DNA of 64,000 nucleotides from Holophagales bacterium (GTDB taxonomy: Bacteria > Acidobacteriota > Thermoanaerobaculia > Multivoradales > Multivoraceae). The translations under genes and the position numbers were made by a program. The stretch spans positions 506,363 through 570,362 of the forward strand of contig VXZQ01000001.1 in assembly GCA_009845425.1 (NCBI GenBank). Reading direction: 5' to 3'. Shown one piece after another: positions 1 to 64,000 of the stretch (position 1 is its first letter; every line of letters starts with the position of its first letter). The notes beneath the pieces were generated by a model that was given only the letters and a program-made list of their open reading frames with translations, was not told where the DNA came from and did no database searches.

Positions 1-561
1 GTCCGGGTCGAGCGCGATGTCCATCAGCCCGCCGGTCGAGGTCGCGAGGTCGACCGGCGGCAGCCCGGTGATCCGCTCCGGGTCCACCCTGCCGTCGCGG
101 TAGCGGAGCAGGTAGCCCGCGTCCTCCGAGATCAGCGCCTCCGACGGCCCCGTGAACTCGATTCCCCAGGGGTTCTCCAGCTCGTCGGTGGCCAGGTACT
201 CCACCCGCAGGGTGTAGTGCTCCGTCTCGACCGCCGGCGGGAGCGGCTTGGCGATCCAGACCTCCTCCGTCTGCAGGCTGTAGATCAGCTCGACCAGCGC
301 CGTCATCTCCTCGTCCGAGAGTTCGCCGAGATAGCCCGGCATGTCGGTGCCCGGGATGCCGTGCCGGATGTTGCTCTCCACCGAGAAGCCGTCCCGCCCG
401 AACCGCCAGTCCGACTTGATCAGCGGCTCCGCGAGCCCGCCTTCGAGCGCCTGCCCGTGGCAGCCGCCGCAGTGGAGGCGGTAGAGGGCGCGCGCGTCCG
501 GCTCGGCGGCCGCGACGGGGGCGACCGCGAGCAGCACCGAGACGAGAAGGCTAGTTCGCAC
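1..561 (-). CDS. PQQ-type sugar dehydrogenase with N-terminal heme c domain (3' end outside window)
   Basis: The frame starts at a GTG that overlaps the stop of the upstream amidohydrolase gene by 11 bases and stays open to the window edge (187 codons seen). A signal peptide of about 19 residues is followed by a cytochrome c domain with C31-G-G-C34-H35 and a plausible axial Met in TDMPGY. After about residue 85 the sequence changes to the start of a glucose/sorbosone dehydrogenase beta-propeller, with NPWGIEF and GGLMDIALDPD, which are typical early blades of that family. The protein is probably periplasmic: it would oxidise a sugar or aldehyde with PQQ and pass electrons to its own heme. The catalytic residues lie outside the window, so activity cannot be judged. 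It is the last gene seen of an operon with the two amidohydrolases. Confidence 0.8.
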   Translation of the reverse strand, partial: MRTSLLVSVLLAVAPVAAAEPDARALYRLHCGGCHGQALEGGLAEPLIKSDWRFGRDGFSVESNIRHGIPGTDMPGYLGELSDEEMTALVELIYSLQTEEVWIAKPLPPAVETEHYTLRVEYLATDELENPWGIEFTGPSEALISEDAGYLLRYRDGRVDPERITGLPPVDLATSTGGLMDIALDPD

Positions 562-2296
562 CGGCCGCGTACACCCTCTCGCCGGCAATGAACGTCATCT
601 CCACCTTCGTCCGATGCACCTCGGTCGGCGCAACGTCGAACGGGTTCTGCGAGGTGACGACGAGGTCGGCCTCCTTGCCGACTTCGATCGTGCCGACCTT
701 GTCGCCCTGGCCCATCAGGCGCGCGCCGTTCCAGGTCATGATGCGGAGGGCGTCCTCGAGCCTCACCTGTCCCTGGAGGCCGAGCGTCTCCTCGCTGCCG
801 CCCGGCACCTGCCGGGTCACCATCGTCTCGACGGCCAGCCACGGATCGACCAGGGGCACCACCGGCCAGTCCGAGCCGGCTGCCACAAGGGCGCCCGTCT
901 CGAGGGCGTCCCTGATCGGCACCCATCGCTTCATCCGCTCGTCGCCGACCGCCTTGCGGATGTCGATCGCCGCCATCGGCGTGGGAAACCAGATGTAGGG
1001 CGAGAACTCCCAGGCCATCCCCAGCTCGCGCGGTCGGGGAATGTCGGCCGGGTCGACGAAGGTGCTGTGGCCGACGTCGTGCATCGGGCCGCCGAAGCCG
1101 TTCCGTTCCCGGGCCGCCGCGACGGCGTCGATCGCGGCCCGCACCGCGCCGTCGCCGGCGGCGTGCATCTTCACGTGCAGCCCCTGGCGGTCGAACGCCG
1201 TCACCGCGTCGTTCAGCGCCTCCTGCGGCACCAGGAGCAGCCCGAGCTTGGGCCGCGGATCGTCCTCGCCGGTCGAGTCCTCGTAGGGTGCGAGCATCGC
1301 CGCGGTGTGGCTCTCCGTCGGTACGCCGTCGAGCATGATCTTCACGCAGTCGACCTTCAGGCGCTCGCTCTCGTAGGTCGCCCGGATCGCGAGCTGGGAC
1401 TCGGCGGCGTCGGCGAGCGCCGGGTTGTGCGCCCAGGCGACGCAGGCCCGCACCCGCTGTTTCAACGTGCCCTCGCGCGCCAGTTGCGCCAGCGCGCCGA
1501 GCTGCCACGAGTTCGCGTAGGCGACGGTGAACGAGGTGATGCCGTGCGCCAGCATCTCGTCGGTGGCGATCTTCATGCCCTGCATCTTCTGCGCGTCCGA
1601 GGCCGGAGGAATCACCGACGCCACCATCGCGTTGGCCGTCTCGCGCAGCAGGCCGGTCGGGTCGCCGTCCTGGTCGCGTTCGATGATCCCGCCCTCCGGG
1701 TCCGGGGTGTCGCGGTCGATGCCGGCCACTTCCAGCGCCATCGTGTTGACCCAGACGCTGTGGTGGGACTCGTCGTAGAGGAAGACCGGGTTGTCCGGGG
1801 ACACGGCGTCGAGGAACTGCCTGGTCTGCTGGCCGGGCTCGAACACCGCCGCCACCCAGTTGCCGCCGTTGATCCACTCCCCCGGCTCGGCCCGGGAAGC
1901 GCACTCGCCGACCGACTCGCTGATGATGTCCGGCGGCGCGCCGGGAGGCAGCCGGCACGAGAACTCCTGCATCCCCGCGATCAGCGGATGCACGTGGACG
2001 TCGTGGAAGCCGGGGAAGACGGTACGGCCCGCCAGGTCGATGAACTCGGTGGCGTCGGCGCGGAACGCGGCGACGGAGGCGCTGTCGCCGACCGCGACGA
2101 TCACGCCGTCGCGGATCGCGATGGACTCCGCCCAGCCGTCGGGAGTGTAGACGTTGCCGCCGTCGAGGATCGTGTCGGCCGGATCGTTGCGCGACGGCGC
2201 CGGCTCGCCGGCCTGGAACTGGGCGACGGCGGGCTGGGCGGCGATGGCGGCGAGGGTCAGGGCGAGAAGAGGCGGGCGCACCCAGTCAGTTCTCAT
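551..2296 (-). CDS. YtcJ-type metal-dependent amidohydrolase, exported
   Basis: A 581-residue protein with a Sec signal peptide ending near residue 25 (AVA-Q). It has the amidohydrolase_3 layout: a short beta-sandwich (DTILDGGNVYTPDG), then FPGFHDVHVHPL with the metal ligands H101 and H103, a later MHAAGDGAVRAAID segment, DVGHSTFVD, and a C-terminal GSDWPVV carrying the catalytic Asp. Members hydrolyse amide or ester bonds of small molecules; the substrate cannot be predicted. The ATG overlaps the stop of the preceding amidohydrolase gene by 11 bases, so the two are translationally coupled. The two proteins are paralogues with the same domain order, probably from an old duplication. Confidence 0.87.
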   Translation of the reverse strand: MRTDWVRPPLLALTLAAIAAQPAVAQFQAGEPAPSRNDPADTILDGGNVYTPDGWAESIAIRDGVIVAVGDSASVAAFRADATEFIDLAGRTVFPGFHDVHVHPLIAGMQEFSCRLPPGAPPDIISESVGECASRAEPGEWINGGNWVAAVFEPGQQTRQFLDAVSPDNPVFLYDESHHSVWVNTMALEVAGIDRDTPDPEGGIIERDQDGDPTGLLRETANAMVASVIPPASDAQKMQGMKIATDEMLAHGITSFTVAYANSWQLGALAQLAREGTLKQRVRACVAWAHNPALADAAESQLAIRATYESERLKVDCVKIMLDGVPTESHTAAMLAPYEDSTGEDDPRPKLGLLLVPQEALNDAVTAFDRQGLHVKMHAAGDGAVRAAIDAVAAARERNGFGGPMHDVGHSTFVDPADIPRPRELGMAWEFSPYIWFPTPMAAIDIRKAVGDERMKRWVPIRDALETGALVAAGSDWPVVPLVDPWLAVETMVTRQVPGGSEETLGLQGQVRLEDALRIMTWNGARLMGQGDKVGTIEVGKEADLVVTSQNPFDVAPTEVHRTKVEMTFIAGERVYAAGAN

Positions 2297-4049
2297 GGAC
2301 GATTCCTCCTGCGTAGACAGTCATTTCGACCGTCGTGTCGCTGACGTCCTTGATCGGCACCTCGAACAGGTTGCGGTCCAGGACGATCAAGTCGGCGGAC
2401 TTACCGGCGGCGATCGTGCCTGCCCGCGACTCGACGCCCAGCAACCGGGCGCCCGCGAGCGTGTAGAGCTCGATCGCTTCCTCCAGGCTCACCGCCTGCT
2501 CCGGCGCCAGGGTTCCCGGGTACCCGCCCCAGGGGTCGGCGCGGGTCACCAGCGCCTCCATGCCGGGCCAGGGGTTCATGTCCGGGATCACCGCCGGCCA
2601 GTCGGAGCCGACGATGACGTGCGCGCCTGCATCGAGCAGTTCACGCACCGGCCACGAGCGGTCGGCGCGGTCGCCGATGGCGGCGCGGATGGAGTCGGAG
2701 ATCAGCGACGGGTACCAGATGGCCGGCGACATGTCCGCGACCGCGCCGAGTGCGGCGAAGCGCGGCACGTCGTCCACCGCCACGAAGCCGGAATGGGCGA
2801 GCTGATGCATCAGCCCGGAGTCGCCGTTCTGCTCGCGCGCGAACTCGATCGCGTCGAGCGCGACCCGGACCGCCCGGTCGCCGGCGGTGTGGATGTTCAC
2901 GGTCACGCCGAGCGCGTCGAGCTGCTGCAGCCAGGCGTTCAGCACTTCCGGCGGCACCAGCAGTTCGCCGTTGTGAGCCGGTCCGCCCGGCGCTTCCGGC
3001 TCGTAGTCGTCGATCATCGCCGCCGTCCGTGCGACCGACGGCACGCCGTCGAGGAAGATCTTCACGTGGTCGGCGTCCAGGTTGTCGGCCCGGTTCTCCT
3101 CGCGCAGCCGCTCCAAAGCGTGGACGTCGAGATCGAGCGTGCCGGCGACCAGCGGTATCGCGATCGACGCGGCCATGTGGACGGTCAGCGCGTCCTCGTC
3201 CGCCAGGGTCTTGTAGGCGGCGACGCCGGTGCCCGCATCGCCCGCCTCCTTGATGCCGACGATGCCGAAGCGGTTCGCCGTGCGGATCGACTCGCGGGCG
3301 GCGCGGAGGAACTGCTCCGCCGTCTTGTCGGGAATCGCCTGGAACACCGGGTACATCGCCGCTTCGAGCAGCAGGCCGTTCGGCTCGCCGGTCGCGTCGT
3401 CCAGCACGACCTCGCCGCCTTCGACGACCGTGCCGGCGTCGATGCCGGCCAGTTCCAGGGCCTTGCTGTTCACCCAGCGGTTGTGGCCGGTGTCGTCCGC
3501 CAGGCTGATCGCCACGTCGCCGGAGAACCGGTCCAGCCACTCGCGCGGCGAGCCGATGTCGTGCTCGACGAAGAAGTTGCTCGTCCAGCGCCCGCCCTCG
3601 ATCCAGGCCGCGGCGGGATCTGCGGCCACGCAGGCCGACAACGTCTCCTCGATCTCCATTGGTCCGGCGGTGGGCGGGAACAGGCACTGGAGCAGCACCT
3701 CGGTGCCGCCGAGGACGGGATGGACGTGTGCGTCGTAGATGCCCGGCATTGCCATCCGGCCTTCGAGGTCGCGGACTTCGGTGTTCGGGCCGCGCCGTTC
3801 CAGCGCCTCCGCGGTCGAGCCGACGAACGTGAACGCGCCGCCCGCGATCGCGACCGCTTCGGCCCAGGGCTGGGCGGTCTCGAGGGTGTAGATGCGGCCG
3901 TTCGTGAGGATCAGGTCGGCGTCGGCGTCGGGCGCGGGAGCGCAGGCGACGGCGAGGGCGACGACGAGAAGGCAAAGCGGTCGCCGGCCTTGCGGCCGGC
4001 GGGTTCTCTCCGCCGCCTCCGGCGGCAGCGGGTCAGACGACCCGCGCAC
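2286..4049 (-). CDS. YtcJ-type metal-dependent amidohydrolase, lipoprotein
   Basis: A paralogue of the downstream gene with the same motifs: MPGIYDAHVHPV for the metal site, IHTAGDRAVRVALDAIE, QLAHSGFV and GSDWPAV. The frame is open far upstream, but an ATG at 4265 would overlap the divergent gene at 4178. The first sensible start is a GTG at 4049, giving 587 residues. The lipobox LAVAC then falls near residue 36 after a hydrophobic stretch. The first 24 or so codons lie inside a palindromic intergenic repeat (3982-4058), so the true start is uncertain; a CTG nearer the signal peptide is also possible. The likely location is the periplasmic face of a membrane. Operon with the next two genes. 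Confidence 0.82.
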   Translation of the reverse strand: MRGSSDPLPPEAAERTRRPQGRRPLCLLVVALAVACAPAPDADADLILTNGRIYTLETAQPWAEAVAIAGGAFTFVGSTAEALERRGPNTEVRDLEGRMAMPGIYDAHVHPVLGGTEVLLQCLFPPTAGPMEIEETLSACVAADPAAAWIEGGRWTSNFFVEHDIGSPREWLDRFSGDVAISLADDTGHNRWVNSKALELAGIDAGTVVEGGEVVLDDATGEPNGLLLEAAMYPVFQAIPDKTAEQFLRAARESIRTANRFGIVGIKEAGDAGTGVAAYKTLADEDALTVHMAASIAIPLVAGTLDLDVHALERLREENRADNLDADHVKIFLDGVPSVARTAAMIDDYEPEAPGGPAHNGELLVPPEVLNAWLQQLDALGVTVNIHTAGDRAVRVALDAIEFAREQNGDSGLMHQLAHSGFVAVDDVPRFAALGAVADMSPAIWYPSLISDSIRAAIGDRADRSWPVRELLDAGAHVIVGSDWPAVIPDMNPWPGMEALVTRADPWGGYPGTLAPEQAVSLEEAIELYTLAGARLLGVESRAGTIAAGKSADLIVLDRNLFEVPIKDVSDTTVEMTVYAGGIVHEN

Positions 4050-4058
4050 CCAGTGTGC
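3982..4058. repeat. Palindromic intergenic repeat, copy 1
   Basis: Contains GCCGGCCTTGCGGCCGGC followed by the paired arms CGCCGCC..GGCGGC and GGGTCAGACGACCC, ending in GCGCACCCAGTG. The second half matches the copy at 21501-21548 almost base for base. It overlaps the predicted start of the amidohydrolase gene on the minus strand. Confidence 0.75.
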
Positions 4059-4177
4059 GACCTTCTGCCGAGAGGGGCGATGACGAGCCGAGCACCAAAG
4101 CCGACGCGGCAGCTCCACGGGCCCAACGGCTGCGGTAAGCTCGCGCGGATCCGGACTTCTCTTGCGGGAGGGTAGCG

Positions 4178-5476
4178 ATGACGAGTCGACGCCTGGTTGG
4201 TTTTGCGCTCTGCCTGCTCTTTGCCGCGGCGGCCCACGGCGCTGCTGGGGCGGAAGGGCCGACATTCTATGAGGATGTCCTGCCCATCCTGCAGCAGAAC
4301 TGCCAGGAGTGTCACCGGCCCTCGGGCAGCAAGATCTACCGGGGCGGCGTGCCGATGTCGCTCACGACCTACGAGGACGCCCGCCCCTGGGCGCGCGCGA
4401 TCGTGCGCCAGACGGCCTCGAAGGAAATGCCGCCGTGGGACGCCTCCGAGCACTTCGACGGCGTCTTCAGGAACGAGCGCGGCCTGACCGACGGGGAGAT
4501 CGCGACGATCAAACGCTGGGTCGAGGCGGGCGCGCAACCGGGCCGGCCGGAAGACGGTCCCGCACCGATCGAGTGGCCGGACGACGACGGCTGGGTGTTC
4601 ACCGATCCCGACCTGGTGCTCAAGATGCCCGAGCCCTACTACGTCGAGGACGACATCAAGGACATCTACACCAAGCATCGCCTGGTGCTGACGCCGGACC
4701 TCCTGCCCGAGGACAAGTGGGTGCAGGAGATCGAGTTCCGCCGCGGCAGCGAGCTCGTCCACCACTTCAACATCTTCGTCAAGGGGCCGAACGACGAGGA
4801 AACCCGCGGCGACGGCCACTTCCTCGGCGGCGCCACCTCCGGCTCGCCGCCCCACGTCTGGCCCGAGGGCTACGGCTCACTGCTCGAGGTCGGCGCGACG
4901 CTCACCTTCGACCTGCACTACCACAAGGAGCCGGGCCCCGGCAGCGGCGGCTGGGACCAGTCATCGATCGCGCTCAAGTTCGCGACGAAGCCGGTCACGC
5001 ACCCGGTCCACTTCTTCCCGATCAGCAACTACGAGTTCGAGATTCCGGCCCGCCACGCCTACTGGCACGACACCGCCGAGCGCACCTTCGACCGGGAAGT
5101 GACGGTCCTCGGCATGCTCCCGCACATGCACATGCGCGGCCGCGAGGCGAAGTACACCGTCTTCTACCCGGACGGCAGCGAGGAGCAGATCCTGCACGTG
5201 CCGGACTGGGACTTCGACTGGCAGGAGATCTACTGGTACTCCGAGCCCAAGGTGCTGCCCAAGGGCAGCCGCCTGCGGATCGACATGTGGTTCGACAACT
5301 CGCCCGAGGAGGCGGAGCGCTGGGGCTTCAACCCGGACCGCGACGTCGTGTTCGGCCCGATGTCGACCGACGAGATGCTGATGGGCTTCATCTCCTGCGT
5401 CTACAGCGACGGCGAACCGCCGCCCAGGCGGCAGGGACGCGGTCGAGCGACTGAGACCACCGCCGGCGGCGAGTAG
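4178..5476 (+). CDS. Heme c / copper ascorbate-dependent monooxygenase-like protein
   Basis: A 432-residue exported protein; ATG preceded by GGAGGGTAGCG. Signal peptide of about 25 residues, then a cytochrome c domain with C42-Q-E-C45-H46. The rest resembles the two copper-binding jelly-roll domains of type II ascorbate-dependent monooxygenases (PHM/DBM family): ELVHHFNIF, FDLHYHK and LPHMHMRGREA carry paired His residues in the places expected for copper ligands. Such fusions are common among environmental bacteria but their substrates are not known. Heme c could supply electrons in place of ascorbate (inference). Transcribed divergently from the amidohydrolase operon, suggesting shared control of the roughly 130-base gap. 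A second family member lies at 27318. Confidence 0.8.
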   Translation: MTSRRLVGFALCLLFAAAAHGAAGAEGPTFYEDVLPILQQNCQECHRPSGSKIYRGGVPMSLTTYEDARPWARAIVRQTASKEMPPWDASEHFDGVFRNERGLTDGEIATIKRWVEAGAQPGRPEDGPAPIEWPDDDGWVFTDPDLVLKMPEPYYVEDDIKDIYTKHRLVLTPDLLPEDKWVQEIEFRRGSELVHHFNIFVKGPNDEETRGDGHFLGGATSGSPPHVWPEGYGSLLEVGATLTFDLHYHKEPGPGSGGWDQSSIALKFATKPVTHPVHFFPISNYEFEIPARHAYWHDTAERTFDREVTVLGMLPHMHMRGREAKYTVFYPDGSEEQILHVPDWDFDWQEIYWYSEPKVLPKGSRLRIDMWFDNSPEEAERWGFNPDRDVVFGPMSTDEMLMGFISCVYSDGEPPPRRQGRGRATETTAGGE

Positions 5477-5500
5477 GCGAGCAGCGGTCTCCCGCCCGCG

Positions 5501-6679
5501 TCAGTAGGACAGGTTCTCGGTGACGCGCACCCAGCGTCCGTCCTGTACCTCGGCGAGGAAGGACTCGTCCGTGCCGATCCGCTTCGTCGGCCCGAAGCTC
5601 AGGACCGGACCGCCGAAGATGTCCTGGTAGTCGTCGATCGACTCGATCGCGGCGACCAGCGAATCGACCGTGAGGTCCGGTCCGGCGTCGCGTAGGGCCC
5701 TGACCGTGAAGTCGGCGACCAACCAGCCCAGGAGCGAACCGGTGTTGGGCGCCTGGCCGTAGCGTTCCTCGTAGCCGGCGAGGAAGTCGCGGACCTCCTG
5801 GCTGGGATGATCGGCGTAGGGGAACTCGAACGACGTCATCGCGAAGAAGCCATTGGTCACACCGCCCTCCGCCTCCGCGACCTCGGACTCGAACGCCGCG
5901 ATCGGGCCGACGAAGTCGACGTCCCAGTCGATCCCCCGTGCCGCCGAGATCGCCAGGATCGTGTCGCCGATGATCGTTCCGAGCACGATCAGGTCGCAGT
6001 CGGCCTGTCGGAGCTTGAGGATCGCCGCGCTGAAGTCGGTGTCGAGAGGCCTGTGGGCCGTCGAGTCGATGACCTCCCGGCCCATCTCGCCGAGCTGGTC
6101 GTTCGCCGCGTCGGTCATCTCCGTTCCGTAGTCGGTGTCCTGGGTCATCGTGCAGATGCGCTCCTTGCCCCTCTCCTCGACGAAGTACCTGATCGCGGCG
6201 CGCATCTGGTCGTAGTAGGTGGAGACACCGGCGAACTTCAGCCGATGCAGCGGTTCCGCCATCGAACGCGCGCCCGAGAGCGGGAAGATGTTGGGAACGC
6301 CCGCCTCGAACTGGCTGGTCATGACGGCGTTGTTCATCGGCGTCCCGAGGGCGCCCACCATGGCGAAGATCCGGTCGCGGTGGATCAGCTTGTTGGCCGC
6401 CTGAACGGCGCGAGGCACCTGGTACTGATTGTCCTCGACGATGAAGCGGATCTGGCGGCCGTGGATGCCGCCTTCCTCGTTCACGGCATCGAAGATCATT
6501 CGCGCCGCGTTGATGCTGCCGACACCGATCGCCGCGGCCGGACCGGACAGGTCGGTGTAGGTGCCGAGCACGATCTCCCCGGCCGCTTCCGAGGTCTCGG
6601 GATCGGAGCTCCCGCATCCCGCCAGGACGGCGCCAAGTAACATGCAAGCGACGGTGAGGGAACGGTGTCTATGGGTCAT
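5501..6679 (-). CDS. Branched-chain amino acid type ABC transporter substrate-binding lipoprotein
   Basis: A 392-residue periplasmic binding protein of the LivJ/LivK (Peripla_BP_6) family. The signal peptide ends in the lipobox LAGC with C22. Family hallmarks are EIVLGTYTDLSGPAAAIG at the N-terminus, AARMIFDAVNEEGGIHGR, and GALGTPMNNAVM in the ligand-binding region. The ATG overlaps the stop of the acyl-CoA synthetase gene by four bases (ATGA), so it is the last gene of the liv-type operon. In Liv systems with an acyl-CoA synthetase partner the ligand is often a carboxylic acid rather than leucine. That is an inference here. Confidence 0.9.
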   Translation of the reverse strand: MTHRHRSLTVACMLLGAVLAGCGSSDPETSEAAGEIVLGTYTDLSGPAAAIGVGSINAARMIFDAVNEEGGIHGRQIRFIVEDNQYQVPRAVQAANKLIHRDRIFAMVGALGTPMNNAVMTSQFEAGVPNIFPLSGARSMAEPLHRLKFAGVSTYYDQMRAAIRYFVEERGKERICTMTQDTDYGTEMTDAANDQLGEMGREVIDSTAHRPLDTDFSAAILKLRQADCDLIVLGTIIGDTILAISAARGIDWDVDFVGPIAAFESEVAEAEGGVTNGFFAMTSFEFPYADHPSQEVRDFLAGYEERYGQAPNTGSLLGWLVADFTVRALRDAGPDLTVDSLVAAIESIDDYQDIFGGPVLSFGPTKRIGTDESFLAEVQDGRWVRVTENLSY

Positions 6680-8571
6680 GCCTGCTGTCCTCCGTACATC
6701 GAATCGATCAGGGGTCGGTACTTCTCGTTCACGAACTTGCGCTTGAGCTTCATCGTCGGCGTGAGCTCGTCGTCCTCGGGGGTCAGCTCCTGGTCGATCA
6801 GGCGGAACTTCTTCACCTGTTCGACCCGCGCGAACTTCGCGTTGACGGCCTCCACCTGACCGTGGATCAGCTCGACGATCTCCTCCGCGGCACACAGGCT
6901 CTGGTAGTTGGTGAAGGGCACGTGATGATCCTGAGCGTATTTGACGACGTTGTCGTGGTCGATCATCACGAGACACGTCAGGAACTTGCGCTTGTCGCCG
7001 ATCACCACGGCGTCGGCAATGTAGGGAGAGAACTTGAGCTGGTTCTCGATCTCGCTCGGCGTGATGTTCTTGCCGCCGGCCGTGATGATGATGTCCTTCA
7101 TGCGGTCGGTGATCTTGAGGAAGCCGTCGTCGTCGATCTCGCCGACGTCGCCGGTGTGGAGCCACCCGTCGCGGATCGTCTCGGCCGTCTTCTCCGGCTG
7201 GTTGAGGTAACCCATGAAGACGAACTCTCCGCGGATCAGGATCTCGCCCTCCCCGGAGATCCTGATCTCGCCGTAGGGAACGGAGCGGCCGACGGTGCCG
7301 GGCCTGATCTCGCCCGGCTCCAGGATGGAGGCGATGCCGGTGTTCTCGGTCTGGCCGTAGCCCTCCACCATGTCGATGCCGAGTGCGAGATACCAGCGGA
7401 TCAGATCGGGTGAGATCGGCGCGGCCCCGGTGCCGATCCAGCGACAGCGGTCGAGGCCCAGGAACCTGCGAATGTTGCGCAGCACGAGCGCATCGCCGAC
7501 GCGGTAGGCAAGCTCCAGGACCGCCCCCGGCTTCTCGCCCTGGAGGCGTTTGTCCGCTCGCTTGAACCCGATCCCGATCGCCTTCCCGTACGCCCATTTC
7601 TGCAAGGAGGTGGCGTCGGAGAGGGCGATGCTGATGGCCGAGTAGAACTTCTCCCACACGCGCGGCACCGAGAAGAACAGCGTCGGCTGGATCTCCTGAG
7701 CGTTCTCGGGCACCGTCTCCGGGTTCTCGACGAAGTTGAGCTTCGTGCCGGTGTAGAGCGAACCGTAGACGAAGATCCGCTCGGCGATGTGGCACAACGG
7801 CAGGAAGGCCATGCGCTCGTCGTCCTCGTTCTGCGAGAGGACGTGCGGGGCGTTGACGCACTGGAACACGAGGTTGTGGTGGCTGATCATCGCCCCCTTC
7901 GGAGGCCCGGTGGTGCCGGAGGTGTAGACGAGGATCGCGAGGTCCTCGGGCTGCGCCAGCTCGAGGCACTCGGCCCAGGCCTCGGGGTGGAGCTCGTCCT
8001 GTTCGCGTCCGAGCGCGAGCAGGTCGTCGTAGCTCATGGCCCGCGGATCCTCGAAGTCCCGCAGGCCCTCCATGTCGAAGATGACGATCTGCTCGAGCGT
8101 GGGGCACTCTTCGCGCACCTCGAGCACCTTGTCGAGCTGCTCCTCGTCTTCGACGAACATCACCTTGCAGCCCGAGTCGTTGACCAGGTAGTCCACCTGC
8201 TCGGCCGCGTCCGTCGGGTAGATCCCGGCGCACACGCCGCCGGCGCCGAGCACCCCCATGTCGGCGAACATCCACTCGGTGATCGTGTTGGAGAGGATGC
8301 AGGCGACGTCGCCCTTGCCGAAGCCGAGCGACCGCAGCGCCAGCCCCGTGTGGCGCGCCTTCTCGCCGAAGGTGCGCCAGGAGACGTCCTGCCAAATGCC
8401 GAAGTCCTTCTCCCGCATCGCGATGCGGTCGCCGTACTTCTCGACGCGGCTCCAGAACATCGTCGGCACGGTGCCGGCGAAGCTGGTGTCGCGCCAGAAC
8501 ACGAGCTCGCGGCCGTCGTCGGCCGTGCGCGTCTCACGCACGAGATCGGGGTTCGATTCGGGGCCGCCCAT
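6676..8571 (-). CDS. AMP-forming long-chain acyl-CoA synthetase
   Basis: 631 residues, the usual size for the FadD15/ACSL branch of the ANL superfamily. The ATP-binding motif YTSGTTGPPKGAMISHHN, the adenylate motif GYGQTENTG and the hinge region TGDVGEIDDDGFLKITDR are all present, followed by TAGGKNITPSEIE with the catalytic-lysine domain. The enzyme activates a carboxylic acid with ATP and CoA. The ATG at 8571 has GGAGGTGAGC just upstream and lies two bases after the livF stop. Placement between LivF and the binding protein suggests the transported acid is converted to its CoA ester on entry. Confidence 0.92.
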   Translation of the reverse strand: MGGPESNPDLVRETRTADDGRELVFWRDTSFAGTVPTMFWSRVEKYGDRIAMREKDFGIWQDVSWRTFGEKARHTGLALRSLGFGKGDVACILSNTITEWMFADMGVLGAGGVCAGIYPTDAAEQVDYLVNDSGCKVMFVEDEEQLDKVLEVREECPTLEQIVIFDMEGLRDFEDPRAMSYDDLLALGREQDELHPEAWAECLELAQPEDLAILVYTSGTTGPPKGAMISHHNLVFQCVNAPHVLSQNEDDERMAFLPLCHIAERIFVYGSLYTGTKLNFVENPETVPENAQEIQPTLFFSVPRVWEKFYSAISIALSDATSLQKWAYGKAIGIGFKRADKRLQGEKPGAVLELAYRVGDALVLRNIRRFLGLDRCRWIGTGAAPISPDLIRWYLALGIDMVEGYGQTENTGIASILEPGEIRPGTVGRSVPYGEIRISGEGEILIRGEFVFMGYLNQPEKTAETIRDGWLHTGDVGEIDDDGFLKITDRMKDIIITAGGKNITPSEIENQLKFSPYIADAVVIGDKRKFLTCLVMIDHDNVVKYAQDHHVPFTNYQSLCAAEEIVELIHGQVEAVNAKFARVEQVKKFRLIDQELTPEDDELTPTMKLKRKFVNEKYRPLIDSMYGGQQA

Positions 8572-8573
8572 GC

Positions 8574-9338
8574 TCACCTCCAGGTCTTGCGCTTCTTCCA
8601 CCGGCGGACTCCCCTCGGCATCTGGTCCTTCATGCCGAGATAGAACTCCTGGATGTCCGGCGAGTTCTCGAGCTTCTCGCACGTGTCGTCCATGACCACC
8701 CTTCCGTTCTCGAGCACGTAGCCGTAGTGCGAGTGTCGCAGCGCGACGTGGGCGTTCTGCTCGACGACGAGGATCGTCATGCCCTGCTCCTCGTTGATGC
8801 GGTTGATGATCTCGAAGATCTGGTGGACCAGGATCGGAGACAGCCCGAGCGACGGCTCGTCGAGCAGCAGCATCCTCGGATGCGCCATCAGGGCGCGTCC
8901 GATGGCGAGCATCTGCTGCTCGCCGCCGGAGAGTTGGCTCGCCTGTTGCGAGCCGCGATCGGCGAGCGCCGGGAAGTAGTCGTAGACGCGCTCGAGATCG
9001 CCGGCGATGCGGGCGCGGTCGCGGCGACTGTAGGCGCCCATTCGCAGGTTCTCGCTCACCGAGAGGAAGGGGAAGACCTCCCGGCCCTCCGGCACGTGGC
9101 TCAGGCCGAGGCGCATGACGGCGTCGGGATCGCGACGCGCGATGTCCTCGCCGGCGAAGACGATCTCGCCTTTCTGGGGATCCATCACGCCGGAGATCGT
9201 ACGGAGGATGGTCGTCTTGCCCGCTCCGTTGGCGCCCAGAACGGCGACGATTCGACCTTCGGGCACCGCGAGGCTAACGCCGCGGATCGCCATGATCGGA
9301 CCGTAGTAGGTCTCGACGTTCTTGAGCTCGAGCAACAC
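8574..9338 (-). CDS. livF: ABC transporter ATP-binding protein LivF
   Basis: 254 residues. Walker A GANGAGKTT, signature LSGGEQQMLAIGRAL and Walker B MLLLDEPSLGL are intact, with the H-loop region VEQNAHVALRHSHYGYVLENG characteristic of LivF. The start is GTG, directly following the LivG stop with no spacing. The C-terminus has a short basic extension (RRWKKRKTWR) beyond the usual LivF end. It supplies energy, with LivG, for uptake through LivH/LivM. Confidence 0.93.
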   Translation of the reverse strand: MLLELKNVETYYGPIMAIRGVSLAVPEGRIVAVLGANGAGKTTILRTISGVMDPQKGEIVFAGEDIARRDPDAVMRLGLSHVPEGREVFPFLSVSENLRMGAYSRRDRARIAGDLERVYDYFPALADRGSQQASQLSGGEQQMLAIGRALMAHPRMLLLDEPSLGLSPILVHQIFEIINRINEEQGMTILVVEQNAHVALRHSHYGYVLENGRVVMDDTCEKLENSPDIQEFYLGMKDQMPRGVRRWKKRKTWR

Positions 9339-10100
9339 CTAGTCCGCTCCCAGGTAGGCGTCGACGACGGCAGGGTTCTTCTGCACCTCCGCGGGGCTGC
9401 CCTCCGCGATCACGCGACCTTCGTTGAGGGCGAGCACCCGCCCCGCCACCCGGCTCACGAGGCCCATGTCGTGCGCCACCATGACGACCGTGACGCCGAG
9501 GTCGCGGTTGATGTCCTCGATCCAGAATCCCATGTCCTCGCTCTCCTCGGGGTTCAGCCCGGAGGTCGGCTCGTCGAGGAGCAGCAGCTTCGGCTCCAGG
9601 CAGAGCGCGCGGCCCACCTCCACGACCTTGCGCACTCCGTAGGGCAGGTTCGCGATCCTCTGCTCGCGGTAGTGGGCGAGCTCAAGGAGGTCGATGACGT
9701 CTTCCACGCGGCGCCGGTGCTCGAGCTCCTCTCGCCTCACTGCGGGGAGGAACAGGAGATGGGACAGCGCGGAGGAGCGCCGGTGGACATGACGGCCGAT
9801 GAGGAGGTTCTGCAGGACCGTGGCGTGCTCGAAGAGCTCGATGTTCTGGAAGGTGCGCGCGAGGCCGAGCGGTGCGATGCGATGCGCCGGCAGCGAGGTG
9901 ATGTCGCGGCCCGCGAACCGAACGCTCCCGCCGTCGGGGAAGTAGATGCCGCTCACCAGGTTGAATAGCGTCGTCTTTCCGGCTCCGTTCGGTCCGATGA
10001 TGGCGAACACCTCGCCCTCCTCGACGTCGAAGCTCACGTGGTCGACGGCACGGATGCCCCCGAAGCTGATCGACAGGTCCTCGACGGCGAGGTAGCTCAC
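9339..10100 (-). CDS. livG: ABC transporter ATP-binding protein LivG
   Basis: 253 residues. Walker A GPNGAGKTTLFN, the LivG-type LARTFQNIELFEHATVLQNL segment, and Walker B KLLLLDEPTSGLNPEE. The signature motif region reads NLPYGVRKVVEVGRAL, with YG in place of the usual SGG; this degenerate signature is typical of LivG proteins. GTG start, overlapping the LivM stop as GTGA, which indicates translational coupling. It pairs with LivF on the cytoplasmic face. Confidence 0.93.
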   Translation of the reverse strand: MSYLAVEDLSISFGGIRAVDHVSFDVEEGEVFAIIGPNGAGKTTLFNLVSGIYFPDGGSVRFAGRDITSLPAHRIAPLGLARTFQNIELFEHATVLQNLLIGRHVHRRSSALSHLLFLPAVRREELEHRRRVEDVIDLLELAHYREQRIANLPYGVRKVVEVGRALCLEPKLLLLDEPTSGLNPEESEDMGFWIEDINRDLGVTVVMVAHDMGLVSRVAGRVLALNEGRVIAEGSPAEVQKNPAVVDAYLGAD

Positions 10101-11173
10101 CGCAGTCGCTCCGTGCGCAGGTAGGTCTTCTGGCGCCGGTGCGTCGCCCGGCGATAGAGCGGGAACAACTGGAAGTAGCTCTTGATCTTGAGCCAGCGGC
10201 CGAAGATGCCCTGCGGCTCGAAGAGGATCACCAGCACCAGGATGAGGCCGAAGATGCCCGGCTCGAGGCCGGGCGCCTGAGCGATCTGCGGCGGCAGCGT
10301 GTCGCGGGCGATGGCGAGGAGTTGAGGCAGGAAGCCGATGAAGAGCGCGCCGTAGATGACGCCCCGCATCGAGCCGACCCCGCCGACCACCACCATCAGG
10401 AGGAGCTGCAGCGAGATGAGGAACGTGAAGGCGTCCGGCGAGAGGTAGCCGAGGCGATGCGCGAAGAGAGCGCCGGCGAGGCCGGTGATGCCGGCGCTGA
10501 GAGCGAAAGCGAGGGTCTTGTACACGGCCAGGTTGATGCCGACGCTCTCCGCCGAGATCTCCGAGTCACGGATGGCGACCATGGCTCGTCCCGTCGAGGA
10601 CCGCAGGATGTTGAGCGCCGCGAGGAGGGTCACGACGAGAAGCGTGAGCGTCACGTAGTAGTGCTGCCAGCCCTGCGTGAGCGGCATCCCGAAGAGGCTC
10701 GCCTGCGGAACGGCGAGGCCGCGAAAGCCCCCGGTCAGCCACTCGGCGCGCGAGATTGTCTGCTCGGTGAGCATGGCGAAGGCCAGGGTGGCGATGGCGA
10801 GATAGATGCCCGTCATCCGGAGCGCGATCCACCCCACGCCGGCGCCGACCAGCGCCGAGACCAGGACCGCCGCGACGATCGAGAGGAGGAACGGCAGACC
10901 GGCGCCCAGAAGGAGCGAGTGGGTATAGGCGCCGATCGCCAGAAACGCCGCGTGGCCCAGGCTCACCTGGCCGGTGTAGCCCACGAGCAGCATCAGACCG
11001 ACACCGGCGATGGCGTAGATCATCACCAGGTTGAGCTCGCCCAGATAGAAGGTGCCGAGCGCCGCCGGCGCCGCGGCGGCCAGCACCAGGAGCAGGCCGT
11101 ACCAGAACCGGTCGCCACCGTGCTTGAGGTGGTCGATGTCCTGGTTGTAGTGGGTCTTGAAGAGGAACCGCAT
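10097..11173 (-). CDS. livM: ABC transporter permease LivM
   Basis: A 358-residue integral membrane protein with about nine hydrophobic helices. The LivM hallmarks GLMLLVGYTGQVSLGHAAFLAIGAY, RMTGIYLAIATLAFAM and GRAMVAIRDSEISAESVGIN (the loop that contacts the ATPases) are all present, as is the GGVGSMRGVIYGALFIG segment. The frame is open upstream to 11725, but that extension lies antisense-like inside livH coding sequence; the ATG at 11173, 17 bases after the livH stop, gives the normal family length. Confidence 0.92.
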   Translation of the reverse strand: MRFLFKTHYNQDIDHLKHGGDRFWYGLLLVLAAAAPAALGTFYLGELNLVMIYAIAGVGLMLLVGYTGQVSLGHAAFLAIGAYTHSLLLGAGLPFLLSIVAAVLVSALVGAGVGWIALRMTGIYLAIATLAFAMLTEQTISRAEWLTGGFRGLAVPQASLFGMPLTQGWQHYYVTLTLLVVTLLAALNILRSSTGRAMVAIRDSEISAESVGINLAVYKTLAFALSAGITGLAGALFAHRLGYLSPDAFTFLISLQLLLMVVVGGVGSMRGVIYGALFIGFLPQLLAIARDTLPPQIAQAPGLEPGIFGLILVLVILFEPQGIFGRWLKIKSYFQLFPLYRRATHRRQKTYLRTERLR

Positions 11174-11190
11174 TCGAAACTCGCTGGCCG

Positions 11191-12063
11191 TCAGACCTTC
11201 TTTCGCTGAATCTGCGCGAACAGGCCCTGGGGCCGCAGGATCAAGGCCAGAATGAGAATGCCGTAAGCGGACATCTCCTGGAAACCGGCGGGCAGGTAGA
11301 CCCCCGCGAATTGCTCGGCGATGCCGATGATCCAGCCGCCGAGCAGCGCGCCGGGGATCGAACCGAAGCCGCCGATCACCGCGGCCGCGAAGGCCTTGAT
11401 CCCGATGAATCCCATCCCGGGCTGGACGAGCGAGACGGGCGCCAGGAGGATCCCGGCGACGGCGGCGACTCCGGCGGAGATCGCCCACACCAGGGAGAAG
11501 ACCCGCTTGACCGGGATGCCGACGTAGTAGGCCGCGAGCTGGTTCTGCGACGTGGCCTGCATGGCGATGCCGAGCCGCGTGCGGCGGAAGAACAGGAACA
11601 GCACGACGCAGAGGATGAGGGTGCCCAGCAGGATCGCGAAGTTCTCGTAGCTCACGACGACTTCGCCGACACGCAGCGACTTGCCGGTGTACGGAGTAGG
11701 AAAGCTCTGCGGGTCGTAGCCCCACACCAGTCCCGCCACGGCGCGGAAGATGAAGCCCAGCCCGATCGTCAGCATCACGATGGCGAACTGGGGTTCGCCC
11801 AGAACGCGGCGCAGCACGAAGGCGTCGAGTAGATAGCCGAAGACCGCCAGCGCCAGGACCGACAGCAACAACCCCAGCACCCAGGGCAGACCGAAGTCGC
11901 CGATCAGGGTCACCGCCACGAAGGCGCCCAGCATCATGAGGTCGCCCTGGGCGAAGTTCACCATCTCGGTCGCCTTGTAGACGAGGACGAAGCCGAGAGC
12001 GATCAGGCCGTAGATGCAGCCGACGGCCAGACCGTTGACGAGAACCTGCAGGAGCTGACTCAG
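11191..12063 (-). CDS. livH: ABC transporter permease LivH, probable CTG start
   Basis: A membrane permease of the LivH family. The conserved block YKATEMVNFAQGDLMMLGAF is usually about 40 residues from the N-terminus, and the expected residues before it (LQVLVNGLAVGCIYGLIALGF) are encoded upstream of the first ATG at 11964. No ATG, GTG or TTG occurs in this frame between that ATG and the in-frame TAG near 12127. A CTG at 12063 sits five bases after GAGGGAG and gives 290 residues, the normal family size. I therefore call a CTG start. Other landmarks are the RDxx-type loop region RRTRLGIAMQATSQNQ and GIKAFAAAVIGGFGSIPGALLGG. First gene of the liv operon. Confidence 0.88.
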   Translation of the reverse strand: MSQLLQVLVNGLAVGCIYGLIALGFVLVYKATEMVNFAQGDLMMLGAFVAVTLIGDFGLPWVLGLLLSVLALAVFGYLLDAFVLRRVLGEPQFAIVMLTIGLGFIFRAVAGLVWGYDPQSFPTPYTGKSLRVGEVVVSYENFAILLGTLILCVVLFLFFRRTRLGIAMQATSQNQLAAYYVGIPVKRVFSLVWAISAGVAAVAGILLAPVSLVQPGMGFIGIKAFAAAVIGGFGSIPGALLGGWIIGIAEQFAGVYLPAGFQEMSAYGILILALILRPQGLFAQIQRKKV

Positions 12064-12126
12064 AGCGACTCCCTCTGACGGCCCGCGTCCCGCGTGTGGC
12101 TCTCGATGTTCATGCGGTGACTCTAG

Positions 12127-13359
12127 CTAGATGTACGGCTCGACGCCCGGCATCAGGTCGTCCATGTAGACGCGGGGGACCATCGCGCGGCGGCCGAACA
12201 TGCGGAGGGCCCGGTGCTCCGAGCCGGCGAGCCGCACGCCGGCGGCGCCGATCAGGCGCGCCAGGGCCGTCTCGCGCCAGAACCAGTCCCGCAGCTCGAG
12301 CGACGTCGCCCGGCCGGGCCGGCCCTGGGCCGCCTCCATGTACCAGGTGCGCAGGTCGTCGCAGCCCAGGCGCACCCATTCCGGGAGCGGCAGGTTCGTG
12401 GCGACGGCGGGGTCCCTGACGCCAATGGCCAGGGCGCTCAGTCCGCGGACGATCTGTTCGTGGCTCAGGCCGCTTGCCGGCGGCGCGGAGCGGCCGCGTT
12501 GGGCCGCGTACATTTCCTGCCACGGCGCCAGCCGGCGCAGCTCCGCAAGAACCGCGCCCACCAGGCCCCCGTCATCCGCGGCAGCTCCGGCGAACGAGAC
12601 CGGGCAGGACCAGGCGGGACCGTCGTCGTCGCCGGGGGCGTCGTCGGGAAAGTCCTCCAGGATGACGGGGCCGTCCCGCCGCTCCAGCAGCCCGAGCGCC
12701 GCGCGCAGGACCCGGCGCTGGAAGTCCGGCTCGTGGGGGGCGCCGAACGGACGTCCCAGCTCGAACGGCACCCACAGAAACCGGGGGAGTTCCATCCGCT
12801 CCGTGTTGTCCCGCACCAGGCTGATGCCCGTCGTCGCGACGCCTTCGTCTTCCAGGAAGTGACTTGCCGCGCCCACGGCGCGGCTGCAGTTCGGTCACAC
12901 GGGACAGAGGCAGACCGCGTCCACCCCGTCCTCCCTGAGCCGCGCGGCGAGCTCGCGCATCGTGTCTTCGATCGCCTCGGGCGGCCAGCCCGCTCCCATC
13001 AGCGAGTAGTGGTAGTCGGCGACCGATCCGATCTCCCCCTCGCTCTCCAGTTCTCGCAGCCGATCCAGCGGGAACACCACGTTCACGTCCTCGCGGAAAC
13101 CGGTCCGGTCGAAGTGGACGGACGAGTGGGTCATTGTCAGGTCGCTGGTCGAGATCGAGCCCGGAATCACGCGGTAGCTCAGGTCGACCGTCGAAAACGC
13201 CCGGTCTCCCACCCGGTGCAGGCCGGCGGAGGTCACCAGCGCCACCCGCCGCTCCCGTAGCGGCGGACCCTCGACCCACGGCCGCGTGGCGAACGGCACG
13301 CACTCCTTCGCCACCAGGCGTGCGGCTTCGACCTCGGGCATGTCGGACAAACGGACCAT
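12127..13359 (-). CDS. GrdB-related selenoprotein (in-frame UGA read as Sec155)
   Basis: Two open stretches in one frame, 13359-12898 and 12894-12127, are separated only by a TGA at 12895-12897. Read through as selenocysteine they give one 410-residue protein with continuous family similarity: PLRERRVALVTSAGLH, SYRVIPGSISTSDLTMTHSS, FDRTGFREDVNVVFPLDRLREL and IGSVADYHYSLMGAG before the site, then GVDAVCLCPVU155PNC158 and the region after it (LPRFLWVPFELGRPFGAPHEPDFQ). This matches the glycine/sarcosine/betaine/D-proline reductase selenoprotein B superfamily, in which this position is Sec or Cys. A stem-loop fitting a bacterial SECIS follows the UGA. The ATG has AAGGAG four bases upstream. Function is unknown for these non-clostridial members; a redox role is likely. 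Reading it instead as two broken pieces is less likely, since the frame and conservation continue across the stop. Confidence 0.85.
12866..12897 (-). promoter_or_regulatory. Putative bacterial SECIS element downstream of the Sec UGA
   Basis: On the coding strand the UGA (12897-12895) is followed by GCCGCGCC-GTG-GGCGCGGC, a perfect 8-bp stem with a three-base loop at 12876-12874. The loop begins 18 nucleotides after the UGA, within the spacing known for bacterial SECIS elements, and starts with G then U, as preferred for SelB binding. The stem can also be drawn with 7 bp and a five-base loop. Confidence 0.72.
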
Positions 13360-13420
13360 CGGTCTCCTTGCGACCCCGCCGGGGGGCTGATACATCTTAG
13401 GACCGATCCACAGCGCCACC

Positions 13421-13477
13421 TGTCGGTGCGCCGGCCTTCTGGCCGGCTTCCGGAACCGCGCCGCAAAGCGGCGAGCG
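13421..13477. repeat. Palindromic intergenic repeat, copy 2
   Basis: Starts TGTCGGTGCGCC, then GCCGGCCTTCTGGCCGGC, then a second small palindrome CGCCGCAAAGCGGCG. It lies between divergent genes and just upstream of the ribosome binding site of the dehydrogenase gene. Confidence 0.8.
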
Positions 13478-13497
13478 ACCAGCAGGGAGTGACGTCC

Positions 13498-15000
13498 ATG
13501 AGCATCGCCGCCTCCGTAGCCACCCGAGCCCCGGCCGACCGCATCGACCTGACCGATCCCGGCCTCCTCCGCGACCAGGCCTACATCGACGGCCAGTGGG
13601 TCGACGCGGACTCCGGCGAGACCTTCGCCGTCGAAAACCCGGCCACGGGCGAGGTCCTCGCCGAGGTCGCCTGCTGCGGCGGCGCCGAAACGAGCCGCGC
13701 CATCGAGGCTGCCGGAAGGGCCTTCGAGCAGTGGCGGCACACCACGGCCAAGGAGCGCGCCGCGCTGCTCCGGCGCTGGTTCGACCTGATGATGGAGGCC
13801 CAGGAAGACCTGGCCCAAATGATGACCGCGGAGCAGGGCAAGCCCCTGTTCGAGGCCCGCGGCGAGATCGCCTACGGCGCCAGCTACGTCGAGTGGTTCG
13901 CCGAAGAGGCCAAGCGGGTCTACGGCGACACGATCCCCCAGCCTGCCAACGACAAGCGGGTCGTCACCATCAAGCAGCCGGTCGGCGTAGTGGCCTGCAT
14001 CACGCCCTGGAACTTCCCCAACGCCATGCTCGCGCGCAAGATCGCGCCGGCCCTCGCCGCCGGCTGCACGGTGGTCTGCAAGCCGGCCAACGAAACGCCC
14101 CTGTCAGCCAACGCGCTGGCCGAGCTGGCGGAGAGGGCGGGCATCCCGGCCGGAGTGATCAACATCCTCTGCGGCCAGACCGAGGAGATCGGCAGGGAAC
14201 TGACGTCCAACCCCACCGTCCGCAAGCTCACCTTCACGGGCTCGACCGCGGTCGGCAAGCTGCTCATGTCCCAATGCGCGGGCACGATGAAGCGGATGTC
14301 CATGGAACTGGGCGGCAACGCGCCCTTCATCGTGTTCGACGACGCCGATCTGGACGCGGCGGTCGCCGGCGCCATGATCTGCAAGTTCCGCAACGCCGGC
14401 CAGACCTGCGTCTGCGCCAACCGCATCCTGGTCCAGGAAGGCGTCTACGACGAGTTCGCCGAGAGACTCGCCGCGGCGGTGGCCGGGATCAAGATGGGCG
14501 ACGGCACCGAGGACGGCGTCACCGTCGGCCCGCTGATCAGCACCGAGGCTGTCGCGAACGTGACCAGCCGCGTCACCGACGCGGTCGACCGGGGCGCCAC
14601 CGTCGAGATCGGCGGCGGGCAGTCCGATCTCGGCGAGTGCTTCGTCCAACCCACGATCCTCACCAACGTGACCGACGACATGCGGGTCTTCCGCGAAGAG
14701 ATCTTCGGCCCCATCGCGCCGCTGATGAAGTTCAGCACCGAAGAGGAAGCGATCGCCATGGCCAACGACACCGAGTTCGGCCTGGCCAGCTACTTCTACG
14801 CCCGCGACGTCGGCCGCATCTGGCGCGTCAGCGAAGCGCTTGAGTACGGCATCGTCGGCATCAACGAAGGCATCATCTCCAACGAGATGGCCCCCTTCGG
14901 CGGCATGAAGGAATCCGGCCACGGCCGCGAAGGGTCGAAGTACGGGCTCGACGACTACCTCGAGATCAAGTACATGTGCATCGGGGGGATCGAGGGGTAG
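13498..15000 (+). CDS. gabD: NAD(P)-dependent aldehyde dehydrogenase, succinate-semialdehyde type
   Basis: 500 residues, close to GabD in length and sequence. The catalytic pattern is complete: N172 in ITPWNFPNAM, E270 in SMELGGNAPFIV and the nucleophile C304 in NAGQTCVCANRI. The last of these, with two Cys spaced as CVC, is typical of succinate-semialdehyde dehydrogenases. FTGSTAVGK binds the nucleotide. ATG at 13498 follows GGGAG by eight bases; the open frame upstream only covers a repeat. It oxidises a semialdehyde to the acid with NAD(P). Stands alone, divergent from the selenoprotein and convergent with the PrpD-like gene. Confidence 0.88.
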   Translation: MSIAASVATRAPADRIDLTDPGLLRDQAYIDGQWVDADSGETFAVENPATGEVLAEVACCGGAETSRAIEAAGRAFEQWRHTTAKERAALLRRWFDLMMEAQEDLAQMMTAEQGKPLFEARGEIAYGASYVEWFAEEAKRVYGDTIPQPANDKRVVTIKQPVGVVACITPWNFPNAMLARKIAPALAAGCTVVCKPANETPLSANALAELAERAGIPAGVINILCGQTEEIGRELTSNPTVRKLTFTGSTAVGKLLMSQCAGTMKRMSMELGGNAPFIVFDDADLDAAVAGAMICKFRNAGQTCVCANRILVQEGVYDEFAERLAAAVAGIKMGDGTEDGVTVGPLISTEAVANVTSRVTDAVDRGATVEIGGGQSDLGECFVQPTILTNVTDDMRVFREEIFGPIAPLMKFSTEEEAIAMANDTEFGLASYFYARDVGRIWRVSEALEYGIVGINEGIISNEMAPFGGMKESGHGREGSKYGLDDYLEIKYMCIGGIEG

Positions 15001-15033
15001 CAGCGCGAGTTGTCGGTGCGAGTGTCGGTGCGG

Positions 15034-15176
15034 GTGTCGGTGCGCCGGCCTTCTGGCCGGCATGCCGCCGTAGGCGGCGGAGATAAGTCGCCGGCCCTTG
15101 GCCGGCGGCCGCCTTAAGGGCTCGTCGCTTCGCGACATCGCGCTTCATGCCGGCCAGAAGGCCGGCGCACCGACAC
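15034..15176. repeat. Long inverted repeat made of two opposed copies of the palindromic element (copies 3 and 4)
   Basis: The 31-base arm at 15034-15064 (GTGTCGGTGCGCC..GGCATG) is an exact reverse complement of the arm at 15146-15176. Between them lie further palindromes (CCGCCGTAGGCGGCGG, GCCGGCCCTTGGCCGGC). Upstream at 15011-15036 the short unit GTCGGTGCG is repeated in tandem. It separates two convergent genes, touches the stop of the minus-strand gene, and could act as a two-way terminator. Confidence 0.85.
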
Positions 15177-16505
15177 TCAGCAGAGCTCGCGAACGTCGCC
15201 CACTGTCTCCAAACCCAACGACATCTCCCGCAACCGGTCACTCGCCTCCGTGCCAAGCAACGACGCCGTCAGCCCCGTCATCTTCGCCGCCAGCTTCGCC
15301 CCCTGTGCCTCCAGATCCGTCGCCGGGATGCCGGTGTCGTGGAACTCCTCCAACCGGTGCCCGTTCGCACGCAACTCCACCCGCGCCTGGGTGTGCCCCA
15401 GCCCGCGGTCCGTCCGCACCTCGACCCTGTCGATCATCCGCGCGACCTCCGGATCGTCGAGCGTCTCGTCGACGAACGTCCCGGTGTCCGTCGTGTCGAT
15501 CCCCAGTATCGCCAGCGACATCGTGGCCACCAGACTGAACTTCGCCTCGAGCCCCGTCTTCGGTTCGGGAATGCCGCAGACGTCGAGCAACCCCGGATGC
15601 ACCGTGACGATCGCCTTCTCGACGTCCCCCGCCGAGACCCCCGCGGCCGCCAACTGCGGCCGCAGCCGCCCAACCGACTCGATCGCCGCATGGGTCAGGT
15701 AGCAGGCGGCGTGGTACTTGAACAGCGTGTCCTCGATCAGGAAGCGGCCGTCCTGCTCCTCTAGCCGCTCCCACTTGACCTCTTCGTGGCCGGCGGCCGC
15801 GGCGTCGGCGTAGCCCTGCCGGCCGTCGACGGCCTCCGGGTTCGACGTGAAGCCCCGCATTGCCAGCCGCGCGGAAAGCAGACCCCGCTCGGCGGCGTGA
15901 CCGGCGTGGAACGGCTTGGTCATCGTCCCGAAGTTCGCCTTGAGACCGCTGGCCTGCGACGCAGCCAGGCCCAAGGCGTGAGCGAACTGCTCATTGCTCG
16001 CACCCATCAGGTGGCACACCGCGGCCGCGGCGCCATGAACGCCGATCGTCGACGTCGAATGCCAGCCCTTCCTGTAGGCAGCGCCCCCGATCAGGGCACC
16101 GACCCGCGACTCCACTTCCACGCCGACAACAAAGGCGACGAGCAACCGCTCGCCGCTCGCGCCCATTTCCTGGGCCTGCGCCAACACGGCCGGGAACACC
16201 GGCACCGTGGGATGGCCGCCCATCATGCTGTGGGTGTCGTCGAAGTCGAGCGCATGACTCGCGGCGCCATTGACGAGTGCCGCGACACCCGGTGGGCAAC
16301 ACAGATCCGTGCCGACAATCGAGCACGGGCCTGCCTGGCCGCCCAGCTCGTCGCGCAGGATCTCCGACAGCGGCTCCCGGCTCCCGGCCAGCGCGCAGCC
16401 GAACCAGTCGAGCACACACTGGCCGGCCACCGTGCGGGCCGACTCCGGAATGTCGTCGAGGGTCAGACCGCCGAAACGATCCCAGAGGTGGTTCGCGAGT
16501 CTCAT
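15177..16505 (-). CDS. MmgE/PrpD family protein
   Basis: A 442-residue member of the MmgE/PrpD family, which includes 2-methylcitrate dehydratase and other CoA-independent hydro-lyases and isomerases. Family marks: LDWFGCALAGSREP near residue 35, NGAASHALDFDDTHSMMGGHPTVPVFPA, the central GLAASQASGLKANFGTMTKPFHAGHAA and the late KFSLVATMSLAIL. ATG at 16505 has GAGGAG about six bases upstream and follows the acyl-CoA dehydrogenase stop by two bases, so the two are co-transcribed. No citrate synthase or PrpB is nearby, so a methylcitrate role is not supported; it more likely acts on the product of its acyl-CoA dehydrogenase partner's pathway. Confidence 0.87.
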   Translation of the reverse strand: MRLANHLWDRFGGLTLDDIPESARTVAGQCVLDWFGCALAGSREPLSEILRDELGGQAGPCSIVGTDLCCPPGVAALVNGAASHALDFDDTHSMMGGHPTVPVFPAVLAQAQEMGASGERLLVAFVVGVEVESRVGALIGGAAYRKGWHSTSTIGVHGAAAAVCHLMGASNEQFAHALGLAASQASGLKANFGTMTKPFHAGHAAERGLLSARLAMRGFTSNPEAVDGRQGYADAAAAGHEEVKWERLEEQDGRFLIEDTLFKYHAACYLTHAAIESVGRLRPQLAAAGVSAGDVEKAIVTVHPGLLDVCGIPEPKTGLEAKFSLVATMSLAILGIDTTDTGTFVDETLDDPEVARMIDRVEVRTDRGLGHTQARVELRANGHRLEEFHDTGIPATDLEAQGAKLAAKMTGLTASLLGTEASDRLREMSLGLETVGDVRELC

Positions 16506-16507
16506 CG

Positions 16508-17698
16508 TCAACTCCTCCTCGACGGCTTCCCCAGCAACTCGTCGGACACGATCTTCAGCATGATCTCCGACGTCCCCTCGAAGATCTTCGTCAGCCGCGC
16601 GTCGCGCCAGTAGCGCTCGACCGGGTAGTCCGTCGTGTAGCCCGCGCCGGCGAGGACCTGCAGCGCGTCGGAGCACACCCGCTCCGACATCTCGGCGGCG
16701 TAGTACTTCACCATCGCCGCCTCCTTGGCGCAGGACACGCCGGTGTCGATCTTGGCGCAGACCGAGTAGTTCAACTGGCGCGCCGCCTCGACCTCGGCGG
16801 CCATGTTCGCGATCTTGAAGCGGATCGCCTGGAAGTCGGCGATCGGGCGCCGGAACTGGATGCGCTCCTTCGAGTACGCGATCGCCTGCTCGAGCGCGCC
16901 CTGGGCAAGGCCGATCGAGCGCGCCGCGGTGTGGGCCCGCGCCGTCTGCAGACCGCGCGTCATGCCGTAGAACGCCTGGCCCTTGGACTCGCGCTGTTGC
17001 TTCGTGATCGGCACGCGGACGTTCTCGAAGTGGAGTTCCCAGGTCTTCCAGCCGTGGTAGCCGATCTTCGGGATCGGCGAGCCAGTGACCCCCTCCGGCA
17101 GCTCGCCGGGCGGCTTCTCGATCCCGATCCCGGTCAGCGCGGCGTGGCGCTTCGCCGGATCGCCCTCCGTCCGCGCGATGACCTGGATGAAGTTCGCGCC
17201 GTCGGCGAAGGTGCACCAGTACTTGTTGCCGGTGATCACCCAGTGGTCGTCCTCCACCCGCGCCCGGCAGGTGATCGACGAGATGTCCGAACCGACCTCC
17301 GGCTCCGACATCGCGAGCGCGCCGAGGTACTTGCCCTCGGCCATCAGCCGGATGCGCTTCAGGCGCTCCTCGCCGTCGAAGGGGATCGACCGGTAGAAGC
17401 CGTTGCCTCGGGCGATGATGCTCGCCACGCTCATCCAGCCCCGCGCCAGCTCCTCGGCCACCAGGCAGTACTCGAACGCGCCCAGCCCGGCGCCGCCGTA
17501 TTCCTCGGGGATCACGATGCCGAAGAAGCCCAGTTCGCCCATCTGGTCGATCAACGACTGCGGGATCGTCTCCTTCTTCGGGTCGAGCTCGTTGGCGACC
17601 GGAAGGACCTCCTTGTCCGTGAAGTCCCGGGCGATCCGGCGGAGCATCTCGCGCTCCGGCGTCATGTAGCCGACGGCGGCGGGTGAAATGTCGTTCAT
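16508..17698 (-). CDS. Acyl-CoA dehydrogenase
   Basis: 396 residues, standard length. FAD- and substrate-binding motifs are present: ALAMSEPEVGSDISSI, WVITGNKYWCTFADGAN, RGLQTARAHTAARSIGLAQGAL, and QVLAGAGYTTDYPVERYWRDAR. The likely catalytic Glu lies in KIFEGTSEIM near the C-terminus. It forms the trans-2-enoyl-CoA from an acyl-CoA and passes electrons to ETF; substrate unknown. ATG at 17698; the open frame upstream to 18007 is out of register with any domain. Probably first gene of the pair with the PrpD-like gene, following the PPOX-fold gene at 19 bases distance. Confidence 0.9.
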   Translation of the reverse strand: MNDISPAAVGYMTPEREMLRRIARDFTDKEVLPVANELDPKKETIPQSLIDQMGELGFFGIVIPEEYGGAGLGAFEYCLVAEELARGWMSVASIIARGNGFYRSIPFDGEERLKRIRLMAEGKYLGALAMSEPEVGSDISSITCRARVEDDHWVITGNKYWCTFADGANFIQVIARTEGDPAKRHAALTGIGIEKPPGELPEGVTGSPIPKIGYHGWKTWELHFENVRVPITKQQRESKGQAFYGMTRGLQTARAHTAARSIGLAQGALEQAIAYSKERIQFRRPIADFQAIRFKIANMAAEVEAARQLNYSVCAKIDTGVSCAKEAAMVKYYAAEMSERVCSDALQVLAGAGYTTDYPVERYWRDARLTKIFEGTSEIMLKIVSDELLGKPSRRS

Positions 17699-17717
17699 CG
17701 TGTGATCATCGCCCAAC

Positions 17718-18152
17718 TCAGGCGTGGTAGCTCCTGATCGCCTCCGGAACGATCGTAAGCACCCGTAACTGTGCCGCCGCCTGGCGCCACGATTCAACCG
17801 TCTCCGCGTGCGCCGCCGCGACCGCCGGATCCTCGTCGACCCAGTAGCGAGCGGCGAGTCGTTCCATGAGCCGCACGACGCCCTCCTCGCCAATCGCCAC
17901 GACACCGTCGACGGCGACCCACGCCTCCGGCTCGCCAACCTCCCGAGCAACGAGCAGCGACGCCCTTGGATCGTTCTCGAGCCGGGCGATCTTCCTGTGC
18001 GAGGCACTGCTGAACATCCGGACCTGCTCGCCGTCCCACTCGAACCAGACGGGCACGCCGTTCGGCGATCCGTCGAGGTCGGCCGTGCAGAGGACGCCGA
18101 TCCGCGGTTTGCTCAGGAACTCGTCGATCTCGGACCGGGACATGGCCGGCAT
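17718..18152 (-). CDS. Pyridoxamine 5'-phosphate oxidase-fold flavoprotein
   Basis: A 144-residue single-domain protein with the split-barrel PPOX fold seen in F420- or FMN-dependent oxidoreductases and heme-degrading relatives. Visible marks are IGVLCTADLDGSPNGVPVWFEW, MFSSASHRKIARLENDPRASLLV and the later VDGVVAIGEEG. The order matches the usual beta-barrel core. Neither cofactor nor substrate can be told from sequence alone. It follows the alpha/beta hydrolase gene by five bases, in the same direction, so it belongs to the same transcript. Confidence 0.78.
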   Translation of the reverse strand: MPAMSRSEIDEFLSKPRIGVLCTADLDGSPNGVPVWFEWDGEQVRMFSSASHRKIARLENDPRASLLVAREVGEPEAWVAVDGVVAIGEEGVVRLMERLAARYWVDEDPAVAAAHAETVESWRQAAAQLRVLTIVPEAIRSYHA

Positions 18153-18157
18153 GATGG

Positions 18158-19060
18158 CTAGATGCCGGCCGCCGCGGCCGGCGAAAAGTCCGGCGACCCC
18201 AGCCGCGTCTGATCACCGACGAGCTCCTCCAGCACCGGCTCGATGTACCCGTAGAACCGCTCCGGGTCCTCGGACATCGGGAAGTGGCCCAGGCCCTTCA
18301 TCGTCTGGTACGTCGCGCCCTCGATCTGCCCGGCAACTTCTTCGGACGCCTCGGGCGGCGTCGCCGCGTCGTACTCGCCGGTCAGCAGGAACACCCGCGT
18401 CTGCGACGTGTCGATCTCGGACGCCCTGTCGCCCAGGTCGTGGTCGGTGCCCCAGTAGAAGAGGTCGCCCCGGAACACCCGCGGCGCGCCCTGGCTGTAG
18501 CACCAGCCGACCTCGCGGCGGAACGCCTCGGGCGCCTCGGGCGACGTGATGCCGATCATCAGCTCGCTCTTGTAGCCGTTGTTGATCTTGGGGTGGTCGA
18601 GCAGGTCGATGTTGCCGGGGTCCGACTTGATCGCCGCCTCCAGCCCGATGACAGCCTGGAACAGGCCCGGCCGGTGCAGGGCGAGGTCGAGGGCCAGGTG
18701 GCCGCCGATCGAACTGCCCATGTAGACAGGGTCTTCGAGCTGGAGCTCGCCAACGAAGGCGGCGACGAAGTCAAGCAGGAAGCTCTTGGTCAGCCTGTAC
18801 TCCCGCTTCCACCACTCAACGCCCGCCGGCGGCACGGACTTGGCGTGGTAGGGCAGGTCGTAGGCCAGCAGGTGGAAGTGCCGGCCGATCCGCTCGTCCT
18901 CCAACTGGTGACGCCACTGGCGGCCGTCGGAGCCGGCGGTGTGCTGCAGCACCAGCGGGATGCCGTCCGGGTTCCCGGCCGACTCGAAGTAGACCTCGTA
19001 GGAGACGCCCTGGACTTCAAGCTCCAGGTAGCGGCCAACGCGCCGCGCGAAGGTGGGCAT
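18158..19060 (-). CDS. Alpha/beta hydrolase
   Basis: 300 residues with an alpha/beta hydrolase fold. The nucleophile elbow is G115-S116-S117-I-G119, the oxyanion region LVLQHTAGSDGRQW lies near residue 37, the acid is in LTGEYDAATPPE and the His in KGLGHFPMSEDPE. The ATG overlaps the stop of the upstream membrane-protein gene (TGA at 19060-19062). Substrate unknown; the ester or CoA-ester context of the neighbours would fit an esterase. Operon of four genes 19787 to 17718. Confidence 0.85.
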   Translation of the reverse strand: MPTFARRVGRYLELEVQGVSYEVYFESAGNPDGIPLVLQHTAGSDGRQWRHQLEDERIGRHFHLLAYDLPYHAKSVPPAGVEWWKREYRLTKSFLLDFVAAFVGELQLEDPVYMGSSIGGHLALDLALHRPGLFQAVIGLEAAIKSDPGNIDLLDHPKINNGYKSELMIGITSPEAPEAFRREVGWCYSQGAPRVFRGDLFYWGTDHDLGDRASEIDTSQTRVFLLTGEYDAATPPEASEEVAGQIEGATYQTMKGLGHFPMSEDPERFYGYIEPVLEELVGDQTRLGSPDFSPAAAAGI

Positions 19061-19404
19061 CAGGCCGCCGCCCTCTGGTCGCCCAGGAGCATCCGCTTCA
19101 CGTCGCCGTTCGTCTGCTGGCTCAGGATGAAGAGGTAGAGCGTCAGGATCGGCGCACCCAGGAGAAGGCCCCCGAGGCCGAGCACGAGGCCGCCCGGCGT
19201 GAAGTTGTTGCGCCAGGCCATCCAGAACCCGGAGAGGATCAGCATGCCCATGAAGTCCAGGTTGAACTGGCCGGGCCACCCTCCCTCGGCGATGTCGCCG
19301 AAGAAAACGCCGAACAGGCCCAGGCCGTGTTCCATGGCGACGAACACGGTGTAGACGACGATCACGCCGAAGATGAGGCCAAGCAGCAGGCGAAACGCGC
19401 TCAT
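19060..19404 (-). CDS. Small integral membrane protein
   Basis: 114 residues with three clear hydrophobic segments (about residues 4-24, 48-66, 70-95), ending in a short cytoplasmic tail. I do not recognise the family. Its ATG overlaps the stop of the upstream gene (ATGA, 19401-19404) and its stop overlaps the hydrolase start, so it is tightly built into the operon and probably expressed with both. Confidence 0.75.
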   Translation of the reverse strand: MSAFRLLLGLIFGVIVVYTVFVAMEHGLGLFGVFFGDIAEGGWPGQFNLDFMGMLILSGFWMAWRNNFTPGGLVLGLGGLLLGAPILTLYLFILSQQTNGDVKRMLLGDQRAAA

Positions 19405-19787
19405 GCGGAAGCTCCCTCGGTTGGGTTGGTCATCTCGCGCAGCACCCCGACCAGCCGGCGCAGCGCCGGGTAGTAGGCGGCGTACTCGAGCTGATCCTGG
19501 TTCAGCTCGATGCCGTGATGCACGCTGGCGAAGAACGGGTCCTGGTAGAAGGGCCGCGGCACCTCGCGAAGCAGCTCGCGCCACTCTTCCTCGGGCCCGG
19601 CGATGAAGACGTCGGCCGGGCTGTCCGCGTCGCACGGCTCGACCGCCGCCACGGCGCCGTCCTCGAAGCGGATCGCGTGATGCCGGTCGCCCACGCTCAG
19701 CCGCAGGCTCGCCGTCCAGTGCCGGATCGTGTACCGGAACTCGGCGTCCTGCTCCAGGGTCGATTTAAGATCGTTCCAGGGAATCAT
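19401..19787 (-). CDS. Hypothetical protein, possibly SCP2-like
   Basis: 128 residues starting at the ATG 19787. The middle (ASLRLSVGDRHHAIRFEDG, then SPADVFIAGPEEEWRELL) has the alternating pattern of SCP2-type sterol/lipid-binding domains, which often end in a segment comparing a substrate value. This is a weak resemblance. First gene of the four-gene operon with a membrane protein, a hydrolase and a flavoprotein, so a lipid-related role is a reasonable but unproven guess. Confidence 0.65.
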   Translation of the reverse strand: MIPWNDLKSTLEQDAEFRYTIRHWTASLRLSVGDRHHAIRFEDGAVAAVEPCDADSPADVFIAGPEEEWRELLREVPRPFYQDPFFASVHHGIELNQDQLEYAAYYPALRRLVGVLREMTNPTEGASA

Positions 19788-19819
19788 CCCGGAATCGTAC
19801 AGCGCCCCCCACTGGGCAC

Positions 19820-19882
19820 GTGTCGGTGCGCCGGCCTTCTGGCCGGCTTTCCGAAAGCGCGCGCCGCGAAGCGGCGACGACA
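19820..19882. repeat. Palindromic intergenic repeat, copy 5
   Basis: GTGTCGGTGCGCC, then GCCGGCCTTCTGGCCGGC, then GCGCCGCGAAGCGGCG, in the same order as copy 2. It separates two minus-strand genes. Confidence 0.8.
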
Positions 19883-19891
19883 CTCCGCGAC

Positions 19892-20254
19892 TCAACCAGC
19901 CCGAGCGCCGTTCGGCACCGGCCGCTCCGGGAGCAACAACGCCGGCTCAATCCCGTCCTCGTAACCGACGTCGAAGATCATGCCCTCCGAGGTCTCCCCC
20001 ATCATCTTCCTCGGCTCCAGGTTGACGATGAACAACGCCTGTCGACCTTCGATCTCGGTCGGGTCTTCGCGCTCCTGTTTCATCCCCGCGAGGATCGTCC
20101 GCTTGTGGTCGCCGAAGTCGACTCTGAGTCGGACGAGCTTGCTGGACCCCTCGACATCCGTGACGCTCTCGATCGTGCCGACCCGAGCGTCGAGCTGGTT
20201 GACGACATCGATGCTGATCGCGGGCTTGACCTCCGCGGGCTTCATTTCGTTCAA
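19892..20254 (-). CDS. tRNA-binding (CsaA/MetRS C-terminal) domain protein
   Basis: 120 residues forming a stand-alone OB-fold of the tRNA_bind family: DARVGTIESVTDVEGSSKLVRLRVDFGDHKRTILAG, then GRQALFIVNLEPRKMMGETSEGM. The last of these is the classic end of the domain as found at the C-terminus of MetRS and PheT and in CsaA. GGAGG lies five bases before a TTG at 20254 and fourteen before the ATG at 20245, so TTG is the better start. Role unknown; relatives bind tRNA or act as export chaperones. Single gene between two repeats. Confidence 0.83.
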   Translation of the reverse strand: MNEMKPAEVKPAISIDVVNQLDARVGTIESVTDVEGSSKLVRLRVDFGDHKRTILAGMKQEREDPTEIEGRQALFIVNLEPRKMMGETSEGMIFDVGYEDGIEPALLLPERPVPNGARAG

Positions 20255-20306
20255 TCGATCCTCCCGGGGGCTTCGGTTCGAGGGCGGCTCATCGTACCGA
20301 GTGCGC

Positions 20307-20392
20307 GTGTCGGTGCGCCGGCCTTCCGGCCGGCCGCCGCCGCAGGCGGCCAACAGGCCGCGCCGCGAAGCGGCACCACTCACTCCGACACC
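20307..20392. repeat. Palindromic intergenic repeat, copy 6
   Basis: GTGTCGGTGCGCC, GCCGGCCTTCCGGCCGGC, GCCGCCGCAGGCGGC, and CGCCGCGAAGCGGC, ending in CCGACACC. The outer GTGTCGG and CCGACAC close the unit into one large hairpin. It lies between divergent genes. Confidence 0.8.
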
Positions 20393-20444
20393 AGTGGAAC
20401 AAAAGACAGCGATCCACCGTTCTTGGGGCGAGAGGAATCCCTCG

Positions 20445-21449
20445 ATGATCTGGAGAGCCCTGCTACTCGCGGCCTCAGCGGCCGTTCCGGGCGCGATCGC
20501 CCAGGAGAACGACGCATCCCAGCCGGCCCCGGTGGATGTCGTCGAGGAAGAGATCCAGGTCGTGGGAGATCTCCCTGGACCGCCCCTCTGGAAGGTCACC
20601 AAGGACGACCGTGTCCTGTGGATCCTCGGTACGCCGGAACTGGTGCCGGACGGCCTTCGCTGGCAAACGGACTCCATCGAACGCGTGCTGGCCCTTTCCA
20701 GCGAGTACCTGCCGCCTCCATCCCTGCGCATCTCATTGACAAACCCGGTGAGAGCATGGCGGCTGATCAAGCGCACACGACGAATCCCCGACCGCGGAAC
20801 CCTGGAGGGCGTGCTGCCGGAGGACCTGTACCAGCTCTTCTCGGAGACCAGACTCAGATACGCACCGAAGCGGGACAACCTCGAAGAACTGCGGCCTAGC
20901 GTCGCGGCCGAGGAACTCTTCGATTCGGCGGCGCAGTCCGCCGGCCTGGAGTCGGGCCTCCGAACGATTGGTCGGGCAATCGAGAAGCGAGCGAAGAAGC
21001 ACAACGTCAAGAAGGTGCCAGCGCACATATCCGAGCGCTACAAGGACTCGCCTCTCTTCGATTCGACACAGGAGATGTCGCCCGATGCGGAGCAAACCTG
21101 TCTTCAGGCAGGTCTTCAGGGGCTCGATGCCCAAGTCGAAGAGCACACGCGTCTTGCGGCCGCCTGGGCCGTAGGCGACCTGCCCACGCTTAGAGCTCAT
21201 CCAGGCGATTCGGCTACCGGAGCCTGCGATTCCTTCACACTCGCCTTCGATCCGGACGTTCTGAGCCAGATGGAGTCGCGGAGCTGGGAACTCTGGCTCG
21301 AAAACGTCGATCGTGCCTTGACCGACAACGACTCCACTTTCGCCACCCTGCCTCTCAGGAACCTGCTACGGGCAGACGGACCTCTGTCATGGCTCCGAGA
21401 GAGAGGCTACGAAGTGGTGGAGCCGGACGAGAATCCTCCGGAAGGCTAG
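20445..21449 (+). CDS. TraB/GumN family protein, exported
   Basis: 334 residues with a signal peptide of about 19 residues (ending AIA-Q). WKVTKDDRVLWILGTPELVPDGLRW is the N-terminal TraB/GumN motif (usually LxGTxHxxP), with E in place of the usual His. The C-terminal block LTDNDSTFATLPLRNLLRADGPLSWLRERGYEV matches the family's closing region. Family members include Tiki-like metalloproteases. The changed His and divergent catalytic region make activity doubtful. ATG at 20445 follows AGAGG; the frame is open further upstream only through the repeat. Confidence 0.75.
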   Translation: MIWRALLLAASAAVPGAIAQENDASQPAPVDVVEEEIQVVGDLPGPPLWKVTKDDRVLWILGTPELVPDGLRWQTDSIERVLALSSEYLPPPSLRISLTNPVRAWRLIKRTRRIPDRGTLEGVLPEDLYQLFSETRLRYAPKRDNLEELRPSVAAEELFDSAAQSAGLESGLRTIGRAIEKRAKKHNVKKVPAHISERYKDSPLFDSTQEMSPDAEQTCLQAGLQGLDAQVEEHTRLAAAWAVGDLPTLRAHPGDSATGACDSFTLAFDPDVLSQMESRSWELWLENVDRALTDNDSTFATLPLRNLLRADGPLSWLRERGYEVVEPDENPPEG

Positions 21450-21500
21450 CCGGAGGCGCCGGAACAAAGAAGGAGCGAGGCTGACGCCTCGCGCGTCTCA

Positions 21501-21548
21501 ACGCCGCCTGCGGCGGCAGCGGGTCAGAAGACCCGCGCACCCAGTGGG
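21501..21548. repeat. Palindromic intergenic repeat, copy 7
   Basis: CGCCGCCTGCGGCGGC followed by GGGTCAGAAGACCCGCGC and ACCCAGTGGG. It has the same second half as copy 1. It lies between two plus-strand genes. Confidence 0.72.
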
Positions 21549-21585
21549 CGGGCAGACGTCCCTGCGTGGTAGAACCACTGCCGCA

Positions 21586-22080
21586 ATGCCCGACCCGGAC
21601 TTCTCCACCTTCCCGCTCAAGAAGAAGGGCAACCGCTACCAGGACTTCGAGGAAGGCCGGACCTTCCAGCACCACTGGGGCCGCACTCTGAGCGAGGCGG
21701 ACAACGCGCTGTTCGCCACCGCGACGATGCGGTTCACGCCGCTCTACTTCAACGCCGAGTACGCGCGCGCTCACGGCCACGATTCGGTCGTCATCGACCC
21801 GCTGCTCGTGCTCTGCACCGTGGTCGGCATGTCGGTCGAGGATCTCTCCGAGGGCGGCGGGCCGTTCCTCGGCGTGAACGACGTGAAGTTCCACCGGCCG
21901 GTCTACCCCGGCGACACGATCACCGGCAGCAGCCGCGTCGTCGGCCGCCGCGAGTCAGGCTCCAGGCCCCACTTCGGCATCGTCACCTGGGAGACGGAAG
22001 CGTTCAACCAGCACGGCGACAAGGTCGTGAGCTACCAGCGCACCAACCTGGTCGCCAAGCGGCGCGAGGCGTCGTCGTGA
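21586..22080 (+). CDS. MaoC-like hydratase, subunit or paralogue 1
   Basis: 164 residues with a hot-dog fold of the MaoC/R-hydratase family: RYQDFEEGRTFQHHWGRTLSEADNALFATATM, then YFNAEYARAHGHDSVVIDPLLVLCTVVGMSVEDLS. The usual D-x4-H catalytic pair is not clearly present in this copy, where the Asn/His region reads differently; the partner gene may hold the better site. PVYPGDTITGSSRVVGRR is the common beta-hairpin. First gene of an operon with a second MaoC-like gene, a class III CoA transferase and a CoA lyase. That set resembles mesaconyl-CoA hydratase systems. Confidence 0.85.
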   Translation: MPDPDFSTFPLKKKGNRYQDFEEGRTFQHHWGRTLSEADNALFATATMRFTPLYFNAEYARAHGHDSVVIDPLLVLCTVVGMSVEDLSEGGGPFLGVNDVKFHRPVYPGDTITGSSRVVGRRESGSRPHFGIVTWETEAFNQHGDKVVSYQRTNLVAKRREASS

Positions 22081-22087
22081 CGGTCCA

Positions 22088-22138
22088 CACTGGGTGCGCC
22101 GGCCTTCTGGCCGGCTTCCGGGTCGCCACCAAGCGGCG
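22088..22138. repeat. Palindromic intergenic repeat, copy 8
   Basis: CACTGGGTGCGCC, GCCGGCCTTCTGGCCGGC, then TTCCGG and a degraded CGCC..GGCG arm. It sits inside the operon, between the two MaoC-like genes. Confidence 0.78.
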
Positions 22139-22150
22139 CCAGACAACGCC

Positions 22151-22624
22151 ATGACCACGGCCCTCACATCCCCCTCCACCTACTTCGAAGACTTCGCCGC
22201 CGGCCAGAAGATGCAGCACGCCCGCGGCACGACGATCGAAGAGGTCGAAAGCCAGCTCCTCACCAAGCTCGTCATGAACACCGCCGACGGCCACTTCAAC
22301 GAGGACCGCATGCAGAAGTCGCCGTTCGGCCAACGGCTCGTGTTCGGCCTGGTCACCGGCTCGACGGTGATCGGCCTGGCCACCCAGGACACGGCCGAGA
22401 ACGCGCTCGCCGAACTCGGCCTCGACAAGATGCGCTTCCGCGCGCCGGTATTCCTCGGCGACACCCTGACCGCCTACACCGAGGTGCTCGCCACCCACGA
22501 CGCCGACCGCGACGACGCCGGCGTCGTCCGCTTCAAGCACTGGGGCACGAAGCAGGACGGCACCGTCGTCTTCGAGGGCGAGCGCGAGGTGCTGATCAAG
22601 CGCCGCTCGCACTGGGGGTCGTAG
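22151..22624 (+). CDS. MaoC-like hydratase, subunit or paralogue 2
   Basis: 157 residues, MaoC-family hot-dog fold: YFEDFAAGQKMQHARGTTIEEVESQLLTKLVMNTADGHFNEDRMQKSPFGQRLVFGLVTGS. The N-T-A-D-G-H-F-N stretch carries the expected Asn/Asp and His of the active site. LDKMRFRAPVFLGDTLTAYTEV closes the fold. It is close in length to its neighbour, so the two may form a heterodimer, as in some mesaconyl-CoA hydratases. Its stop TAG shares one base with the GTG of the CoA-transferase gene, showing coupling. Confidence 0.87.
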   Translation: MTTALTSPSTYFEDFAAGQKMQHARGTTIEEVESQLLTKLVMNTADGHFNEDRMQKSPFGQRLVFGLVTGSTVIGLATQDTAENALAELGLDKMRFRAPVFLGDTLTAYTEVLATHDADRDDAGVVRFKHWGTKQDGTVVFEGEREVLIKRRSHWGS

Positions 22625-23892
22625 TGAGCCCGGATCCCCGGGCACGCGGGCCGCTCAGCGACCTCGTCATCATCGACTGCACGATGGCGCTCGCCGGGCC
22701 GTTCGGCTCCGCCATCCTCGCCGACCTCGGCGCCGACGTGATCAAGGTGGAGCCGCCGACGGGCGACATGTCCCGCCCCTCGCCGCCCATCCCCGAGGAC
22801 TTCATCCACCCGGCCCAGGGCAAGGCCGGCGTCGACGGCGGCTGCGACTTCGGCGGCTACTTCGGCAGCATCAACCGCAACAAGCGCAGTATCTCGCTCG
22901 ACCTGAAGGACGACGCCGACCGCGAGACCTTCCTCCGCCTGTGCGAGCAGGCCGACGCGGTGCTCGAGAACATGCGAGCCGGCGTGATGGACCGGCTCGG
23001 GCTGAGCTACGAGACGATCCGCGAACGCAACCCGCGGATCGTCTACGCGGCGCTGCGCGGCTTCGGCGACCCGCGGACCGGCGAGAGCCCCCACTCCGAC
23101 TGGCCCGCCTTCGACATCGTCGCCCAGGCGATGGGCGGCTTCGCCCACGTCAACGGCCCCCGGGGCGACGACGACCGTCCCGGAGGGGGCTACCCCGGCG
23201 GCGCCTCCGTCGGCGACCTGTTCCCCGGCACGCTGATGGCGCTCGGCGTCGTCGCCGGGGTCCACCACGCGCGGCACACCGGCGAGGGTCAGTTCATGGA
23301 CGTCGCGATGGTCGACGGCGTCAACCTGCTGTGCGAGTCCGTGTTTGCGAACTACGGCTCCAGCCTGCGCCACCAGCTCCCGCCGCGCGGCAAGCACCAC
23401 CACAGCCTGTCCCCGTTCGGCATCTACGACGCGAAGGACGGCGGCGTGGCGATCGCGGCGCCGACGCCGGGGCAGTGGGAGATCCTCTGCCAGGAGATGG
23501 GCCGGCCCGACCTGGTCGAGGACGAACGCACGAAGAACTTCTGGTCGCGCCGTGAGAACCGGGAGTTCGTGGAGGCCGTCGTCGCCGAGTGGACCGGCGC
23601 GCACACCCGCGACGAGATCGTCGGCACGCTCGCCGGTCGGGTCCCCTGCGGCCCGGTGCAGACCGCGGCCGACATCTTCGAGAGCCCGCACACCGCGGTC
23701 CGCGAGATGGTCGCCGAAGTCGAGCTACCGGGCGAGAACGCGCCGGTCAAGATCGTCGGCTGCCCGATCAAGTACACCGAGACGAAGACCGGCGTGCGGC
23801 GCCGGGCGCCCCTGCTCGACGAGCACCGGGACGAGATCCTCGCCCAATTCGGGCTGAGTGCCGGGCCGGACGGGGAAAGCAAGGAGAAGTGA
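22624..23892 (+). CDS. Class III (CaiB/BaiF) CoA transferase
   Basis: 422 residues. The family opening VIIDCTMALAGPFGSAILADLGADVIKVEPPTGD is clear, with NRNKRSISLDLKDDADRETF and the GIYDAKDGGVAIAAPTPGQW and CGPVQTAADIFESPHTAVREMV blocks. The catalytic Asp region LMALGVVAGVHHARHTGEGQFMDVAMVDG is also present. It moves CoA between acids, possibly within one molecule as in mesaconyl-CoA C1-C4 transferase; that assignment is inference from neighbours. GTG start overlapping the previous stop by one base. Confidence 0.9.
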   Translation: MSPDPRARGPLSDLVIIDCTMALAGPFGSAILADLGADVIKVEPPTGDMSRPSPPIPEDFIHPAQGKAGVDGGCDFGGYFGSINRNKRSISLDLKDDADRETFLRLCEQADAVLENMRAGVMDRLGLSYETIRERNPRIVYAALRGFGDPRTGESPHSDWPAFDIVAQAMGGFAHVNGPRGDDDRPGGGYPGGASVGDLFPGTLMALGVVAGVHHARHTGEGQFMDVAMVDGVNLLCESVFANYGSSLRHQLPPRGKHHHSLSPFGIYDAKDGGVAIAAPTPGQWEILCQEMGRPDLVEDERTKNFWSRRENREFVEAVVAEWTGAHTRDEIVGTLAGRVPCGPVQTAADIFESPHTAVREMVAEVELPGENAPVKIVGCPIKYTETKTGVRRRAPLLDEHRDEILAQFGLSAGPDGESKEK

Positions 23893-23894
23893 GC

Positions 23895-24797
23895 ATGCGA
23901 CTGAGACGTTCCGAGCTGGCCGTGCCCGCCAGCAACCCCAGGATGGTCGAGAAGTCGGCCGGAAGCGACGCCGACCTCGTCTTCCTCGACCTGGAAGACG
24001 CCGTCGCGCCCGACAGGAAGGAGGGCGCCCGCCAGATCGCCATCGACGGCCTGAACGACCTCGACTGGACGGGCAAGGTGCGCTCCGTTCGCGTCAACGA
24101 CCACACCACCCGCTGGGCCGTCGACGACGTGATCAGCGTGGTCGAAGGCGCCGGCGAGAACCTCGACATCATCATCCTGCCCAAGGTCAAGGAACCGCGC
24201 GACATCTGGTTCTTCGAGACGATGCTCGACGGCCTGGAGCAGAAGCTCGGACTCGACCGCAGGATCGGCCTCGAGGCGCTGATCGAGGAGGCCGAGGGCC
24301 TCGCCAACGTCGAGGCGATCGCTACCTGCTCAGATCGCCTCGAAGCGCTCATCCTCGGCTTCGGCGACCTCTCCGCCAGCATGGGCATGCGCTTCGGTCA
24401 CGAGCTCGACAAGGACTACCGCTACCCCGGCGACATGTGGTCCGCCCACCGCGTCCGCATGATCGCCGCCTGCCGCGCCGCCGGCATCGACGCGATCGAC
24501 GGCCCCTTCGGCGACTTCCGCAACGACAAGGCCTACCTCAAGCAGGCCACCTACGCCGCCACCCTCGGCGCCGTCGGCAAGTGGTGCATCCATCCCAACC
24601 AGATTCCGCTCGCCAACGACGTCTTCGCGCCGTCGCCGCGGGAGATCAAGCAGGCGCAGAAGATGGTCGACCTCTACAACGAGTCGGTGGCGAAGGGTGC
24701 CGGGGCCGGCGGCAAGGGCGGGCAGTTGGTGGACGCGGCTACGTTGCGGATCTACCAGCCGGTGCTGGATCGGGCGCGGGCTACGGGGAGGTTGTAG
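23895..24797 (+). CDS. HpcH/HpaI-family CoA-ester lyase (CitE/malyl-CoA lyase-like)
   Basis: 300 residues of the CitE-like branch of the aldolase family. LRRSELAVPASNPRMVEKSAGSDADLVFLDLEDAVAPDRK is the conserved N-terminus, with the metal-ligand Glu and Asp in DLEDAV and the later GLEALIEEAEGLANVEAIA, GFGDLSASMG and GAVGKWCIHPNQIPLANDVF. It would cleave or form a C-C bond in a malyl-CoA-like ester. ATG two bases after the CoA-transferase stop, with AAGGAGAAG upstream. Ends the operon. Confidence 0.9.
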   Translation: MRLRRSELAVPASNPRMVEKSAGSDADLVFLDLEDAVAPDRKEGARQIAIDGLNDLDWTGKVRSVRVNDHTTRWAVDDVISVVEGAGENLDIIILPKVKEPRDIWFFETMLDGLEQKLGLDRRIGLEALIEEAEGLANVEAIATCSDRLEALILGFGDLSASMGMRFGHELDKDYRYPGDMWSAHRVRMIAACRAAGIDAIDGPFGDFRNDKAYLKQATYAATLGAVGKWCIHPNQIPLANDVFAPSPREIKQAQKMVDLYNESVAKGAGAGGKGGQLVDAATLRIYQPVLDRARATGRL

Positions 24798-24856
24798 GCG
24801 CGAGACGCACCGCGTCTCGGACCGCACGACCGCACTCCATCCCGAGAGACAGCCGC

Positions 24857-26488
24857 GTGAAACAGCCGTTCGTCCCGTTGTCGCACGTTCTGTTGTGGCT
24901 TTCGGTTGCGCTCTGCATCGCCTGCGCCCCCGAGCCGGAACCGGCGGCGAGCGAAACCGCCGCGGCCGTCGTCCCGCACCCGAACCTGGACGGCCTCGGA
25001 GCGTTCATCGAGGCGTCCTTCCCCGACTGGAACGTTCCCGGACTCGCCGTCGCCGTCGTCGTCGACGATCGGCTCGTCTTCGCCGAGGGATTCGGCGTCA
25101 AGCAAATCGGACGGCCCGACCGGATCGACGCCGCCACGCTCTTCCAGATCGGCTCGGTGGCGAAGAGCTTCGGCGCCGCGGCCATCGGCGCGCTGGTCGA
25201 CGACGGTCTCGCCTCGTTCGACGACCCGGTGGTGCAGCACCTCCCCTGGTTCGAACTCGCGGAACCCGACCGCGCCGCGAAGATCACGCTGCGCGACCTC
25301 CTCGCCCACCGTTCGGGCATCCCCGAGGACTACTATCCCGCGCTCGAAGTCATCGGTGCGCGCGCCGTCGCCGAACGGGCCCGGCGGCTGGAGAACTTCG
25401 CTCCCTACGGGGACCACCGCTACAGCAATCTCGGCTATGGACTCCTGAGTCTCGTCGTCGAGGCGGCGACCGGAGAGACGTGGGGCGAGTGGCTGGACGA
25501 CCGGCTTCTCTCGCCGCTCGGGATGGACTCGACGCACCCGAGCCCGTACGGTGTCTGGGCGTCCCGCTTCGTCGCGCCGACCTTCCTCGGCACCGCACCC
25601 GCGGGCGCGGTCAGCATCGCCGACGCGCCCGAACAGAACGTGGCGATGCCTCACGGCTTCGACCGCGACGGCGCACGCCGGGTCCTGCCGTGGCAGTCCT
25701 ACGACAACATGCAGGCCGCCGGCAGCGTCGCCTCCAACGTGCTCGACCTGGCCGACTGGCTTCGCATGCACCTCGACGAAGGCCGCCTCGACGGCGTCAC
25801 CGTGCTCCAGCCGGAGACCCTCGCCGAACTCCACGCGGAACAGGTCGACGCCCCCGGCTACTTCCTCTTCGCGGACAATCCGCAATCGTCGTACGCGATG
25901 GGTTGGGGAGTCGGGTCTTTCGCGGGCCACCGCTACGTGTCCCACGGCGGCGGCATCTTCGGGTTCCCGGCCTACGTCGCCCTCCTGCCCGAGGCCGACG
26001 CCGGCGTCGCGGTGCTGGTCAACGGCAGCATGTGGACTCCCTACTACCCGCACCAGGAGATCGCCGCCTTCGTCTTCGCCCGCCTGCTCGACCTGCCGGA
26101 CCGCGACGTCCACGCGGAAGCCATGCATGCCACGGAGGCCATCCATGCCCAGGTCGAGCAGGCGCTGGCCGCCCAGGCGGCCATGCGCAATCCCGACTCG
26201 CCTCCGTCGCATCCGCTCGAGCGGTACGCCGGCGCGTACGCGAACACGTTCGGAGAGACGCTGACGGTCTCAGCGACGGACGAAGCGCTCCGGCTCGCGT
26301 TCTCGGCCCCGGGCTCCTTCTCGGGAGACCTCGAGCCGCTGGCCGGGGACACGTTCCTCCTCCACTACGACGGCGGCGACGGCCAGGCCTTCTCCCGGTC
26401 GCCGGCGACCTTCAGCGACTCCGGCGCCGGCACCGGCCTGGAGCTCGATCTCGGCAATCTCGGCCTCTACAGACGCTCCGTCGACTGA
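24857..26488 (+). CDS. Serine beta-lactamase-fold hydrolase, lipoprotein
   Basis: 543 residues from a GTG start. Lipobox LCIAC puts the lipidated Cys at residue 23. The class C beta-lactamase/DD-peptidase fold shows S100-V-A-K103, Y189-S-N191 and a C-terminal SHGGG, the three motifs of the active site, all intact. An extra C-terminal domain of about 130 residues (from about residue 410) has the beta-rich pattern common in these Beta-lactamase/DUF3471-type proteins. It is likely an esterase or peptidase on the periplasmic side of a membrane; nothing suggests antibiotic hydrolysis. Separate unit about 60 bases after the CoA-ester operon. Confidence 0.88.
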   Translation: MKQPFVPLSHVLLWLSVALCIACAPEPEPAASETAAAVVPHPNLDGLGAFIEASFPDWNVPGLAVAVVVDDRLVFAEGFGVKQIGRPDRIDAATLFQIGSVAKSFGAAAIGALVDDGLASFDDPVVQHLPWFELAEPDRAAKITLRDLLAHRSGIPEDYYPALEVIGARAVAERARRLENFAPYGDHRYSNLGYGLLSLVVEAATGETWGEWLDDRLLSPLGMDSTHPSPYGVWASRFVAPTFLGTAPAGAVSIADAPEQNVAMPHGFDRDGARRVLPWQSYDNMQAAGSVASNVLDLADWLRMHLDEGRLDGVTVLQPETLAELHAEQVDAPGYFLFADNPQSSYAMGWGVGSFAGHRYVSHGGGIFGFPAYVALLPEADAGVAVLVNGSMWTPYYPHQEIAAFVFARLLDLPDRDVHAEAMHATEAIHAQVEQALAAQAAMRNPDSPPSHPLERYAGAYANTFGETLTVSATDEALRLAFSAPGSFSGDLEPLAGDTFLLHYDGGDGQAFSRSPATFSDSGAGTGLELDLGNLGLYRRSVD

Positions 26489-26526
26489 CAACCGTTGCAA
26501 CTGAGTGCGCCGGTGACGAGTTGATT

Positions 26527-26547
26527 GACTTAGTCATAGACTTAGTC
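26527..26547. promoter_or_regulatory. Tandem palindromic operator of the toxin-antitoxin operon
   Basis: Two copies of the 9-base palindrome GACT-T-AGTC at 26527-26535 and 26539-26547, spaced by three bases, lie 16 bases before the antitoxin ATG. Paired palindromes at this place are typical binding sites for autoregulating Phd/YefM antitoxins. Confidence 0.6.
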
Positions 26548-26562
26548 TAGTTTGGCCAGGCC

Positions 26563-26796
26563 ATGAAGGAAGTGACCGTACACGCGGCGAAGACGCACCT
26601 CTCGCGGCTCCTTCGAGAGGTAGCCGCCGGCCAGGACATCGTGATCACCCGTTCGGGCCGGCCAGTCGCCAAGCTCGTCACCGTGGAAGAGGAGCGGCCG
26701 ATCCTCGGCATCGACAAGGGTCGGTTCGTGGTGCCCGAGGACTTCGACGCTCCCCTCGATGAAGAGCTGCTCCGTGCCTTCGAAGGCCGGAGCTGA
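26563..26796 (+). CDS. Phd/YefM-family antitoxin
   Basis: 77 residues. MKEVTVHAAKTHLSRLLREVAAGQDIVITRSGRPVAKLV is the standard Phd/YefM DNA-binding N-terminus; the C-terminal part (RFVVPEDFDAPLDEELLRAFEG) is the toxin-blocking tail that fits a VapC-type partner. ATG has a purine-rich AGGCC just before it and the tandem operator upstream. The toxin gene begins 17 bases after the stop. Confidence 0.9.
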   Translation: MKEVTVHAAKTHLSRLLREVAAGQDIVITRSGRPVAKLVTVEEERPILGIDKGRFVVPEDFDAPLDEELLRAFEGRS

Positions 26797-26813
26797 AGGG
26801 CCGGCAGATCCCC

Positions 26814-27209
26814 GTGAAGTACCTTCTGGACACCCACTGCTGGCTCTGGATGCAGACAGAACCGCACCGGTTCGACGCGCACCTCATTGCCGCCCTGGAG
26901 TCGTCCGCAACATCGAAGTTCCTGTCTGCCGCCAGCGCATGGGAGATCGCCATCAAGTACGCAGTTGGCAGGCTCCCCCTGCCGGAACCACCTGCCGACT
27001 ACGTTCCGGAACGCATGCGCCTGAACCAGGTGAAACCTCTTCCCATCACGCCGGCGCATGCCCTGGCCGTCGCCACGCTCCCTCCGCACCACCGAGACCC
27101 GTTCGACCGCATTCTCGTGGCCCAGGCTCGAATCGAGGGTCTAACGCTGGTCACTGCCGACAGGACCCTCGAACTGTACGACGCAGAGGTTCTTCGCGTT
27201 AGAGGTTGA
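26814..27209 (+). CDS. vapC: VapC-like PIN-domain toxin
   Basis: 131 residues with the four acidic PIN residues in place: D6 in YLLDTHCWLW, E44 in SAWEIAIK, D98 in RDPFDRILVAQA and D116 in LVTADRTL. Length and order are normal for the VapC relatives paired with Phd-type antitoxins. Predicted to be a Mg-dependent RNase held inactive by the upstream protein. It looks complete and functional, unlike the toxin remnants further right. Confidence 0.9.
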   Translation: MKYLLDTHCWLWMQTEPHRFDAHLIAALESSATSKFLSAASAWEIAIKYAVGRLPLPEPPADYVPERMRLNQVKPLPITPAHALAVATLPPHHRDPFDRILVAQARIEGLTLVTADRTLELYDAEVLRVRG

Positions 27210-27317
27210 CGGCACCGCAGGGCCATACGGGTTCACCGGAACTCGACCCGGCAGCCGGAGCGCTACTGCTTCGCCGCAGTTGAAACTTCGGCAGTTTGAA
27301 CGCCGTAGCGGCTAGAC

Positions 27318-28901
27318 ATGATCGGGGCATCCCGCGAAACTCTCGCGCCAGTTGTCATTTCCCTCGGACAACTCGTCGCCCCGGCGATGTTGCAAGGTCT
27401 CAACCCAGACCAGCCCACCTTCGTAGACGACATCGCGCCGATCCTTCACGAGAACTGCGCCTCCTGCCACCAGCCGGGCGAGATCGGGCCGATGGCGCTG
27501 CGCACCTACAGCGAGGTCCGGCCCTGGGCGCGGTCGATCGCCCGCGCGGTAGAGAACCGCGACATGCCGCCCTGGGACGCCGATCCCGGGTACGGGCCGT
27601 GGAAGAACGACATCAGCCTTGAGGAAGACCAGATCGCCGCGATTCTGAACTGGGTTTCGTCCGGGGCACCCCGAGGAGACGGCGACGAGCCGCTGTTCGA
27701 CATTCAGGAACGAAGCGGGGAGTGGGCCCTTGGCGAACCCGACTGGGTTTACGAGTTCGAGCCCTACGAAGTCGCTGCGGACGGCCCTGACTCGTTCGCC
27801 GTCATCCCGATCGAGGCGAGCTTCGAGGAGGACCGCTGGATCGGCGCCGTTGAGGTCCAGCCCGGCAACCACGATGTGCTTCACCACTTCATCCTGTGGC
27901 GCGCCGGCCACGGCGGCACGGTCCAGGATGCCTGGCTCGATGGGTGGGCGGCCGGCGTCGCGCCGAGGGGGCTGCCGGCGGGCACGGCCCGCTTGTTGCC
28001 GAAGGGGCGCAACCTCCTCGGCGACTTCCACTACCACCCGAGCGGCACAGCAGCGACCGATGTCACGCGGATCGGCGTCTGGTTCGCCAAACCGGAGGAG
28101 GTCGACAAGGAGTTGGTCAACCTCTGGATCATGAACTCGGCTTTCACGATCCCGGCCGGCGACCCGAGCCACGAGGCCCGCGCCCACCACGTCTTCACTG
28201 AGGATGTCCTCGTCCGCTCCTTGGCGCCGCATATGCACTACCGCGGCAAGGACATGACATACACGGCACATCTCCCGGACGGGACGGAGCGCGAGCTGCT
28301 CAGCGTCAGCCGCTACGACTTCAACTGGCAGACCGCCTACGAGTTCGTCGAGCCGGTAGCGCTGCCGGCCGGCACACGGATGGAAGTCGTCGCCCACTGG
28401 GACAACTCGGCCGACAACCCGGACAACCCGGACCCAACGAAGGATGTCCGCTTCGGTGTCGAGTCCACGGCCGAGATGATGGTCGGCTTCGTCGACTTCG
28501 TGGCCGCCGAAGGGGTCAGTCCCAAGCCGGTCAGCCCGGTGATCGCGGTGTTGGCCGAACTCGCCCAGACCCACCCGGGCGAGGCCTGGCGGGTTGATAC
28601 CGAGCGTTACCGCGGGAAGGGCCCGGAACCGACCGCATTGCTACTGCCGCGTGCCGGCGCCGCCGGCCGTTGGTTCGGCGGCGAACCCGGCAACCGGGTC
28701 GTGGCGTCGCCGGTCAACGACGTCGTCTGGGATGGCAACCACGTAACAGTAACCGTGGGCCGAGGCCGGACCGCGAAGATCGAGGGCTTCGTCCAGGACG
28801 ACGGTTCGCTCCTGTTGAACCTGGGTGCGATGGGTGCCCACACCGAGGTCAGGGGCACGCCAGCCGAGAACGAGGTGCTGGTGACGCTGCCGAACGGCTG
28901 A
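27318..28901 (+). CDS. Heme c / copper ascorbate-dependent monooxygenase-like protein
   Basis: 527 residues; a paralogue of the gene at 4178 with a longer C-terminus. A weak N-terminal hydrophobic segment, then FVDDIAPILHENCASCHQPGEIGPMALRTY with the heme motif CASCH, followed by RPWARSIARAVENRDMPPWDADP, shared with the other copy. VLHHFILWRAG, GDFHYHPSG and LAPHMHYRGKDM carry the copper-ligand His pairs. The extra about 100 residues at the end (from about 430) form an additional beta-rich region of unknown role. Single gene. Confidence 0.8.
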   Translation: MIGASRETLAPVVISLGQLVAPAMLQGLNPDQPTFVDDIAPILHENCASCHQPGEIGPMALRTYSEVRPWARSIARAVENRDMPPWDADPGYGPWKNDISLEEDQIAAILNWVSSGAPRGDGDEPLFDIQERSGEWALGEPDWVYEFEPYEVAADGPDSFAVIPIEASFEEDRWIGAVEVQPGNHDVLHHFILWRAGHGGTVQDAWLDGWAAGVAPRGLPAGTARLLPKGRNLLGDFHYHPSGTAATDVTRIGVWFAKPEEVDKELVNLWIMNSAFTIPAGDPSHEARAHHVFTEDVLVRSLAPHMHYRGKDMTYTAHLPDGTERELLSVSRYDFNWQTAYEFVEPVALPAGTRMEVVAHWDNSADNPDNPDPTKDVRFGVESTAEMMVGFVDFVAAEGVSPKPVSPVIAVLAELAQTHPGEAWRVDTERYRGKGPEPTALLLPRAGAAGRWFGGEPGNRVVASPVNDVVWDGNHVTVTVGRGRTAKIEGFVQDDGSLLLNLGAMGAHTEVRGTPAENEVLVTLPNG

Positions 28902-28967
28902 GCGGCTCGGCGCCGAGGCCTGTTGTACGATTCCTTAGTTGATCTGCTGGATGAACAGGCGGCGCCG

Positions 28968-29189
28968 ATGATGACGAGAGCAGAACCGGATACCCGATTG
29001 GCGGCAATCGAGCGGCGGCTTGGCTCGATCGAGGGCCGCCTTGGCTCACTCGACGGACCGATGGCGGGGGTGGAAAGACAGCTCGCAGCGCTGTCGAGAC
29101 AGGTGCACTCGCTGACGGTGACCTTTAGCATCCTTCTGGGCCTGAACACGCTGGTTCTCGGCGTGCTGACGTGCACTGTCGCCCCCTGA
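28968..29189 (+). CDS. Small coiled-coil membrane protein
   Basis: About 73 residues from the ATG at 28968; a TTG at 28923 in the same frame, preceded by GAGG, would add 15 residues. A heptad-like stretch (LAAIERRLGSIEGRLGSLDG, then VERQLAALSRQVHSL) is followed by one transmembrane helix, TFSILLGLNTLVLGVLT. No family recognised. Similar small coiled-coil genes are common in such genomes; compare the one at 51235. Confidence 0.55.
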   Translation: MMTRAEPDTRLAAIERRLGSIEGRLGSLDGPMAGVERQLAALSRQVHSLTVTFSILLGLNTLVLGVLTCTVAP

Positions 29190-29210
29190 CGAGCGACTGA
29201 CGTCCGCCAC

Positions 29211-29243
29211 AAACTGGGTGCGCCGGCGTCCTCGCCGGCTTCC
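29211..29243. repeat. Palindromic intergenic repeat, short copy 9 (last one in the window)
   Basis: AAACTGGGTGCGCC then GCCGGCGTCCTCGCCGGC, a variant core. It touches the stop of the minus-strand NTF2-like gene. No copy of the family was found to the right of this point. Confidence 0.65.
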
Positions 29244-29244
29244 A

Positions 29245-29661
29245 TCACGGCGTCGTCAGACGCACCCGCTCCCCGTCCAGTTCGATCGTGGTCTTCGAGT
29301 AGGTCAGCTTCTCGACGATCTTGCCGTCCCTGAAGTGCAAGATGTCGAGGCCGCGCCTGGCCTCGTGTTTGTCTCCCTGGCCCTTCTCGAACGAGGGCGA
29401 GTCGAGCTGCCAGCGGAAGAGCATCTTCTGTTCGACTTCGTCGATGAAGGTCTCTTCGGTCGTGAACTTGAAGTCTCCATGATTGGCGAACCATGGCGCC
29501 CATGCCTCACGCAGATTCTCCTTGCCCCGGACCGAGCCTCCGTTCCAGTTCTCGAAGTAGATCTCGTCGTGAAACAGGTCCATCACGCCGTCGAGGTCGT
29601 GCTCGTTCCAGGCTACGCCCCATTCTGCGAAGGCGCTGGACATTTCGTCTCTTTTCAGCAT
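29245..29661 (-). CDS. NTF2/SnoaL-like protein
   Basis: 138 residues from ATG 29661, which has GGAGG seven bases upstream. The cone-shaped NTF2-like fold is visible: AFAEWGVAWNEHDLDGVMDLFHDEIYFENWNGGSVRGKENLREAWAPWF, then TTEETFIDEVEQKMLFRWQLD and GLDILHFRDGKIVEKLTYSKTTIE. Members are polyketide cyclases, isomerases or ligand-binding proteins; the substrate cannot be predicted. Single gene. Confidence 0.8.
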   Translation of the reverse strand: MLKRDEMSSAFAEWGVAWNEHDLDGVMDLFHDEIYFENWNGGSVRGKENLREAWAPWFANHGDFKFTTEETFIDEVEQKMLFRWQLDSPSFEKGQGDKHEARRGLDILHFRDGKIVEKLTYSKTTIELDGERVRLTTP

Positions 29662-29858
29662 GGTCTTTCCTCCTTGGTGACGGCACAGGTGACTCGCCAC
29701 GAGGCGAGTCTACTCGCCCGTACCGGTCTCGGTGCCACCTTCGCTCAAGCCGCGCGAACGCGAGCCGCATTCCCGTCACGAAAACGCCCTACGCGGCCCT
29801 CTCCGGCAACGTTCCCACCTTCGGCCTCGTCGGATGCCCTCCCTAGAGAACTGGTAGT

Positions 29859-30686
29859 ATGGGGTGCATGTTGATCTGCCTTCGTTTGTTAGTTCTAGCG
29901 CTACTCTCCGGCTGTGCTACGGCTGTCGCTCAACAAAGCGACGTGGCCTGCCCCTCGAATCGGCAATTGACCGTCAACGTTCTCTATCGCGTGTTTCCTA
30001 TCCGCATCGGCACCGACGTAGGGAGCGCGTTCACATTGGAAATCGGAGACGAGCAGTACATTGTTACCGCAGGTCATCTCCTGAAAGGCCCAGCGCCGAC
30101 TGAAGTTGAGGTCAAGATCGCGCGAGAGGAGTGGGTGAGAATCCCGGTAAGGCTGGTCGGTCGAGGCGAAGGCCAAGATGTGTTGGTTCTAGCAACAACG
30201 GTCGACCTGAGTCCGCGCTATCCGGTCGAGGTGGGAACTGAGGGGTTGGTCCTAGGCCAGCCCGTGCGGTTTCTCGGCTTTCTTCCGGACGTGGAGACGG
30301 CGCCGATTCCCGGCTATGAGCGCGGGGCGCCCTTAGTCGCGGGCGGTGTCTTTAGCGGCTTCGGAAAGAACTCTGGCTCGCTATGGATCGACGGGCACAA
30401 CAATAAAGGATTCAGCGGAGGCCCGGTTGTGTATCATCCTCTCAAGGCCCCTACGCTGGAGGAGTGCCGGTGGAAAGTGGCAGGGATCATCACAGGTTAC
30501 CACCACGTACCGGTCTTCACGGAGGGAAACGTCCAAGTGTTAGCCGCCAACAACCAGCCTGTTGTTGCCAACTCTGGACTCATGGTGGCGACCACGATTA
30601 GGACTGTCGAAGAACTTGTAAGAAGAACACAAGGGGCTGGACTCATCGGCGATCAGGCCGCGGGCCGAGAGCGGAGCGGGCAGTAG
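29859..30686 (+). CDS. Trypsin-like serine peptidase, lipoprotein
   Basis: 275 residues. The signal peptide ends in LLSGC, a lipobox with C19. A chymotrypsin-fold catalytic triad can be read: H73 in VTAGHLL, D107 in GQDVLVLA and S186 in GFSGGPVVY. No PDZ domain follows, unlike DegP. GC content and codon use are visibly lower than in the genes to the left. This and its position just right of the last repeat suggest the start of acquired DNA. The ATG at 29859 is followed by another at 29868; either could be used. Confidence 0.8.
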   Translation: MGCMLICLRLLVLALLSGCATAVAQQSDVACPSNRQLTVNVLYRVFPIRIGTDVGSAFTLEIGDEQYIVTAGHLLKGPAPTEVEVKIAREEWVRIPVRLVGRGEGQDVLVLATTVDLSPRYPVEVGTEGLVLGQPVRFLGFLPDVETAPIPGYERGAPLVAGGVFSGFGKNSGSLWIDGHNNKGFSGGPVVYHPLKAPTLEECRWKVAGIITGYHHVPVFTEGNVQVLAANNQPVVANSGLMVATTIRTVEELVRRTQGAGLIGDQAAGRERSGQ

Positions 30687-30926
30687 GCAAACGCGGTCGC
30701 CACAACCCGCAACATTCTGGGCCTACACCACACACGTTAGTCGACGTTGTAGACGCTCGGCGTGCCCCAAGTGCCTGCCATCTGTACGCCTGCTTGGTCG
30801 CCGGTGGAGGTGGTGTAGTGGATGGGTTAACGGCGCACCAAGAGTTCGATGGGCTGTTGACACGCTTCGGTTCATGGTCGGCTAGGGCACGGGCGACGAG
30901 GTTGTGCGCATGGGTCGTCGGGTGCG

Positions 30927-31256
30927 TTAACCGGACCCCGAAGTGGCAGCCGGAGCCGACCGAGAGAGGTCGACCTTCACGGTGACCCTGGCGTTGGCAT
31001 CCAAAGCGGCCAACACCTTCATCAGCCGGTCCAGAGTGAAGCGCCCCAGATCCGCGTTGCGGATGCGGGAGAAGTCCGTCGCAGCGAACCCACTGAGACT
31101 CGCCGCCTCGCGCGCAGCGAGACCACGGTCGTCCAACACCGCGATGATTCGCGCAGCAAGGACCGCCTTGGCCTGCTTCAGGTCGGCGTGGGGGTCACCG
31201 AAGTCGCGGAAGACGTTTCCGCTTCCGTGGGCAAGCTCGACGTTTTTCTCACTCAT
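30927..31256 (-). CDS. XRE/HigA2-type helix-turn-helix antitoxin, solitary
   Basis: About 109 residues from ATG 31256; ATGs at 31265 and 31277 are also possible. GSGNVFRDFGDPHADLKQAKAVLAARIIAVLDDRGLAAREAASLSGFAATDFSRIRNADLGRFTLDRLMKVLAALD is the HTH pattern of antitoxins that follow a HigB/RelE-type toxin. No toxin gene lies upstream on this strand, where the divergent gene at 31366 begins. It is therefore orphaned, or its toxin was lost. Confidence 0.78.
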   Translation of the reverse strand: MSEKNVELAHGSGNVFRDFGDPHADLKQAKAVLAARIIAVLDDRGLAAREAASLSGFAATDFSRIRNADLGRFTLDRLMKVLAALDANARVTVKVDLSRSAPAATSGSG

Positions 31257-31365
31257 GGCCGTCATGTTGCCAGACATAACTACTTCACGCCGGTAGCCGT
31301 GCACGGCTCTGGACGTCTCCCGCCGGGCGTCTTGGAGACTGGATCTCGCCTAGGCTTCGGGGGTC

Positions 31366-31596
31366 ATGATGCCGACCCACCGCTTCACCCTGATCGTCGA
31401 GGGCCCTGACCTACAGACCGAACGGGTCATCGACGCCCTCTTCCAAGCCGGCTGTGACGACGCCTCGGTCGGAAGGACGGATGGCGCGCAGTACGTCGAG
31501 TTCGACCGGAAAGCGAAGAGCTTCAGTCAGGCTGTCTTCTCCGCGGTGCAGGACCTCGAGAAGGTCGAGGGCGTTCAGATCACGCGGGTCTTCTGA
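31366..31596 (+). CDS. Small hypothetical protein
   Basis: 76 residues: PTHRFTLIVEGPDLQTERVIDALFQAGCDDASVGRTDG and a C-terminal half that ends in VEGVQITRVF. The compact beta-alpha-beta pattern suggests a small ferredoxin-like domain, often found in accessory regions. No family name can be given. Followed 48 bases later by a strong terminator, so it is a complete unit. Confidence 0.68.
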   Translation: MMPTHRFTLIVEGPDLQTERVIDALFQAGCDDASVGRTDGAQYVEFDRKAKSFSQAVFSAVQDLEKVEGVQITRVF

Positions 31597-31643
31597 CTGG
31601 TAGATTCTCCGACAGATACCCGCCGGCAGCGTGCTGTCGGCTC

Positions 31644-31669
31644 AAGGGCTGCCCGTCTGGGCAGCCCTT
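31644..31669 (+). terminator. Rho-independent-type terminator
   Basis: AAGGGCTGCCC-GTCT-GGGCAGCCCTT, a perfect 11-bp stem with a four-base loop, followed by GCTTCT. It lies 48 bases after the stop at 31596. Confidence 0.75.
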
Positions 31670-31691
31670 GCTTCTCTAGGGCACCTTCGGG

Positions 31692-31918
31692 ATGGAGCTC
31701 GAGTGGGACGAACGCGAAGGACCATGGGCACAACGCGCATCAGGATTCAGCCCGGCGATCCGGCGACCTATCCCGAAGGGAGGATCGACGCTGCGAAGGT
31801 GGACGGCACCACCGAGGCGGAGATCCGCTTGCAGCAGCGCGAGGATGACGCCGACTCGATGCAGGACGCGGCGCGGTACGGGCGCGAGCACGGGCGGAGC
31901 AAGCGGACCGAGGGTTGA
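31692..31918 (+). pseudogene. Remnant of a BrnT-type toxin start joined to the N-terminus of an XRE antitoxin
   Basis: At 31692 the frame opens MELEWDER, which is how BrnT toxins begin, and then loses resemblance. From the ATG at 31724, in another frame, comes a 64-residue peptide containing YPEGRIDAAKVDGTTEAEIRLQQREDDADSMQDAARYGRE. That matches the N-terminus of the helix-turn-helix antitoxins that pair with such toxins, but it stops before the HTH domain. So most of the toxin and the antitoxin's DNA-binding part have been deleted. The family link is from memory of these motifs, not a search. Confidence 0.55.
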
Positions 31919-31922
31919 GACC

Positions 31923-32114
31923 ATGCCATTGACGCGTGACTTCAGAGTGACGGTCCGGGAGCGGATCGAGCGCGACCCGGGGTTCCGGGATGCGCTTCTC
32001 GAAGAAGCAGTGCAGTGCCTTCTTGCCGGCGAGGTAGACGTCGGCAAGTCGATTCTCCGCGACTACGTCAGCGCGAGGGCCTGCAGCTCAAGGTACAGAC
32101 GGTCCGACAACTGA
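31923..32114 (+). pseudogene. Truncated antidote-type regulator
   Basis: 63 residues: PLTRDFRVTVRERIERDPGFRDALLEEAVQCLLAGEVDVGKSILRDYVSA is a typical opening of addiction-module antidote proteins. In complete members an HTH domain of about 40 residues follows; here the frame ends after an unrelated RACSSRYRRSDN tail. It may still be translated, as the ATG is five bases after the previous stop. Confidence 0.6.
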
Positions 32115-32133
32115 CGCCGCGCGTCTGAGGACG

Positions 32134-32580
32134 CTAGCGGGCGTTTCCTGACCGTGCGCGCAACCTCCCCGTCCCCAACCACACACCCACAGCCCCAATC
32201 ACCGGGTTAAGCCAGTTGAACCATGCCGGCTGCTGAGCCCCTGCGGTCGCCTCCATCATCGACACGTCGTCGGGGCGCGGTCCCGCCGCCATCTCCGGCG
32301 GAATCAGGGCATTCACCACTCCCATCACGATCACCAGGCCAATCAGCATCGTGGCGCCCTTGGCATCGTGCGCCACCCAGGCGCAGACCTGCCCGCCGAT
32401 GTACGCGCCCACGAGCCCGAGGACGAGCTGGAGGAGGGCCCAGGCGACGGGCACCTCCCAGGATCCCGGCTCGAAGGCGCGCGAGGGCCCCACCGTCACC
32501 CACAGAATCGAGAAGAGTACGAAGAGCACGGCGGCCATGGCGACGTAGCCGACGATGGCGGCGAGGATGTTCCTTAGCAT
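32134..32580 (-). CDS. Small membrane protein of unknown function
   Basis: 148 residues with four hydrophobic segments: an N-terminal helix (ILAAIVGYVAMAAVLFVLFS), a second after a polar loop (VAWALLQLVLGLVGAYIGG), a third (MLIGLVIVMGVVNALI) and a C-terminal one (WLNPVIGAVGVWLGTG). GAGGAAC precedes tandem ATGs; I use the second. Short degenerate copies of its coding sequence occur at 32629-32676 and near 33664-33696, evidence of past duplications. Confidence 0.72.
   Translation of the reverse strand: MLRNILAAIVGYVAMAAVLFVLFSILWVTVGPSRAFEPGSWEVPVAWALLQLVLGLVGAYIGGQVCAWVAHDAKGATMLIGLVIVMGVVNALIPPEMAAGPRPDDVSMMEATAGAQQPAWFNWLNPVIGAVGVWLGTGRLRARSGNAR
32243..32290. repeat. Direct repeat, copy A (48 bases)
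   Basis: Matches 32629-32676 at 46 of 48 positions in the same orientation. This copy is inside the membrane-protein gene (codons for GPRPDDVSMMEAT on the minus strand). Confidence 0.85.
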
Positions 32581-32628
32581 CATGTTCCTCCTGAGGCGGC
32601 AGCCTAGCGATGACGCTCGAGGGCGCCC

Positions 32629-32676
32629 GCGGTCGCCTCCATCATCGACACGTCGTCGGGCCGCGGTCCTGCCGCC
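32629..32676. repeat. Direct repeat, copy B (48 bases)
   Basis: Second copy of the repeat at 32243-32290. It overlaps the 3' end of the small gene 32642-32887, whose last residues therefore come from foreign sequence. Confidence 0.85.
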
Positions 32677-32887
32677 CGCTCCGGGGGATCACGGTCAAGC
32701 GTACGAGGCTCGGGAAGGTGCGGTCGATCACCAGCCGGTCGCCAAATCGGTCGAAGTACCGCAGCGCGGTCTCAGCACTGATGGCGTACCAGACCGGATC
32801 GCTTACCTGCCCCGACTCATCCTCGATCCGCACCAGCGTGACGGGCTGCCGCTCGCCGATCAGTTTCGCGAACTCCGCCCGCGTCAC
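32642..32887 (-). CDS. Small hypothetical protein coupled to the VOC gene
   Basis: 81 residues from a GTG that overlaps the stop of the upstream VOC-family gene (GTGA). The body (TRAEFAKLIGERQPVTLVRIEDESGQVSDPVWYAISAETALRYFDRFGD) looks like a real protein. The last ten or so residues (SGRQDRGPTTCR) lie in direct repeat copy B and read as out-of-frame junk, so the natural C-terminus was probably lost. Unknown function. Confidence 0.55.
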   Translation of the reverse strand: MTRAEFAKLIGERQPVTLVRIEDESGQVSDPVWYAISAETALRYFDRFGDRLVIDRTFPSLVRLTVIPRSGRQDRGPTTCR

Positions 32888-33279
32888 TCTTGACCCTTCT
32901 CCTCCTGGATCTGGATCAGGTTCCCGCAGGTATCGTCGAAGACCGCGGTAACAACAGTCCCGAGGTCCGTTGGCGGCTGAACGAACCGCACACCTCTCGC
33001 CACGAGACGCTCGTACTCGGCTTCGACATCATCGACCGCGAAGCTGGCACCGGGGATCCCGTCCTCCACCAACGCCGCCCTGTATGGACCGACGGCGGGG
33101 TGTGCAGCGGGCTCAAGCAGCAACTCCGTCCCGTCCGGGGCTTCCGCGGATACAACCGTGATCCAGGCGTGCTCTCCCAGAGGGATGTCGTGCTTCACCT
33201 GGAAGCCGAGCGTTTCGGTGTAGAAGCGAAGTGCCTTCCGCTGGTCGTCCACGAAGACGCCGGTCAGGTGGATTCTCAT
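32884..33279 (-). CDS. VOC-superfamily (glyoxalase/bleomycin-resistance-like) protein
   Basis: 131 residues with the paired beta-alpha-beta-beta-beta units of the VOC fold: LTGVFVDDQRKALRFYTETLGFQVKHDIPLGEHAWITVVSAE, ELLLEPAAHPAVGPYRAALVEDGIPGASFAVDDVEAEYERLVARGVRFVQPPTDLGTVVTAVFDDTCGNLIQIQE. Metal-site candidates are the early H/E positions and the final E in IQIQEE. The ATG overlaps the ArsR-like gene's stop by four bases, a common pairing where the regulator controls an enzyme that handles a small toxic compound. Confidence 0.88.
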   Translation of the reverse strand: MRIHLTGVFVDDQRKALRFYTETLGFQVKHDIPLGEHAWITVVSAEAPDGTELLLEPAAHPAVGPYRAALVEDGIPGASFAVDDVEAEYERLVARGVRFVQPPTDLGTVVTAVFDDTCGNLIQIQEEKGQE

Positions 33280-33587
33280 TCCTCGATGCCCTCATCCGTT
33301 GAGTGTGAAGTGTCCTCGTCTGTTGAGACTGGCCATCGCTCCCTGATTGCCTTCAGCGGGGCGCCCTCAAACCAGTGGAGCTTTGACCTCCCCTCGCGCC
33401 TCGTGCGGATCAACCCGACGGCTTCCAGGACGCCCAGGTGTTGCGAGATCGCCTGCCGCGAGGAGTTGATGCCGTGTTTCATGATCAGGCGCCCGCAGAG
33501 TTCGAAGAGCGACTGACCCGACCGATCGACGAGCTCATCCAGGATGGCTCGCCTGGTTGGATCAGCGATCGCGCGGTAGATGTCCAC
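33276..33587 (-). CDS. ArsR-family transcriptional regulator
   Basis: 103 residues with the winged-helix DNA-binding domain: IYRAIADPTRRAILDELVDRSGQSLFELCGRL, then SRQAISQHLGVLEAVGLIRTRREGRSKLHWFEGAPLKAI. There is no metal-binding Cys motif, so it belongs to the general HTH_20/ArsR group rather than metal sensors. ATG at 33587. A strong palindrome lies 30 bases upstream and is the likely operator. First gene of a three-gene operon. Confidence 0.88.
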   Translation of the reverse strand: MDIYRAIADPTRRAILDELVDRSGQSLFELCGRLIMKHGINSSRQAISQHLGVLEAVGLIRTRREGRSKLHWFEGAPLKAIRERWPVSTDEDTSHSTDEGIEE

Positions 33588-33911
33588 ATGTCCGGCGTCG
33601 GTCTTGCGGGCCGAGGCTTGACGTTATGCAAGCACGGGCTTGCACGTCAACCGTGGTGTTCGCCACGCCCACAGCCCCGACCAGCGGGTTTAGTCATCTC
33701 GGCAGTCCCTTCGATCGTCCGGGCCGCCCGACGGTGGCGGGGCGTCCCCTCACACTGCCACCGGTGCGATAGACGGTGGCGACGGCCGCCTGCAGCATCC
33801 GGGCGATACCCTACCCGGCGCCGCGGCTCGCGCCGGCGTCTTGTTGGTAGCCGGTCGGACTCAGTTGCGACCGCGCTTCGAAGTAACGCCCGTATAGCGC
33901 AGGAGGCAAGC
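33588..33911. other. Intergenic stretch with ArsR operator and a relic of the membrane-protein gene
   Basis: No gene seen. It holds the palindrome at 33618-33650, then, at about 33664-33696, a degenerate match to the 3' end of the gene at 32134 (CCCACAGCCCCGACCAGCGG against CCCACAGCCCCAATCACCGG). From about 33790 a stretch of GC-rich sequence leads to the AGGAGG before the gene at 33912. Confidence 0.6.
33618..33650. promoter_or_regulatory. Palindromic operator upstream of the ArsR-family gene
   Basis: TGCAAGC-ACGG-GCTTGCA is a perfect 7-bp inverted repeat, flanked outside by TTGACGT and ACGTCAA, extending the symmetry apart from a three-base insertion. It sits about 30-60 bases before the ATG at 33587, where an autoregulatory ArsR-type repressor would bind. 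Confidence 0.6.
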
Positions 33912-34544
33912 ATGAGGAAACCGACGAAAGACCAAGTAGGTCGTTTGGTGAAGGGGTGGGAGATCGCTGCGGCGATGCTGTCGAGCTTCAAGAATGCTGC
34001 ATTCAAGAGGGAAATGGACCGCTCCCTTGGGTATGAACCAAGAGACGATCTGTCAGACACAGCCTTGCTCATGGCGGCAATCCTGTCCGTTGTGAGATTG
34101 ACGGACAAGGACACCAGAAGCGTAACCTCACGTAGCTTCCGCGAGGTCTCCCCACAGGCTGAGATATCCATCGCAGCCATCGACAAGATCAACGAGCGGA
34201 AGCCGGATCTCAAGAAAGTCAGAGACAAGTGGATCGCTCATCTAGACGGCAAGTGGCAGCCAAACGTCTCGGATCTGGGCGATGCAGTCGATCTCTGCAC
34301 GGAGATCCTCTACCACATAGCCGTGATAATCGGCGCCGTGACAGGCAAGACGCCGGTGGAGGACCCGCCATACCCTGGACGAGTCGGCAGGCTTCATTGG
34401 TTCAGCCCGATACGCAATGCGATCGCGTTCACGATGGAAGTCGAGAGCCGACTTCCCGAGATTGCGTCTCCCGCCTTCAATCCCGTGTTGCCCACGCCAG
34501 AGGAGATGGTCGCCAGAGAGGAGGGGAAAGCAGCAAAGCCATGA
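33912..34544 (+). CDS. Hypothetical protein with HEPN-like R-x5-H motif
   Basis: 210 residues from an ATG with AGGAGG five bases upstream. The sequence is mostly helical. In the middle, KKVRDKWIAHLDGK gives R104-x5-H110, placed as in the R-x4-6-H active site of HEPN RNases. The N-terminal half (IAAAMLSSFKNAAFKREMDRSLGYEPRDDLSDTALLMAAILSVVRL) and this motif recall AbiU2/AbiV-type HEPN proteins, but the likeness is weak. No partner nucleotidyltransferase or antitoxin is next to it. Codon use is less GC-rich than in region 1. Confidence 0.6.
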   Translation: MRKPTKDQVGRLVKGWEIAAAMLSSFKNAAFKREMDRSLGYEPRDDLSDTALLMAAILSVVRLTDKDTRSVTSRSFREVSPQAEISIAAIDKINERKPDLKKVRDKWIAHLDGKWQPNVSDLGDAVDLCTEILYHIAVIIGAVTGKTPVEDPPYPGRVGRLHWFSPIRNAIAFTMEVESRLPEIASPAFNPVLPTPEEMVAREEGKAAKP

Positions 34545-34614
34545 AGATCGAACCAGGTTGCTCACCGTTCGTGCTCTCGTGGATGGCTACAGCGAGCGCT
34601 GGGGGAGTCCCCAA

Positions 34615-34957
34615 CTACGGTTGGGATCTCGACATCCGCCCGCCCGTACCAGCGCGAGTCGCAGACAACGCCTCCGCCCGTAACTGGAGTCCTAGCGCGC
34701 GGACGACCTTGAGGACGGTTTCGAACGTCGGCTCGCGCTTCCCCGACAGCGCCTTGTTAGAGGCTCTCGCGGGGAAGGCCGGTGTCGCTTGCCATCTGCG
34801 CCATGCCTCGAGCGCGGGCGATGTCGCCCAGCGCCTTGGCCACGAACGCGGCGTCGCCGTCCGCCTCCTCGATCGACGCCTCGAGATACGCCGCCATGTC
34901 CTCGCGCGTACGCAGGTGCTCGGCAACGTCGTAAGGTGAGGTGGTGGTCTTGGTCAC
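34615..34957 (-). pseudogene. Frameshifted HigA-like antidote protein
   Basis: The GTG at 34957 opens TKTTTSPYDVAEHLRTREDMAAYLEASIEEADGDAAFVAKALGDIARARGMAQMASDTGLPRESL, then a TAA ends the frame near 34757. The next frame continues NKALSGKREPTFETVLKVVRALGLQLRAEAL. Intact relatives read RESLYKALSG across this point. One extra A (CTCTAACAAGG instead of CTCTACAAGG) explains both the stop and the frame change. Everything else is conserved, so the break is recent, or is a base error. Confidence 0.85.
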
Positions 34958-34968
34958 GGGTGGCGAGT

Positions 34969-35220
34969 TCAGAGTCTCTGACGGAAGAACCGAGCGGCGC
35001 AATCGGGGTCGACCCGAAGGACCGCCACGAGCTTTCCGACCTGTTGGAACCGCACATCAGCGTCCTGCTTGCGTCCAGGCCCCTTCGGAAGGCCGCGATA
35101 CGTGCGGCCGCGCCATGTGACCCACCACCGATGCTCCTTCAGAACCCGCGTATGTCCTTCCGCACACTGGTCCAGCATGCGCCAGATGGCGCCCAGGCGC
35201 ACAAAGCCCTTGTTGCCCAT
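34969..35220 (-). CDS. Small hypothetical protein, possible HicA-like toxin
   Basis: 83 residues from ATG 35220: GNKGFVRLGAIWRMLDQCAEGHTRVLKEHRWWVTWRGRTYRGLPKGPGRKQDADVRFQQVGKLVAVLRVD. The alpha-beta-beta pattern with a conserved HTRV and WRGRTYRGLPKG recalls small dsRBD-like toxins such as HicA, without the usual catalytic His in a clear context. It lies between the HicB-sized gene and the broken antidote gene, all in the same direction, so the three may have been one addiction module. Confidence 0.55.
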   Translation of the reverse strand: MGNKGFVRLGAIWRMLDQCAEGHTRVLKEHRWWVTWRGRTYRGLPKGPGRKQDADVRFQQVGKLVAVLRVDPDCAARFFRQRL

Positions 35221-35240
35221 CGACCGGCGACGGCAGCGGA

Positions 35241-35720
35241 TCAGGCGGCGATGGCGCTTGGCGCGAGCGCTTGCGCTGGTGCGTTGGCGGCAAGCGAAGG
35301 CGCTCTCACTTGCCGAATGTCCACGCCCAGGTCCGGATCCGATCTCTCGAGCCGGAGCTTGAGGTCGTTCGGCAACTCGCCGCGGCGGGCGCGGTCCCGG
35401 GCCGCCTCCCACTTCGTTTCCGCCTCAGGATCGTTCGTGACGAAGAAGTCCTCGACCTCCCGACGGAAATCCTCGAAGTTCGCCGCATCGGATGCGCAGT
35501 CGATCAGGGTGCACCGCAGTGACTCGACGAAGTCCTGGTACGCCTCGTTCACGGTTCGACCGAACCCGAGAAGACTCCCCGGATTCACGCCGCTGAGCTC
35601 GAACTCCCCGTCCTCCTCGTCGCAGGTCGCCAGCGCGCGGCCATGGATCCGCACGGAAGCGATGTAGCCCTCACCGAACACGGGGCCCCCACTCTCGAAG
35701 AACAGTGCGTACTGGGTCAT
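35241..35720 (-). CDS. Hypothetical protein, HicB-like in size and context
   Basis: 159 residues, acidic: TQYALFFESGGPVFGEGYIASVRIHGRALATCDEEDGEFELSGVNPGSLLGFGRTVNEAYQDFVESLRCTLIDCASDAANFEDFRREVEDFFVTND. The first 70 residues resemble a HicB partial RNase-H fold (GRTVNEAYQDFVESL), which is the antitoxin part of HicAB. The C-terminus from about residue 140 is low-complexity and Ala-rich, as if extended into non-coding sequence. Precedes the 83-residue gene by 20 bases. Confidence 0.55.
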   Translation of the reverse strand: MTQYALFFESGGPVFGEGYIASVRIHGRALATCDEEDGEFELSGVNPGSLLGFGRTVNEAYQDFVESLRCTLIDCASDAANFEDFRREVEDFFVTNDPEAETKWEAARDRARRGELPNDLKLRLERSDPDLGVDIRQVRAPSLAANAPAQALAPSAIAA

Positions 35721-35888
35721 GTCAATCTCCCCGCCGGGGCGAAGCGGCCGCAGCCTGGCGACTCGAGCGCCATCGGCTAGCGGCGAACCTCTGATCTTGC
35801 AGCAGTGCTCATCGCGCGGTCAAGGGCTCTGGAGGTCCGATTGTACGGCAGGGCCGCCTGACGGTCGCCGGCAGTCCCAGGTTTCATT

Positions 35889-35951
35889 CAACCCAAAGGT
35901 TGAACAACACCGACAATCCCGCTACCCTCAACCACATGGTTGAACAACACC
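35889..35951. repeat. Two 23-base direct repeats around the start of the ArsR-family gene
   Basis: CAACC..A.GGTTGAACAACACC occurs at 35889-35911 and again at 35929-35951, with period 40. Each contains an AACC..GGTT inverted repeat, and the second includes the ATG. They are probable operators, or a duplicated translation start region. Confidence 0.7.
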
Positions 35952-36277
35952 TGAACGACATCTTCCACGCCCTCTCCAACCCCACCCGCCGCGCCATCCT
36001 CGGCCGCCTCGCCTCCGGCAAGACCACCGTAGGCGATCTCTCTCGCCCCCTCCCCCTCTCATTCGCCGGAGTCTCGAAACACCTAGGCGTACTCGAACGC
36101 GCCGGCCTCGTGACCCGCGAAGCGCGGGGCCGGGAACGCGTCTGCCGGCTCAACCCGGCCGCGCTCCGGGACGCCCAGGACTGGCTCGAGTTCCACACGC
36201 GCTTCTGGACGGAGCGCCTCGATGCGCTTGGCGCCCTGGTCGAGACCGGCGCCGACGAGGAAGGCGAACAGCGATGA
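35936..36277 (+). CDS. ArsR-family transcriptional regulator
   Basis: 113 residues. VEQHLNDIFHALSNPTRRAILGRLASGKTTVGDLSRPLPLSFAGVSKHLGVLERAGLVTREARGRERVCRLNP is the winged-helix core, followed by a helical tail (DWLEFHTRFWTERLDALGALVE) common to regulators paired with SRPBCC/AHSA1 proteins. ATG at 35936 lies within a repeated sequence that may be its own operator. The stop overlaps the next ATG by four bases. A truncated second copy lies at 44501. Confidence 0.9.
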   Translation: MVEQHLNDIFHALSNPTRRAILGRLASGKTTVGDLSRPLPLSFAGVSKHLGVLERAGLVTREARGRERVCRLNPAALRDAQDWLEFHTRFWTERLDALGALVETGADEEGEQR

Positions 36278-36696
36278 CGGACCTGACGCTTCAACGCGTG
36301 ATCGACGCACCGGTAGAGCGGGTCTACGCGGCCTGGACCGACCCGGAGTTGCTGAAGCGGTGGCTGGCGCCGGGCAATGCCGTGGCCTCGCGCGCGGTCG
36401 CCGACGTCGCGGTCGGCGGGACGTTCCTCATCGAGATGCGCGGGACCGACGGGCAGCGCTGGCTCGCCCGCGGCGTGTACCGGGAAGTCGCGCCGCTACG
36501 TCGTCTGGTGCACACCTGGCGCTGGGAAGGCAGCGACACCGAGACGCTGGTCACCATCGAGTTCGAACCCGAATCGGCCGACAGGACGCGCCTCACGCTC
36601 ACTCATGCCCGGTTCACCCAGGACGAGGCCCGCGACGAGCACGAGCGGAGCTGGGCGGACTGCCTCGAGAAGCTCAGGGAGCTGTGCGCCGCGTGA
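36274..36696 (+). CDS. SRPBCC / AHSA1-like protein
   Basis: 140 residues with the START/AHSA1 fold: LTLQRVIDAPVERVYAAWTDPELLKRWLAPG, then FLIEMRGTDGQRWLARGVYREVAPLRRLVHTWRWEGSDTETLVTIEF and LTHARFTQDEARDEHERSWADCLEKL. These bind hydrophobic ligands and usually accompany ArsR-type regulators as here. ATGA overlap with the regulator, and its stop overlaps the GTG of the dehalogenase-like gene, so all three are one operon. A truncated copy is at 44661. Confidence 0.9.
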   Translation: MTDLTLQRVIDAPVERVYAAWTDPELLKRWLAPGNAVASRAVADVAVGGTFLIEMRGTDGQRWLARGVYREVAPLRRLVHTWRWEGSDTETLVTIEFEPESADRTRLTLTHARFTQDEARDEHERSWADCLEKLRELCAA

Positions 36697-37676
36697 ACGG
36701 GACCGCGTCGACCGCCCGTCCCGACTGGGTCTCGGACGACCTGTTCCCCTTCGAGAGCCGCTTTCTCGACCTCCCGCCCGATCACCGGATGCACTACATC
36801 GACGAAGGCGAGGGCGAGGCGATCGTGTTCGTCCATGGCAACCCCGCATGGTCGTTCCTGTTCCGGCATCCCGTCCGGGAACTGCGATCGGAGTTCCGCT
36901 GCATAGCACTCGACCACATCGGCTTCGGCCTCTCGTCACGGAGCGCACGGCGCGAGGACCATCGTCCCGAGAGTCACGCGCGCCGCCTGGCCGCCCTGCT
37001 CGACCATCTCGACCTGCGCGGGATCACCCTGTTCATGAACGACTGGGGCGGGCCGATCGGCCTCGACTTCGCGCGCAGGCACCCGGAGCGCGTCAAGCGT
37101 CTCGTCATCGCGAACACCTGGTGCTGGCCGGTCGGGGACGACTTCCACTTCAGGTCGTTCAGCTTCCTGATGTCGAGCTGGATCGGCCAGTACCTGCTGC
37201 GGCACCACAACATCTTCGTGAACCGGGTGATGCCCAGAGCGGTCGGCGACCGAAGCGTCCTGACGCCGGAGATCATGGCTCACTACCGCGGCGCCCAGCC
37301 GTCGCCCGCGGCACGGGCCGCGAGCGCCGCGCTGCCCGGCTACATCGTGGGCGCGAGCGACTGGCTGCGCTCGATCTGGCAGGACCGCGCCGCCTTCGCG
37401 GACAAGCCGGCGCTCATTCTCTGGGGCCTGAAGGACATCGCGTTCCGGAGGAAGGAACTGGAGCGGTGGACGTCGGCGCTTCGGGATGTCGAGGTGCGCG
37501 AGTTCGAGGACTGCGGGCACTTCGTGGCGGAGGAGGCGCCGGGGCGGGTGGTGGAGGCGCTCCGGGGGTTCATGGGGCGGTCGGTAGAGGCACGTCCCAT
37601 GGGGCTCCGGCCGGGGATCGACCTGGACGACATCGGCGGTCTGCTCGACGTTCTGGACGGTCCAACCCGCCGGTGA
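36693..37676 (+). CDS. Haloalkane dehalogenase-like alpha/beta hydrolase
   Basis: 327 residues from GTG 36693. HGNPAWSFLFRHP (oxyanion and halide-binding Asn 50), the nucleophile Asp 117 in NDWGGPIGLDFA followed by W118, and CGHFVAEEAP with the catalytic His are the haloalkane dehalogenase pattern. The acid partner is probably the D in WGLKDIAFR. Halogenated-alkane hydrolysis is therefore plausible; related enzymes hydrolyse epoxides or esters, but those use His or Ser contexts that do not fit. Its 3' region is copied, broken, at 43235 and 45318. Confidence 0.85.
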   Translation: MNGTASTARPDWVSDDLFPFESRFLDLPPDHRMHYIDEGEGEAIVFVHGNPAWSFLFRHPVRELRSEFRCIALDHIGFGLSSRSARREDHRPESHARRLAALLDHLDLRGITLFMNDWGGPIGLDFARRHPERVKRLVIANTWCWPVGDDFHFRSFSFLMSSWIGQYLLRHHNIFVNRVMPRAVGDRSVLTPEIMAHYRGAQPSPAARAASAALPGYIVGASDWLRSIWQDRAAFADKPALILWGLKDIAFRRKELERWTSALRDVEVREFEDCGHFVAEEAPGRVVEALRGFMGRSVEARPMGLRPGIDLDDIGGLLDVLDGPTRR

Positions 37677-37914
37677 CACTCATCGACGCCAATGTGCTGC
37701 TCTACGCCTACGACTCCGAGAGTCCGTTCCAGAAGGCGTCGGCGCGAAGTCTCCGGCCGCGGTCAGGCCAGGGGCCCGATGGTGATCGACGCGCACCTCG
37801 CCGCACTGGCGCTCGAGCACGGCGCCTCGATCGCCACCACCGACCGGGACTTCACGCGGTTCCCGAGTATTCGACCTCGTGGACCCGACCGAAGCGACCT
37901 CGCACCAGGCGTGA
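37673..37914 (+). pseudogene. Internally deleted VapC-type PIN toxin
   Basis: A GTG overlapping the stop of the dehalogenase-like gene opens TLIDANVLLYAYDSESPFQKAS, the classic VapC N-terminus with the first acidic residue. The middle of the gene is missing. In the next frame GPMVIDAHLAALALEHGASIATTDRDFTRFPS is the VapC C-terminus, and the closing FDLVDPTE needs a further frame change. The toxin is thus dead. No antitoxin gene is upstream. Confidence 0.8.
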
Positions 37915-37945
37915 ACCGGTTCGAGCCCGCGTCGGGCCGTGCCGC

Positions 37946-38168
37946 CGCGCACTCGCTCTCGGCTTCGTGCAGGAGGTCGCGCCCGCCGGCGACCAGATCG
38001 ACCGGGCCTGCCCCGCTCGCCGTTCGGGAGATCAAGCGGGCGGCGCAGGTCTATCTCGAAGAGGGCGAGCAGGCCGCGTACCGGGAGATCCCTGCCATGC
38101 GCGCAAGGACGGCGAACTCGGCGAACTTCGCGGAGGGGATCGTTTCGTCCGTCGGAAAGACGAGGTAG
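37946..38168 (+). pseudogene. 3' fragment of a duplicated enoyl-CoA hydratase gene
   Basis: From CGCGCACTCGCTCTCGGCTT to GGGGATCG this matches the 3' end of the intact gene at 42431-43219 almost base for base, except for a deletion of about 30 bases in the middle (around GACCGGGCC) and scattered substitutions. The frame ends at a TAG at 38166. It is clearly a partial copy, joined directly after the VapC relic. Confidence 0.88.
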
Positions 38169-38446
38169 CCGTCTTCGTGCTTTGCGTCCGCCGCGAGCGG
38201 GACCTGCGCCGGGGGGTGATCGCTTCGGTCACAGCGGGGGCACGAGCGGAGCCGCTTCGTCGCCGATCACCCTGGAACATCTCGCGCACGGGGGCGTCCT
38301 CTTGCGCGGGTCCCGGTCCTCTGGTCCGCGGACCGTACCGAGACGGTAGATCTTGACGAGGACGCGGGCGCCGCCGAAAAATCTCTTCGGGATTCTATGC
38401 GCTACTAGCCACGCCAGTGCCGCGCCGAGCGCCCGCATAGCCCCGA

Positions 38447-38641
38447 TCAGTTCACCGGCTCAACGAGGTCCAGTTGCTTCTCGCGTGCTTCAAGCATCCT
38501 GCGCTGAACAAACTGGAGCTTCTTCTGTAGACGTTGGCACTCTCCGGTAGCTTCCGCCTCTTCCAGCCTAGCGGCAATGAAGTCGTAGAAGTCTTCAGGC
38601 TTGATTCGTAGACGTGGGGTTTCATTCGTGCTGTCATTCAC
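38447..38641 (-). CDS. Small helical protein
   Basis: 64 residues: a polar N-terminus, then a long amphipathic helix (FYDFIAARLEEAEATGECQRLQKKLQFVQRRMLEAREKQLDLVE) likely to form a coiled coil. Base composition is markedly lower in GC than its surroundings. No family recognised. It follows a hairpin and another short low-GC gene on the same strand. Confidence 0.5.
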   Translation of the reverse strand: MNDSTNETPRLRIKPEDFYDFIAARLEEAEATGECQRLQKKLQFVQRRMLEAREKQLDLVEPVN

Positions 38642-38673
38642 TTCTGTTTTCCTTTATGATTGATCGTGCGACG

Positions 38674-38704
38674 GTGCGGCGGACACTGTGAATGTCCGTC
38701 GCAC
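38674..38704 (-). terminator. Hairpin between two short minus-strand genes
   Basis: GTGCGGCGGACA-CTGTGAA-TGTCCGTCGCAC is a 12-bp stem with one G-T type pair and a seven-base loop. It lies nine bases after the stop of the 63-residue gene. No run of T follows, so it could be an attenuator or a processing site. Confidence 0.5.
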
Positions 38705-38713
38705 CAGCCCCAC

Positions 38714-38905
38714 TCAGTTAGTGGTTTCCGCTTCTTCCTCGACCTTCCGCTCCGTGAACTCGAACTCCTCGACTACGGGATTGGAAGTCGCATCGGCGTG
38801 CAGTTCTTTGACAACACAACCAATGAAGATGAAGTTGATTGAGGATTCAGATGGAACGGCGTTCGCCGATTCACCTGAGCGGATTACTTCCATATTCTCA
38901 AGCAT
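38714..38905 (-). CDS. Short acidic protein
   Basis: 63 residues from ATG 38905, preceded by AAGGAG at eight bases, a strong ribosome site. A short hydrophobic patch (SSINFIFIGCVVKEL) is followed by a very acidic tail (NPVVEEFEFTERKVEEEAETTN). Low GC. It could be a small regulator or a peptide, but no modification enzymes sit nearby, so I do not call it a RiPP precursor. Confidence 0.5.
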   Translation of the reverse strand: MLENMEVIRSGESANAVPSESSINFIFIGCVVKELHADATSNPVVEEFEFTERKVEEEAETTN

Positions 38906-39165
38906 TGCTTGATCTCCTTGCCCGTCAGGGCGATTACGAACGGCACAGAGATTGTGTCAGACTTTCTCTGATGCGGCGGACGCAATTCGTAGGCTGCGTA
39001 CCGCCGCCGCCGCTTATTACGTTACTTCTCTATTCGCTTTTGAATCCGAGATCGGTAGATCTTACCATAAAACGGTTCTCGTGTCAACCTTTTCTGTTCA
39101 CAATGAGCCTCCTGCTCTGCTCCACATGCTTGGAGAACTCGGAAAATGCATAAGCAAACTGCCTC

Positions 39166-39528
39166 GTGATCGGGCGTTGTCCGCCCCTCTTCCGTGCGAC
39201 GGCGGATGACTTCCTCGATCTGGTCAAGAAGCACGTGGTTAGCGAGGAACTAGCGAAGACGGTCAGTCTTCGTGACTGGCATCTGATGTGGCACGCGAGA
39301 TTCAAGAACGGGGACCAAGAGTTCCTCGCCATCGGAGAGAACCGGGATCTCATGGACGTGTACCGTCTGGAGTCCGGCAGGGTGGTTCGGACGCCGATCT
39401 CCTTCCCGAACTGCCTGAAGTTCATGCCGTACGCGGAGATCGACGAGGAGACTGCGGGGCAGAAGACGCCGGAGTGGATCGAGGAGACCTACGGGCCGAT
39501 CGAGGTTGTGGAGCAGAATGACCCTTGA
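39166..39528 (+). CDS. Hypothetical protein
   Basis: 120 residues, from a GTG at 39166; the true start may be later (ATG 39288) since the region before it lacks a ribosome site. DDFLDLVKKHVVSEELAKTVSLRDWHLMWHARFKNGDQEFLAIGENRDLMDVYRLESGRVVRTPISFPNCLKFMPYAEIDEETAGQKTPEWIEETYGP has normal GC-rich codon use and reads as a real protein. No family recognised. The next, broken gene starts inside its last codons. Confidence 0.6.
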   Translation: MIGRCPPLFRATADDFLDLVKKHVVSEELAKTVSLRDWHLMWHARFKNGDQEFLAIGENRDLMDVYRLESGRVVRTPISFPNCLKFMPYAEIDEETAGQKTPEWIEETYGPIEVVEQNDP

Positions 39529-39771
39529 CCGGGTAAGGCCTGAGCTCCTGTGCGGCTCGGAAGGACTTGGTCCGAGCGACAACGAGCCCTCCCGTGAGCT
39601 TGCTCAGGTTCTGGCAGTGGTCGGGTTCCAGCCTTCTCGACAACACAGCCGTGGAGTCCTGGCGGAGTTCCTGGTAGCGCATGTCCTCGGCATCGACGGA
39701 GTACCCAGGCGCGAATGGGAGCCGTACGATCTCCGGGACACCTGCCTCGGCCGCTATCAGCCCGACAAGAG
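39518..39771 (+). pseudogene. Broken gene with two compensating frameshifts, cut by a repeat
   Basis: ATG 39518 opens TLDRVRPELLCGSEGLGPSDNEPSRELAQ. Then the family-like residues FWQWSGSSLLDNTA appear only in the next frame, and the first frame resumes at RGVLAEFLVAHVLGIDGVPRREWEPYDL. This order resembles a family of proteins whose next motif would be an EVKS-type nuclease signature (recalled, not searched). Here the sequence stops matching at 39771, exactly where a 21-base repeat begins. The 5' end overlaps the previous gene by 11 bases. Confidence 0.65.
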
Positions 39772-39815
39772 TGTGCAGTTTTCAGTTGCCAGAAGTGTGC
39801 AGTTTTCGGTCGCCA
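39771..39815. repeat. Two 21-base tandem repeats, possible IS end
   Basis: GTGTGCAGTTTTC.GT.GCCA at 39771-39791 and 39795-39815, followed by TTGACACAGG. Multiple short end repeats of this kind occur at the ends of IS21-type elements. No transposase gene remains here. Confidence 0.5.
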
Positions 39816-39837
39816 TTGACACAGGTTGGCTCGCTCC

Positions 39838-41022
39838 TCAGAAGGAATGGACCGGCAGACCGGTGGGGCGAGCAGCCAGTCTTGGAGCAAAGCGTCGGGT
39901 CCCCCTTAAGGGGATGGGTAGGTTCCGCCTGGGGAAGCGGTAGCGGCGGGGGTTCCCAGAGTGATCGAACCAGCGACGAGTCCTTCTTCGACCTTGGCCG
40001 GGCCTGAACAGTAGGCCGAGGGTCTCGGCCTCTGCGCTTGGGCGTAGCGCGTCCGCACCGCGTCTCGACACCTTGACTCGCGCCTCCCGGATCCGCTTTG
40101 CCGCCGACCAAGCGTAGAGGCCAGCGCCGGCCACTGCGATTGGGACCACGACGGCTGGACCCATCGGAACGCCGACTATGGCGATCCCCTTGGCTACAAA
40201 TGGTCCCGCTGCGCCCGCCGCTGCACTCTTGCCGACGTCGCGAGCCGCGTCCCGCCATGCCTCTCTACTGGTCTTTCCTTGACCCTTGACGAGAATGATG
40301 TTCTCCGCTGCGGTGACGGGCAGTTCCATCAGGACGGCCCAAGACGCCCCGCGAACCGCCGGTCCTAGGTTGGCACGAGCCCCTCTGACTGCCCCCTCGG
40401 CGAAGTTGTTCAGCCGGAGCCGGGCCACTTCCCACGGCTTCATGTTCTGGCTTCCCCGTTCGAGGTTCCATGGCCACTTCTCGAACAGGACGTTCTTGAT
40501 TTCGCCTGCGAGTTCTGGGTGGAGGTGCTTCGACTTGATGTGACTCAGGTGGCGCTTCCCGAGAAACGCCTTCACGTCCGCTTCCCTCGCCTTCACACCC
40601 GCGGGAATGAGCTCCCATAGCGCTCTCGGAGTGAACTCGAGCCTCGCACCGCGGGACGCCAGTGCTTGCCGCACATCGGGCATCTGGGCCAACGTGCGGG
40701 GCAAAGCCGCCAGCCGTGGACCTAAGGTCATCGCGACCCCAGCCATGCCGGAGTGTCGCCAGCCGTTGGCCGTGCGGACAACGACTCGGCTTCCAGCCCG
40801 TCGCACGCGTTTCCGAATCGCTCCGGCCCGTTTGCCTACCCCCGCCCGCATCCTCGCAGCGTACAACGTAGACCGGGCCGCCCATGATTCCCTCGGATGC
40901 GCCCGGCCGCGTAGCCGCGCATAATCCAAAGTCGCCCTGCGCGTGCCCCCGGGCGGCAGACTCGACGCGGGCAACGTCGTTCCGCCGCAGAAGATCGATC
41001 GGCCTTGCGCCGTCCAGAGCAT
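39838..41022 (-). CDS. Hypothetical protein with a hydrophobic glycine-rich segment
   Basis: 394 residues if the ATG at 41022 is used; the first 80 residues are Arg-rich and may be upstream non-coding sequence. The core KAFLGKRHLSHIKSKHLHPELAGEIKNVLFEKWPWNLERGSQNMKPWEVARLRLNNFAEGAVRGARANLG then leads into AAENIILVKGQGKTSREAWRDAARDVGKS and a hydrophobic GIAIVGVPMGPAVVVPIAVAGAGLYAW. The first part, with SHIKS and RGSQNM, has the feel of toxin-effector or HNH-like nuclease proteins, but no catalytic motif is certain. The last 60 residues are again Arg-rich. Confidence 0.55.
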   Translation of the reverse strand: MLWTAQGRSIFCGGTTLPASSLPPGGTRRATLDYARLRGRAHPRESWAARSTLYAARMRAGVGKRAGAIRKRVRRAGSRVVVRTANGWRHSGMAGVAMTLGPRLAALPRTLAQMPDVRQALASRGARLEFTPRALWELIPAGVKAREADVKAFLGKRHLSHIKSKHLHPELAGEIKNVLFEKWPWNLERGSQNMKPWEVARLRLNNFAEGAVRGARANLGPAVRGASWAVLMELPVTAAENIILVKGQGKTSREAWRDAARDVGKSAAAGAAGPFVAKGIAIVGVPMGPAVVVPIAVAGAGLYAWSAAKRIREARVKVSRRGADALRPSAEAETLGLLFRPGQGRRRTRRWFDHSGNPRRYRFPRRNLPIPLRGTRRFAPRLAARPTGLPVHSF

Positions 41023-41174
41023 CGTTCCGGTCCCTGAGCCAGCATCAGGCGGAGTAGCGTTTCAACCAGCCGAACCTCCGGCCGGATCGGCGGGGCACCA
41101 GTTGCCGGGCGGCGTCAGTCCGACAGGCAAGCGCCCAGGCAGACCCGGCCGCTAGGGGTAGACACCGCCCTCCA

Positions 41175-42029
41175 TCAGCGGCGGCTCCCATCCGGGCCGA
41201 ACTTCCACGGCGGCTCGTCACCGAACCTACCCTCGTCCCGCATGGTGCGGTACTCCACGTCTTCGCGGTCTACGACCTTGCACCAACCAACGTATTGCTG
41301 AGGGCCGGCCCATCCGTGGCGCGACCAGAACGCCACGTTACCGCCAACGGAGACTCCTCCCACTACTTCTCGCGTACTCTCCCAGTGTCGGGTGACGGTG
41401 ACGACTGAGACTTCGGCACCGCCCAAGCCGATTCGCTCGATGAGTGTGAGCGCGTTCTTGCTGCCGTAGACCCGCACGTTGGATGCGCCCAGGTTGCCAA
41501 CCAAGCGGGCGTTGCCGACGCCGTAGATGCCCCTTGCAACACTGTCGGTGGGCAGGCGGATGTCGTCGTAGGCCATTCTGCCTCCGCTTTCTCCGGCATC
41601 GGGGAACCAGCAGCGTAGACCGCGCGCCTCTGAGAGGTTCTCTTTGAGGTCGTTCGCTTCCGGGTAGAGGATGCCGCGGGCTTCGGGATCGCCGGTTGGG
41701 CAGATGGACGCCAAGGCATGGTGCTCCGGGCTCCCCGCCGCTGGAAGCAAGTCGCCGAACAGTTCTTCCTGCCGCGCTTGTAACGCACCGCGCTTGGCCC
41801 AGAATCCGTAGTCGCCGCGCTCGGCCTCCAAGATGCACGCCGCGCCTTGTACGGCGACATCTCGATTGGCGAGCACGTCGGGGTCTTCTGCGTCAAGACC
41901 CACAGCTGCGATCAACGACTCCCAGTACGCATCGGCGACGTGGTTGGCGTCCAGCGGCGGCTCCTGCGCCTCGCAGACTCCCACGGTCAGCCAAGCCAGC
42001 GTCGCCATCGCCATGCAGATCCGGTTCAC
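41175..42029 (-). CDS. Hypothetical exported protein
   Basis: 284 residues from a GTG at 42029, with AGGAGG nine bases upstream; an ATG lies 15 bases further in. A signal peptide (ICMAMATLAWLTVGVCEA) is followed by PPLDANHVADAYWESLIAAVGLDAEDPD. Cys residues at several positions (AACILEAE, SICPTG, LRCWFPDAG, VGWCKVVD) could form disulfides in the periplasm. No known family. The divergent antitoxin-like gene at 42078 shares the intergenic region. Confidence 0.65.
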   Translation of the reverse strand: MNRICMAMATLAWLTVGVCEAQEPPLDANHVADAYWESLIAAVGLDAEDPDVLANRDVAVQGAACILEAERGDYGFWAKRGALQARQEELFGDLLPAAGSPEHHALASICPTGDPEARGILYPEANDLKENLSEARGLRCWFPDAGESGGRMAYDDIRLPTDSVARGIYGVGNARLVGNLGASNVRVYGSKNALTLIERIGLGGAEVSVVTVTRHWESTREVVGGVSVGGNVAFWSRHGWAGPQQYVGWCKVVDREDVEYRTMRDEGRFGDEPPWKFGPDGSRR

Positions 42030-42077
42030 CGGTTTCTTCCTCCTATGTGTCTGTCCGTGGATAATAGTCCGCGCGTC

Positions 42078-42335
42078 ATGAAGAACCCCGCCCACCCAGG
42101 CAGGCTCGTCGCGAGCGCCTTCGAGGCCGAGGGCTGGACGATCTCGCACGCCGCCGAGCGGCTCGGCGTCACCCGCGCGTTCCTGTCGCGCATCCTCCAC
42201 GGACACGCCGGCATCACCGCAGCCACCGCGCTGCGGCTCGAGGCGCTCGGCTGGTCCGACGCGGAACACTGGATGCGGATGCAGGCGAGTCACGACCTCG
42301 CCCGGGAACGGCGGCGCGCCCGCGCCGTCGCCTGA
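42078..42335 (+). CDS. higA: HigA-family antitoxin, without a toxin
   Basis: 85 residues: PAHPGRLVASAFEAEGWTISHAAERLGVTRAFLSRILHGHAGITAATALRLEALGWSDAEHWMRMQASHDLARERRR is the standard HigA pattern (HPG, HTH, then WLxxQxxYDL). In HigBA the toxin gene precedes it; here there is only the divergent exported protein. It is therefore an orphan, possibly regulating its neighbour. ATG 42078 has no strong ribosome site. Confidence 0.85.
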   Translation: MKNPAHPGRLVASAFEAEGWTISHAAERLGVTRAFLSRILHGHAGITAATALRLEALGWSDAEHWMRMQASHDLARERRRARAVA

Positions 42336-42430
42336 TCCGTCCCCGCGCACTACTTCACCCTCGCGCGAGCGGCCGTGCTGTACCCGGGCGGCCGGCGAGT
42401 CGAGTTCGGGCTGAGGAACCGAGAAAGACC

Positions 42431-43219
42431 ATGACTGAAGCAACGCCCATCACAACCACCCTCGCCGGGCATGTCCTGCGAATCCACGTGGACCGCGAGA
42501 AGAAGCTCAACAGCTTCACTCCCGAGATGTTCGGGCAACTCTCCGGCGCACTGACCGAACTCGAGGAGACGGAAGACGCATGGGTCGGCGTCCTCACCTT
42601 CCAGGGGAAGCACACGACGGCCGGCCTCGACCTGCCGAAGTTCGCCGGTTCGATGGCCCGCGGCAGGGACGCCGACGAATCGCCGGACGACCGCCCCGAC
42701 CCCTTCGCGCTCCGCCGGCGATGCCGCAAGCCGCTGGTGATGGCCGTCCAGGGGATCTGCTACACGATCGGGATCGAAATGGCGCTGGCCGCGGACATCG
42801 TGGTGGCGGCCGAGGACGCGCGCTTCGCGCAACTGGAACCCCGGCGCGGCCTCGCGGTGTTCGGAGGCGCCCACGTCCGCTACGTGCAGCGAGCCGGATG
42901 GGGAAACGCGATGTACCACCTGCTGCGCGCCGACGAGTTCGACGCCCAGCGCGCACTCGCTCTCGGCTTCGTGCAGGAAGTCGTGCCCACCGGCGACCAG
43001 ATCGACCGGGCCCTGGCGCTTGCGGAGGAGATCTGCGAGTGCGCCCCACTCGCCGTTCGGGAGATCAAGCGGGCGGCGCAGGTCTATCTCGAAGAGGGCG
43101 AGCAGGCCGCGTACCGGGAGATTCCTGCCATGCGCGCAAGGACGGCGAACTCGGCGGACTTCGCGGAGGGGATCGCTTCGTTCGTCGAGCGTCGCAAGGC
43201 GACGTTTCAAGGGCGCTGA
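42431..43219 (+). CDS. Enoyl-CoA hydratase/isomerase family protein
   Basis: 262 residues of the crotonase family: VLRIHVDREKKLNSFTPEMFGQLSGAL, HTTAGLDLPKF, and PLVMAVQGICYTIGIEMALAADIVVAAEDARFAQLEPRRGLAVFGGA, which holds the oxyanion-hole Gly. The C-terminus ALGFVQEVVPTGDQIDRALALAEEI is standard. The usual catalytic Glu of hydratases is not obvious in this copy, where EP occurs in its place in FAQLEPRRG, so isomerase or other activity is possible. Its 3' end exists as a broken copy at 37946. Confidence 0.85.
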   Translation: MTEATPITTTLAGHVLRIHVDREKKLNSFTPEMFGQLSGALTELEETEDAWVGVLTFQGKHTTAGLDLPKFAGSMARGRDADESPDDRPDPFALRRRCRKPLVMAVQGICYTIGIEMALAADIVVAAEDARFAQLEPRRGLAVFGGAHVRYVQRAGWGNAMYHLLRADEFDAQRALALGFVQEVVPTGDQIDRALALAEEICECAPLAVREIKRAAQVYLEEGEQAAYREIPAMRARTANSADFAEGIASFVERRKATFQGR

Positions 43220-43234
43220 CCGGGGCCGTCGCGC

Positions 43235-43431
43235 CGCGGCACGACCCGCGAGCGCCGCGCTGCCGGGCTACATCGTGGGCGCGAGCGGCTGGCTGCGCTC
43301 GATCTGGCAGGACCGCGCCGCCTTCGCGGACAAGCCGGCGCTCATTCTCTGGGGCCTGAAGGACATTGCGTTCCGGAGGAAGGAACTGGGGCGATGGAAG
43401 TCGGCGCTTCGGGATGTCGACGCGCGCGTCC
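43235..43431 (+). pseudogene. Fragment of a duplicated haloalkane-dehalogenase-like gene (copy 2)
   Basis: ASAALPGYIVGASGWLRSIWQDRAAFADKPALILWGLKDIAFRRKELGRWKSALRDV can be read here. The DNA is nearly identical to 37308-37495 of the intact gene, with only scattered changes, but both ends are missing, including nucleophile and catalytic His. It follows the intact enoyl-CoA hydratase by 16 bases. Confidence 0.88.
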
Positions 43432-43604
43432 GTTCCGGTGGCCAGATGCTCTCCGTGACTGACCTCGGCGCTGAAGCCCTCAGCTATGGCCACCGCTTTG
43501 CCCGCTCAGCCAACGGACTGCTACACCTCCCGCCGAGCGCACGGGACTCAGGCGAATCTGAACAACAGCAGAGCGCAGTCGGCGAACGCTCGGCCGGCAG
43601 CGGT

Positions 43605-43766
43605 TCAGTCGTCTAAGAGCCGGCGAAGCAACCACACCGGCACCGCAATCGCGAGCACAAAGGCGGTCATGAGGAGACCGAAGCCAAGCACCGCGCCAAG
43701 TCCCTCCCTCAACTCTTCGGGGATGAGGTCGAGAGCCAAGCGGACCAGTTCCACTACGGACTGCAT
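43605..43766 (-). CDS. Small single-helix membrane protein (53 residues)
   Basis: A short frame from ATG 43766 to TGA 43605: QSVVELVRLALDLIPEELRE, then the transmembrane helix LGAVLGFGLLMTAFVLAIAVPVWLLRR. The helix and GC-rich third positions suggest a real gene, perhaps holin-like or a membrane peptide, but no ribosome site is clear. Confidence 0.45.
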   Translation of the reverse strand: MQSVVELVRLALDLIPEELREGLGAVLGFGLLMTAFVLAIAVPVWLLRRLLDD

Positions 43767-43835
43767 CAGGGACTAGCTGCGGCTCACTTGACGAGGAAGC
43801 CGCCGACTGACGGAGCCGGGTACGCCCCCAAGCCC

Positions 43836-44003
43836 TTAGTCTGCCTTCACCTTCACTCGCTTCAACAACTCCATTACGGCGCCGCAGAGCGAGCGCGTCT
43901 CGGCCTTGGACAGCTTGCCAGTTCTGAGGCCGCGGGCAGCGTACTCGCGCGCCCACTCGTAGAACTGGGCGTCCTCGTCCGTCTTGGTCACTTTTGCCGT
44001 CAT
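43836..44003 (-). CDS. Small hypothetical protein (55 residues)
   Basis: From ATG 44003, eight bases after GGAG, to TAA 43836: TAKVTKTDEDAQFYEWAREYAARGLRTGKLSKAETRSLCGAVMELLKRVKVKAD. Charged and helical. Same strand as its neighbours, all short genes. No family recognised. Confidence 0.5.
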   Translation of the reverse strand: MTAKVTKTDEDAQFYEWAREYAARGLRTGKLSKAETRSLCGAVMELLKRVKVKAD

Positions 44004-44042
44004 TCGCTCGTCTCCTTACATCTATAGCTAACTCGACGCGGA

Positions 44043-44259
44043 CTAGGCGTCGAACGCAGCCCTAGCCGCTTCGCCCTTGCCCTTGAGGTCGTTCAGCAGC
44101 CCGTACAGTCGCTCGCTCTCGGCTTTGGCTGCTGAAGCGTGCTGCCTGAGCCCGTTGACGACGCCTGCAACGCGTTTTCACCCAGCCCTCTAGGTCCCCG
44201 TTGCGGTCGATCTTGGGGTACTCGCGAAGCAATGCCCTAGCTTGTTCCTCGAAGTTCAT
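44043..44259 (-). pseudogene. Small gene broken by one inserted A
   Basis: ATG 44259 has GAGGAG three bases upstream and opens NFEEQARALLREYPKIDRNGDLEGWVK. After AAAA at about 44180 the next frame reads RVAGVVNGLRQHASAAKAESERLYGLLNDLKGKGEAARAAFDA to a TAG at 44043. Taking one A out of the run gives a smooth 71-residue helical protein. It is either a frameshift mutation, a base-calling error in a homopolymer, or a slippage site. Confidence 0.65.
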
Positions 44260-44500
44260 GGTCTCCTCAGACCTAGCAGGCACCGCACCCGCCGCCTCGT
44301 ACGGCGGCTGTGTCTTGCCCACCGGAACGAGCGCGGAGCGTATCAAGCCCGAGGTTCAGAATAGGTCCGCCAACTCCTCCAGGAGGCCGTCAATCACGTT
44401 CAGCGCAGCCAGCCGTTGTCGGCGATCAGGCCCCGCTAGCGGATGCTCCCCTCCATGCCCAAGACAAGCTCGCGCATCCGCTCGAGCATCGACATTCCCA

Positions 44501-44813
44501 CACGGGAAGAGCGGGGCCAGGAACCGGTGTGCCGGCTCAACCCGGCCGCGCTCCGGGAAGCCCAGGACTGGCTCGAGTTCCACACGCGCTTGTGGACTGA
44601 GCGCCTCGATGCGCTTGGCGCCCTGGTCGAGACCAGCGCCGACGAGGAGGGCGAACGGCGATGAGGGACCTGACGCTGCGACGCGTGATCGACGCACCGG
44701 TTGAGCGGATCTACGCGGCCTGGACCGACCCGGGGTTGCTGAAGCAGTGGCTGGCGCCGGGCAGTGCCGTGGCCTCGCGCGGTCGCCCACGTCGCTGTCG
44801 ACGGGGACGTTCC
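44501..44813 (+). pseudogene. Fragment of a duplicated ArsR / SRPBCC gene pair
   Basis: Nearly identical to 36105-36400 of the intact operon: the last 50 residues of the regulator (CRLNPAALREAQDWLEFHTRLWTERLDALGALVETSADEEGERR), the ATG overlap, and the first 40 residues of the SRPBCC gene (RDLTLRRVIDAPVERIYAAWTDPGLLKQWLAPG). Small deletions near 44790 shift the frame, and the copy ends at about 44813. Confidence 0.9.
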
Positions 44814-44845
44814 AAGCACTCAATGGGCGAACTACCGAGCGACCG

Positions 44846-45190
44846 TCAAGGCGCTGCCCTAGGCGTCTCGCCCGCATCTGGCTCGTTCCACTCCTGACGC
44901 TTGTTGGATAGCACGTCACGCAGCGTGACCGCCGAGTGTCCTGGCATCTCCACCAGCGGGTCGACTCCGGGCCGGTAAGGCCAGAGCGGGCAGCGGCGCG
45001 ACTGGCAGGCGGCCACTTGGGCGCGCCATGTGCCGCCGGCGCCGGGGTCGTAGATGCAGTCGGCACAGAAGGCCGCTATCGCCTCCGACCGGGTCGGTAC
45101 TCCGGCAGCTCGGTAGGCAGCCGACTTCGCGCGCTTGCTGGCCTGGGCCTGCGCGACCACCTCGGCGGAATGCAGTTGGTCATGGGGCAT
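44846..45190 (-). CDS. Small cysteine-rich, probably zinc-binding protein
   Basis: 114 residues: EAIAAFCADCIYDPGAGGTWRAQVAACQSRRCPLWPYRP has CxxC and CxxxxC pairs suitable for zinc, in a layout seen in phage and island genes (I recall the pattern, but no family name). The helical N-terminus (AEVVAQAQASKRAKSAAYRAAG) is normal. The ATG at 45190 follows a purine-rich GGGAGAGAG. It overlaps no other coding gene, but its tail begins inside sequence next to the duplicated fragment. Confidence 0.6.
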   Translation of the reverse strand: MPHDQLHSAEVVAQAQASKRAKSAAYRAAGVPTRSEAIAAFCADCIYDPGAGGTWRAQVAACQSRRCPLWPYRPGVDPLVEMPGHSAVTLRDVLSNKRQEWNEPDAGETPRAAP

Positions 45191-45692
45191 CTGGTCTCTC
45201 TCCCTCGAAGCGGTGTGAGCGGGTCGCTCAGTCTAGACCGATCAGCAGAGTGCAACCCCATCAAACCGCAGCCACCCTGGCCGGGGCTGTGGAACTCCCG
45301 CTCTCTCGGGGGACACCCGGAACCCGCGGCGAACGACTGGCTGCGCTCCATCTGGCAGAACCGCCCCGCCTTCGCGGGCAAGCCCGCGCTCATTCCGTGG
45401 GGTCATCGCGACCCGAAGAAAAGGAACTGGTGCGGCGGAGGTCGTCGCTTCGGGATGCCGAGGTGCACGAGTTCGACGACTGTGAGCACTTCCTAGCGGA
45501 GAGGCGCCGGGGTGGGTTGTGGAGGCGCTTCGGGGGTTCATGGGGCGCTAGTGGTCGCCGCGGCCCAAGTCTAGTGCCCGCCGTGCCGACGTTTCACGCT
45601 GGGCGGACCTTCTGGTTGCTCTCGCCTCGGCCTAGCTGTTACCCTCTGGCCGAGATGCACCTCAGCGGACCTGCTACGGCGGGTGAGGTCCC
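45191..45692. other. 500-base stretch without a functional gene
   Basis: Contains the second dehalogenase-like fragment at 45318-45550 and, at 45555-45690, sequence leading into the CysH-like gene. No promoter motif is obvious before 45693. The first 120 bases show nothing I can name. Confidence 0.6.
45318..45550 (+). pseudogene. Fragment of a duplicated haloalkane-dehalogenase-like gene (copy 3)
   Basis: More diverged than copy 2 but clearly the same region: ANDWLRSIWQNRPAFAGKPALIPWG, then a frame change, then the reading equivalent to VHEFDDCEHFLAE and a final GGSWGA in place of GFMGR. It ends with TAG at 45548-45550, at the place where the intact gene reads MGR. Insertions and deletions break the frame at least twice. 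Confidence 0.8.
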
Positions 45693-47057
45693 GTGACCGA
45701 ACTGGTCCTCCGAGCCGTGCCGGCTCTCACGACCTCCCGTCGACGCCCCAAGCCCGTCGCGAGTTTCGACTCGGAGGAAGCTCATAGGCTCCGCTACCGG
45801 AAGAAGCGGCACGCCGAGTTGCCGCACATCGTCAAGTTCTCCGGTGGTCGCTCCAGCGGGATGATGCTGTTCCTGCTCCTAGAGAACGGGATACTGGATC
45901 CGGCGCGGGGAGACGTGATTGTCTTCAACAACACCGCCAGCGAGCACCCCGACACCTACCGCTTCGTACGGGACTGCGAGGCGGCGTCCTGCAGGTACGG
46001 AGTCCCCTTCTTCTGGATCGAGTTTCAGACCTACGAGGACGTGGTCAGACGGCAATGGTCGCGGCGCGCCTCGTACCGCCTCGTGAACAACCAGCCCTGG
46101 TCGCTGGAGAATCCGGATGGTTTCCACTGGCGCGGAGAAGTGTTCGAGGAACTACTGTCCTGGTCCTGCTACGTGCCGAACCAATTCCGGCGCATCTGCA
46201 CGCAGAAGATGAAACTGGAGACGACGCGGATGTTCCTGATGGACTGGCTCGCCGGCAAGGACGGCATAGCCCGTCAGGGACACTATGGAAAGACCTCGCG
46301 GATCAAGGCGGACGCGATGTATGCCCGTCACCAGCGCAGCAACGGCAGTGTGCCCAAACACATCCTAACGCGGAAGCGAGACTTCGTCCTGAACCGCCCG
46401 CACTACCGGCCGGACCAGCGATTCGACGACTTCTCTCCGGTCTGGCAGCCGTTCGAGAATCAGGCCACGAAGGACAGCGTCTTCGGCGGCAGGGCCCGGT
46501 TTGCCAAGCGAGGCGGCCACATGGAGTACGTCGCCTTCGTTGGGCTCAGGGGCGATGAACAGAATCGCGTCAAGAGGGTCGAGGACCGCAACGGCGGACC
46601 GGGCGCCTCCGGCTACGAAGGCGAGCACGTCTACATGCCCCTTGCTGACTTGGCCATCAGCCGGAGCGACGTCAACGCTTTCTGGGATCAGCAGGAATGG
46701 GATCTCGCTCTGCCGAGCGAAGGGTCTCTCTCGAACTGTGTCTACTGCTTCCTCAAGGGTGCCGCGAATCTGGAGTATGTCCATCAGAGGATGGAAGCCG
46801 AGAAGCACCGCGAGATTCCCGGCTTCGGGTCGCTGGCCGATACACCTTGCGACGTCGATTGGTGGGACAAGATGGAGAGGCAGTACGGTCGCGACTTAGA
46901 GGCTGAGAAACGGCAGATCCACGGGAACCCGAGGAACAAGCTCATCGGCTTCTTCGGAACCTCGACTGGCTTTTCCTACTCGGTTCTGCGAGAGAAGGCC
47001 GCTGACGGACTAGCGGAGTACTCAGAGTCGCTGCTCCCCTGCGACTGCACGGAGTAA
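45693..47057 (+). CDS. CysH/DndC-like PP-loop protein (PAPS reductase family)
   Basis: 454 residues from a GTG or ATG near 45693. A PP-loop S50-G-G-R-S-S-G56 in HIVKFSGGRSSGMMLF binds ATP. FNNTASEHPDTYRFV and FVGLRGDEQNRVKRV match other PAPS-reductase-fold motifs. Four Cys, C159, C169, C349 and C352, in the arrangement SWSCYVPNQFRRICTQ and SNCVYCFLKG, could bind a 4Fe-4S cluster as in DndC and many CysH relatives; a final CDC lies at the C-terminus. The chemistry suggested is ATP activation followed by sulfur or sulfate transfer. Size and cysteines differ from sulfate-assimilation CysH. First gene of a five-gene unit, 13 bases before the desulfurase gene. Confidence 0.8.
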   Translation: MTELVLRAVPALTTSRRRPKPVASFDSEEAHRLRYRKKRHAELPHIVKFSGGRSSGMMLFLLLENGILDPARGDVIVFNNTASEHPDTYRFVRDCEAASCRYGVPFFWIEFQTYEDVVRRQWSRRASYRLVNNQPWSLENPDGFHWRGEVFEELLSWSCYVPNQFRRICTQKMKLETTRMFLMDWLAGKDGIARQGHYGKTSRIKADAMYARHQRSNGSVPKHILTRKRDFVLNRPHYRPDQRFDDFSPVWQPFENQATKDSVFGGRARFAKRGGHMEYVAFVGLRGDEQNRVKRVEDRNGGPGASGYEGEHVYMPLADLAISRSDVNAFWDQQEWDLALPSEGSLSNCVYCFLKGAANLEYVHQRMEAEKHREIPGFGSLADTPCDVDWWDKMERQYGRDLEAEKRQIHGNPRNKLIGFFGTSTGFSYSVLREKAADGLAEYSESLLPCDCTE

Positions 47058-47069
47058 TCTCGGCGACGG

Positions 47070-48218
47070 ATGGACCGGTCCGTCGCGTACTTGGACAACC
47101 AGGCAACGACGCCTGTTGACCCGCGAGTGCGGGAGGCGATGCTCCCGTTCCTCGGCCAGGTCTTCGGGAATCCACACTCCCGCGACCACGCCTTCGGATG
47201 GGACGCGGCGAACGCGGTCCGGCGCTCCCGAGCGGACGTTGCCGCCCTCGTCAACGCCGATGACGACGAGGTCGTGTTCACCTCCGGTGCCACAGAGTCG
47301 TGCAATCTAGCTTTGAGAGGTGTTGCCAAGGCTGCACCCGACAGGCGCAGGCGCATCATCACGATCGCGACCGAGCATCCTGCTGTGATCGAGACCGTCC
47401 GCGACCTAGGTCAGACTGGATTCGAAGTCGTAATCCTGTCCGTCGGCTCGGACGGTATTGTGGACCTGGATCACATGGACAGCATGCTGAACGACCGTAC
47501 CTTGGTCGTCTCAGTCATGGCTGGCAACAACGAGATCGGCGTCCTCCAACCGCTCGCCGAGATCGGGGCTATGTGCCGGCACTATGGGGTGATCTTCCAC
47601 ACCGACGCCACACAGGCCATGGGCCGTATCGCAGTCGACGTTGACGACTGGCAGGTGGACCTACTGAGCCTCTCGGGGCACAAGATGTACGGTCCCAAAG
47701 GTGTCGGTGCTCTCTTCGTGCGCGAAGGCACTCCGATCGCACCGGTCTTCGCTGGCGGCGGTCAAGAGTTCGGGCTTCGTCCCGGCACAGTTCCGGTTCA
47801 ACTTGTCGTAGGCTTGGGGGAAGCGTGCGCACTCGCGGTGGATTCCTGGCGTGCAGATGCCAAACGGATCGCCGAACTCACTAACCACCTGAAAGCCGGC
47901 CTGATGGAGTCCTGTCCAGTTATCCGCTTCTTTGGCAGCATGGAAAGGCGGTTACCAGGCAGTCTCAGTGTCGGCTTCGGCTGGCCCGCACACGAAGTCA
48001 TCGCCAAGGTCTCGGATCGAATCGCGGTCTCTACCGGTTCAGCTTGCTCGTCAGACTCCACTGAACCGTCACGTGTCTTGCGAGCACTTGGTCTCAACGA
48101 TGAGGCGGCGGCCTCAGGGGTCCGCATCAGTCTCGGCCGCTTCAACATCGACAAGGACGTAGCCGCGGCACTCAACGCGTTCTCGCGGCTCCCTGTGGCG
48201 CAGGAGGAGTATGGATAG
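47070..48218 (+). CDS. Cysteine desulfurase (IscS/NifS/DndA-like)
   Basis: 382 residues. YLDNQATTPVDPRVREAMLPFLGQVFGNPHS is the standard opening, with H103 stacking on PLP, the PLP lysine K205 in SLSGHKMYGPKG and the catalytic Cys C326 in STGSACSSDSTEPS. All are present, so activity is expected: transfer of sulfur from cysteine as persulfide. Near relatives supply sulfur to iron-sulfur clusters, tRNA thiolation or DNA phosphorothioation. Lying between a CysH/DndC-like gene and a GHKL ATPase, it probably serves these. Its last 8 bases overlap the ATPase start. Confidence 0.9.
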   Translation: MDRSVAYLDNQATTPVDPRVREAMLPFLGQVFGNPHSRDHAFGWDAANAVRRSRADVAALVNADDDEVVFTSGATESCNLALRGVAKAAPDRRRRIITIATEHPAVIETVRDLGQTGFEVVILSVGSDGIVDLDHMDSMLNDRTLVVSVMAGNNEIGVLQPLAEIGAMCRHYGVIFHTDATQAMGRIAVDVDDWQVDLLSLSGHKMYGPKGVGALFVREGTPIAPVFAGGGQEFGLRPGTVPVQLVVGLGEACALAVDSWRADAKRIAELTNHLKAGLMESCPVIRFFGSMERRLPGSLSVGFGWPAHEVIAKVSDRIAVSTGSACSSDSTEPSRVLRALGLNDEAAASGVRISLGRFNIDKDVAAALNAFSRLPVAQEEYG

Positions 48219-50163
48219 CCTTACCACAAACGGACTCGACCTGAGGTTTGGGCCCGCTGGCGCCAGCACAGGCTTTACGCCAGCCGGCATTGCCGCCTTC
48301 AACGATCTTCGGCCCGCAGCCGTTGTGCGCGAGCTCCTGCAAAACTCGCTCGACGCGCTGACCCCGAAACAGACTACTGCCCGGGTCCTGTTCCGTGTTG
48401 ACCGGTGCGAGTCTTCCGAGATTCCTGGAATCCAGAACTACTGGCGAGCCTACAAGGCCGCCGTCAAGACCCAAGCCGACATGCGCGGCGGGAGTCTTGC
48501 CGGCCAAGCGCGCTACGTCGCGGACACCATGGAGAAGGCACTCGAGCAGCAGCGCCATCGGGTCCTGACCGTCCTCGACAACGGGCATGGTCTCGACGAG
48601 CGTCGGATGAACGCCCTTCTGAGCGACGGCGTCAGCGCAAACGACCCCGGTTCGACCGGCGCCTACGGCAACGGGCACTGTGTGGCGATCCCTGCTTCCG
48701 ACCTTCGGTACGTCCTCTATGCGGGACTCACCGAGAATGGGGACACCATAGCCTCGGGCCACGCGGTCATCGCCTCCCATGCCATGGAGGGCAAAGGCCG
48801 GCTCCAAGCTGGTGACGGTTTTCTGATCAGGGGCTTCAGGGATCCAAACAGCGGCAAGCTCTACGAGTACGAGTCGGGCGAGGGCATCCCAGCTTTCCTT
48901 CAGAGTCGTGTCGACGACATCAAGGCGATGCACGGCCACGGGACGGCGGTCGTTCTCCTGGCCTTCAACAACTTCCGGGAAAGGAGGACGCTCTGGGACA
49001 TGGTCTCCCGTGCCGCCGCGTGCAACTTCTTCGTGGCAATCGAGGAGGGGCGTCTCGTTGTCGATGTCCAAGGCTCCGAGGACAGCATCCGGACCTTGGA
49101 TCGCGGCAACCTGAAAGCCGTCCTCGAGAACTGCCGAAACGAGAAGCGCTCGAGGGCGTTCCTGAGCGGTGCTAGAGCGTGGGAAGCGCATCAGGCCCTG
49201 AGAGAGGGAACGCGGCATGCCATTGAGACCGATGCCGGGGTCATCCACGTGGCCCTACATCAACAGCAGTCTGGAAGTCCGAGGGTCGATCTGTGTCGCA
49301 ACGGCATGTGGATCACCAACGACTACAAGCTACCTCGCTTCTACTACAAGTTCACTGACAAGGAGCCCTTTCACGCAGTCCTGATGCTCGATGCCGAGAG
49401 CGGCGGCGAACTGCACCGGCTGATCAAGGAGTCGGAGGGACCGCTCCACAACCAGGTCAACTTCAAGGACTTCTCGACGAAGGACCGGAAGCAGGTGGAG
49501 AAGGCCCTCGACCAGATTCGAGGGTGGCTCCGGGAGCACACGCCTTCCGTGAGCAATGAGGCCTTCAGTCCCGACGATTTTCTAACACTCGGCGAAGGAC
49601 AGAACGGTGTGGCTGGCTGGACTCAGCTCACTCTCTGGGGAACGCCGACTGCAGTGGAGCGCAGGATGCCAGCGCGGACTCCCCGGCTCACCCGGAAGCC
49701 TAAACGTCCAGGGGATGGCCCCCCATCCTCACGCCCTACCCGCCAACGCCGGCGACGCTCGCTCCCGTCCCTGTTTCAGGTTGTCTCTGTCCCAACGGGT
49801 GCGCGCAGCAGCCGTATCGTGGTCGAGTGTGAGCAGGACTACCCCGATGCGGAGTTTCGGCTGTGCCTCGACGAGAACATTGATGCTACGTGCGACCGGG
49901 TCCCCTACAACGAGATCCTGTTTGCCGCCCTGAGCAACACCAAACTCAACGGCAAGACTGTCCCCGCCGCAGCCCGCATCTGCGACCGAGGAGGCGGTGT
50001 CATCGGCATTCGCCTAGGTGATTTGGCCGCGGGTGATCGACTGTTCTTGGAGACTGACTGGAGCTTCCCGCCCTCGGCCGGAACGCTTGCTGGTGACATC
50101 TCCCTGCGAGTTCAGGTAACCAAGACCGACCCGCTAGACGTGAGGGACGAAGAACGTGGCTGA
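48211..50163 (+). CDS. GHKL (Hsp90/MORC-type) ATPase
   Basis: 650 residues. The GHKL fold is shown by E41-L-L-Q-N45-S-L-D48 (N-box), D123-N-G125-H-G127 (G1), and the GAYGNGH lid region (150-156), in the Hsp90/MORC/MutL arrangement. The central part (residues 200-480) has no known family, although KRSRAFLSGARAW and the GMWITNDYKLP stretch look like a C-terminal S5-fold region. From about 545 to 580 a basic linker (RKPKRPGDG.. RQRRRRS) leads into a C-terminal beta-rich domain of about 110 residues. ATP-driven clamp-like dimerisation is known for the fold; the substrate is unknown. Overlaps both neighbours by 8 bases. Confidence 0.85.
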   Translation: MDSLTTNGLDLRFGPAGASTGFTPAGIAAFNDLRPAAVVRELLQNSLDALTPKQTTARVLFRVDRCESSEIPGIQNYWRAYKAAVKTQADMRGGSLAGQARYVADTMEKALEQQRHRVLTVLDNGHGLDERRMNALLSDGVSANDPGSTGAYGNGHCVAIPASDLRYVLYAGLTENGDTIASGHAVIASHAMEGKGRLQAGDGFLIRGFRDPNSGKLYEYESGEGIPAFLQSRVDDIKAMHGHGTAVVLLAFNNFRERRTLWDMVSRAAACNFFVAIEEGRLVVDVQGSEDSIRTLDRGNLKAVLENCRNEKRSRAFLSGARAWEAHQALREGTRHAIETDAGVIHVALHQQQSGSPRVDLCRNGMWITNDYKLPRFYYKFTDKEPFHAVLMLDAESGGELHRLIKESEGPLHNQVNFKDFSTKDRKQVEKALDQIRGWLREHTPSVSNEAFSPDDFLTLGEGQNGVAGWTQLTLWGTPTAVERRMPARTPRLTRKPKRPGDGPPSSRPTRQRRRRSLPSLFQVVSVPTGARSSRIVVECEQDYPDAEFRLCLDENIDATCDRVPYNEILFAALSNTKLNGKTVPAAARICDRGGGVIGIRLGDLAAGDRLFLETDWSFPPSAGTLAGDISLRVQVTKTDPLDVRDEERG

Positions 50164-51007
50164 GATCGCAGCGCGTGCGCGAGCCGCATCGAACGCCATC
50201 CGATCTCACAGTCACCCGATCCTCGAGACTGGAAACCTCTCTTACCCCAACGGCTTCTACGCCGTCGACTTCCGGCCAGGAGACGACCAATCCTCCTTCC
50301 GCCTCGTCCACCGCGTTGAGGGCGCCCCGCTCATCTCCCGTCTACTCGAAGATGGCACCGCGAAGTGCATCTGCACCGTTTCGGCCCCGATCTCCACGTT
50401 TCGCAAAACGCTGGTATCCGAGACCGAAGTCCAGACCATCTCGTGGGACATCGATCAACTCGGAGAACCGCCACTCTTCACGCCGATGATCGTGAGCATG
50501 GGGTACCAAGAGATCGTACTCGACTCGGAGCGCGACGGTGCCCACAGCGCCTGGGACGGCGCCACTGTGAAGCTCCTCAAAGGGTCCCGGCTCGCCGTCG
50601 GGCCGGTGATTCAGCTACAGTCCTCGCCCCTCCAGATGATCGTCATCGTGCCGAAGCCCGAACTCGCGGAGGGAGTCTTCTTCGTGCAGCCACGGAGCGA
50701 ACCGCCGTTTCGGTTCGAGGTCAACGTCAGCACGAAACTGCATGCCTACCTCCAGCGCAAGGCCGGGGAATTGCGCCCGACCATCATGACCCATATCGTC
50801 ACCGGTTGCTTCCGGCTGCTCCAGCATTCGTACTCGCGAGACTCCGACGAGGACGGCGGCTGGCGCTCTGACCGCAGTCTGTTGGCCTTGAGCGACTTCC
50901 TGGAGGAAAGGGGACTCGGCCATTGGAGCGACGATGACTTCCGGCCCGAGCAAGCTGCAACGTCTCTCTACCCCTTGACGCTGCCAGAACCACAAGAGGA
51001 GACGTGA
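50156..51007 (+). CDS. Unknown protein of the sulfur/ATPase operon
   Basis: 283 residues, GTG start, 8 bases inside the ATPase gene. NLSYPNGFYAVDFRPGDDQSSFRLVHRVEGAPLISRLLEDGTAKCICTVSAPISTFRK forms a beta-rich N-terminal half. The second half (FRFEVNVSTKLHAYLQRKAGELRPTIMTHIVTGCFRLLQHSY) is helical. I recognise no family. It is likely a structural or targeting partner of the ATPase because of the tight coupling. Confidence 0.7.
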   Translation: MAEIAARARAASNAIRSHSHPILETGNLSYPNGFYAVDFRPGDDQSSFRLVHRVEGAPLISRLLEDGTAKCICTVSAPISTFRKTLVSETEVQTISWDIDQLGEPPLFTPMIVSMGYQEIVLDSERDGAHSAWDGATVKLLKGSRLAVGPVIQLQSSPLQMIVIVPKPELAEGVFFVQPRSEPPFRFEVNVSTKLHAYLQRKAGELRPTIMTHIVTGCFRLLQHSYSRDSDEDGGWRSDRSLLALSDFLEERGLGHWSDDDFRPEQAATSLYPLTLPEPQEET

Positions 51008-51010
51008 TCC

Positions 51011-51130
51011 TTGCCGGACCGATACATCCAGTTCAAGGACGCCGACTACACTCAACTCCGCCGCAAGCTACTCCAGACCAAGGGGGGCGACGAGCAGAGG
51101 CAGTTCCTTGATGCCGTCCGCGAATGTTGA
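51011..51130 (+). CDS. Short frame at the end of the sulfur/ATPase operon, probably truncated
   Basis: TTG at 51011, nine bases after GAGGAG, opens PDRYIQFKDADYTQLRRKLLQTKGGDEQRQFLDAVREC, stopping after 39 residues. The opening looks like the N-terminus of a larger protein, and the next bases carry no continuing frame. Either this is a small subunit, or it is the remains of a longer gene cut off at the junction. Confidence 0.45.
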   Translation: MPDRYIQFKDADYTQLRRKLLQTKGGDEQRQFLDAVREC

Positions 51131-51234
51131 GGCGCGCGAGAAACCAGCAACCTAGTGATGCGAGAAACGCTGTGCAGACGTGTTGACCACGCCAACACTC
51201 TGTTGACGGCTGCCTGTGGTACGCTCCGCAAGCG

Positions 51235-51525
51235 ATGACCACCGAGCCCGCGCAGATCGACCTCATCCTCGAACTGCAACGCGGCTTCAACGACGACCTC
51301 GAGCTCTTCCGCAAGCGGTTCGACGTACTCGAAGCCCGCGTGGAGCACCTGGATCTCGGCCTCAACGGCCGCATCGACGCTCTCGTCACCCGGATCGACA
51401 GCATGGACCAGCGCCTCCAACAGGTCGAGGGCCGGATGGAACGCCTCGAGGAGATGGTCCTCTTCATCGCCCAGAAACACGGCTGGCAGCGCCTTCAGGA
51501 CCTCGGCGCCGGCGGCGGAAGCTAG
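51235..51525 (+). CDS. Small coiled-coil protein
   Basis: 96 residues, almost entirely heptad repeats (LILELQRGFNDDLELFRKRFDVLEARVEHLDLGLNGRIDALVTRIDSMDQRLQQVEGRMERLEEMVLFIA). Similar in style to the gene at 28968 but without a membrane helix. No family name. It is the first of a short pair with the 41-residue gene. Confidence 0.6.
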   Translation: MTTEPAQIDLILELQRGFNDDLELFRKRFDVLEARVEHLDLGLNGRIDALVTRIDSMDQRLQQVEGRMERLEEMVLFIAQKHGWQRLQDLGAGGGS

Positions 51526-51534
51526 GAGAACCCC

Positions 51535-51660
51535 ATGAGTGGCTATCAAGCAGCGCTGCAGCTTCTGCAGCAGGCTTGCCAGGACGCCGAGTCAGAGCTC
51601 GACGGACACAACCACAGCGCCGACGACGCCGTCGACAGCGGTAGCGCGCTGTCTAGCTGA
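51535..51660 (+). CDS. Short hypothetical protein (41 residues)
   Basis: ATG 51535 follows AGGAGAACCCC, a good ribosome site, nine bases after the coiled-coil gene. SGYQAALQLLQQACQDAESELDGHNHSADDAVDSGSALSS is acidic, with an amphipathic N-terminal half. Function unknown. Confidence 0.45.
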   Translation: MSGYQAALQLLQQACQDAESELDGHNHSADDAVDSGSALSS

Positions 51661-51709
51661 ACGCGATCAGGTGAACTCCGAAGGTCGGATTCCGCCAAGC
51701 GACCTCTCC

Positions 51710-52009
51710 TCACTTCACCTGGTACGTCTTCCGCCGCAGCTCGACCACGTGGCCCTCGAGCAACAAAAGACGCGCCTGTTCGCGCGTCCGCCTGTTGACC
51801 CGTAAGAGGCCGTCCGACTCCGTGACTCGATGCCACGGTACGACCGCTTCCACGTCGGGAAACTGCCTCAATCCACGTAGTGCGTTCCCAGTCGGCTGGG
51901 CAGCACTCCCGACAGCCTCAGCCACCTCACCGTAGGTCTTCGTTTCGCCCCACTCGATGCGCTGGACCTCCGACCAAACCAACCTCTCGAACCGCGTCGG
52001 ACTTCTCAT
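51710..52009 (-). CDS. Alkyltransferase-like (ATL) DNA-binding protein
   Basis: 99 residues of the methylguanine-DNA methyltransferase C-terminal domain: ERLVWSEVQRIEWGETKTYGEVAEAVGSAAQPTGNALRGLRQFPDVEAVVPWHRV. The active-site motif PCHR is PWHR here (W59), which defines the ATL group: proteins that bind O6-alkylguanine, do not repair it, and pass it to nucleotide excision repair. Length matches ATL proteins. It lies at the right edge of the accessory DNA, between two oppositely oriented blocks. Confidence 0.85.
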   Translation of the reverse strand: MRSPTRFERLVWSEVQRIEWGETKTYGEVAEAVGSAAQPTGNALRGLRQFPDVEAVVPWHRVTESDGLLRVNRRTREQARLLLLEGHVVELRRKTYQVK

Positions 52010-52084
52010 CCCGCGAACCTAGAGCAGCGACCCCGGCCGCGTCCAATAGAGCCATGTCGAACTGCCGATCCGCGAGCACCCCCC

Positions 52085-52567
52085 CTAGCTGAACGCGATC
52101 GGGTACAGCTCCGGCGGCCGCTCCGCGAGGCTGACGACAGCCTCCTCGACCTGCCCGTTCAGCAACACTGCCGTGTGCACGTCGCACGGAGAACCGAGGT
52201 GCCAGAGCCAGGTCAGCACGTCGCCCAGCGCCTTGTACGGGTCCACCTCAAAGGGGGATCGCCGTTCCGGGTCGACGGCCAAGTAAACGACGTCGCAGCC
52301 GGCCAGCACGTACACGGCCTCGTTGCCCACCACCACCCGGCCTTGATCTGACCGAAACGGCGTCCGGTAGTCGTCGCTCCGGTCCGCCACCATCTGCGCC
52401 GAGAGGCCCCGAATGCAGTCATCGTAGGGCAAACCTGGGCCGGCAACCCAATGACCAAGCGCAGGCCGGTCCGCATCCCACGCCGCAAAGGCGTAGCACA
52501 GCCCGTCCTGGTCCCCGGGCTTGAGGCGCCGCCAACCGCGCCGCGCTGAGGAAAAGACAGGCGTCAC
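52085..52567 (-). CDS. Phage-associated hypothetical protein downstream of the tail-tip gene
   Basis: 160 residues from a GTG overlapping the tail-tip gene's stop (GTGA). VTPVFSSARRGWRRLKPGDQDGLCYAFAAWDADRPALGHWVAGPGLPYDDCIRGLSAQMVAD is unlike known tail proteins. The last gene of the tail module; perhaps a superinfection or tail-fibre-chaperone function, but nothing in the sequence says so. Confidence 0.65.
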   Translation of the reverse strand: MTPVFSSARRGWRRLKPGDQDGLCYAFAAWDADRPALGHWVAGPGLPYDDCIRGLSAQMVADRSDDYRTPFRSDQGRVVVGNEAVYVLAGCDVVYLAVDPERRSPFEVDPYKALGDVLTWLWHLGSPCDVHTAVLLNGQVEEAVVSLAERPPELYPIAFS

Positions 52568-55500
52568 GATCGACTCACCTGGAAGTCGATCTGCCGCCAC
52601 CCGCTTCGCCCTGCCGCGTTGAAAGCCTGAACGCGATGAGCCTGGTTGTTCCCAACGAGGTCCACGCTCGCGCCGGTGCTAAACCGGACCTGGCTCGAAA
52701 GCACGTTGCCGAGGTCGCCGTAGCCCGTTCCCTGCACGGTCCACACTCCGATGTAGTGCTCCAGCCTGTACCCCGTCGGCGCTCCGCCGGTCGCCGGTGC
52801 AGTCCACCTCGCGGTACCACGAGCATCGGCACCCACCGATGCCTGCGTCAGCGAGCCACTGAGGGACGCCGGCGTTCCCGGAGGCTCCAGCGTTGGCGCC
52901 CTCACGGTCACCGTGACCGTGTCGGTGTCGCTGACGCCGTTGTTGGTCACGGTGAGCCGCCAGACGATCGTCCGGTTCGCGTCGCCGGCCGCAAGCGTCG
53001 GCGCGTTGAACGTCGGGCTCGCGGACGTGGAGCTGCTGAGCGACCCACCTGTCCCGCTTACCCGCGCCCAGGAGTAGGTCGTTGTGCCCACGCCGTTCTG
53101 CACCGTCGCGGAGCCATCAAGCCCCACGCTGCCGCCGCTGGCCACGGACTTGTTCGAGCCCGCATTCGCCGTCACGGTCGTCGGGTCCGGATCGGCCGCC
53201 GCCGGCGTCAGAGTCAAGGTGTTCGACGACGGACCGTTCTGCGTGGCTGTGACCGCCCGCACCTGGAAGTCATAGGAGACGCCGTTGACCAGGCCGCCGT
53301 AGTTCTGCGAACGGCCGCTTGAAGCGCTGGCCCAGGAGCCCCAGTTCGAGGACGAGCTCCGCTTGTGCCGCCGCTGGTAGCCCGTCGCGCCTGTCACGGC
53401 CGTCCACGTCAACGTCGCCCGGGCGTTGCCAGCGGTGCCGGTCAGGACCGGCGCCGCCAGCGTCGGTGCACTCACAGTCACCCGGACGGTGTCGCTGTCG
53501 CTGACGCCGTTGTTAGTGACCGTCAGACGCCAGGTGATCACTCGCTGAGCCGCACCCACGGCCAGCGTGGGCGCACTGAACGTCGGCCTCGCCGCAGAAG
53601 AACTGCTCAAGGACCCGCCAGTGCCGCTCACCCGCGCCCAAGCGTACGTCGTGGAGCCCTGGCCGTTCTGCACCGTCCCCGAACCGTCGAGCCTGACGCT
53701 GCCGCCGCTCGCCACCGCCTTGTCCGAACCCGCGTTGGCCGTCACCGTCGTAGCCGCCGTCGGCGTGGCGGTCACCGTAGCCGGTTCCGACGTCTGGTAG
53801 CTCGAATCGGCGGCTGGGACGGCCCGGACCTGAAAGTCGTACGAGTTGCCGTTAGTCAACCCGCCGAAGTTCTGCGGCGAACTCGCCGCGGCCCACGCGC
53901 CGTAGTTCGCGGCGCTCGAGCGTTTGTGGCGGCGCTGGTAGGACGCAGCGTTGGCGACGTCGGGCCAGGACACGACTACACGAGCGTTTCCCGGCGCGGC
54001 GGTCAGGGTCGGCGCCGCCAGCTTGCTGCTCGACGGCGGCGTAGTCGGCGTTCCCGGTGCATCGGCACCCGCCGACGCGATGCGCGCTCCAGACAGGTAA
54101 CGCTGCCCATCGATCTCCCGGTACGTTCTCACGGTCACGACCGCGCCGCTGATGTAGTCGTCTGTGAGGCCGCCTCCGCCCAGCACGAAGCTGACCGTCC
54201 TGCTGAACGGAATCGCCACCCTCGATGGTGGACTCGCAACCGCAATGGTCGAAACGAACGGCGAGTCCCATTCCCTGATCACGCCCCCGCCGTCTCGTCT
54301 GGTCCAGTCGACGGTGAACTCCACGCCGTCCACGCCCGGCGGCACCGTGCCTTCCAGCGTCAGATCGCTGAATCGCGACCCGGAGCTCCGGTGCGCGATC
54401 GAGGCCGAGAGGTTGTACGGCGCAGGCGGGTCGTACCCCAAACGCCCGACGATGCCCTCGTACTCCCACGGGCCGATGCCTTCCTTGAAGTTCGTGGTGC
54501 CTGTCTCGTACGGTGAATCCCCGGCTGCCGGCGTGCCTGGCCAAGGCCGCCGCCACCGGTGGCCCACGGGCAACTCGGGCGTCAGGTTCAGACCGTCCGT
54601 GAAGGGAGTCGTCGGCTGATCGAAGGGCCAACCGTTCGCGGCGGACGGCAGGGTCGGCGCCGTTCCGTCGGCCGTGGCTTGGTGGATGTACTCGTAGCCG
54701 TGGCCGTCCTCGCCTGCAGCAGCGTCGATCTCGAGCGGCGTGACGCCCACCTCCCGGGCGACCGAGTACAGGTTCGACGTGTCCCTGTGGCGGATCGCCA
54801 CGCGCAGGGGATCGGTGCCTTCCACGCCCGTCTGCAGAAAGCCTCGGCCCGCCGACTCGCCCACAAGCACCCAGCCCGCCTCCGTCAGGTCGACGTCGGC
54901 GTCGGACGGCCCCGGATCGCCCGCTCGCTGCCAGACCTCCGTGTAGGCGTAGTCGGCCGCCGTGGGCCGCGTCCAGTCCGCCCAGTAGCCCTCGTACCGG
55001 CCCACGGCTGTCAGCCCCTCCGGCGCCGCGATCGCGTCCGTCTTGCCGTCCGCGACCAGCTCAGCGCTCAGCGTCCACTCCGAGCGCCGGCGACCGCCAC
55101 GGAACCGAGCCCGAAACCGATAGCCGCCGAGCGGCACGTTCTTCTCCACAATGCTCCGGGCCTCGGTAAGCCGCAGCGGCTCCCACGGCCCTCGAGGCAG
55201 CACCGACCAGTCGCCGGCGGCGATCTCCTCGGGCGTCGCGCGGCGCTTCGGCCGCTGAACCTGGTACTCGACCTGGTCGATCCGGTGATCGGCGACCGAC
55301 GACTCCCGGACCGCGATCTCCCACTGGCTCCGCACCAGGTTGCCGTCCTCGTAGGTGCGCTCGACGGCCGTCACAGCCGCCGGCCGCAGGATCGCCGCCA
55401 CCGGGTCGACCAGTGGAGGCGACAGCATGCGCCGCTGCTCGATCGACGTGTACTTGTTCGGGTCGTGCCGCCGGCCGGTGATCAAGGCCTGCAGCTGGTC

Positions 55501-57900
55501 GCGCTCCGTCAGCTCGGTCACGATCCAGTCGATGACCGCCGCGTCGTTCACGACCAGGTCGCCAGGCACCAGGCCCGTGGGGACGTCCGTCGTGCGCAGA
55601 ACCTCGGCGCCTTCCCCTGGCTCCTGAGTGACGGCTGCCGTCTGTCCCTCGCCGAAAGCGATCGTGCCGCCTCTGGCCAGCCGCGGCGACTCCGAGTCCA
55701 AGGTGATCGTCTCACGGCCGACCGTGCCCGTGTCGACGCTCCTGACCCGGAACGCCGCCCGCACCTCGAACCGCTGCTGGTCGGCGATCTGGATGCGGTC
55801 GCCCGGGCGCAGGTGCATGCCCTCAAGCGCCATCCGGAACTCCACCGTCTCCGACTCGCGCTCCTGCTCGTTCAGGACCATCAGGCCCGTGCGGTGCGCC
55901 TGGCCGCGCGACGTGCAGCCCACGGCCGCCACGTCTTTCTGCCGGTAGCCGTACTTCGCCACCAAGTCGTCGCTCACCACCAGCTCGATGCCGGACCGGT
56001 ACTCGTCCTCGGGGTCCTGCCACGTCACCGCGGCTGCCGAGTACCGCTCCTGCCACCGCAGGCCCTGATACTCGAACTCCCCGTCGATCACGTTCGCGTT
56101 GCCGATCGACGCCACGACGTCGCTCTCGCCGTCGATCGACAGGGCCGCCGCACCGCCGCTCCAGGAGACGCCGGCCCGGCAGGCCGACAGCAGCCAGTCG
56201 ATCACCTTGCGCGCCTGCTCACGGCGCTGGATCGTGCCGTTGAACCGCCAGCGCGGCTCCATGTCCGCTTCGCTGTCCGGCGCCGGCACCAGCACGTCGC
56301 AGTGACGCGACAGCTCGAGGAAGAACGCCCGAGCGCCGCGCGCGGCCTCGACCATCCCTGGAATGCCCCCCAGACCCGCCCTGCGGTCCGTCAGGGCGTC
56401 GTACACGATCCACGCCGGGTTGTCGGTCCAAAGCCGCCGCATCGTGCCGTCCCAGACGCCTGAGCCGTACGTGGCCGCCGACGTCGACGTCGACGTCGAC
56501 GGGTCGTAGATCGCCGTCGGCGGCACCTGCACGATCCGGCCCTCGACCTCGTACTCCCGACGACTGACGTTCACGGTGTCCGCGCGGTCCGTCTCGACCA
56601 CCAGGCCGATCACCGCCGAGTGCGGATAGGTCTGCTTCACGTCGCGGAGCCCCGCGAACCGCTGCCAGTACACGTCGTCGCGCACCTTCGCCGACGTCGA
56701 GTCCGCCGTGAGGCGAGACACCCGCACCTGCCACGTCTGGGAGTCGGTCACGCTATCGGGCCGGTCCACGCGCCAAGCGACCTCCTGCACGTCGAGCGAC
56801 AGGTCGCTGATCGTTTGCGTCAGCACCGTGTTCCATGACCCGGCCCGGCCCGCCTCGATCCGGATCTCCACGTCCGTGGCGATCTCGTTGCCCTGCTCGT
56901 CGTACTCCACCAGCACCGGGAACTGCAGCGTCACACGCGCCGCGTCGTAGCTGGCCGGCACCGTGCCCACCTGCGGGGTGCCGTGGACGATCTTCTCGCG
57001 ACGGTGCGTGAGCCCCGTCGACGTCGCGTCGAAGCCGGTCAGCGCCTCCTGACCCGGCGCGCCGTGCGCCAGACCCTTGCGCTCCTGGATCGACACGCCG
57101 TCCACGTTCCGGTCGCCGTTCTCGTCCTCCACCGCGACGCCGTCGATGAAGACCGACTTGAGCCCGTCGACCAGCCCCCCAATCTCTCCCTCGCCCAGCA
57201 GGTCGACCACCCGCAGCACCGAGCGCTCCCTCGAGGCCGCGCCCGGCTGCAGGTGCGCCAGACGGTTTTCCTCGCCGCGATCGACGTTTCGACGGTCCAC
57301 GTCGGCGCCTGCCGGCCGAGCTCCGCCGAGGCCGATCTCATCCGGGTCCGCGTGCTCGCCACCGGTCGGCCGCTCCTGGGCGATGCCGCCCGAAACCACC
57401 GTCGAACCCACCCGCGTGCGGCCGTAGATCAGCGGCACCGCGCCGCCCTGGGCGATCGAGTTCACCGGACCCGAGAACAGCGACCGGCGCCTGCCCGTCT
57501 CGAGGTGATCCGTATCGGGGATCGAAGGGATCTGGCTCGCCAGAAACTCACCGGCTGCGTAGGCGCCGACAGCGTAGAGCAGCACCTTGCCCCACAGCGG
57601 AATGCTCGGGCCGTCCCCGGCGAGCACTGGCGCCACCGACACGTACGCCCGGTCCGGCAGCCGCATGTCGAGCTCGTCCTGGCCGATCAGCGCGCCGTTC
57701 ACCGTCACTCGCCACGACCTGATGCGCAGCTCCCAGTCCATGCCGCCCGCCTGGCCAGCGACCAGGCGCATGGCCTCGATCACCGACCCCGCCTCGAGTT
57801 CCAGCACGGCCTCGCCAGGCTTCGAGCGGCGCTTCGCCTCGTCGTCCAGCCGGTCGCGGACGTAGCGCGCCAGGGAGCCCTGCAGCCGGAGGGTGATCAC
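52564..57900 (-). CDS. Phage tail tip protein: lambda I-like region fused to J, with PKD and Fn3 repeats
   Basis: 1778 residues from GTG 57900 (GTGA overlap with the K-like gene). Residues 1-125 are like lambda tail-assembly protein I, ending in the hydrophobic KVLLYAVGAYAAGEFLASQIP. From about 140 the J host-specificity pattern follows: GGAVPLIYGRTRVGS, VVDLLGEGEIGGLVDGLKSVFIDG, then VARVTLQFP-type and WAAITD-type regions with the tail-hub domains to about 1000. The C-terminal third has Fn3-like and PKD-like modules in tandem (GNARVVVSWPDVANAASYQRRHKRSS; NAGSDKAVASGGSVRLDGSG), two PKD and three Fn3-like. J and I are normally separate genes. Expected to form the tail tip and bind the host. 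Confidence 0.88.
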   Translation of the reverse strand: MITLRLQGSLARYVRDRLDDEAKRRSKPGEAVLELEAGSVIEAMRLVAGQAGGMDWELRIRSWRVTVNGALIGQDELDMRLPDRAYVSVAPVLAGDGPSIPLWGKVLLYAVGAYAAGEFLASQIPSIPDTDHLETGRRRSLFSGPVNSIAQGGAVPLIYGRTRVGSTVVSGGIAQERPTGGEHADPDEIGLGGARPAGADVDRRNVDRGEENRLAHLQPGAASRERSVLRVVDLLGEGEIGGLVDGLKSVFIDGVAVEDENGDRNVDGVSIQERKGLAHGAPGQEALTGFDATSTGLTHRREKIVHGTPQVGTVPASYDAARVTLQFPVLVEYDEQGNEIATDVEIRIEAGRAGSWNTVLTQTISDLSLDVQEVAWRVDRPDSVTDSQTWQVRVSRLTADSTSAKVRDDVYWQRFAGLRDVKQTYPHSAVIGLVVETDRADTVNVSRREYEVEGRIVQVPPTAIYDPSTSTSTSAATYGSGVWDGTMRRLWTDNPAWIVYDALTDRRAGLGGIPGMVEAARGARAFFLELSRHCDVLVPAPDSEADMEPRWRFNGTIQRREQARKVIDWLLSACRAGVSWSGGAAALSIDGESDVVASIGNANVIDGEFEYQGLRWQERYSAAAVTWQDPEDEYRSGIELVVSDDLVAKYGYRQKDVAAVGCTSRGQAHRTGLMVLNEQERESETVEFRMALEGMHLRPGDRIQIADQQRFEVRAAFRVRSVDTGTVGRETITLDSESPRLARGGTIAFGEGQTAAVTQEPGEGAEVLRTTDVPTGLVPGDLVVNDAAVIDWIVTELTERDQLQALITGRRHDPNKYTSIEQRRMLSPPLVDPVAAILRPAAVTAVERTYEDGNLVRSQWEIAVRESSVADHRIDQVEYQVQRPKRRATPEEIAAGDWSVLPRGPWEPLRLTEARSIVEKNVPLGGYRFRARFRGGRRRSEWTLSAELVADGKTDAIAAPEGLTAVGRYEGYWADWTRPTAADYAYTEVWQRAGDPGPSDADVDLTEAGWVLVGESAGRGFLQTGVEGTDPLRVAIRHRDTSNLYSVAREVGVTPLEIDAAAGEDGHGYEYIHQATADGTAPTLPSAANGWPFDQPTTPFTDGLNLTPELPVGHRWRRPWPGTPAAGDSPYETGTTNFKEGIGPWEYEGIVGRLGYDPPAPYNLSASIAHRSSGSRFSDLTLEGTVPPGVDGVEFTVDWTRRDGGGVIREWDSPFVSTIAVASPPSRVAIPFSRTVSFVLGGGGLTDDYISGAVVTVRTYREIDGQRYLSGARIASAGADAPGTPTTPPSSSKLAAPTLTAAPGNARVVVSWPDVANAASYQRRHKRSSAANYGAWAAASSPQNFGGLTNGNSYDFQVRAVPAADSSYQTSEPATVTATPTAATTVTANAGSDKAVASGGSVRLDGSGTVQNGQGSTTYAWARVSGTGGSLSSSSAARPTFSAPTLAVGAAQRVITWRLTVTNNGVSDSDTVRVTVSAPTLAAPVLTGTAGNARATLTWTAVTGATGYQRRHKRSSSSNWGSWASASSGRSQNYGGLVNGVSYDFQVRAVTATQNGPSSNTLTLTPAAADPDPTTVTANAGSNKSVASGGSVGLDGSATVQNGVGTTTYSWARVSGTGGSLSSSTSASPTFNAPTLAAGDANRTIVWRLTVTNNGVSDTDTVTVTVRAPTLEPPGTPASLSGSLTQASVGADARGTARWTAPATGGAPTGYRLEHYIGVWTVQGTGYGDLGNVLSSQVRFSTGASVDLVGNNQAHRVQAFNAAGRSGWRQIDFQVSRS
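52880..54020. repeat. Tandem PKD/Fn3-encoding DNA repeats in the tail-tip gene
   Basis: Two copies of a PKD-type unit (about 52890-53190 and 53456-53752) alternate with Fn3 units. They are similar at DNA level, for example GCCGCCGCTGGCCACGGACT against GCCGCCGCTCGCCACCGCCT. Confidence 0.7.
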
Positions 57901-58679
57901 GACACGATCTCCGGCGGCCGAACGACCTCCGCCACGTACCGCGTCAGGCGGCCCAGCGGCGTGCGCCTGGACAGGCACGTCGGGTCGTAGGGCTTCGGCG
58001 ACGGGTGGTGCAGCAGCAGGCCGCCCTCGAGCAGCACGCCGGCGTGATTGGCGACCTCCGAGCCCGCCATCCGGAACAGCACGGCGTCCCCGGGCTGCGC
58101 CTCGGCCGGGTCAATCTCTGCCCAGTCCAGGCGCCGCCGCCACGACGTGTACAGGTCGAGCTCCGCGTCGCTTTCGTCCCAGCGCCAGTCGTACGCCACC
58201 GCCGGCAGCTCGAGGCCGCGCTCCCGCCGGTACCAGTCCCGGAGCAGGGTGTAGCAGTCGGTGACGCCGTGGCGGTACGGCCGGCCGAGGTACGGCCGGC
58301 CGGTATCTGGCCAGAAGAACGGTTCGCCGACGATCAGGTTGCTCACGCTGCCGTACGGGTCCGCCCACCGGCCCCGACAAGGGCCGTCCGCGAACCACTT
58401 GCTCACCGGCACGATGCCGTACAGCACGCCCGCCGCGATCTGAGACTCCATGTCGGTCCGCGACGGGAACTCTGCGCCGTTCGGGTGCGAATGCACGATC
58501 GCGGCCACGTCCCAGAGGTACAGATCAGCCGGCAACTCGAAGCCGGCCTCTGGGTCCGCGGCAATGTTCGGGACAATTCGGTAGCGACCAAGATCGTCGA
58601 TCACGCCGACCGACTCCCGCGGCCACTCGGCCACGGCGTGCCGGCGTATGGCCGCCAGCCCTTTCCGGTGCAACTTCAT
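57897..58679 (-). CDS. Phage tail assembly protein K-like: JAB/MPN plus NlpC/P60 peptidase
   Basis: 260 residues. The N-terminal JAB/MPN metalloprotease half has E22, H63-x-H65 and D76 (HSHPNG.. SRTD), all intact. The C-terminal NlpC/P60 half has the nucleophile C142 in GVTDCYTLLRDWYRRERG and a His in NHAGVLL. This two-domain order is that of lambda gpK. ATG at 58679; a GTG three bases earlier overlaps the L-like stop. It probably cuts peptidoglycan or processes tail-tip proteins during assembly. Confidence 0.9.
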   Translation of the reverse strand: MKLHRKGLAAIRRHAVAEWPRESVGVIDDLGRYRIVPNIAADPEAGFELPADLYLWDVAAIVHSHPNGAEFPSRTDMESQIAAGVLYGIVPVSKWFADGPCRGRWADPYGSVSNLIVGEPFFWPDTGRPYLGRPYRHGVTDCYTLLRDWYRRERGLELPAVAYDWRWDESDAELDLYTSWRRRLDWAEIDPAEAQPGDAVLFRMAGSEVANHAGVLLEGGLLLHHPSPKPYDPTCLSRRTPLGRLTRYVAEVVRPPEIVS

Positions 58680-61216
58680 CACCGCCTCAGCTGACTCACG
58701 CCGGCGAAGCCGCCGAACGGCAGGTCCCCGTTCTCCCCGAACCGCAGCTCGCAGCCCGACAGCCGCCTAGAGCAGACGTCCTGGGAGGCGTTCGACACCG
58801 ACTCGTCCTGCGCGTTCCAGAACGGCCCGCCGTCGGCTCTGGTGCCGCGGTACGGGCAGCCGTCGTCCGCTGGCGGATTCACCCAGGCGCCGCCGACGCG
58901 GCGGCGGTACTCCCACTGACACACGTCGCGCAGGACCTGGCGCCGCGGGATCGTCGCCAGCTGCAGATCGAGCGGCGCCGAAAGCTGCCACGACAGCTCC
59001 TCGCGGCCGCGACTCGACAACCGGTCGACCACCCACGACTCCTGGGGCCAGTGGCGATCCGGATCGGCTTCGGGCTCGCCGTCCAGATACCGCGCCAGCG
59101 TTCGCACGCGCTCGATCGTGGCGCCCTGCCAGTCCACAGGCACCGCTGACCGGTCCAGCAGAGAAACGCGCAGCGTGGGCCGCGAGAACGCACCCTTGGC
59201 CCTGAAGTCGGCGTGCTCGAGCGTGATCGGCAGCGGCCGGTACGTCTGGCCGCCGTACATCACCGAGTCGGAGCCGTGAGGGCCCGACGTGTAGCGCTCC
59301 ACAGCGCCGCCCTGCAGCTTTACCGTGAAGAGGTCGATGATCGGACCGGCATCGAGGCGGGTCCCAAGCGCCGCGACCGGCGCCGGCGCCGTCACCGTGA
59401 TCGTTACCCGGTCGCCGGCACTGGCCACGCCGTTGTTCGTGGCCACCAGCTCGAAGACGATCGCCCGGCTCGGACCGCCGCGCTCGAGCGCCGGAGCCGT
59501 GAACGTCGGCTCCTGGGCCGTCGCGTCGTCCAGGCTGCCGCCCGTGCCGCTGATCCGCGACCACGCCCAGGTCGTCTCGCCCTGAGCGTTCTGCACCGTC
59601 GCCGAGCCGGCCAGCCGAACCGTGCCGCGGCTGCCCACCGTCTTGTCCGGGCCGGCGTTCGCCACCACCGTCGTCGGCGGAGGAGGAGCGGTGACCGTGA
59701 TCGTCACCCGGTCGCCGGCGGACGTGACGCCGTTGTTCGTGGCCCTGAGCTCGTAGACGATCGTCAGGTCGTCCGAGCCCGGCTGGAGTGTCGGTGCGTG
59801 GTACGTCGGTCTCTGCGGGTCCGTCTCGTTGAGCACGCCGCCTGACCCGCTCACACGGCGCCAGGCGTAGGTCGTCGCGCCCTCGCCGTTCGCTACCGTC
59901 GCCGAACCGTCCAGCCGGACCGTGCCGCCTGAGGCCACCGTCTTGTCCGACCCGGCGTCGGCTACGACCGTCGTCGGGGGCGGAGCCGTTGCCACAGCGG
60001 CGTCGCTGGCGCCGGAGTAGCCGGAATGCCCGCCGCCGTTGCCGGCGCGAATCCTGTAGTAGTACGTTCCCGGCGGGCGATTGCGGTCGACGTAGCTCGA
60101 GCCGTCCACGTCGGAGGCGATGGTCGCCCACGCGCCGCTCGCCCCCGTCCGCCTCTGGATGTCGTACCCGCCGCTGTCTCTCGCCACCTCAGTCCACGAG
60201 ACCGTGACGTCGTCGTAAACGACGTCCACGTCGGGCGCTGCGGGCGTGTCCGGGACAGCCTCCTCCGGCGTGAGCGTCAACGTGTTTGACGGCGGCCCCT
60301 GCTGCGCCGCCGATGTCGCCCGCACCTGGAAGTCGTAGGAGACACCATTCACCAGCGAGCCGTACGTCTGGACGCGATTGCTCCCCGCCGAGGCCCACGA
60401 ACCCCAGCTCGACGATGACGTCCGCTTGTGCCGCCGCTGGTAGCCCGTGGCGCCCGTCACAGCCGTCCAGGTCAGCCTCGCGCTGGCGTCGCCCGACGTG
60501 CCGCTCAGTGACGGCGCCGCGAGCGCCGGCGCCGTCACCGTGATGGTGACCTGGTCGCCGGCCGACGAGACGTCGTTGTTCGTGGCCACCAGCTCGAAGA
60601 CGATCGGCCGGTCCGCAGCGCCTCGCGCGAGCGCCGGAGCCGTGAACGTCGGCCGCTGAGCCGTCGCGTCGTCCAGAGAGCCGCCGCTGCCGCTCACACG
60701 GCGCCAGGCGTAGGTCGTAGCGCCCTCGGCGTTCTGCACCGTCGCCGAACCGTCCAGCCGAACCGTGCCGCCCGACGCCACCGACTTGTCGGCACCGGCG
60801 TTCGCCGTCACCGTCGTGCCGGTAACGCCGTCGTCGAGCGTGATCGTGAACGTGTGCGTGCCGGCGCCCGCGGCGATCACCAGCGCGATCACCGCGGAGC
60901 TCGAGCCATGAAGCCACAGATAGGGCGCGGAGTCGTCCCGGAACGAGCCCGGGTGGTTCGGGCCGAAAACGGTCGCGCTGTGCTCGCCCAACGCGAGCGT
61001 GATCGCCACCGCGCTTCTCTCCCAAGCCGCGGTCAGGTCCGCGTCGTCTGCTGTCTCCACTTCCCCGGTCGTGCTGGCGATCCTCAACAGCTCGAGAACC
61101 GCGGCACCGCCGCCCTGCACCAGGCCAGACGCCAAGTTGATCTGAAGCCCGTTGAACGTGATGATCCGGAGGCCGACGTCGACGGTGCCCTCAGCGGTGA
61201 ACGTCTGGGACGTCAT
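58679..61216 (-). CDS. Phage minor tail protein L-like domain with large N-terminal PKD/Fn3 array
   Basis: 845 residues from ATG 61216 (ATGA overlap with the M-like gene). The last 230 residues match lambda gpL: IIDLFTVKLQGGAVERYTSGPHGSDSVMYGGQTYRPLPITLEHADF, then four Cys suited to an iron-sulfur cluster (DVCQWEYRR, GCPYRGT, DVCSRRLSGCELRFGEN). Before that lie about 500 residues of PKD-like (three) and Fn3-like (two) domains, after a unique N-terminal domain of about 140 residues (GTVDVGLRIITFNGLQINLASGLVQGGGAAVLELL). Normal gpL is about 230 residues, so this is a fusion, perhaps adding surface adhesion domains to the tail. Confidence 0.85.
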   Translation of the reverse strand: MTSQTFTAEGTVDVGLRIITFNGLQINLASGLVQGGGAAVLELLRIASTTGEVETADDADLTAAWERSAVAITLALGEHSATVFGPNHPGSFRDDSAPYLWLHGSSSAVIALVIAAGAGTHTFTITLDDGVTGTTVTANAGADKSVASGGTVRLDGSATVQNAEGATTYAWRRVSGSGGSLDDATAQRPTFTAPALARGAADRPIVFELVATNNDVSSAGDQVTITVTAPALAAPSLSGTSGDASARLTWTAVTGATGYQRRHKRTSSSSWGSWASAGSNRVQTYGSLVNGVSYDFQVRATSAAQQGPPSNTLTLTPEEAVPDTPAAPDVDVVYDDVTVSWTEVARDSGGYDIQRRTGASGAWATIASDVDGSSYVDRNRPPGTYYYRIRAGNGGGHSGYSGASDAAVATAPPPTTVVADAGSDKTVASGGTVRLDGSATVANGEGATTYAWRRVSGSGGVLNETDPQRPTYHAPTLQPGSDDLTIVYELRATNNGVTSAGDRVTITVTAPPPPTTVVANAGPDKTVGSRGTVRLAGSATVQNAQGETTWAWSRISGTGGSLDDATAQEPTFTAPALERGGPSRAIVFELVATNNGVASAGDRVTITVTAPAPVAALGTRLDAGPIIDLFTVKLQGGAVERYTSGPHGSDSVMYGGQTYRPLPITLEHADFRAKGAFSRPTLRVSLLDRSAVPVDWQGATIERVRTLARYLDGEPEADPDRHWPQESWVVDRLSSRGREELSWQLSAPLDLQLATIPRRQVLRDVCQWEYRRRVGGAWVNPPADDGCPYRGTRADGGPFWNAQDESVSNASQDVCSRRLSGCELRFGENGDLPFGGFAGVSQLRR
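59385..60820. repeat. Tandem PKD/Fn3-encoding DNA repeats in the L-like gene
   Basis: Three PKD units (about 59385-59670, 59690-59975 and 60525-60818) and two Fn3 units between. Each PKD unit starts, on the plus strand, with the GGTGACC..GATGGTGAC type end and closes with CCGTCGCCGAACCGTCCAGC, almost identical among the three and close to those in the tail-tip gene. Confidence 0.75.
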
Positions 61217-61575
61217 GGCGTGAAGTCCTCGATCAGCTCGGCCTGCATGTCCCGCGTCGTCGCCGACACCCACACCGGTCCCGTGTACCGTGCGCAGCGC
61301 CACTGTCGGTTCTCCCCCATGTCCGGCGGCGCCGGATCGGGCGACAGGAACGGCTCGGTGCCGCCCCGCGCGTCGAAGAAGGTCTGCAGCGTCTCCGCGT
61401 CCGTGGCCGAGATGCCGCGCCAGACGCACCGGAACCGCCGGCCGATGTGGTTCAGGCCCGCGGCCGCCGTCTGCTCGTAGCCGTCGCCCAGGCGAGCCGA
61501 CAGGACCTCGAACACCGCGGCAGGCCCCGAGCCCCTCGACATGCCGACCGACGGCATACGGATCGTAACCGGCAT
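61213..61575 (-). CDS. Phage minor tail protein M-like
   Basis: 120 residues of the Phage_min_tail (lambda M) family: VFEVLSARLGDGYEQTAAAGLNHIGRRFRCVWRGISATDAETLQTFFDARGGTEPFLSPDP and WVSATTRDMQAELIEDF. Correct size and position between tape measure and L-like genes. ATG at 61575 overlaps the tape measure stop, and its own stop overlaps the L-like ATG. Confidence 0.88.
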   Translation of the reverse strand: MPVTIRMPSVGMSRGSGPAAVFEVLSARLGDGYEQTAAAGLNHIGRRFRCVWRGISATDAETLQTFFDARGGTEPFLSPDPAPPDMGENRQWRCARYTGPVWVSATTRDMQAELIEDFTP

Positions 61576-64000
61576 CAGGTCACCCGATCCGTCGGGTCCA
61601 GAACCCCGCCGGGCCGCTGCTCGTCGACCAGCAGCGCCCGGAACAGCGGCCGCGCCTCATGCAGCAGGCCCTCGAGCGCCGCTCGTCCGAAGTCCTGCGG
61701 ATCGTCCGTGCCCTCCGGCGCCTGCACGACGATCGAGCCGACGTCGATGCGGACGACCCGTGAACCGCCGCCCGTGCTGCGCACCCCCAACTCGCCGCGC
61801 GGCGTGCGGGTCAACGGCAGGATGGCCTCGAGGCCGGCTTCGCCGGCGACGCCACGGCGGCCGCCGCCATAGCTGAACTCCGTCCGGCGGTCGATGATGC
61901 CGCCGTACCGGAACGCTTGCGGCGGCTCAGCCGCGCGGATCGCGGCGATCTGGGCTGCACCGGCGGCGGCCACGGTGGCAGCCAGGATGAAGCTCAGCGG
62001 AGGGTCCTTCGCCAGCGCTCGCGTCACGCCTTCGGCCGTCGACACGATGGCCGTGGCCAGCGACGCCGCCTGCTGGAGGCGGAACGCCCGGCGCGACTGG
62101 GCGCCGAACTCCCCGAACGCACCGGTGATGTTGCGGAGCGACTCGCCGGCGAGACTGAAGCTGTCGACCAGCCTGTCCGTCGACGTCACGTTACTCGTCG
62201 TCACCGTCGCCACGTCGGCCATCGGCTTCAGCGAGGCCGCCGCGCGCTCGAGGATCGTCTGCTGGAGCCTGGCCTGCTGCTCCTGGATGAACACCAGGTC
62301 CTGCCGCGCCTCGGCCTCCGCGATCAGGCCGGCGATGACGTCGGGCTGCGCGGCGCCGTGCTCGCGGATGATCTCCAGAATCCGCTCTCGCTGCTCCAGC
62401 TCCCGATCGCGCTGTTCGTTCGAGGCGCTCAGCAGGGCGGTGTGCAGGTCGTTCTCCGCCCGGAGTTCGGCCAGCGCGACGACAGCCTCCCGCGTGGCGA
62501 TCGTCCCGTCCGCCCGCGCCTTCGCTTCCGCCGCCGCCGCTTCCCGGGCCGCCAGGGCCCGCAGCTGCTCGTCGCGCTTCGCCGCCGCCGAGGCGATCAG
62601 CGCGTCCGTCGACACGCCGGCGATGTCGGCGTACTCCCGGATCAGCCTCACCGAGTCCTCGTAGGCCGCCTGGATCTGCTCTTCGGCGCTCAGCAGCTGC
62701 CGCTGCAGCGCCAGGAACTCCCGGCCGCGACCGGTGCCCTCCTCAAGCTCCTCGTACCGCCGCGCGGTGGCGAGCGCGGCCTGAACGCCTGGCGCGTCGT
62801 CGGGAATGTCCAGGGGCGGAGACGGGCCGGGATCGTTGTTCCCGACCTGCACGAACCTGCGCTCGCGGCGCTGCTGGCGCCGGAGCCGATCGCCCTCCTC
62901 GAGCGCGCGCCGGTAGGAGGCGTACTCGCCAACGACCGGGCGGATCGCCGACAGGATCGCCGTCGACCAGCGCTGCCACGTCGACGCCTCCTCAGCGAGG
63001 GAGTCGGTGATGTTCTCGAGGTACTGCTGGGTGCCGCCGGAAATGCTGCCCGCGCCGCCGGGGTCGCCGCCGGCGAGCGCCAGGTCGATCTCCTGCCGCA
63101 GCAGCCGGAACTGCTCACCGACCGTCACCCTCATGCGCTGATACCTCGCGTCGACCGAGTCGCCGGCCGCGATCAGCGCCCGCGCCACCCGGTCGGCCGT
63201 CAGCTCGCCGTCCTCGGCCAGTTGACGGAGGTTGGCCCGGGTCACGTCCAGCGAGATCTGGCCCTCGCGGCGCAGCGCCTGGAAGCCCTCGATCAACGCG
63301 ATCGACAGGCCCGGCGCCTGCTCGAGCACCGAACGCAGCTCCTCGCCGCGCAGCTCGCCGCTGCCGATGCCCTGCAGCAGCTGGGTGACGGCGGCGTTGG
63401 CGCTGGGACCGTCGCCGCCGATCGCGGCGGACCGCCGGATGATCTCGATCAGCCGAACCCGCTCCGCTTCGGCGAGGCCGAGCTCCTTCGTCTCCAGGGT
63501 CAGCCGGCTGTACAGCGCCGCCGTGTCGGTCAACGCGCCGGCGTAGGGACCGCGCGAGATGTCGATCAGACCGCGACGGACCCGCGCCAGCTCCGCCTCG
63601 CTCTCGGTGACCAGGTTCAGGCTCGAGTTCAGCGTGATCAGAGCGTCCGAGGCCCTGAAATACGTGCCCACGGCCGCCCTGGTGGCCAGTACGCCGCCCG
63701 TGATGGCACCCAGGGCTCCCAGGCCCACCGGCAGCCCCAGACCCGCTGTCGCGGCGCCCAGGCGGTCCCGTATGGCGCGAGCGCGCTCCCTCTCGGCCCG
63801 AGCCGCTGCTCGAGCGGCACGGGTCGCCTCGCGCGTCCTGCGGGTTGCCTCCCGGTCCGCTCGAGTCCCGCGCCGCGTGGCGACCTCCCGGGAGCGGATC
63901 GCCGCCGCCGCCTGGTTCTGGCGGGCGGCCAGCGTGGCGGCCACGGTGCTCGCCTGCGCCGACGTCTGGTTCGACCGCCTGGTCGTCGACGTCAGCCGTT
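61575..64000 (-). CDS. Phage tail tape measure protein (5' end outside window)
   Basis: The frame runs from the window edge to a stop at 61575, at least 808 residues. A long helical N-terminal region (ANQAAAAIRSREVATRRG.., RAARAAARAERERARAIRDRL) is followed by the hydrophobic LGAATAGLGLPVGLGALGAITGGVLA. The tape_meas_nterm pattern (ALITLNSSLNLVTESEAELARVRRGLIDISRGPYAGALTDTAALYSRL, and GIGSGELRGEELRSVLEQAPGLSIALIEGFQ) is clear. A second hydrophobic segment (SFILAATVAAAGAAQIAAI) lies near the C-terminus. Typical of siphophages or relatives; length sets tail length. Confidence 0.92.
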   Translation of the reverse strand, partial: RLTSTTRRSNQTSAQASTVAATLAARQNQAAAAIRSREVATRRGTRADREATRRTREATRAARAAARAERERARAIRDRLGAATAGLGLPVGLGALGAITGGVLATRAAVGTYFRASDALITLNSSLNLVTESEAELARVRRGLIDISRGPYAGALTDTAALYSRLTLETKELGLAEAERVRLIEIIRRSAAIGGDGPSANAAVTQLLQGIGSGELRGEELRSVLEQAPGLSIALIEGFQALRREGQISLDVTRANLRQLAEDGELTADRVARALIAAGDSVDARYQRMRVTVGEQFRLLRQEIDLALAGGDPGGAGSISGGTQQYLENITDSLAEEASTWQRWSTAILSAIRPVVGEYASYRRALEEGDRLRRQQRRERRFVQVGNNDPGPSPPLDIPDDAPGVQAALATARRYEELEEGTGRGREFLALQRQLLSAEEQIQAAYEDSVRLIREYADIAGVSTDALIASAAAKRDEQLRALAAREAAAAEAKARADGTIATREAVVALAELRAENDLHTALLSASNEQRDRELEQRERILEIIREHGAAQPDVIAGLIAEAEARQDLVFIQEQQARLQQTILERAAASLKPMADVATVTTSNVTSTDRLVDSFSLAGESLRNITGAFGEFGAQSRRAFRLQQAASLATAIVSTAEGVTRALAKDPPLSFILAATVAAAGAAQIAAIRAAEPPQAFRYGGIIDRRTEFSYGGGRRGVAGEAGLEAILPLTRTPRGELGVRSTGGGSRVVRIDVGSIVVQAPEGTDDPQDFGRAALEGLLHEARPLFRALLVDEQRPGGVLDPTDRVT

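What the first reader, a model, noticed from the sequence alone, without database searches (positions are those of the whole stretch)
45693..51130. Compact CysH/DndC-like, cysteine desulfurase, GHKL ATPase operon: candidate undescribed sulfur-based system
Seen: five frames on one strand, gaps of 13 bases or overlaps of 8. A PP-loop protein with SGGRSSG and four Cys in DndC-like spacing comes first, then a desulfurase with intact PLP Lys and Cys, a GHKL ATPase with complete N-box and G1 motifs, and a 283-aa unknown. Known: DndA and DndC (or SspA and SspD) put sulfur on DNA backbone, and GHKL/MORC-type ATPases act as DNA clamps in some defence systems. Inferred: a sulfur modification on nucleic acid, with the ATPase and unknown protein as reader or effector. 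It lacks the DndD, DndE, DndB and SspB genes of known clusters. It sits in an accessory island next to prophage genes, a usual place for defence systems.
Basis: partly seen in the sequence, partly recalled or inferred. Interest (0 to 1): 0.87.

Follow-up and report, generated by a model that had tools for sequence, protein, structure and literature searches.

The report
Sulfur-linked GHKL ATPase defence operon
A conserved set of bacterial genes, found in many unrelated bacteria (many of them apparently sponge symbionts), joins sulfur-handling enzymes to an ATPase module that elsewhere sits beside DNA methylases, so it is probably a new kind of 'mark own DNA with sulfur, attack unmarked DNA' defence; the copy in this window is cut off by phage DNA.

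Summary
Window genes: A (PP-loop/PAPS-reductase-like), B (cysteine desulfurase), C (GHKL ATPase), D (283 aa), plus a truncated fifth gene, E. E is DUF6339; its remainder and an intact GmrSD-type nuclease (F) lie on another contig of this genome, next to phage-end-like sequence.

Among 33 genomic C relatives from six phyla, A sits beside C wherever the contig allows (32/32). Orders are A-C-D-E, A-B-C-D-E and C-D-E-A-B; GmrSD lies nearby in 10. A, C, D and E distances correlate (r 0.85-0.94).

C-D-E is the uncharacterised PADLOC candidate PDC-M33. Loci without A form a separate C clade, and 14 of 16 have a DNA methyltransferase within about 5 kb; A-loci have none detected. In one genome the methyltransferase overlaps the end of E exactly as A does in C-D-E-A-B loci. 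So A probably replaces a DNA methylase: a sulfur-for-methyl swap like DndDE and BREX type 4, on a GHKL chassis.

Sulfur on DNA, its chemistry, and defence are inferred, not shown. A is not a demonstrated DndC or SspD, and no Dnd or Ssp scanning gene was found. I rate it a new variant of sulfur-based defence.

The parts
45693..47057 (+). gene A: 454-aa PP-loop / PAPS-reductase-like protein, predicted sulfur-transfer (thiolation) enzyme
   Evidence: phrog_424 PAPS reductase E 1.7e-33, SspD 3.1e-7; all 21 aligned homologues match SspD, best 3.9e-14
45840..45857 (+). PP-loop motif SGGRSS (A residues 50-55)
   Evidence: invariant S50 G51 G52 S54 S55 in 21 homologues
46737..46748 (+). CVYC: C349xxC352 of A, with C169 a possible Fe-S site
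   Evidence: C169, C349, C352 invariant in 21 homologues
47040..47054 (+). C-terminal CDCTE tail of A, possible persulfide-carrying tail
   Evidence: CDCT[DE] at the C-terminus of nearly every homologue; one has CSVCGDY instead
47070..48218 (+). gene B: 382-aa cysteine desulfurase (DndA/SspA/IscS type), PLP Lys and catalytic Cys motifs present
   Evidence: SspA 4.2e-141, DndA 6e-141; SGHK and GSAC motifs
48211..50163 (+). gene C: 650-aa GHKL ATPase, PDC-M33A type
   Evidence: PDC-M33A E 1.6e-30; profile-profile E 3.5e-40 with methylase-linked C proteins
48328..48357 (+). GHKL N-box (RELLQNSLDA)
   Evidence: invariant R40 E41 Q44 N45 D48 A49
48577..48675 (+). GHKL G1 (DNGHGL) to G2 (GAYGNG) boxes
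   Evidence: invariant D123, G127, G150, G153, G155; G125 invariant in the A-linked trio
50156..51007 (+). gene D: 283 aa, PDC-M33B type; beta-rich with helical C-terminus, no enzyme fold recognised
   Evidence: PDC-M33B E 1.4e-5; profile-profile E 2e-13; model pLDDT 88.6; no significant PDB fold match
51011..51130 (+). gene E': first ~38 codons of a DUF6339 (PDC-M33C-like) gene, then the frame ends in phage-end-like sequence
   Evidence: tblastn 47% over 62 residues, E 9e-11, against E of L016; rest of E plus intact F on contig C14
51125..51212 (.). phage-end-like sequence TGTTGAGG..CGCGAGAAACC..TGCGAGAAACGCTGTGCAG..CAACACTCTGTTGACGG at the break in E
   Evidence: related sequence flanks the other half of E on contig C14; phage tail genes follow

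Best explanation
A sulfur version of the PDC-M33 module. A, fed with persulfide sulfur by B (or by a housekeeping desulfurase where B is absent), puts sulfur on DNA as a self mark. C-D-E is an ATP-gated DNA-engaging complex: C is a GHKL ATPase that closes around DNA on ATP binding, D and E are structural or recognition subunits. It works with whichever modification enzyme sits beside it, A here and a C5 or N6 methyltransferase elsewhere. A GmrSD-type DGQQR/HNH nuclease (F), where present, cuts DNA that lacks the mark, as SspE and DndI do. Shown: a conserved, co-inherited gene set; motifs; the A versus methylase split; F intact in the same genome; E broken here. Inferred: sulfur on DNA, the clamp role of C-D-E, defence.
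For: 33 genomic C loci from six phyla; A next to C wherever the contig allows, C-D-E in fixed order with gaps mostly from -8 to +20. Pairwise-distance correlation of A, C, D, E r 0.85-0.94; A-C permutation maximum 0.47. C tree: A-linked loci on one side of a fully supported branch, methylase-linked on the other. Loci without A: 14/16 with a C5 or N6 DNA methyltransferase within about 5 kb; A-loci 0/33 detected (the Fisher p of 3e-11 was computed with 14/15, and clades are not independent). L090: E overlaps a C5 methylase by 4 bases, then Vsr, the slot A fills in L021. Six genomes lacking B in the locus each hold 2-4 other desulfurases. GmrSD in 10/33 loci and in the window's genome. DndI has the same DGQQR+HNH layout and restricts DNA lacking sulfur (PMC11662687). 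Precedent for swapping: DndDE with methylases (PMC10853773), BREX type 4 (PMC12839542).
Against: No chemistry or phage data. A is distant from DndC and SspD and could act on another substrate; phage and prophage homologues exist whose role is unknown. Two A-less C-D-E loci (L089, L015) show no methylase nearby. The A-linked loci come from one C clade and from a search seeded with A-linked sequences, so the association may have arisen once. No nuclease is found in most A-loci within the flanks seen.
Confidence: 0.55

Rival explanations
1. C-D-E belongs to the modification machinery itself: it finds and opens target sites and hands them to A (or to the methylase), as DndD-DndE is thought to do; restriction is done only by F or by separate nucleases.
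For: C-D-E travels with modification enzymes of several kinds and has no recognisable nuclease; the DndD-DndE core shows the same partner swapping.
Against: The methyltransferases beside C-D-E look like those of ordinary R-M systems, which need no such helper; many A-loci show no separate nuclease in the flanks, leaving no effector.
Confidence: 0.23
2. A and B thiolate tRNA, another RNA or a nucleotide, and the defence acts through translation or signalling rather than DNA marking.
For: PP-loop proteins and IscS commonly serve tRNA thiolation (established knowledge); A is remote from DndC.
Against: No tRNA-binding domain detected in A; the alternative partners of C-D-E are DNA methyltransferases, and GmrSD nucleases act on DNA.
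Confidence: 0.1
3. A is the effector, not the modifier: an ATP- or nucleotide-attacking PP-loop enzyme triggered by C-D-E, with B supplying its Fe-S cluster.
For: B is optional; A has Fe-S-like cysteines; phages carry A-like genes.
Against: The slot of A is taken by a methyltransferase in L090, which argues for a modifying enzyme; the conserved CDCT tail suits sulfur transfer.
Confidence: 0.1
4. Ordinary sulfur metabolism or tRNA genes next to an unrelated ATPase by chance.
For: The generic annotation of A and B.
Against: The same set recurs in 33 loci of six phyla with three gene orders and correlated distances; all three full-length A genes found in 396 genomes of the phylum lie beside C.
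Confidence: 0.02

Closest known systems
PADLOC candidate PDC-M33 (A, B, C)
   Same: C, D and DUF6339 genes in the same order; C and D match its profiles and DUF6339 proteins of the A-less loci match M33C
   Different: Candidate without known function. The A-less loci seen here lie beside DNA methyltransferases; the window-type loci have A (and B) and form a separate C clade
SspABCD-SspE
   Same: cysteine desulfurase, PP-loop enzyme weakly like SspD, GmrSD-type nuclease
   Different: no SspB (DUF4007) found in the genome (no positive control); no SspC-like gene seen in the operon; GHKL ATPase, D and DUF6339 instead; GmrSD relatives match the SspE profile only marginally
DndABCDE-DndFGH / DndI
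   Same: desulfurase plus PP-loop enzyme; DndI has the same DGQQR+HNH layout as F; core can pair with methylases instead
   Different: no DndD over cut-off, no DndE and no other DndC in this genome; A weakly like DndC at best
BREX type 4
   Same: PAPS reductase replaces the methyltransferase of other BREX types; desulfurase in 56% of taxa
   Different: none of PglZ, BrxL, BrxC seen in the operon; A matches BrxP only weakly
Prokaryotic MORC-like GHKL ATPases in R-M operons
   Same: GHKL ATPase beside cytosine methylase and Vsr (own knowledge of Iyer et al. 2008; not read here)
   Different: relationship not tested; C matches general GHKL families only weakly

Membership tests
PDC-M33 | M33A GHKL ATPase | tested here: met
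   E 1.6e-30
PDC-M33 | M33B protein directly after it | tested here: met
   E 1.4e-5, profile-profile E 2e-13
PDC-M33 | M33C / DUF6339 directly after that | tested here: inconclusive
   Truncated in the window; complete in L016 and matches DUF6339 2e-7, but the L016 protein did not match the M33C profiles at 0.01
Ssp (SspABCD-E) | SspA desulfurase | tested here: met
   4.2e-141, but equally DndA
Ssp (SspABCD-E) | SspD over its full length | tested here: inconclusive
   E 3.1e-7, best stretch only 34 residues
Ssp (SspABCD-E) | SspB (DUF4007) | tested here: not met
   no match in the genome, no positive control
Ssp (SspABCD-E) | SspC ATPase | tested here: not met
   no SspC match among the four operon proteins; whole genome not searched
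Dnd | DndC | tested here: not met
   A matches DndC at E 0.028; no DndC match in the genome at 0.001
Dnd | DndD and DndE | tested here: not met
   DndD none over cut-off, one weak match; DndE none, no positive control
BREX type 4 | BrxP with PglZ, BrxC, BrxL | tested here: not met
   BrxP 0.0024 only; no match to the others among the four operon proteins
DNA phosphorothioation systems in general | sulfur in the DNA backbone | not testable with these tools
   needs LC-MS
GmrSD-type (SspE/DndI-like) effector | GmrSD_N domain with DGQQR and HNH in one open frame in this genome | tested here: met
   740-aa F on contig C14 with QRSYVW, DGQQR, HHVFP; relatives hit GmrSD_N

The most novel reading that the evidence does not exclude
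A third DNA-sulfur modification and defence system, independent of the Dnd and Ssp scanning ATPases: a GHKL-D-DUF6339 core that elsewhere works with DNA methyltransferases has been refitted with a thiolation enzyme bearing a C-terminal CDCT tail, and has spread between unrelated bacterial phyla, many of them apparently sponge symbionts. The chemistry could even be a thio-base rather than a phosphorothioate.
Probability: 0.45. Interest if true: 0.87.

Novelty: new variant of a known kind. Interest (0 to 1): 0.76.

Why it matters
If true, exchange of methylation for sulfur on one defence chassis is a general rule: seen for the DndDE core, for BREX, and now for an uncharacterised GHKL module. It would give PDC-M33 a testable function, point to a source of sulfur-modified DNA in sponge microbiomes, where phosphorothioation genes were reported enriched but functionally incomplete (PMC5099237), and predict a self/non-self role for two proteins with no significant match to any solved fold.

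Tried and rejected
Pfam and NCBIfam gave only weak hits for A and C and none for D. PDB profile searches with D and E gave nothing usable; A gave only PptA at 0.13 and, as a profile, an unconvincing coincidence. Fold searches for D and E found no significant relative. No viral contig encodes A by the pattern scan. No paper holds 'PDC-M33' or 'DUF6339', and none holds phosphorothioation, GHKL and anti-phage together. A single clean prophage insertion in E was considered and not shown: the bases next to the two breaks differ (GCGAA and CTCTT) and both flanks carry late phage genes. A crude gene-calling script failed and was dropped.
Full report
What is there. The window holds A (45693-47057), B (47070-48218), C (48211-50163) and D (50156-51007) on one strand, with a 12-base gap and two 8-base overlaps. 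A is a PP-loop protein nearest to phage PAPS-reductase families and weakly to SspD. B is a cysteine desulfurase equally like SspA and DndA with its motifs present. C is a GHKL ATPase and matches PADLOC PDC-M33A; D matches PDC-M33B. Against the nearest relative (L016, same genus) all four genes show dN well below dS.

A fifth gene. Directly after D, from TTG 51011, lie about 38 codons of E, a DUF6339 gene, the family that PADLOC calls PDC-M33C in the loci checked. The frame then runs into phage-end-like sequence, and tail genes follow. The rest of E, 68% identical to E of L016 over residues 26-289, and an intact 740-aa GmrSD-type protein (F; QRSYVW, DGQQR, HHVFP) lie on contig C14 of the same genome, beside related end sequence and phage head genes. 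So the native operon was probably A-B-C-D-E-F and is broken in E; whether one insertion or a rearrangement did it is not settled. In L016, C carries an ISL3 transposase gene and F is frame-broken.

Conservation. A scan of 84,980 species genomes with C gave 33 loci from six phyla (phyla read). A lies immediately beside C in all 32 that have room; the exception (L040) starts its contig at C. Three orders occur: A-C-D-E, A-B-C-D-E and C-D-E-A-B. C, D and E follow each other with gaps mostly from -8 to +20 bases. Pairwise distances of A, C, D and E correlate at r 0.85-0.94 over 19 loci; A against C is 0.90 over 22 loci, against a permutation maximum of 0.47. In 396 genomes of the phylum, all three full-length A genes lie beside C. 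B is found mainly in one part of the tree; six genomes whose locus lacks it each hold 2-4 other desulfurases, as dnd clusters without dndA rely on IscS (PMC3519819, abstract).

The A or methylase split. On plasmids of actinobacteria, firmicutes, Deinococcus and haloarchaea, and on viral contigs, the same C-D-E occurs without A. Homology of the two sets is supported by profile comparison: C E 3.5e-40, D 2e-13, E 2.5e-4, with mismatched controls at 0.3 or worse. Of 16 such C-D-E loci, 14 have a C5 or N6 DNA methyltransferase within about 5 kb; L089 and L015 (contig cut upstream) do not. None of the A-loci has one by the same models. As a control, 200 kb from four of the same plasmids held methylases in one stretch only. 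In L090, on a chromosome of the window's phylum, the order is C-D-E-C5 methylase-Vsr, with the methylase overlapping E by 4 bases; in L021, A overlaps E by 4 bases in the same slot. On the C tree the two sorts of locus fall on opposite sides of a fully supported branch, so the exchange may have happened once; the two groups are not independent samples. The methylase models were built from few sequences and N4 enzymes were not sought.

Mechanism. A has an invariant PP-loop, C169, CxxC and a near-universal C-terminal CDCT[DE], which fits a sulfur-transfer enzyme with an Fe-S site and a mobile sulfur-carrying tail (inference). Because A fills a methylase's place, its substrate is most likely DNA (inference). 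C should close on ATP like other GHKL proteins (established for the superfamily; not tested). D (pLDDT 88.6) and E (pLDDT 93.9) show no significant structural relative and few invariant polar residues, so they look like structural or recognition parts. GmrSD-type proteins lie near 10 of the 33 loci; SspE and DndI, of that architecture, restrict DNA lacking the sulfur mark. Together this suggests self-marking by sulfur, an ATP-driven DNA-engaging complex, and a nuclease for unmarked DNA.

Comparison with the known. It is not Dnd, Ssp or BREX type 4 by membership: no DndD over cut-off, no DndE, no DUF4007, no other DndC in the genome (some without positive controls). It works like them in outline. 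The nearest named thing is PDC-M33, an uncharacterised candidate; the sulfur pairing, the optional desulfurase and GmrSD, and the methylase exchange were not found described in the papers searched. That is absence in an open-access library, not proof of novelty.

Habitat. Record names of about 18 of the 33 loci point to sponges (COS, CAR, RHO, APA and SB codes, Entotheonella, Hopanoidivorans cymbastelae, AqS2); the codes COS, CAR, RHO and APA fit sponge genera sampled in PMC8163846. This is an inference from names; the other records' sources were not checked.

Noticed in passing
L065 6839-9061 and 9110-9905 (minus strand; contig C14 of the window's genome): Intact 740-aa GmrSD-type gene F and the missing larger part of E, next to phage head genes and the same kind of phage-end-like sequence as in the window.
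   Followed up: partly
L097 6143-7606; G117:C47:51633-51989; L065 about 16788-17054: A-like (PAPS-reductase-like) sequence in other genomes of the same genus and in the phage region of contig C14; phages of Roseobacter and Erythrobacter also carry relatives. Possible phage use or counter-defence.
   Followed up: no
L026, L027, L033, L034, L047: In Acidimicrobiia, A is read as two frames: one with the PP-loop and C169, one with CxxC and the CDCTD tail. Natural split or frameshift not decided.
   Followed up: partly
L016 10019-11890 and 13645-15435: In the same-genus relative, C carries an ISL3 transposase gene near its 5' end and the GmrSD gene is broken into two frames.
   Followed up: yes
L020 1033-8956: Two divergently oriented C-D-E sets side by side, one with A and B after it.
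   Followed up: no
L022 7029-9970: GmrSD gene pieces lie between B and C, inside the operon.
   Followed up: no
window 43020-43616 and 44936-45496: Two similar frames (WLRSIWQ.R.AFA.KPALI.WG) that look like remnants of an alpha/beta hydrolase C-terminus flanking the island.
   Followed up: no
window 41847-42335: Frame containing a HigA-like helix-turn-helix stretch (GRLVASAFEAEGWTISHAAERLGV), possible antitoxin gene.
   Followed up: no
L088 7229-11641: A 1470-aa frame with a C-like GHKL region, much longer than other members; no D or DUF6339 detected nearby.
   Followed up: no
PDB 21fy: Solved entry holding a protein named PptA together with IscS; PptA is the only PDB chain matching A by single-sequence search, weakly (E 0.13). 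May be a related thiolation enzyme; no paper found.
   Followed up: partly
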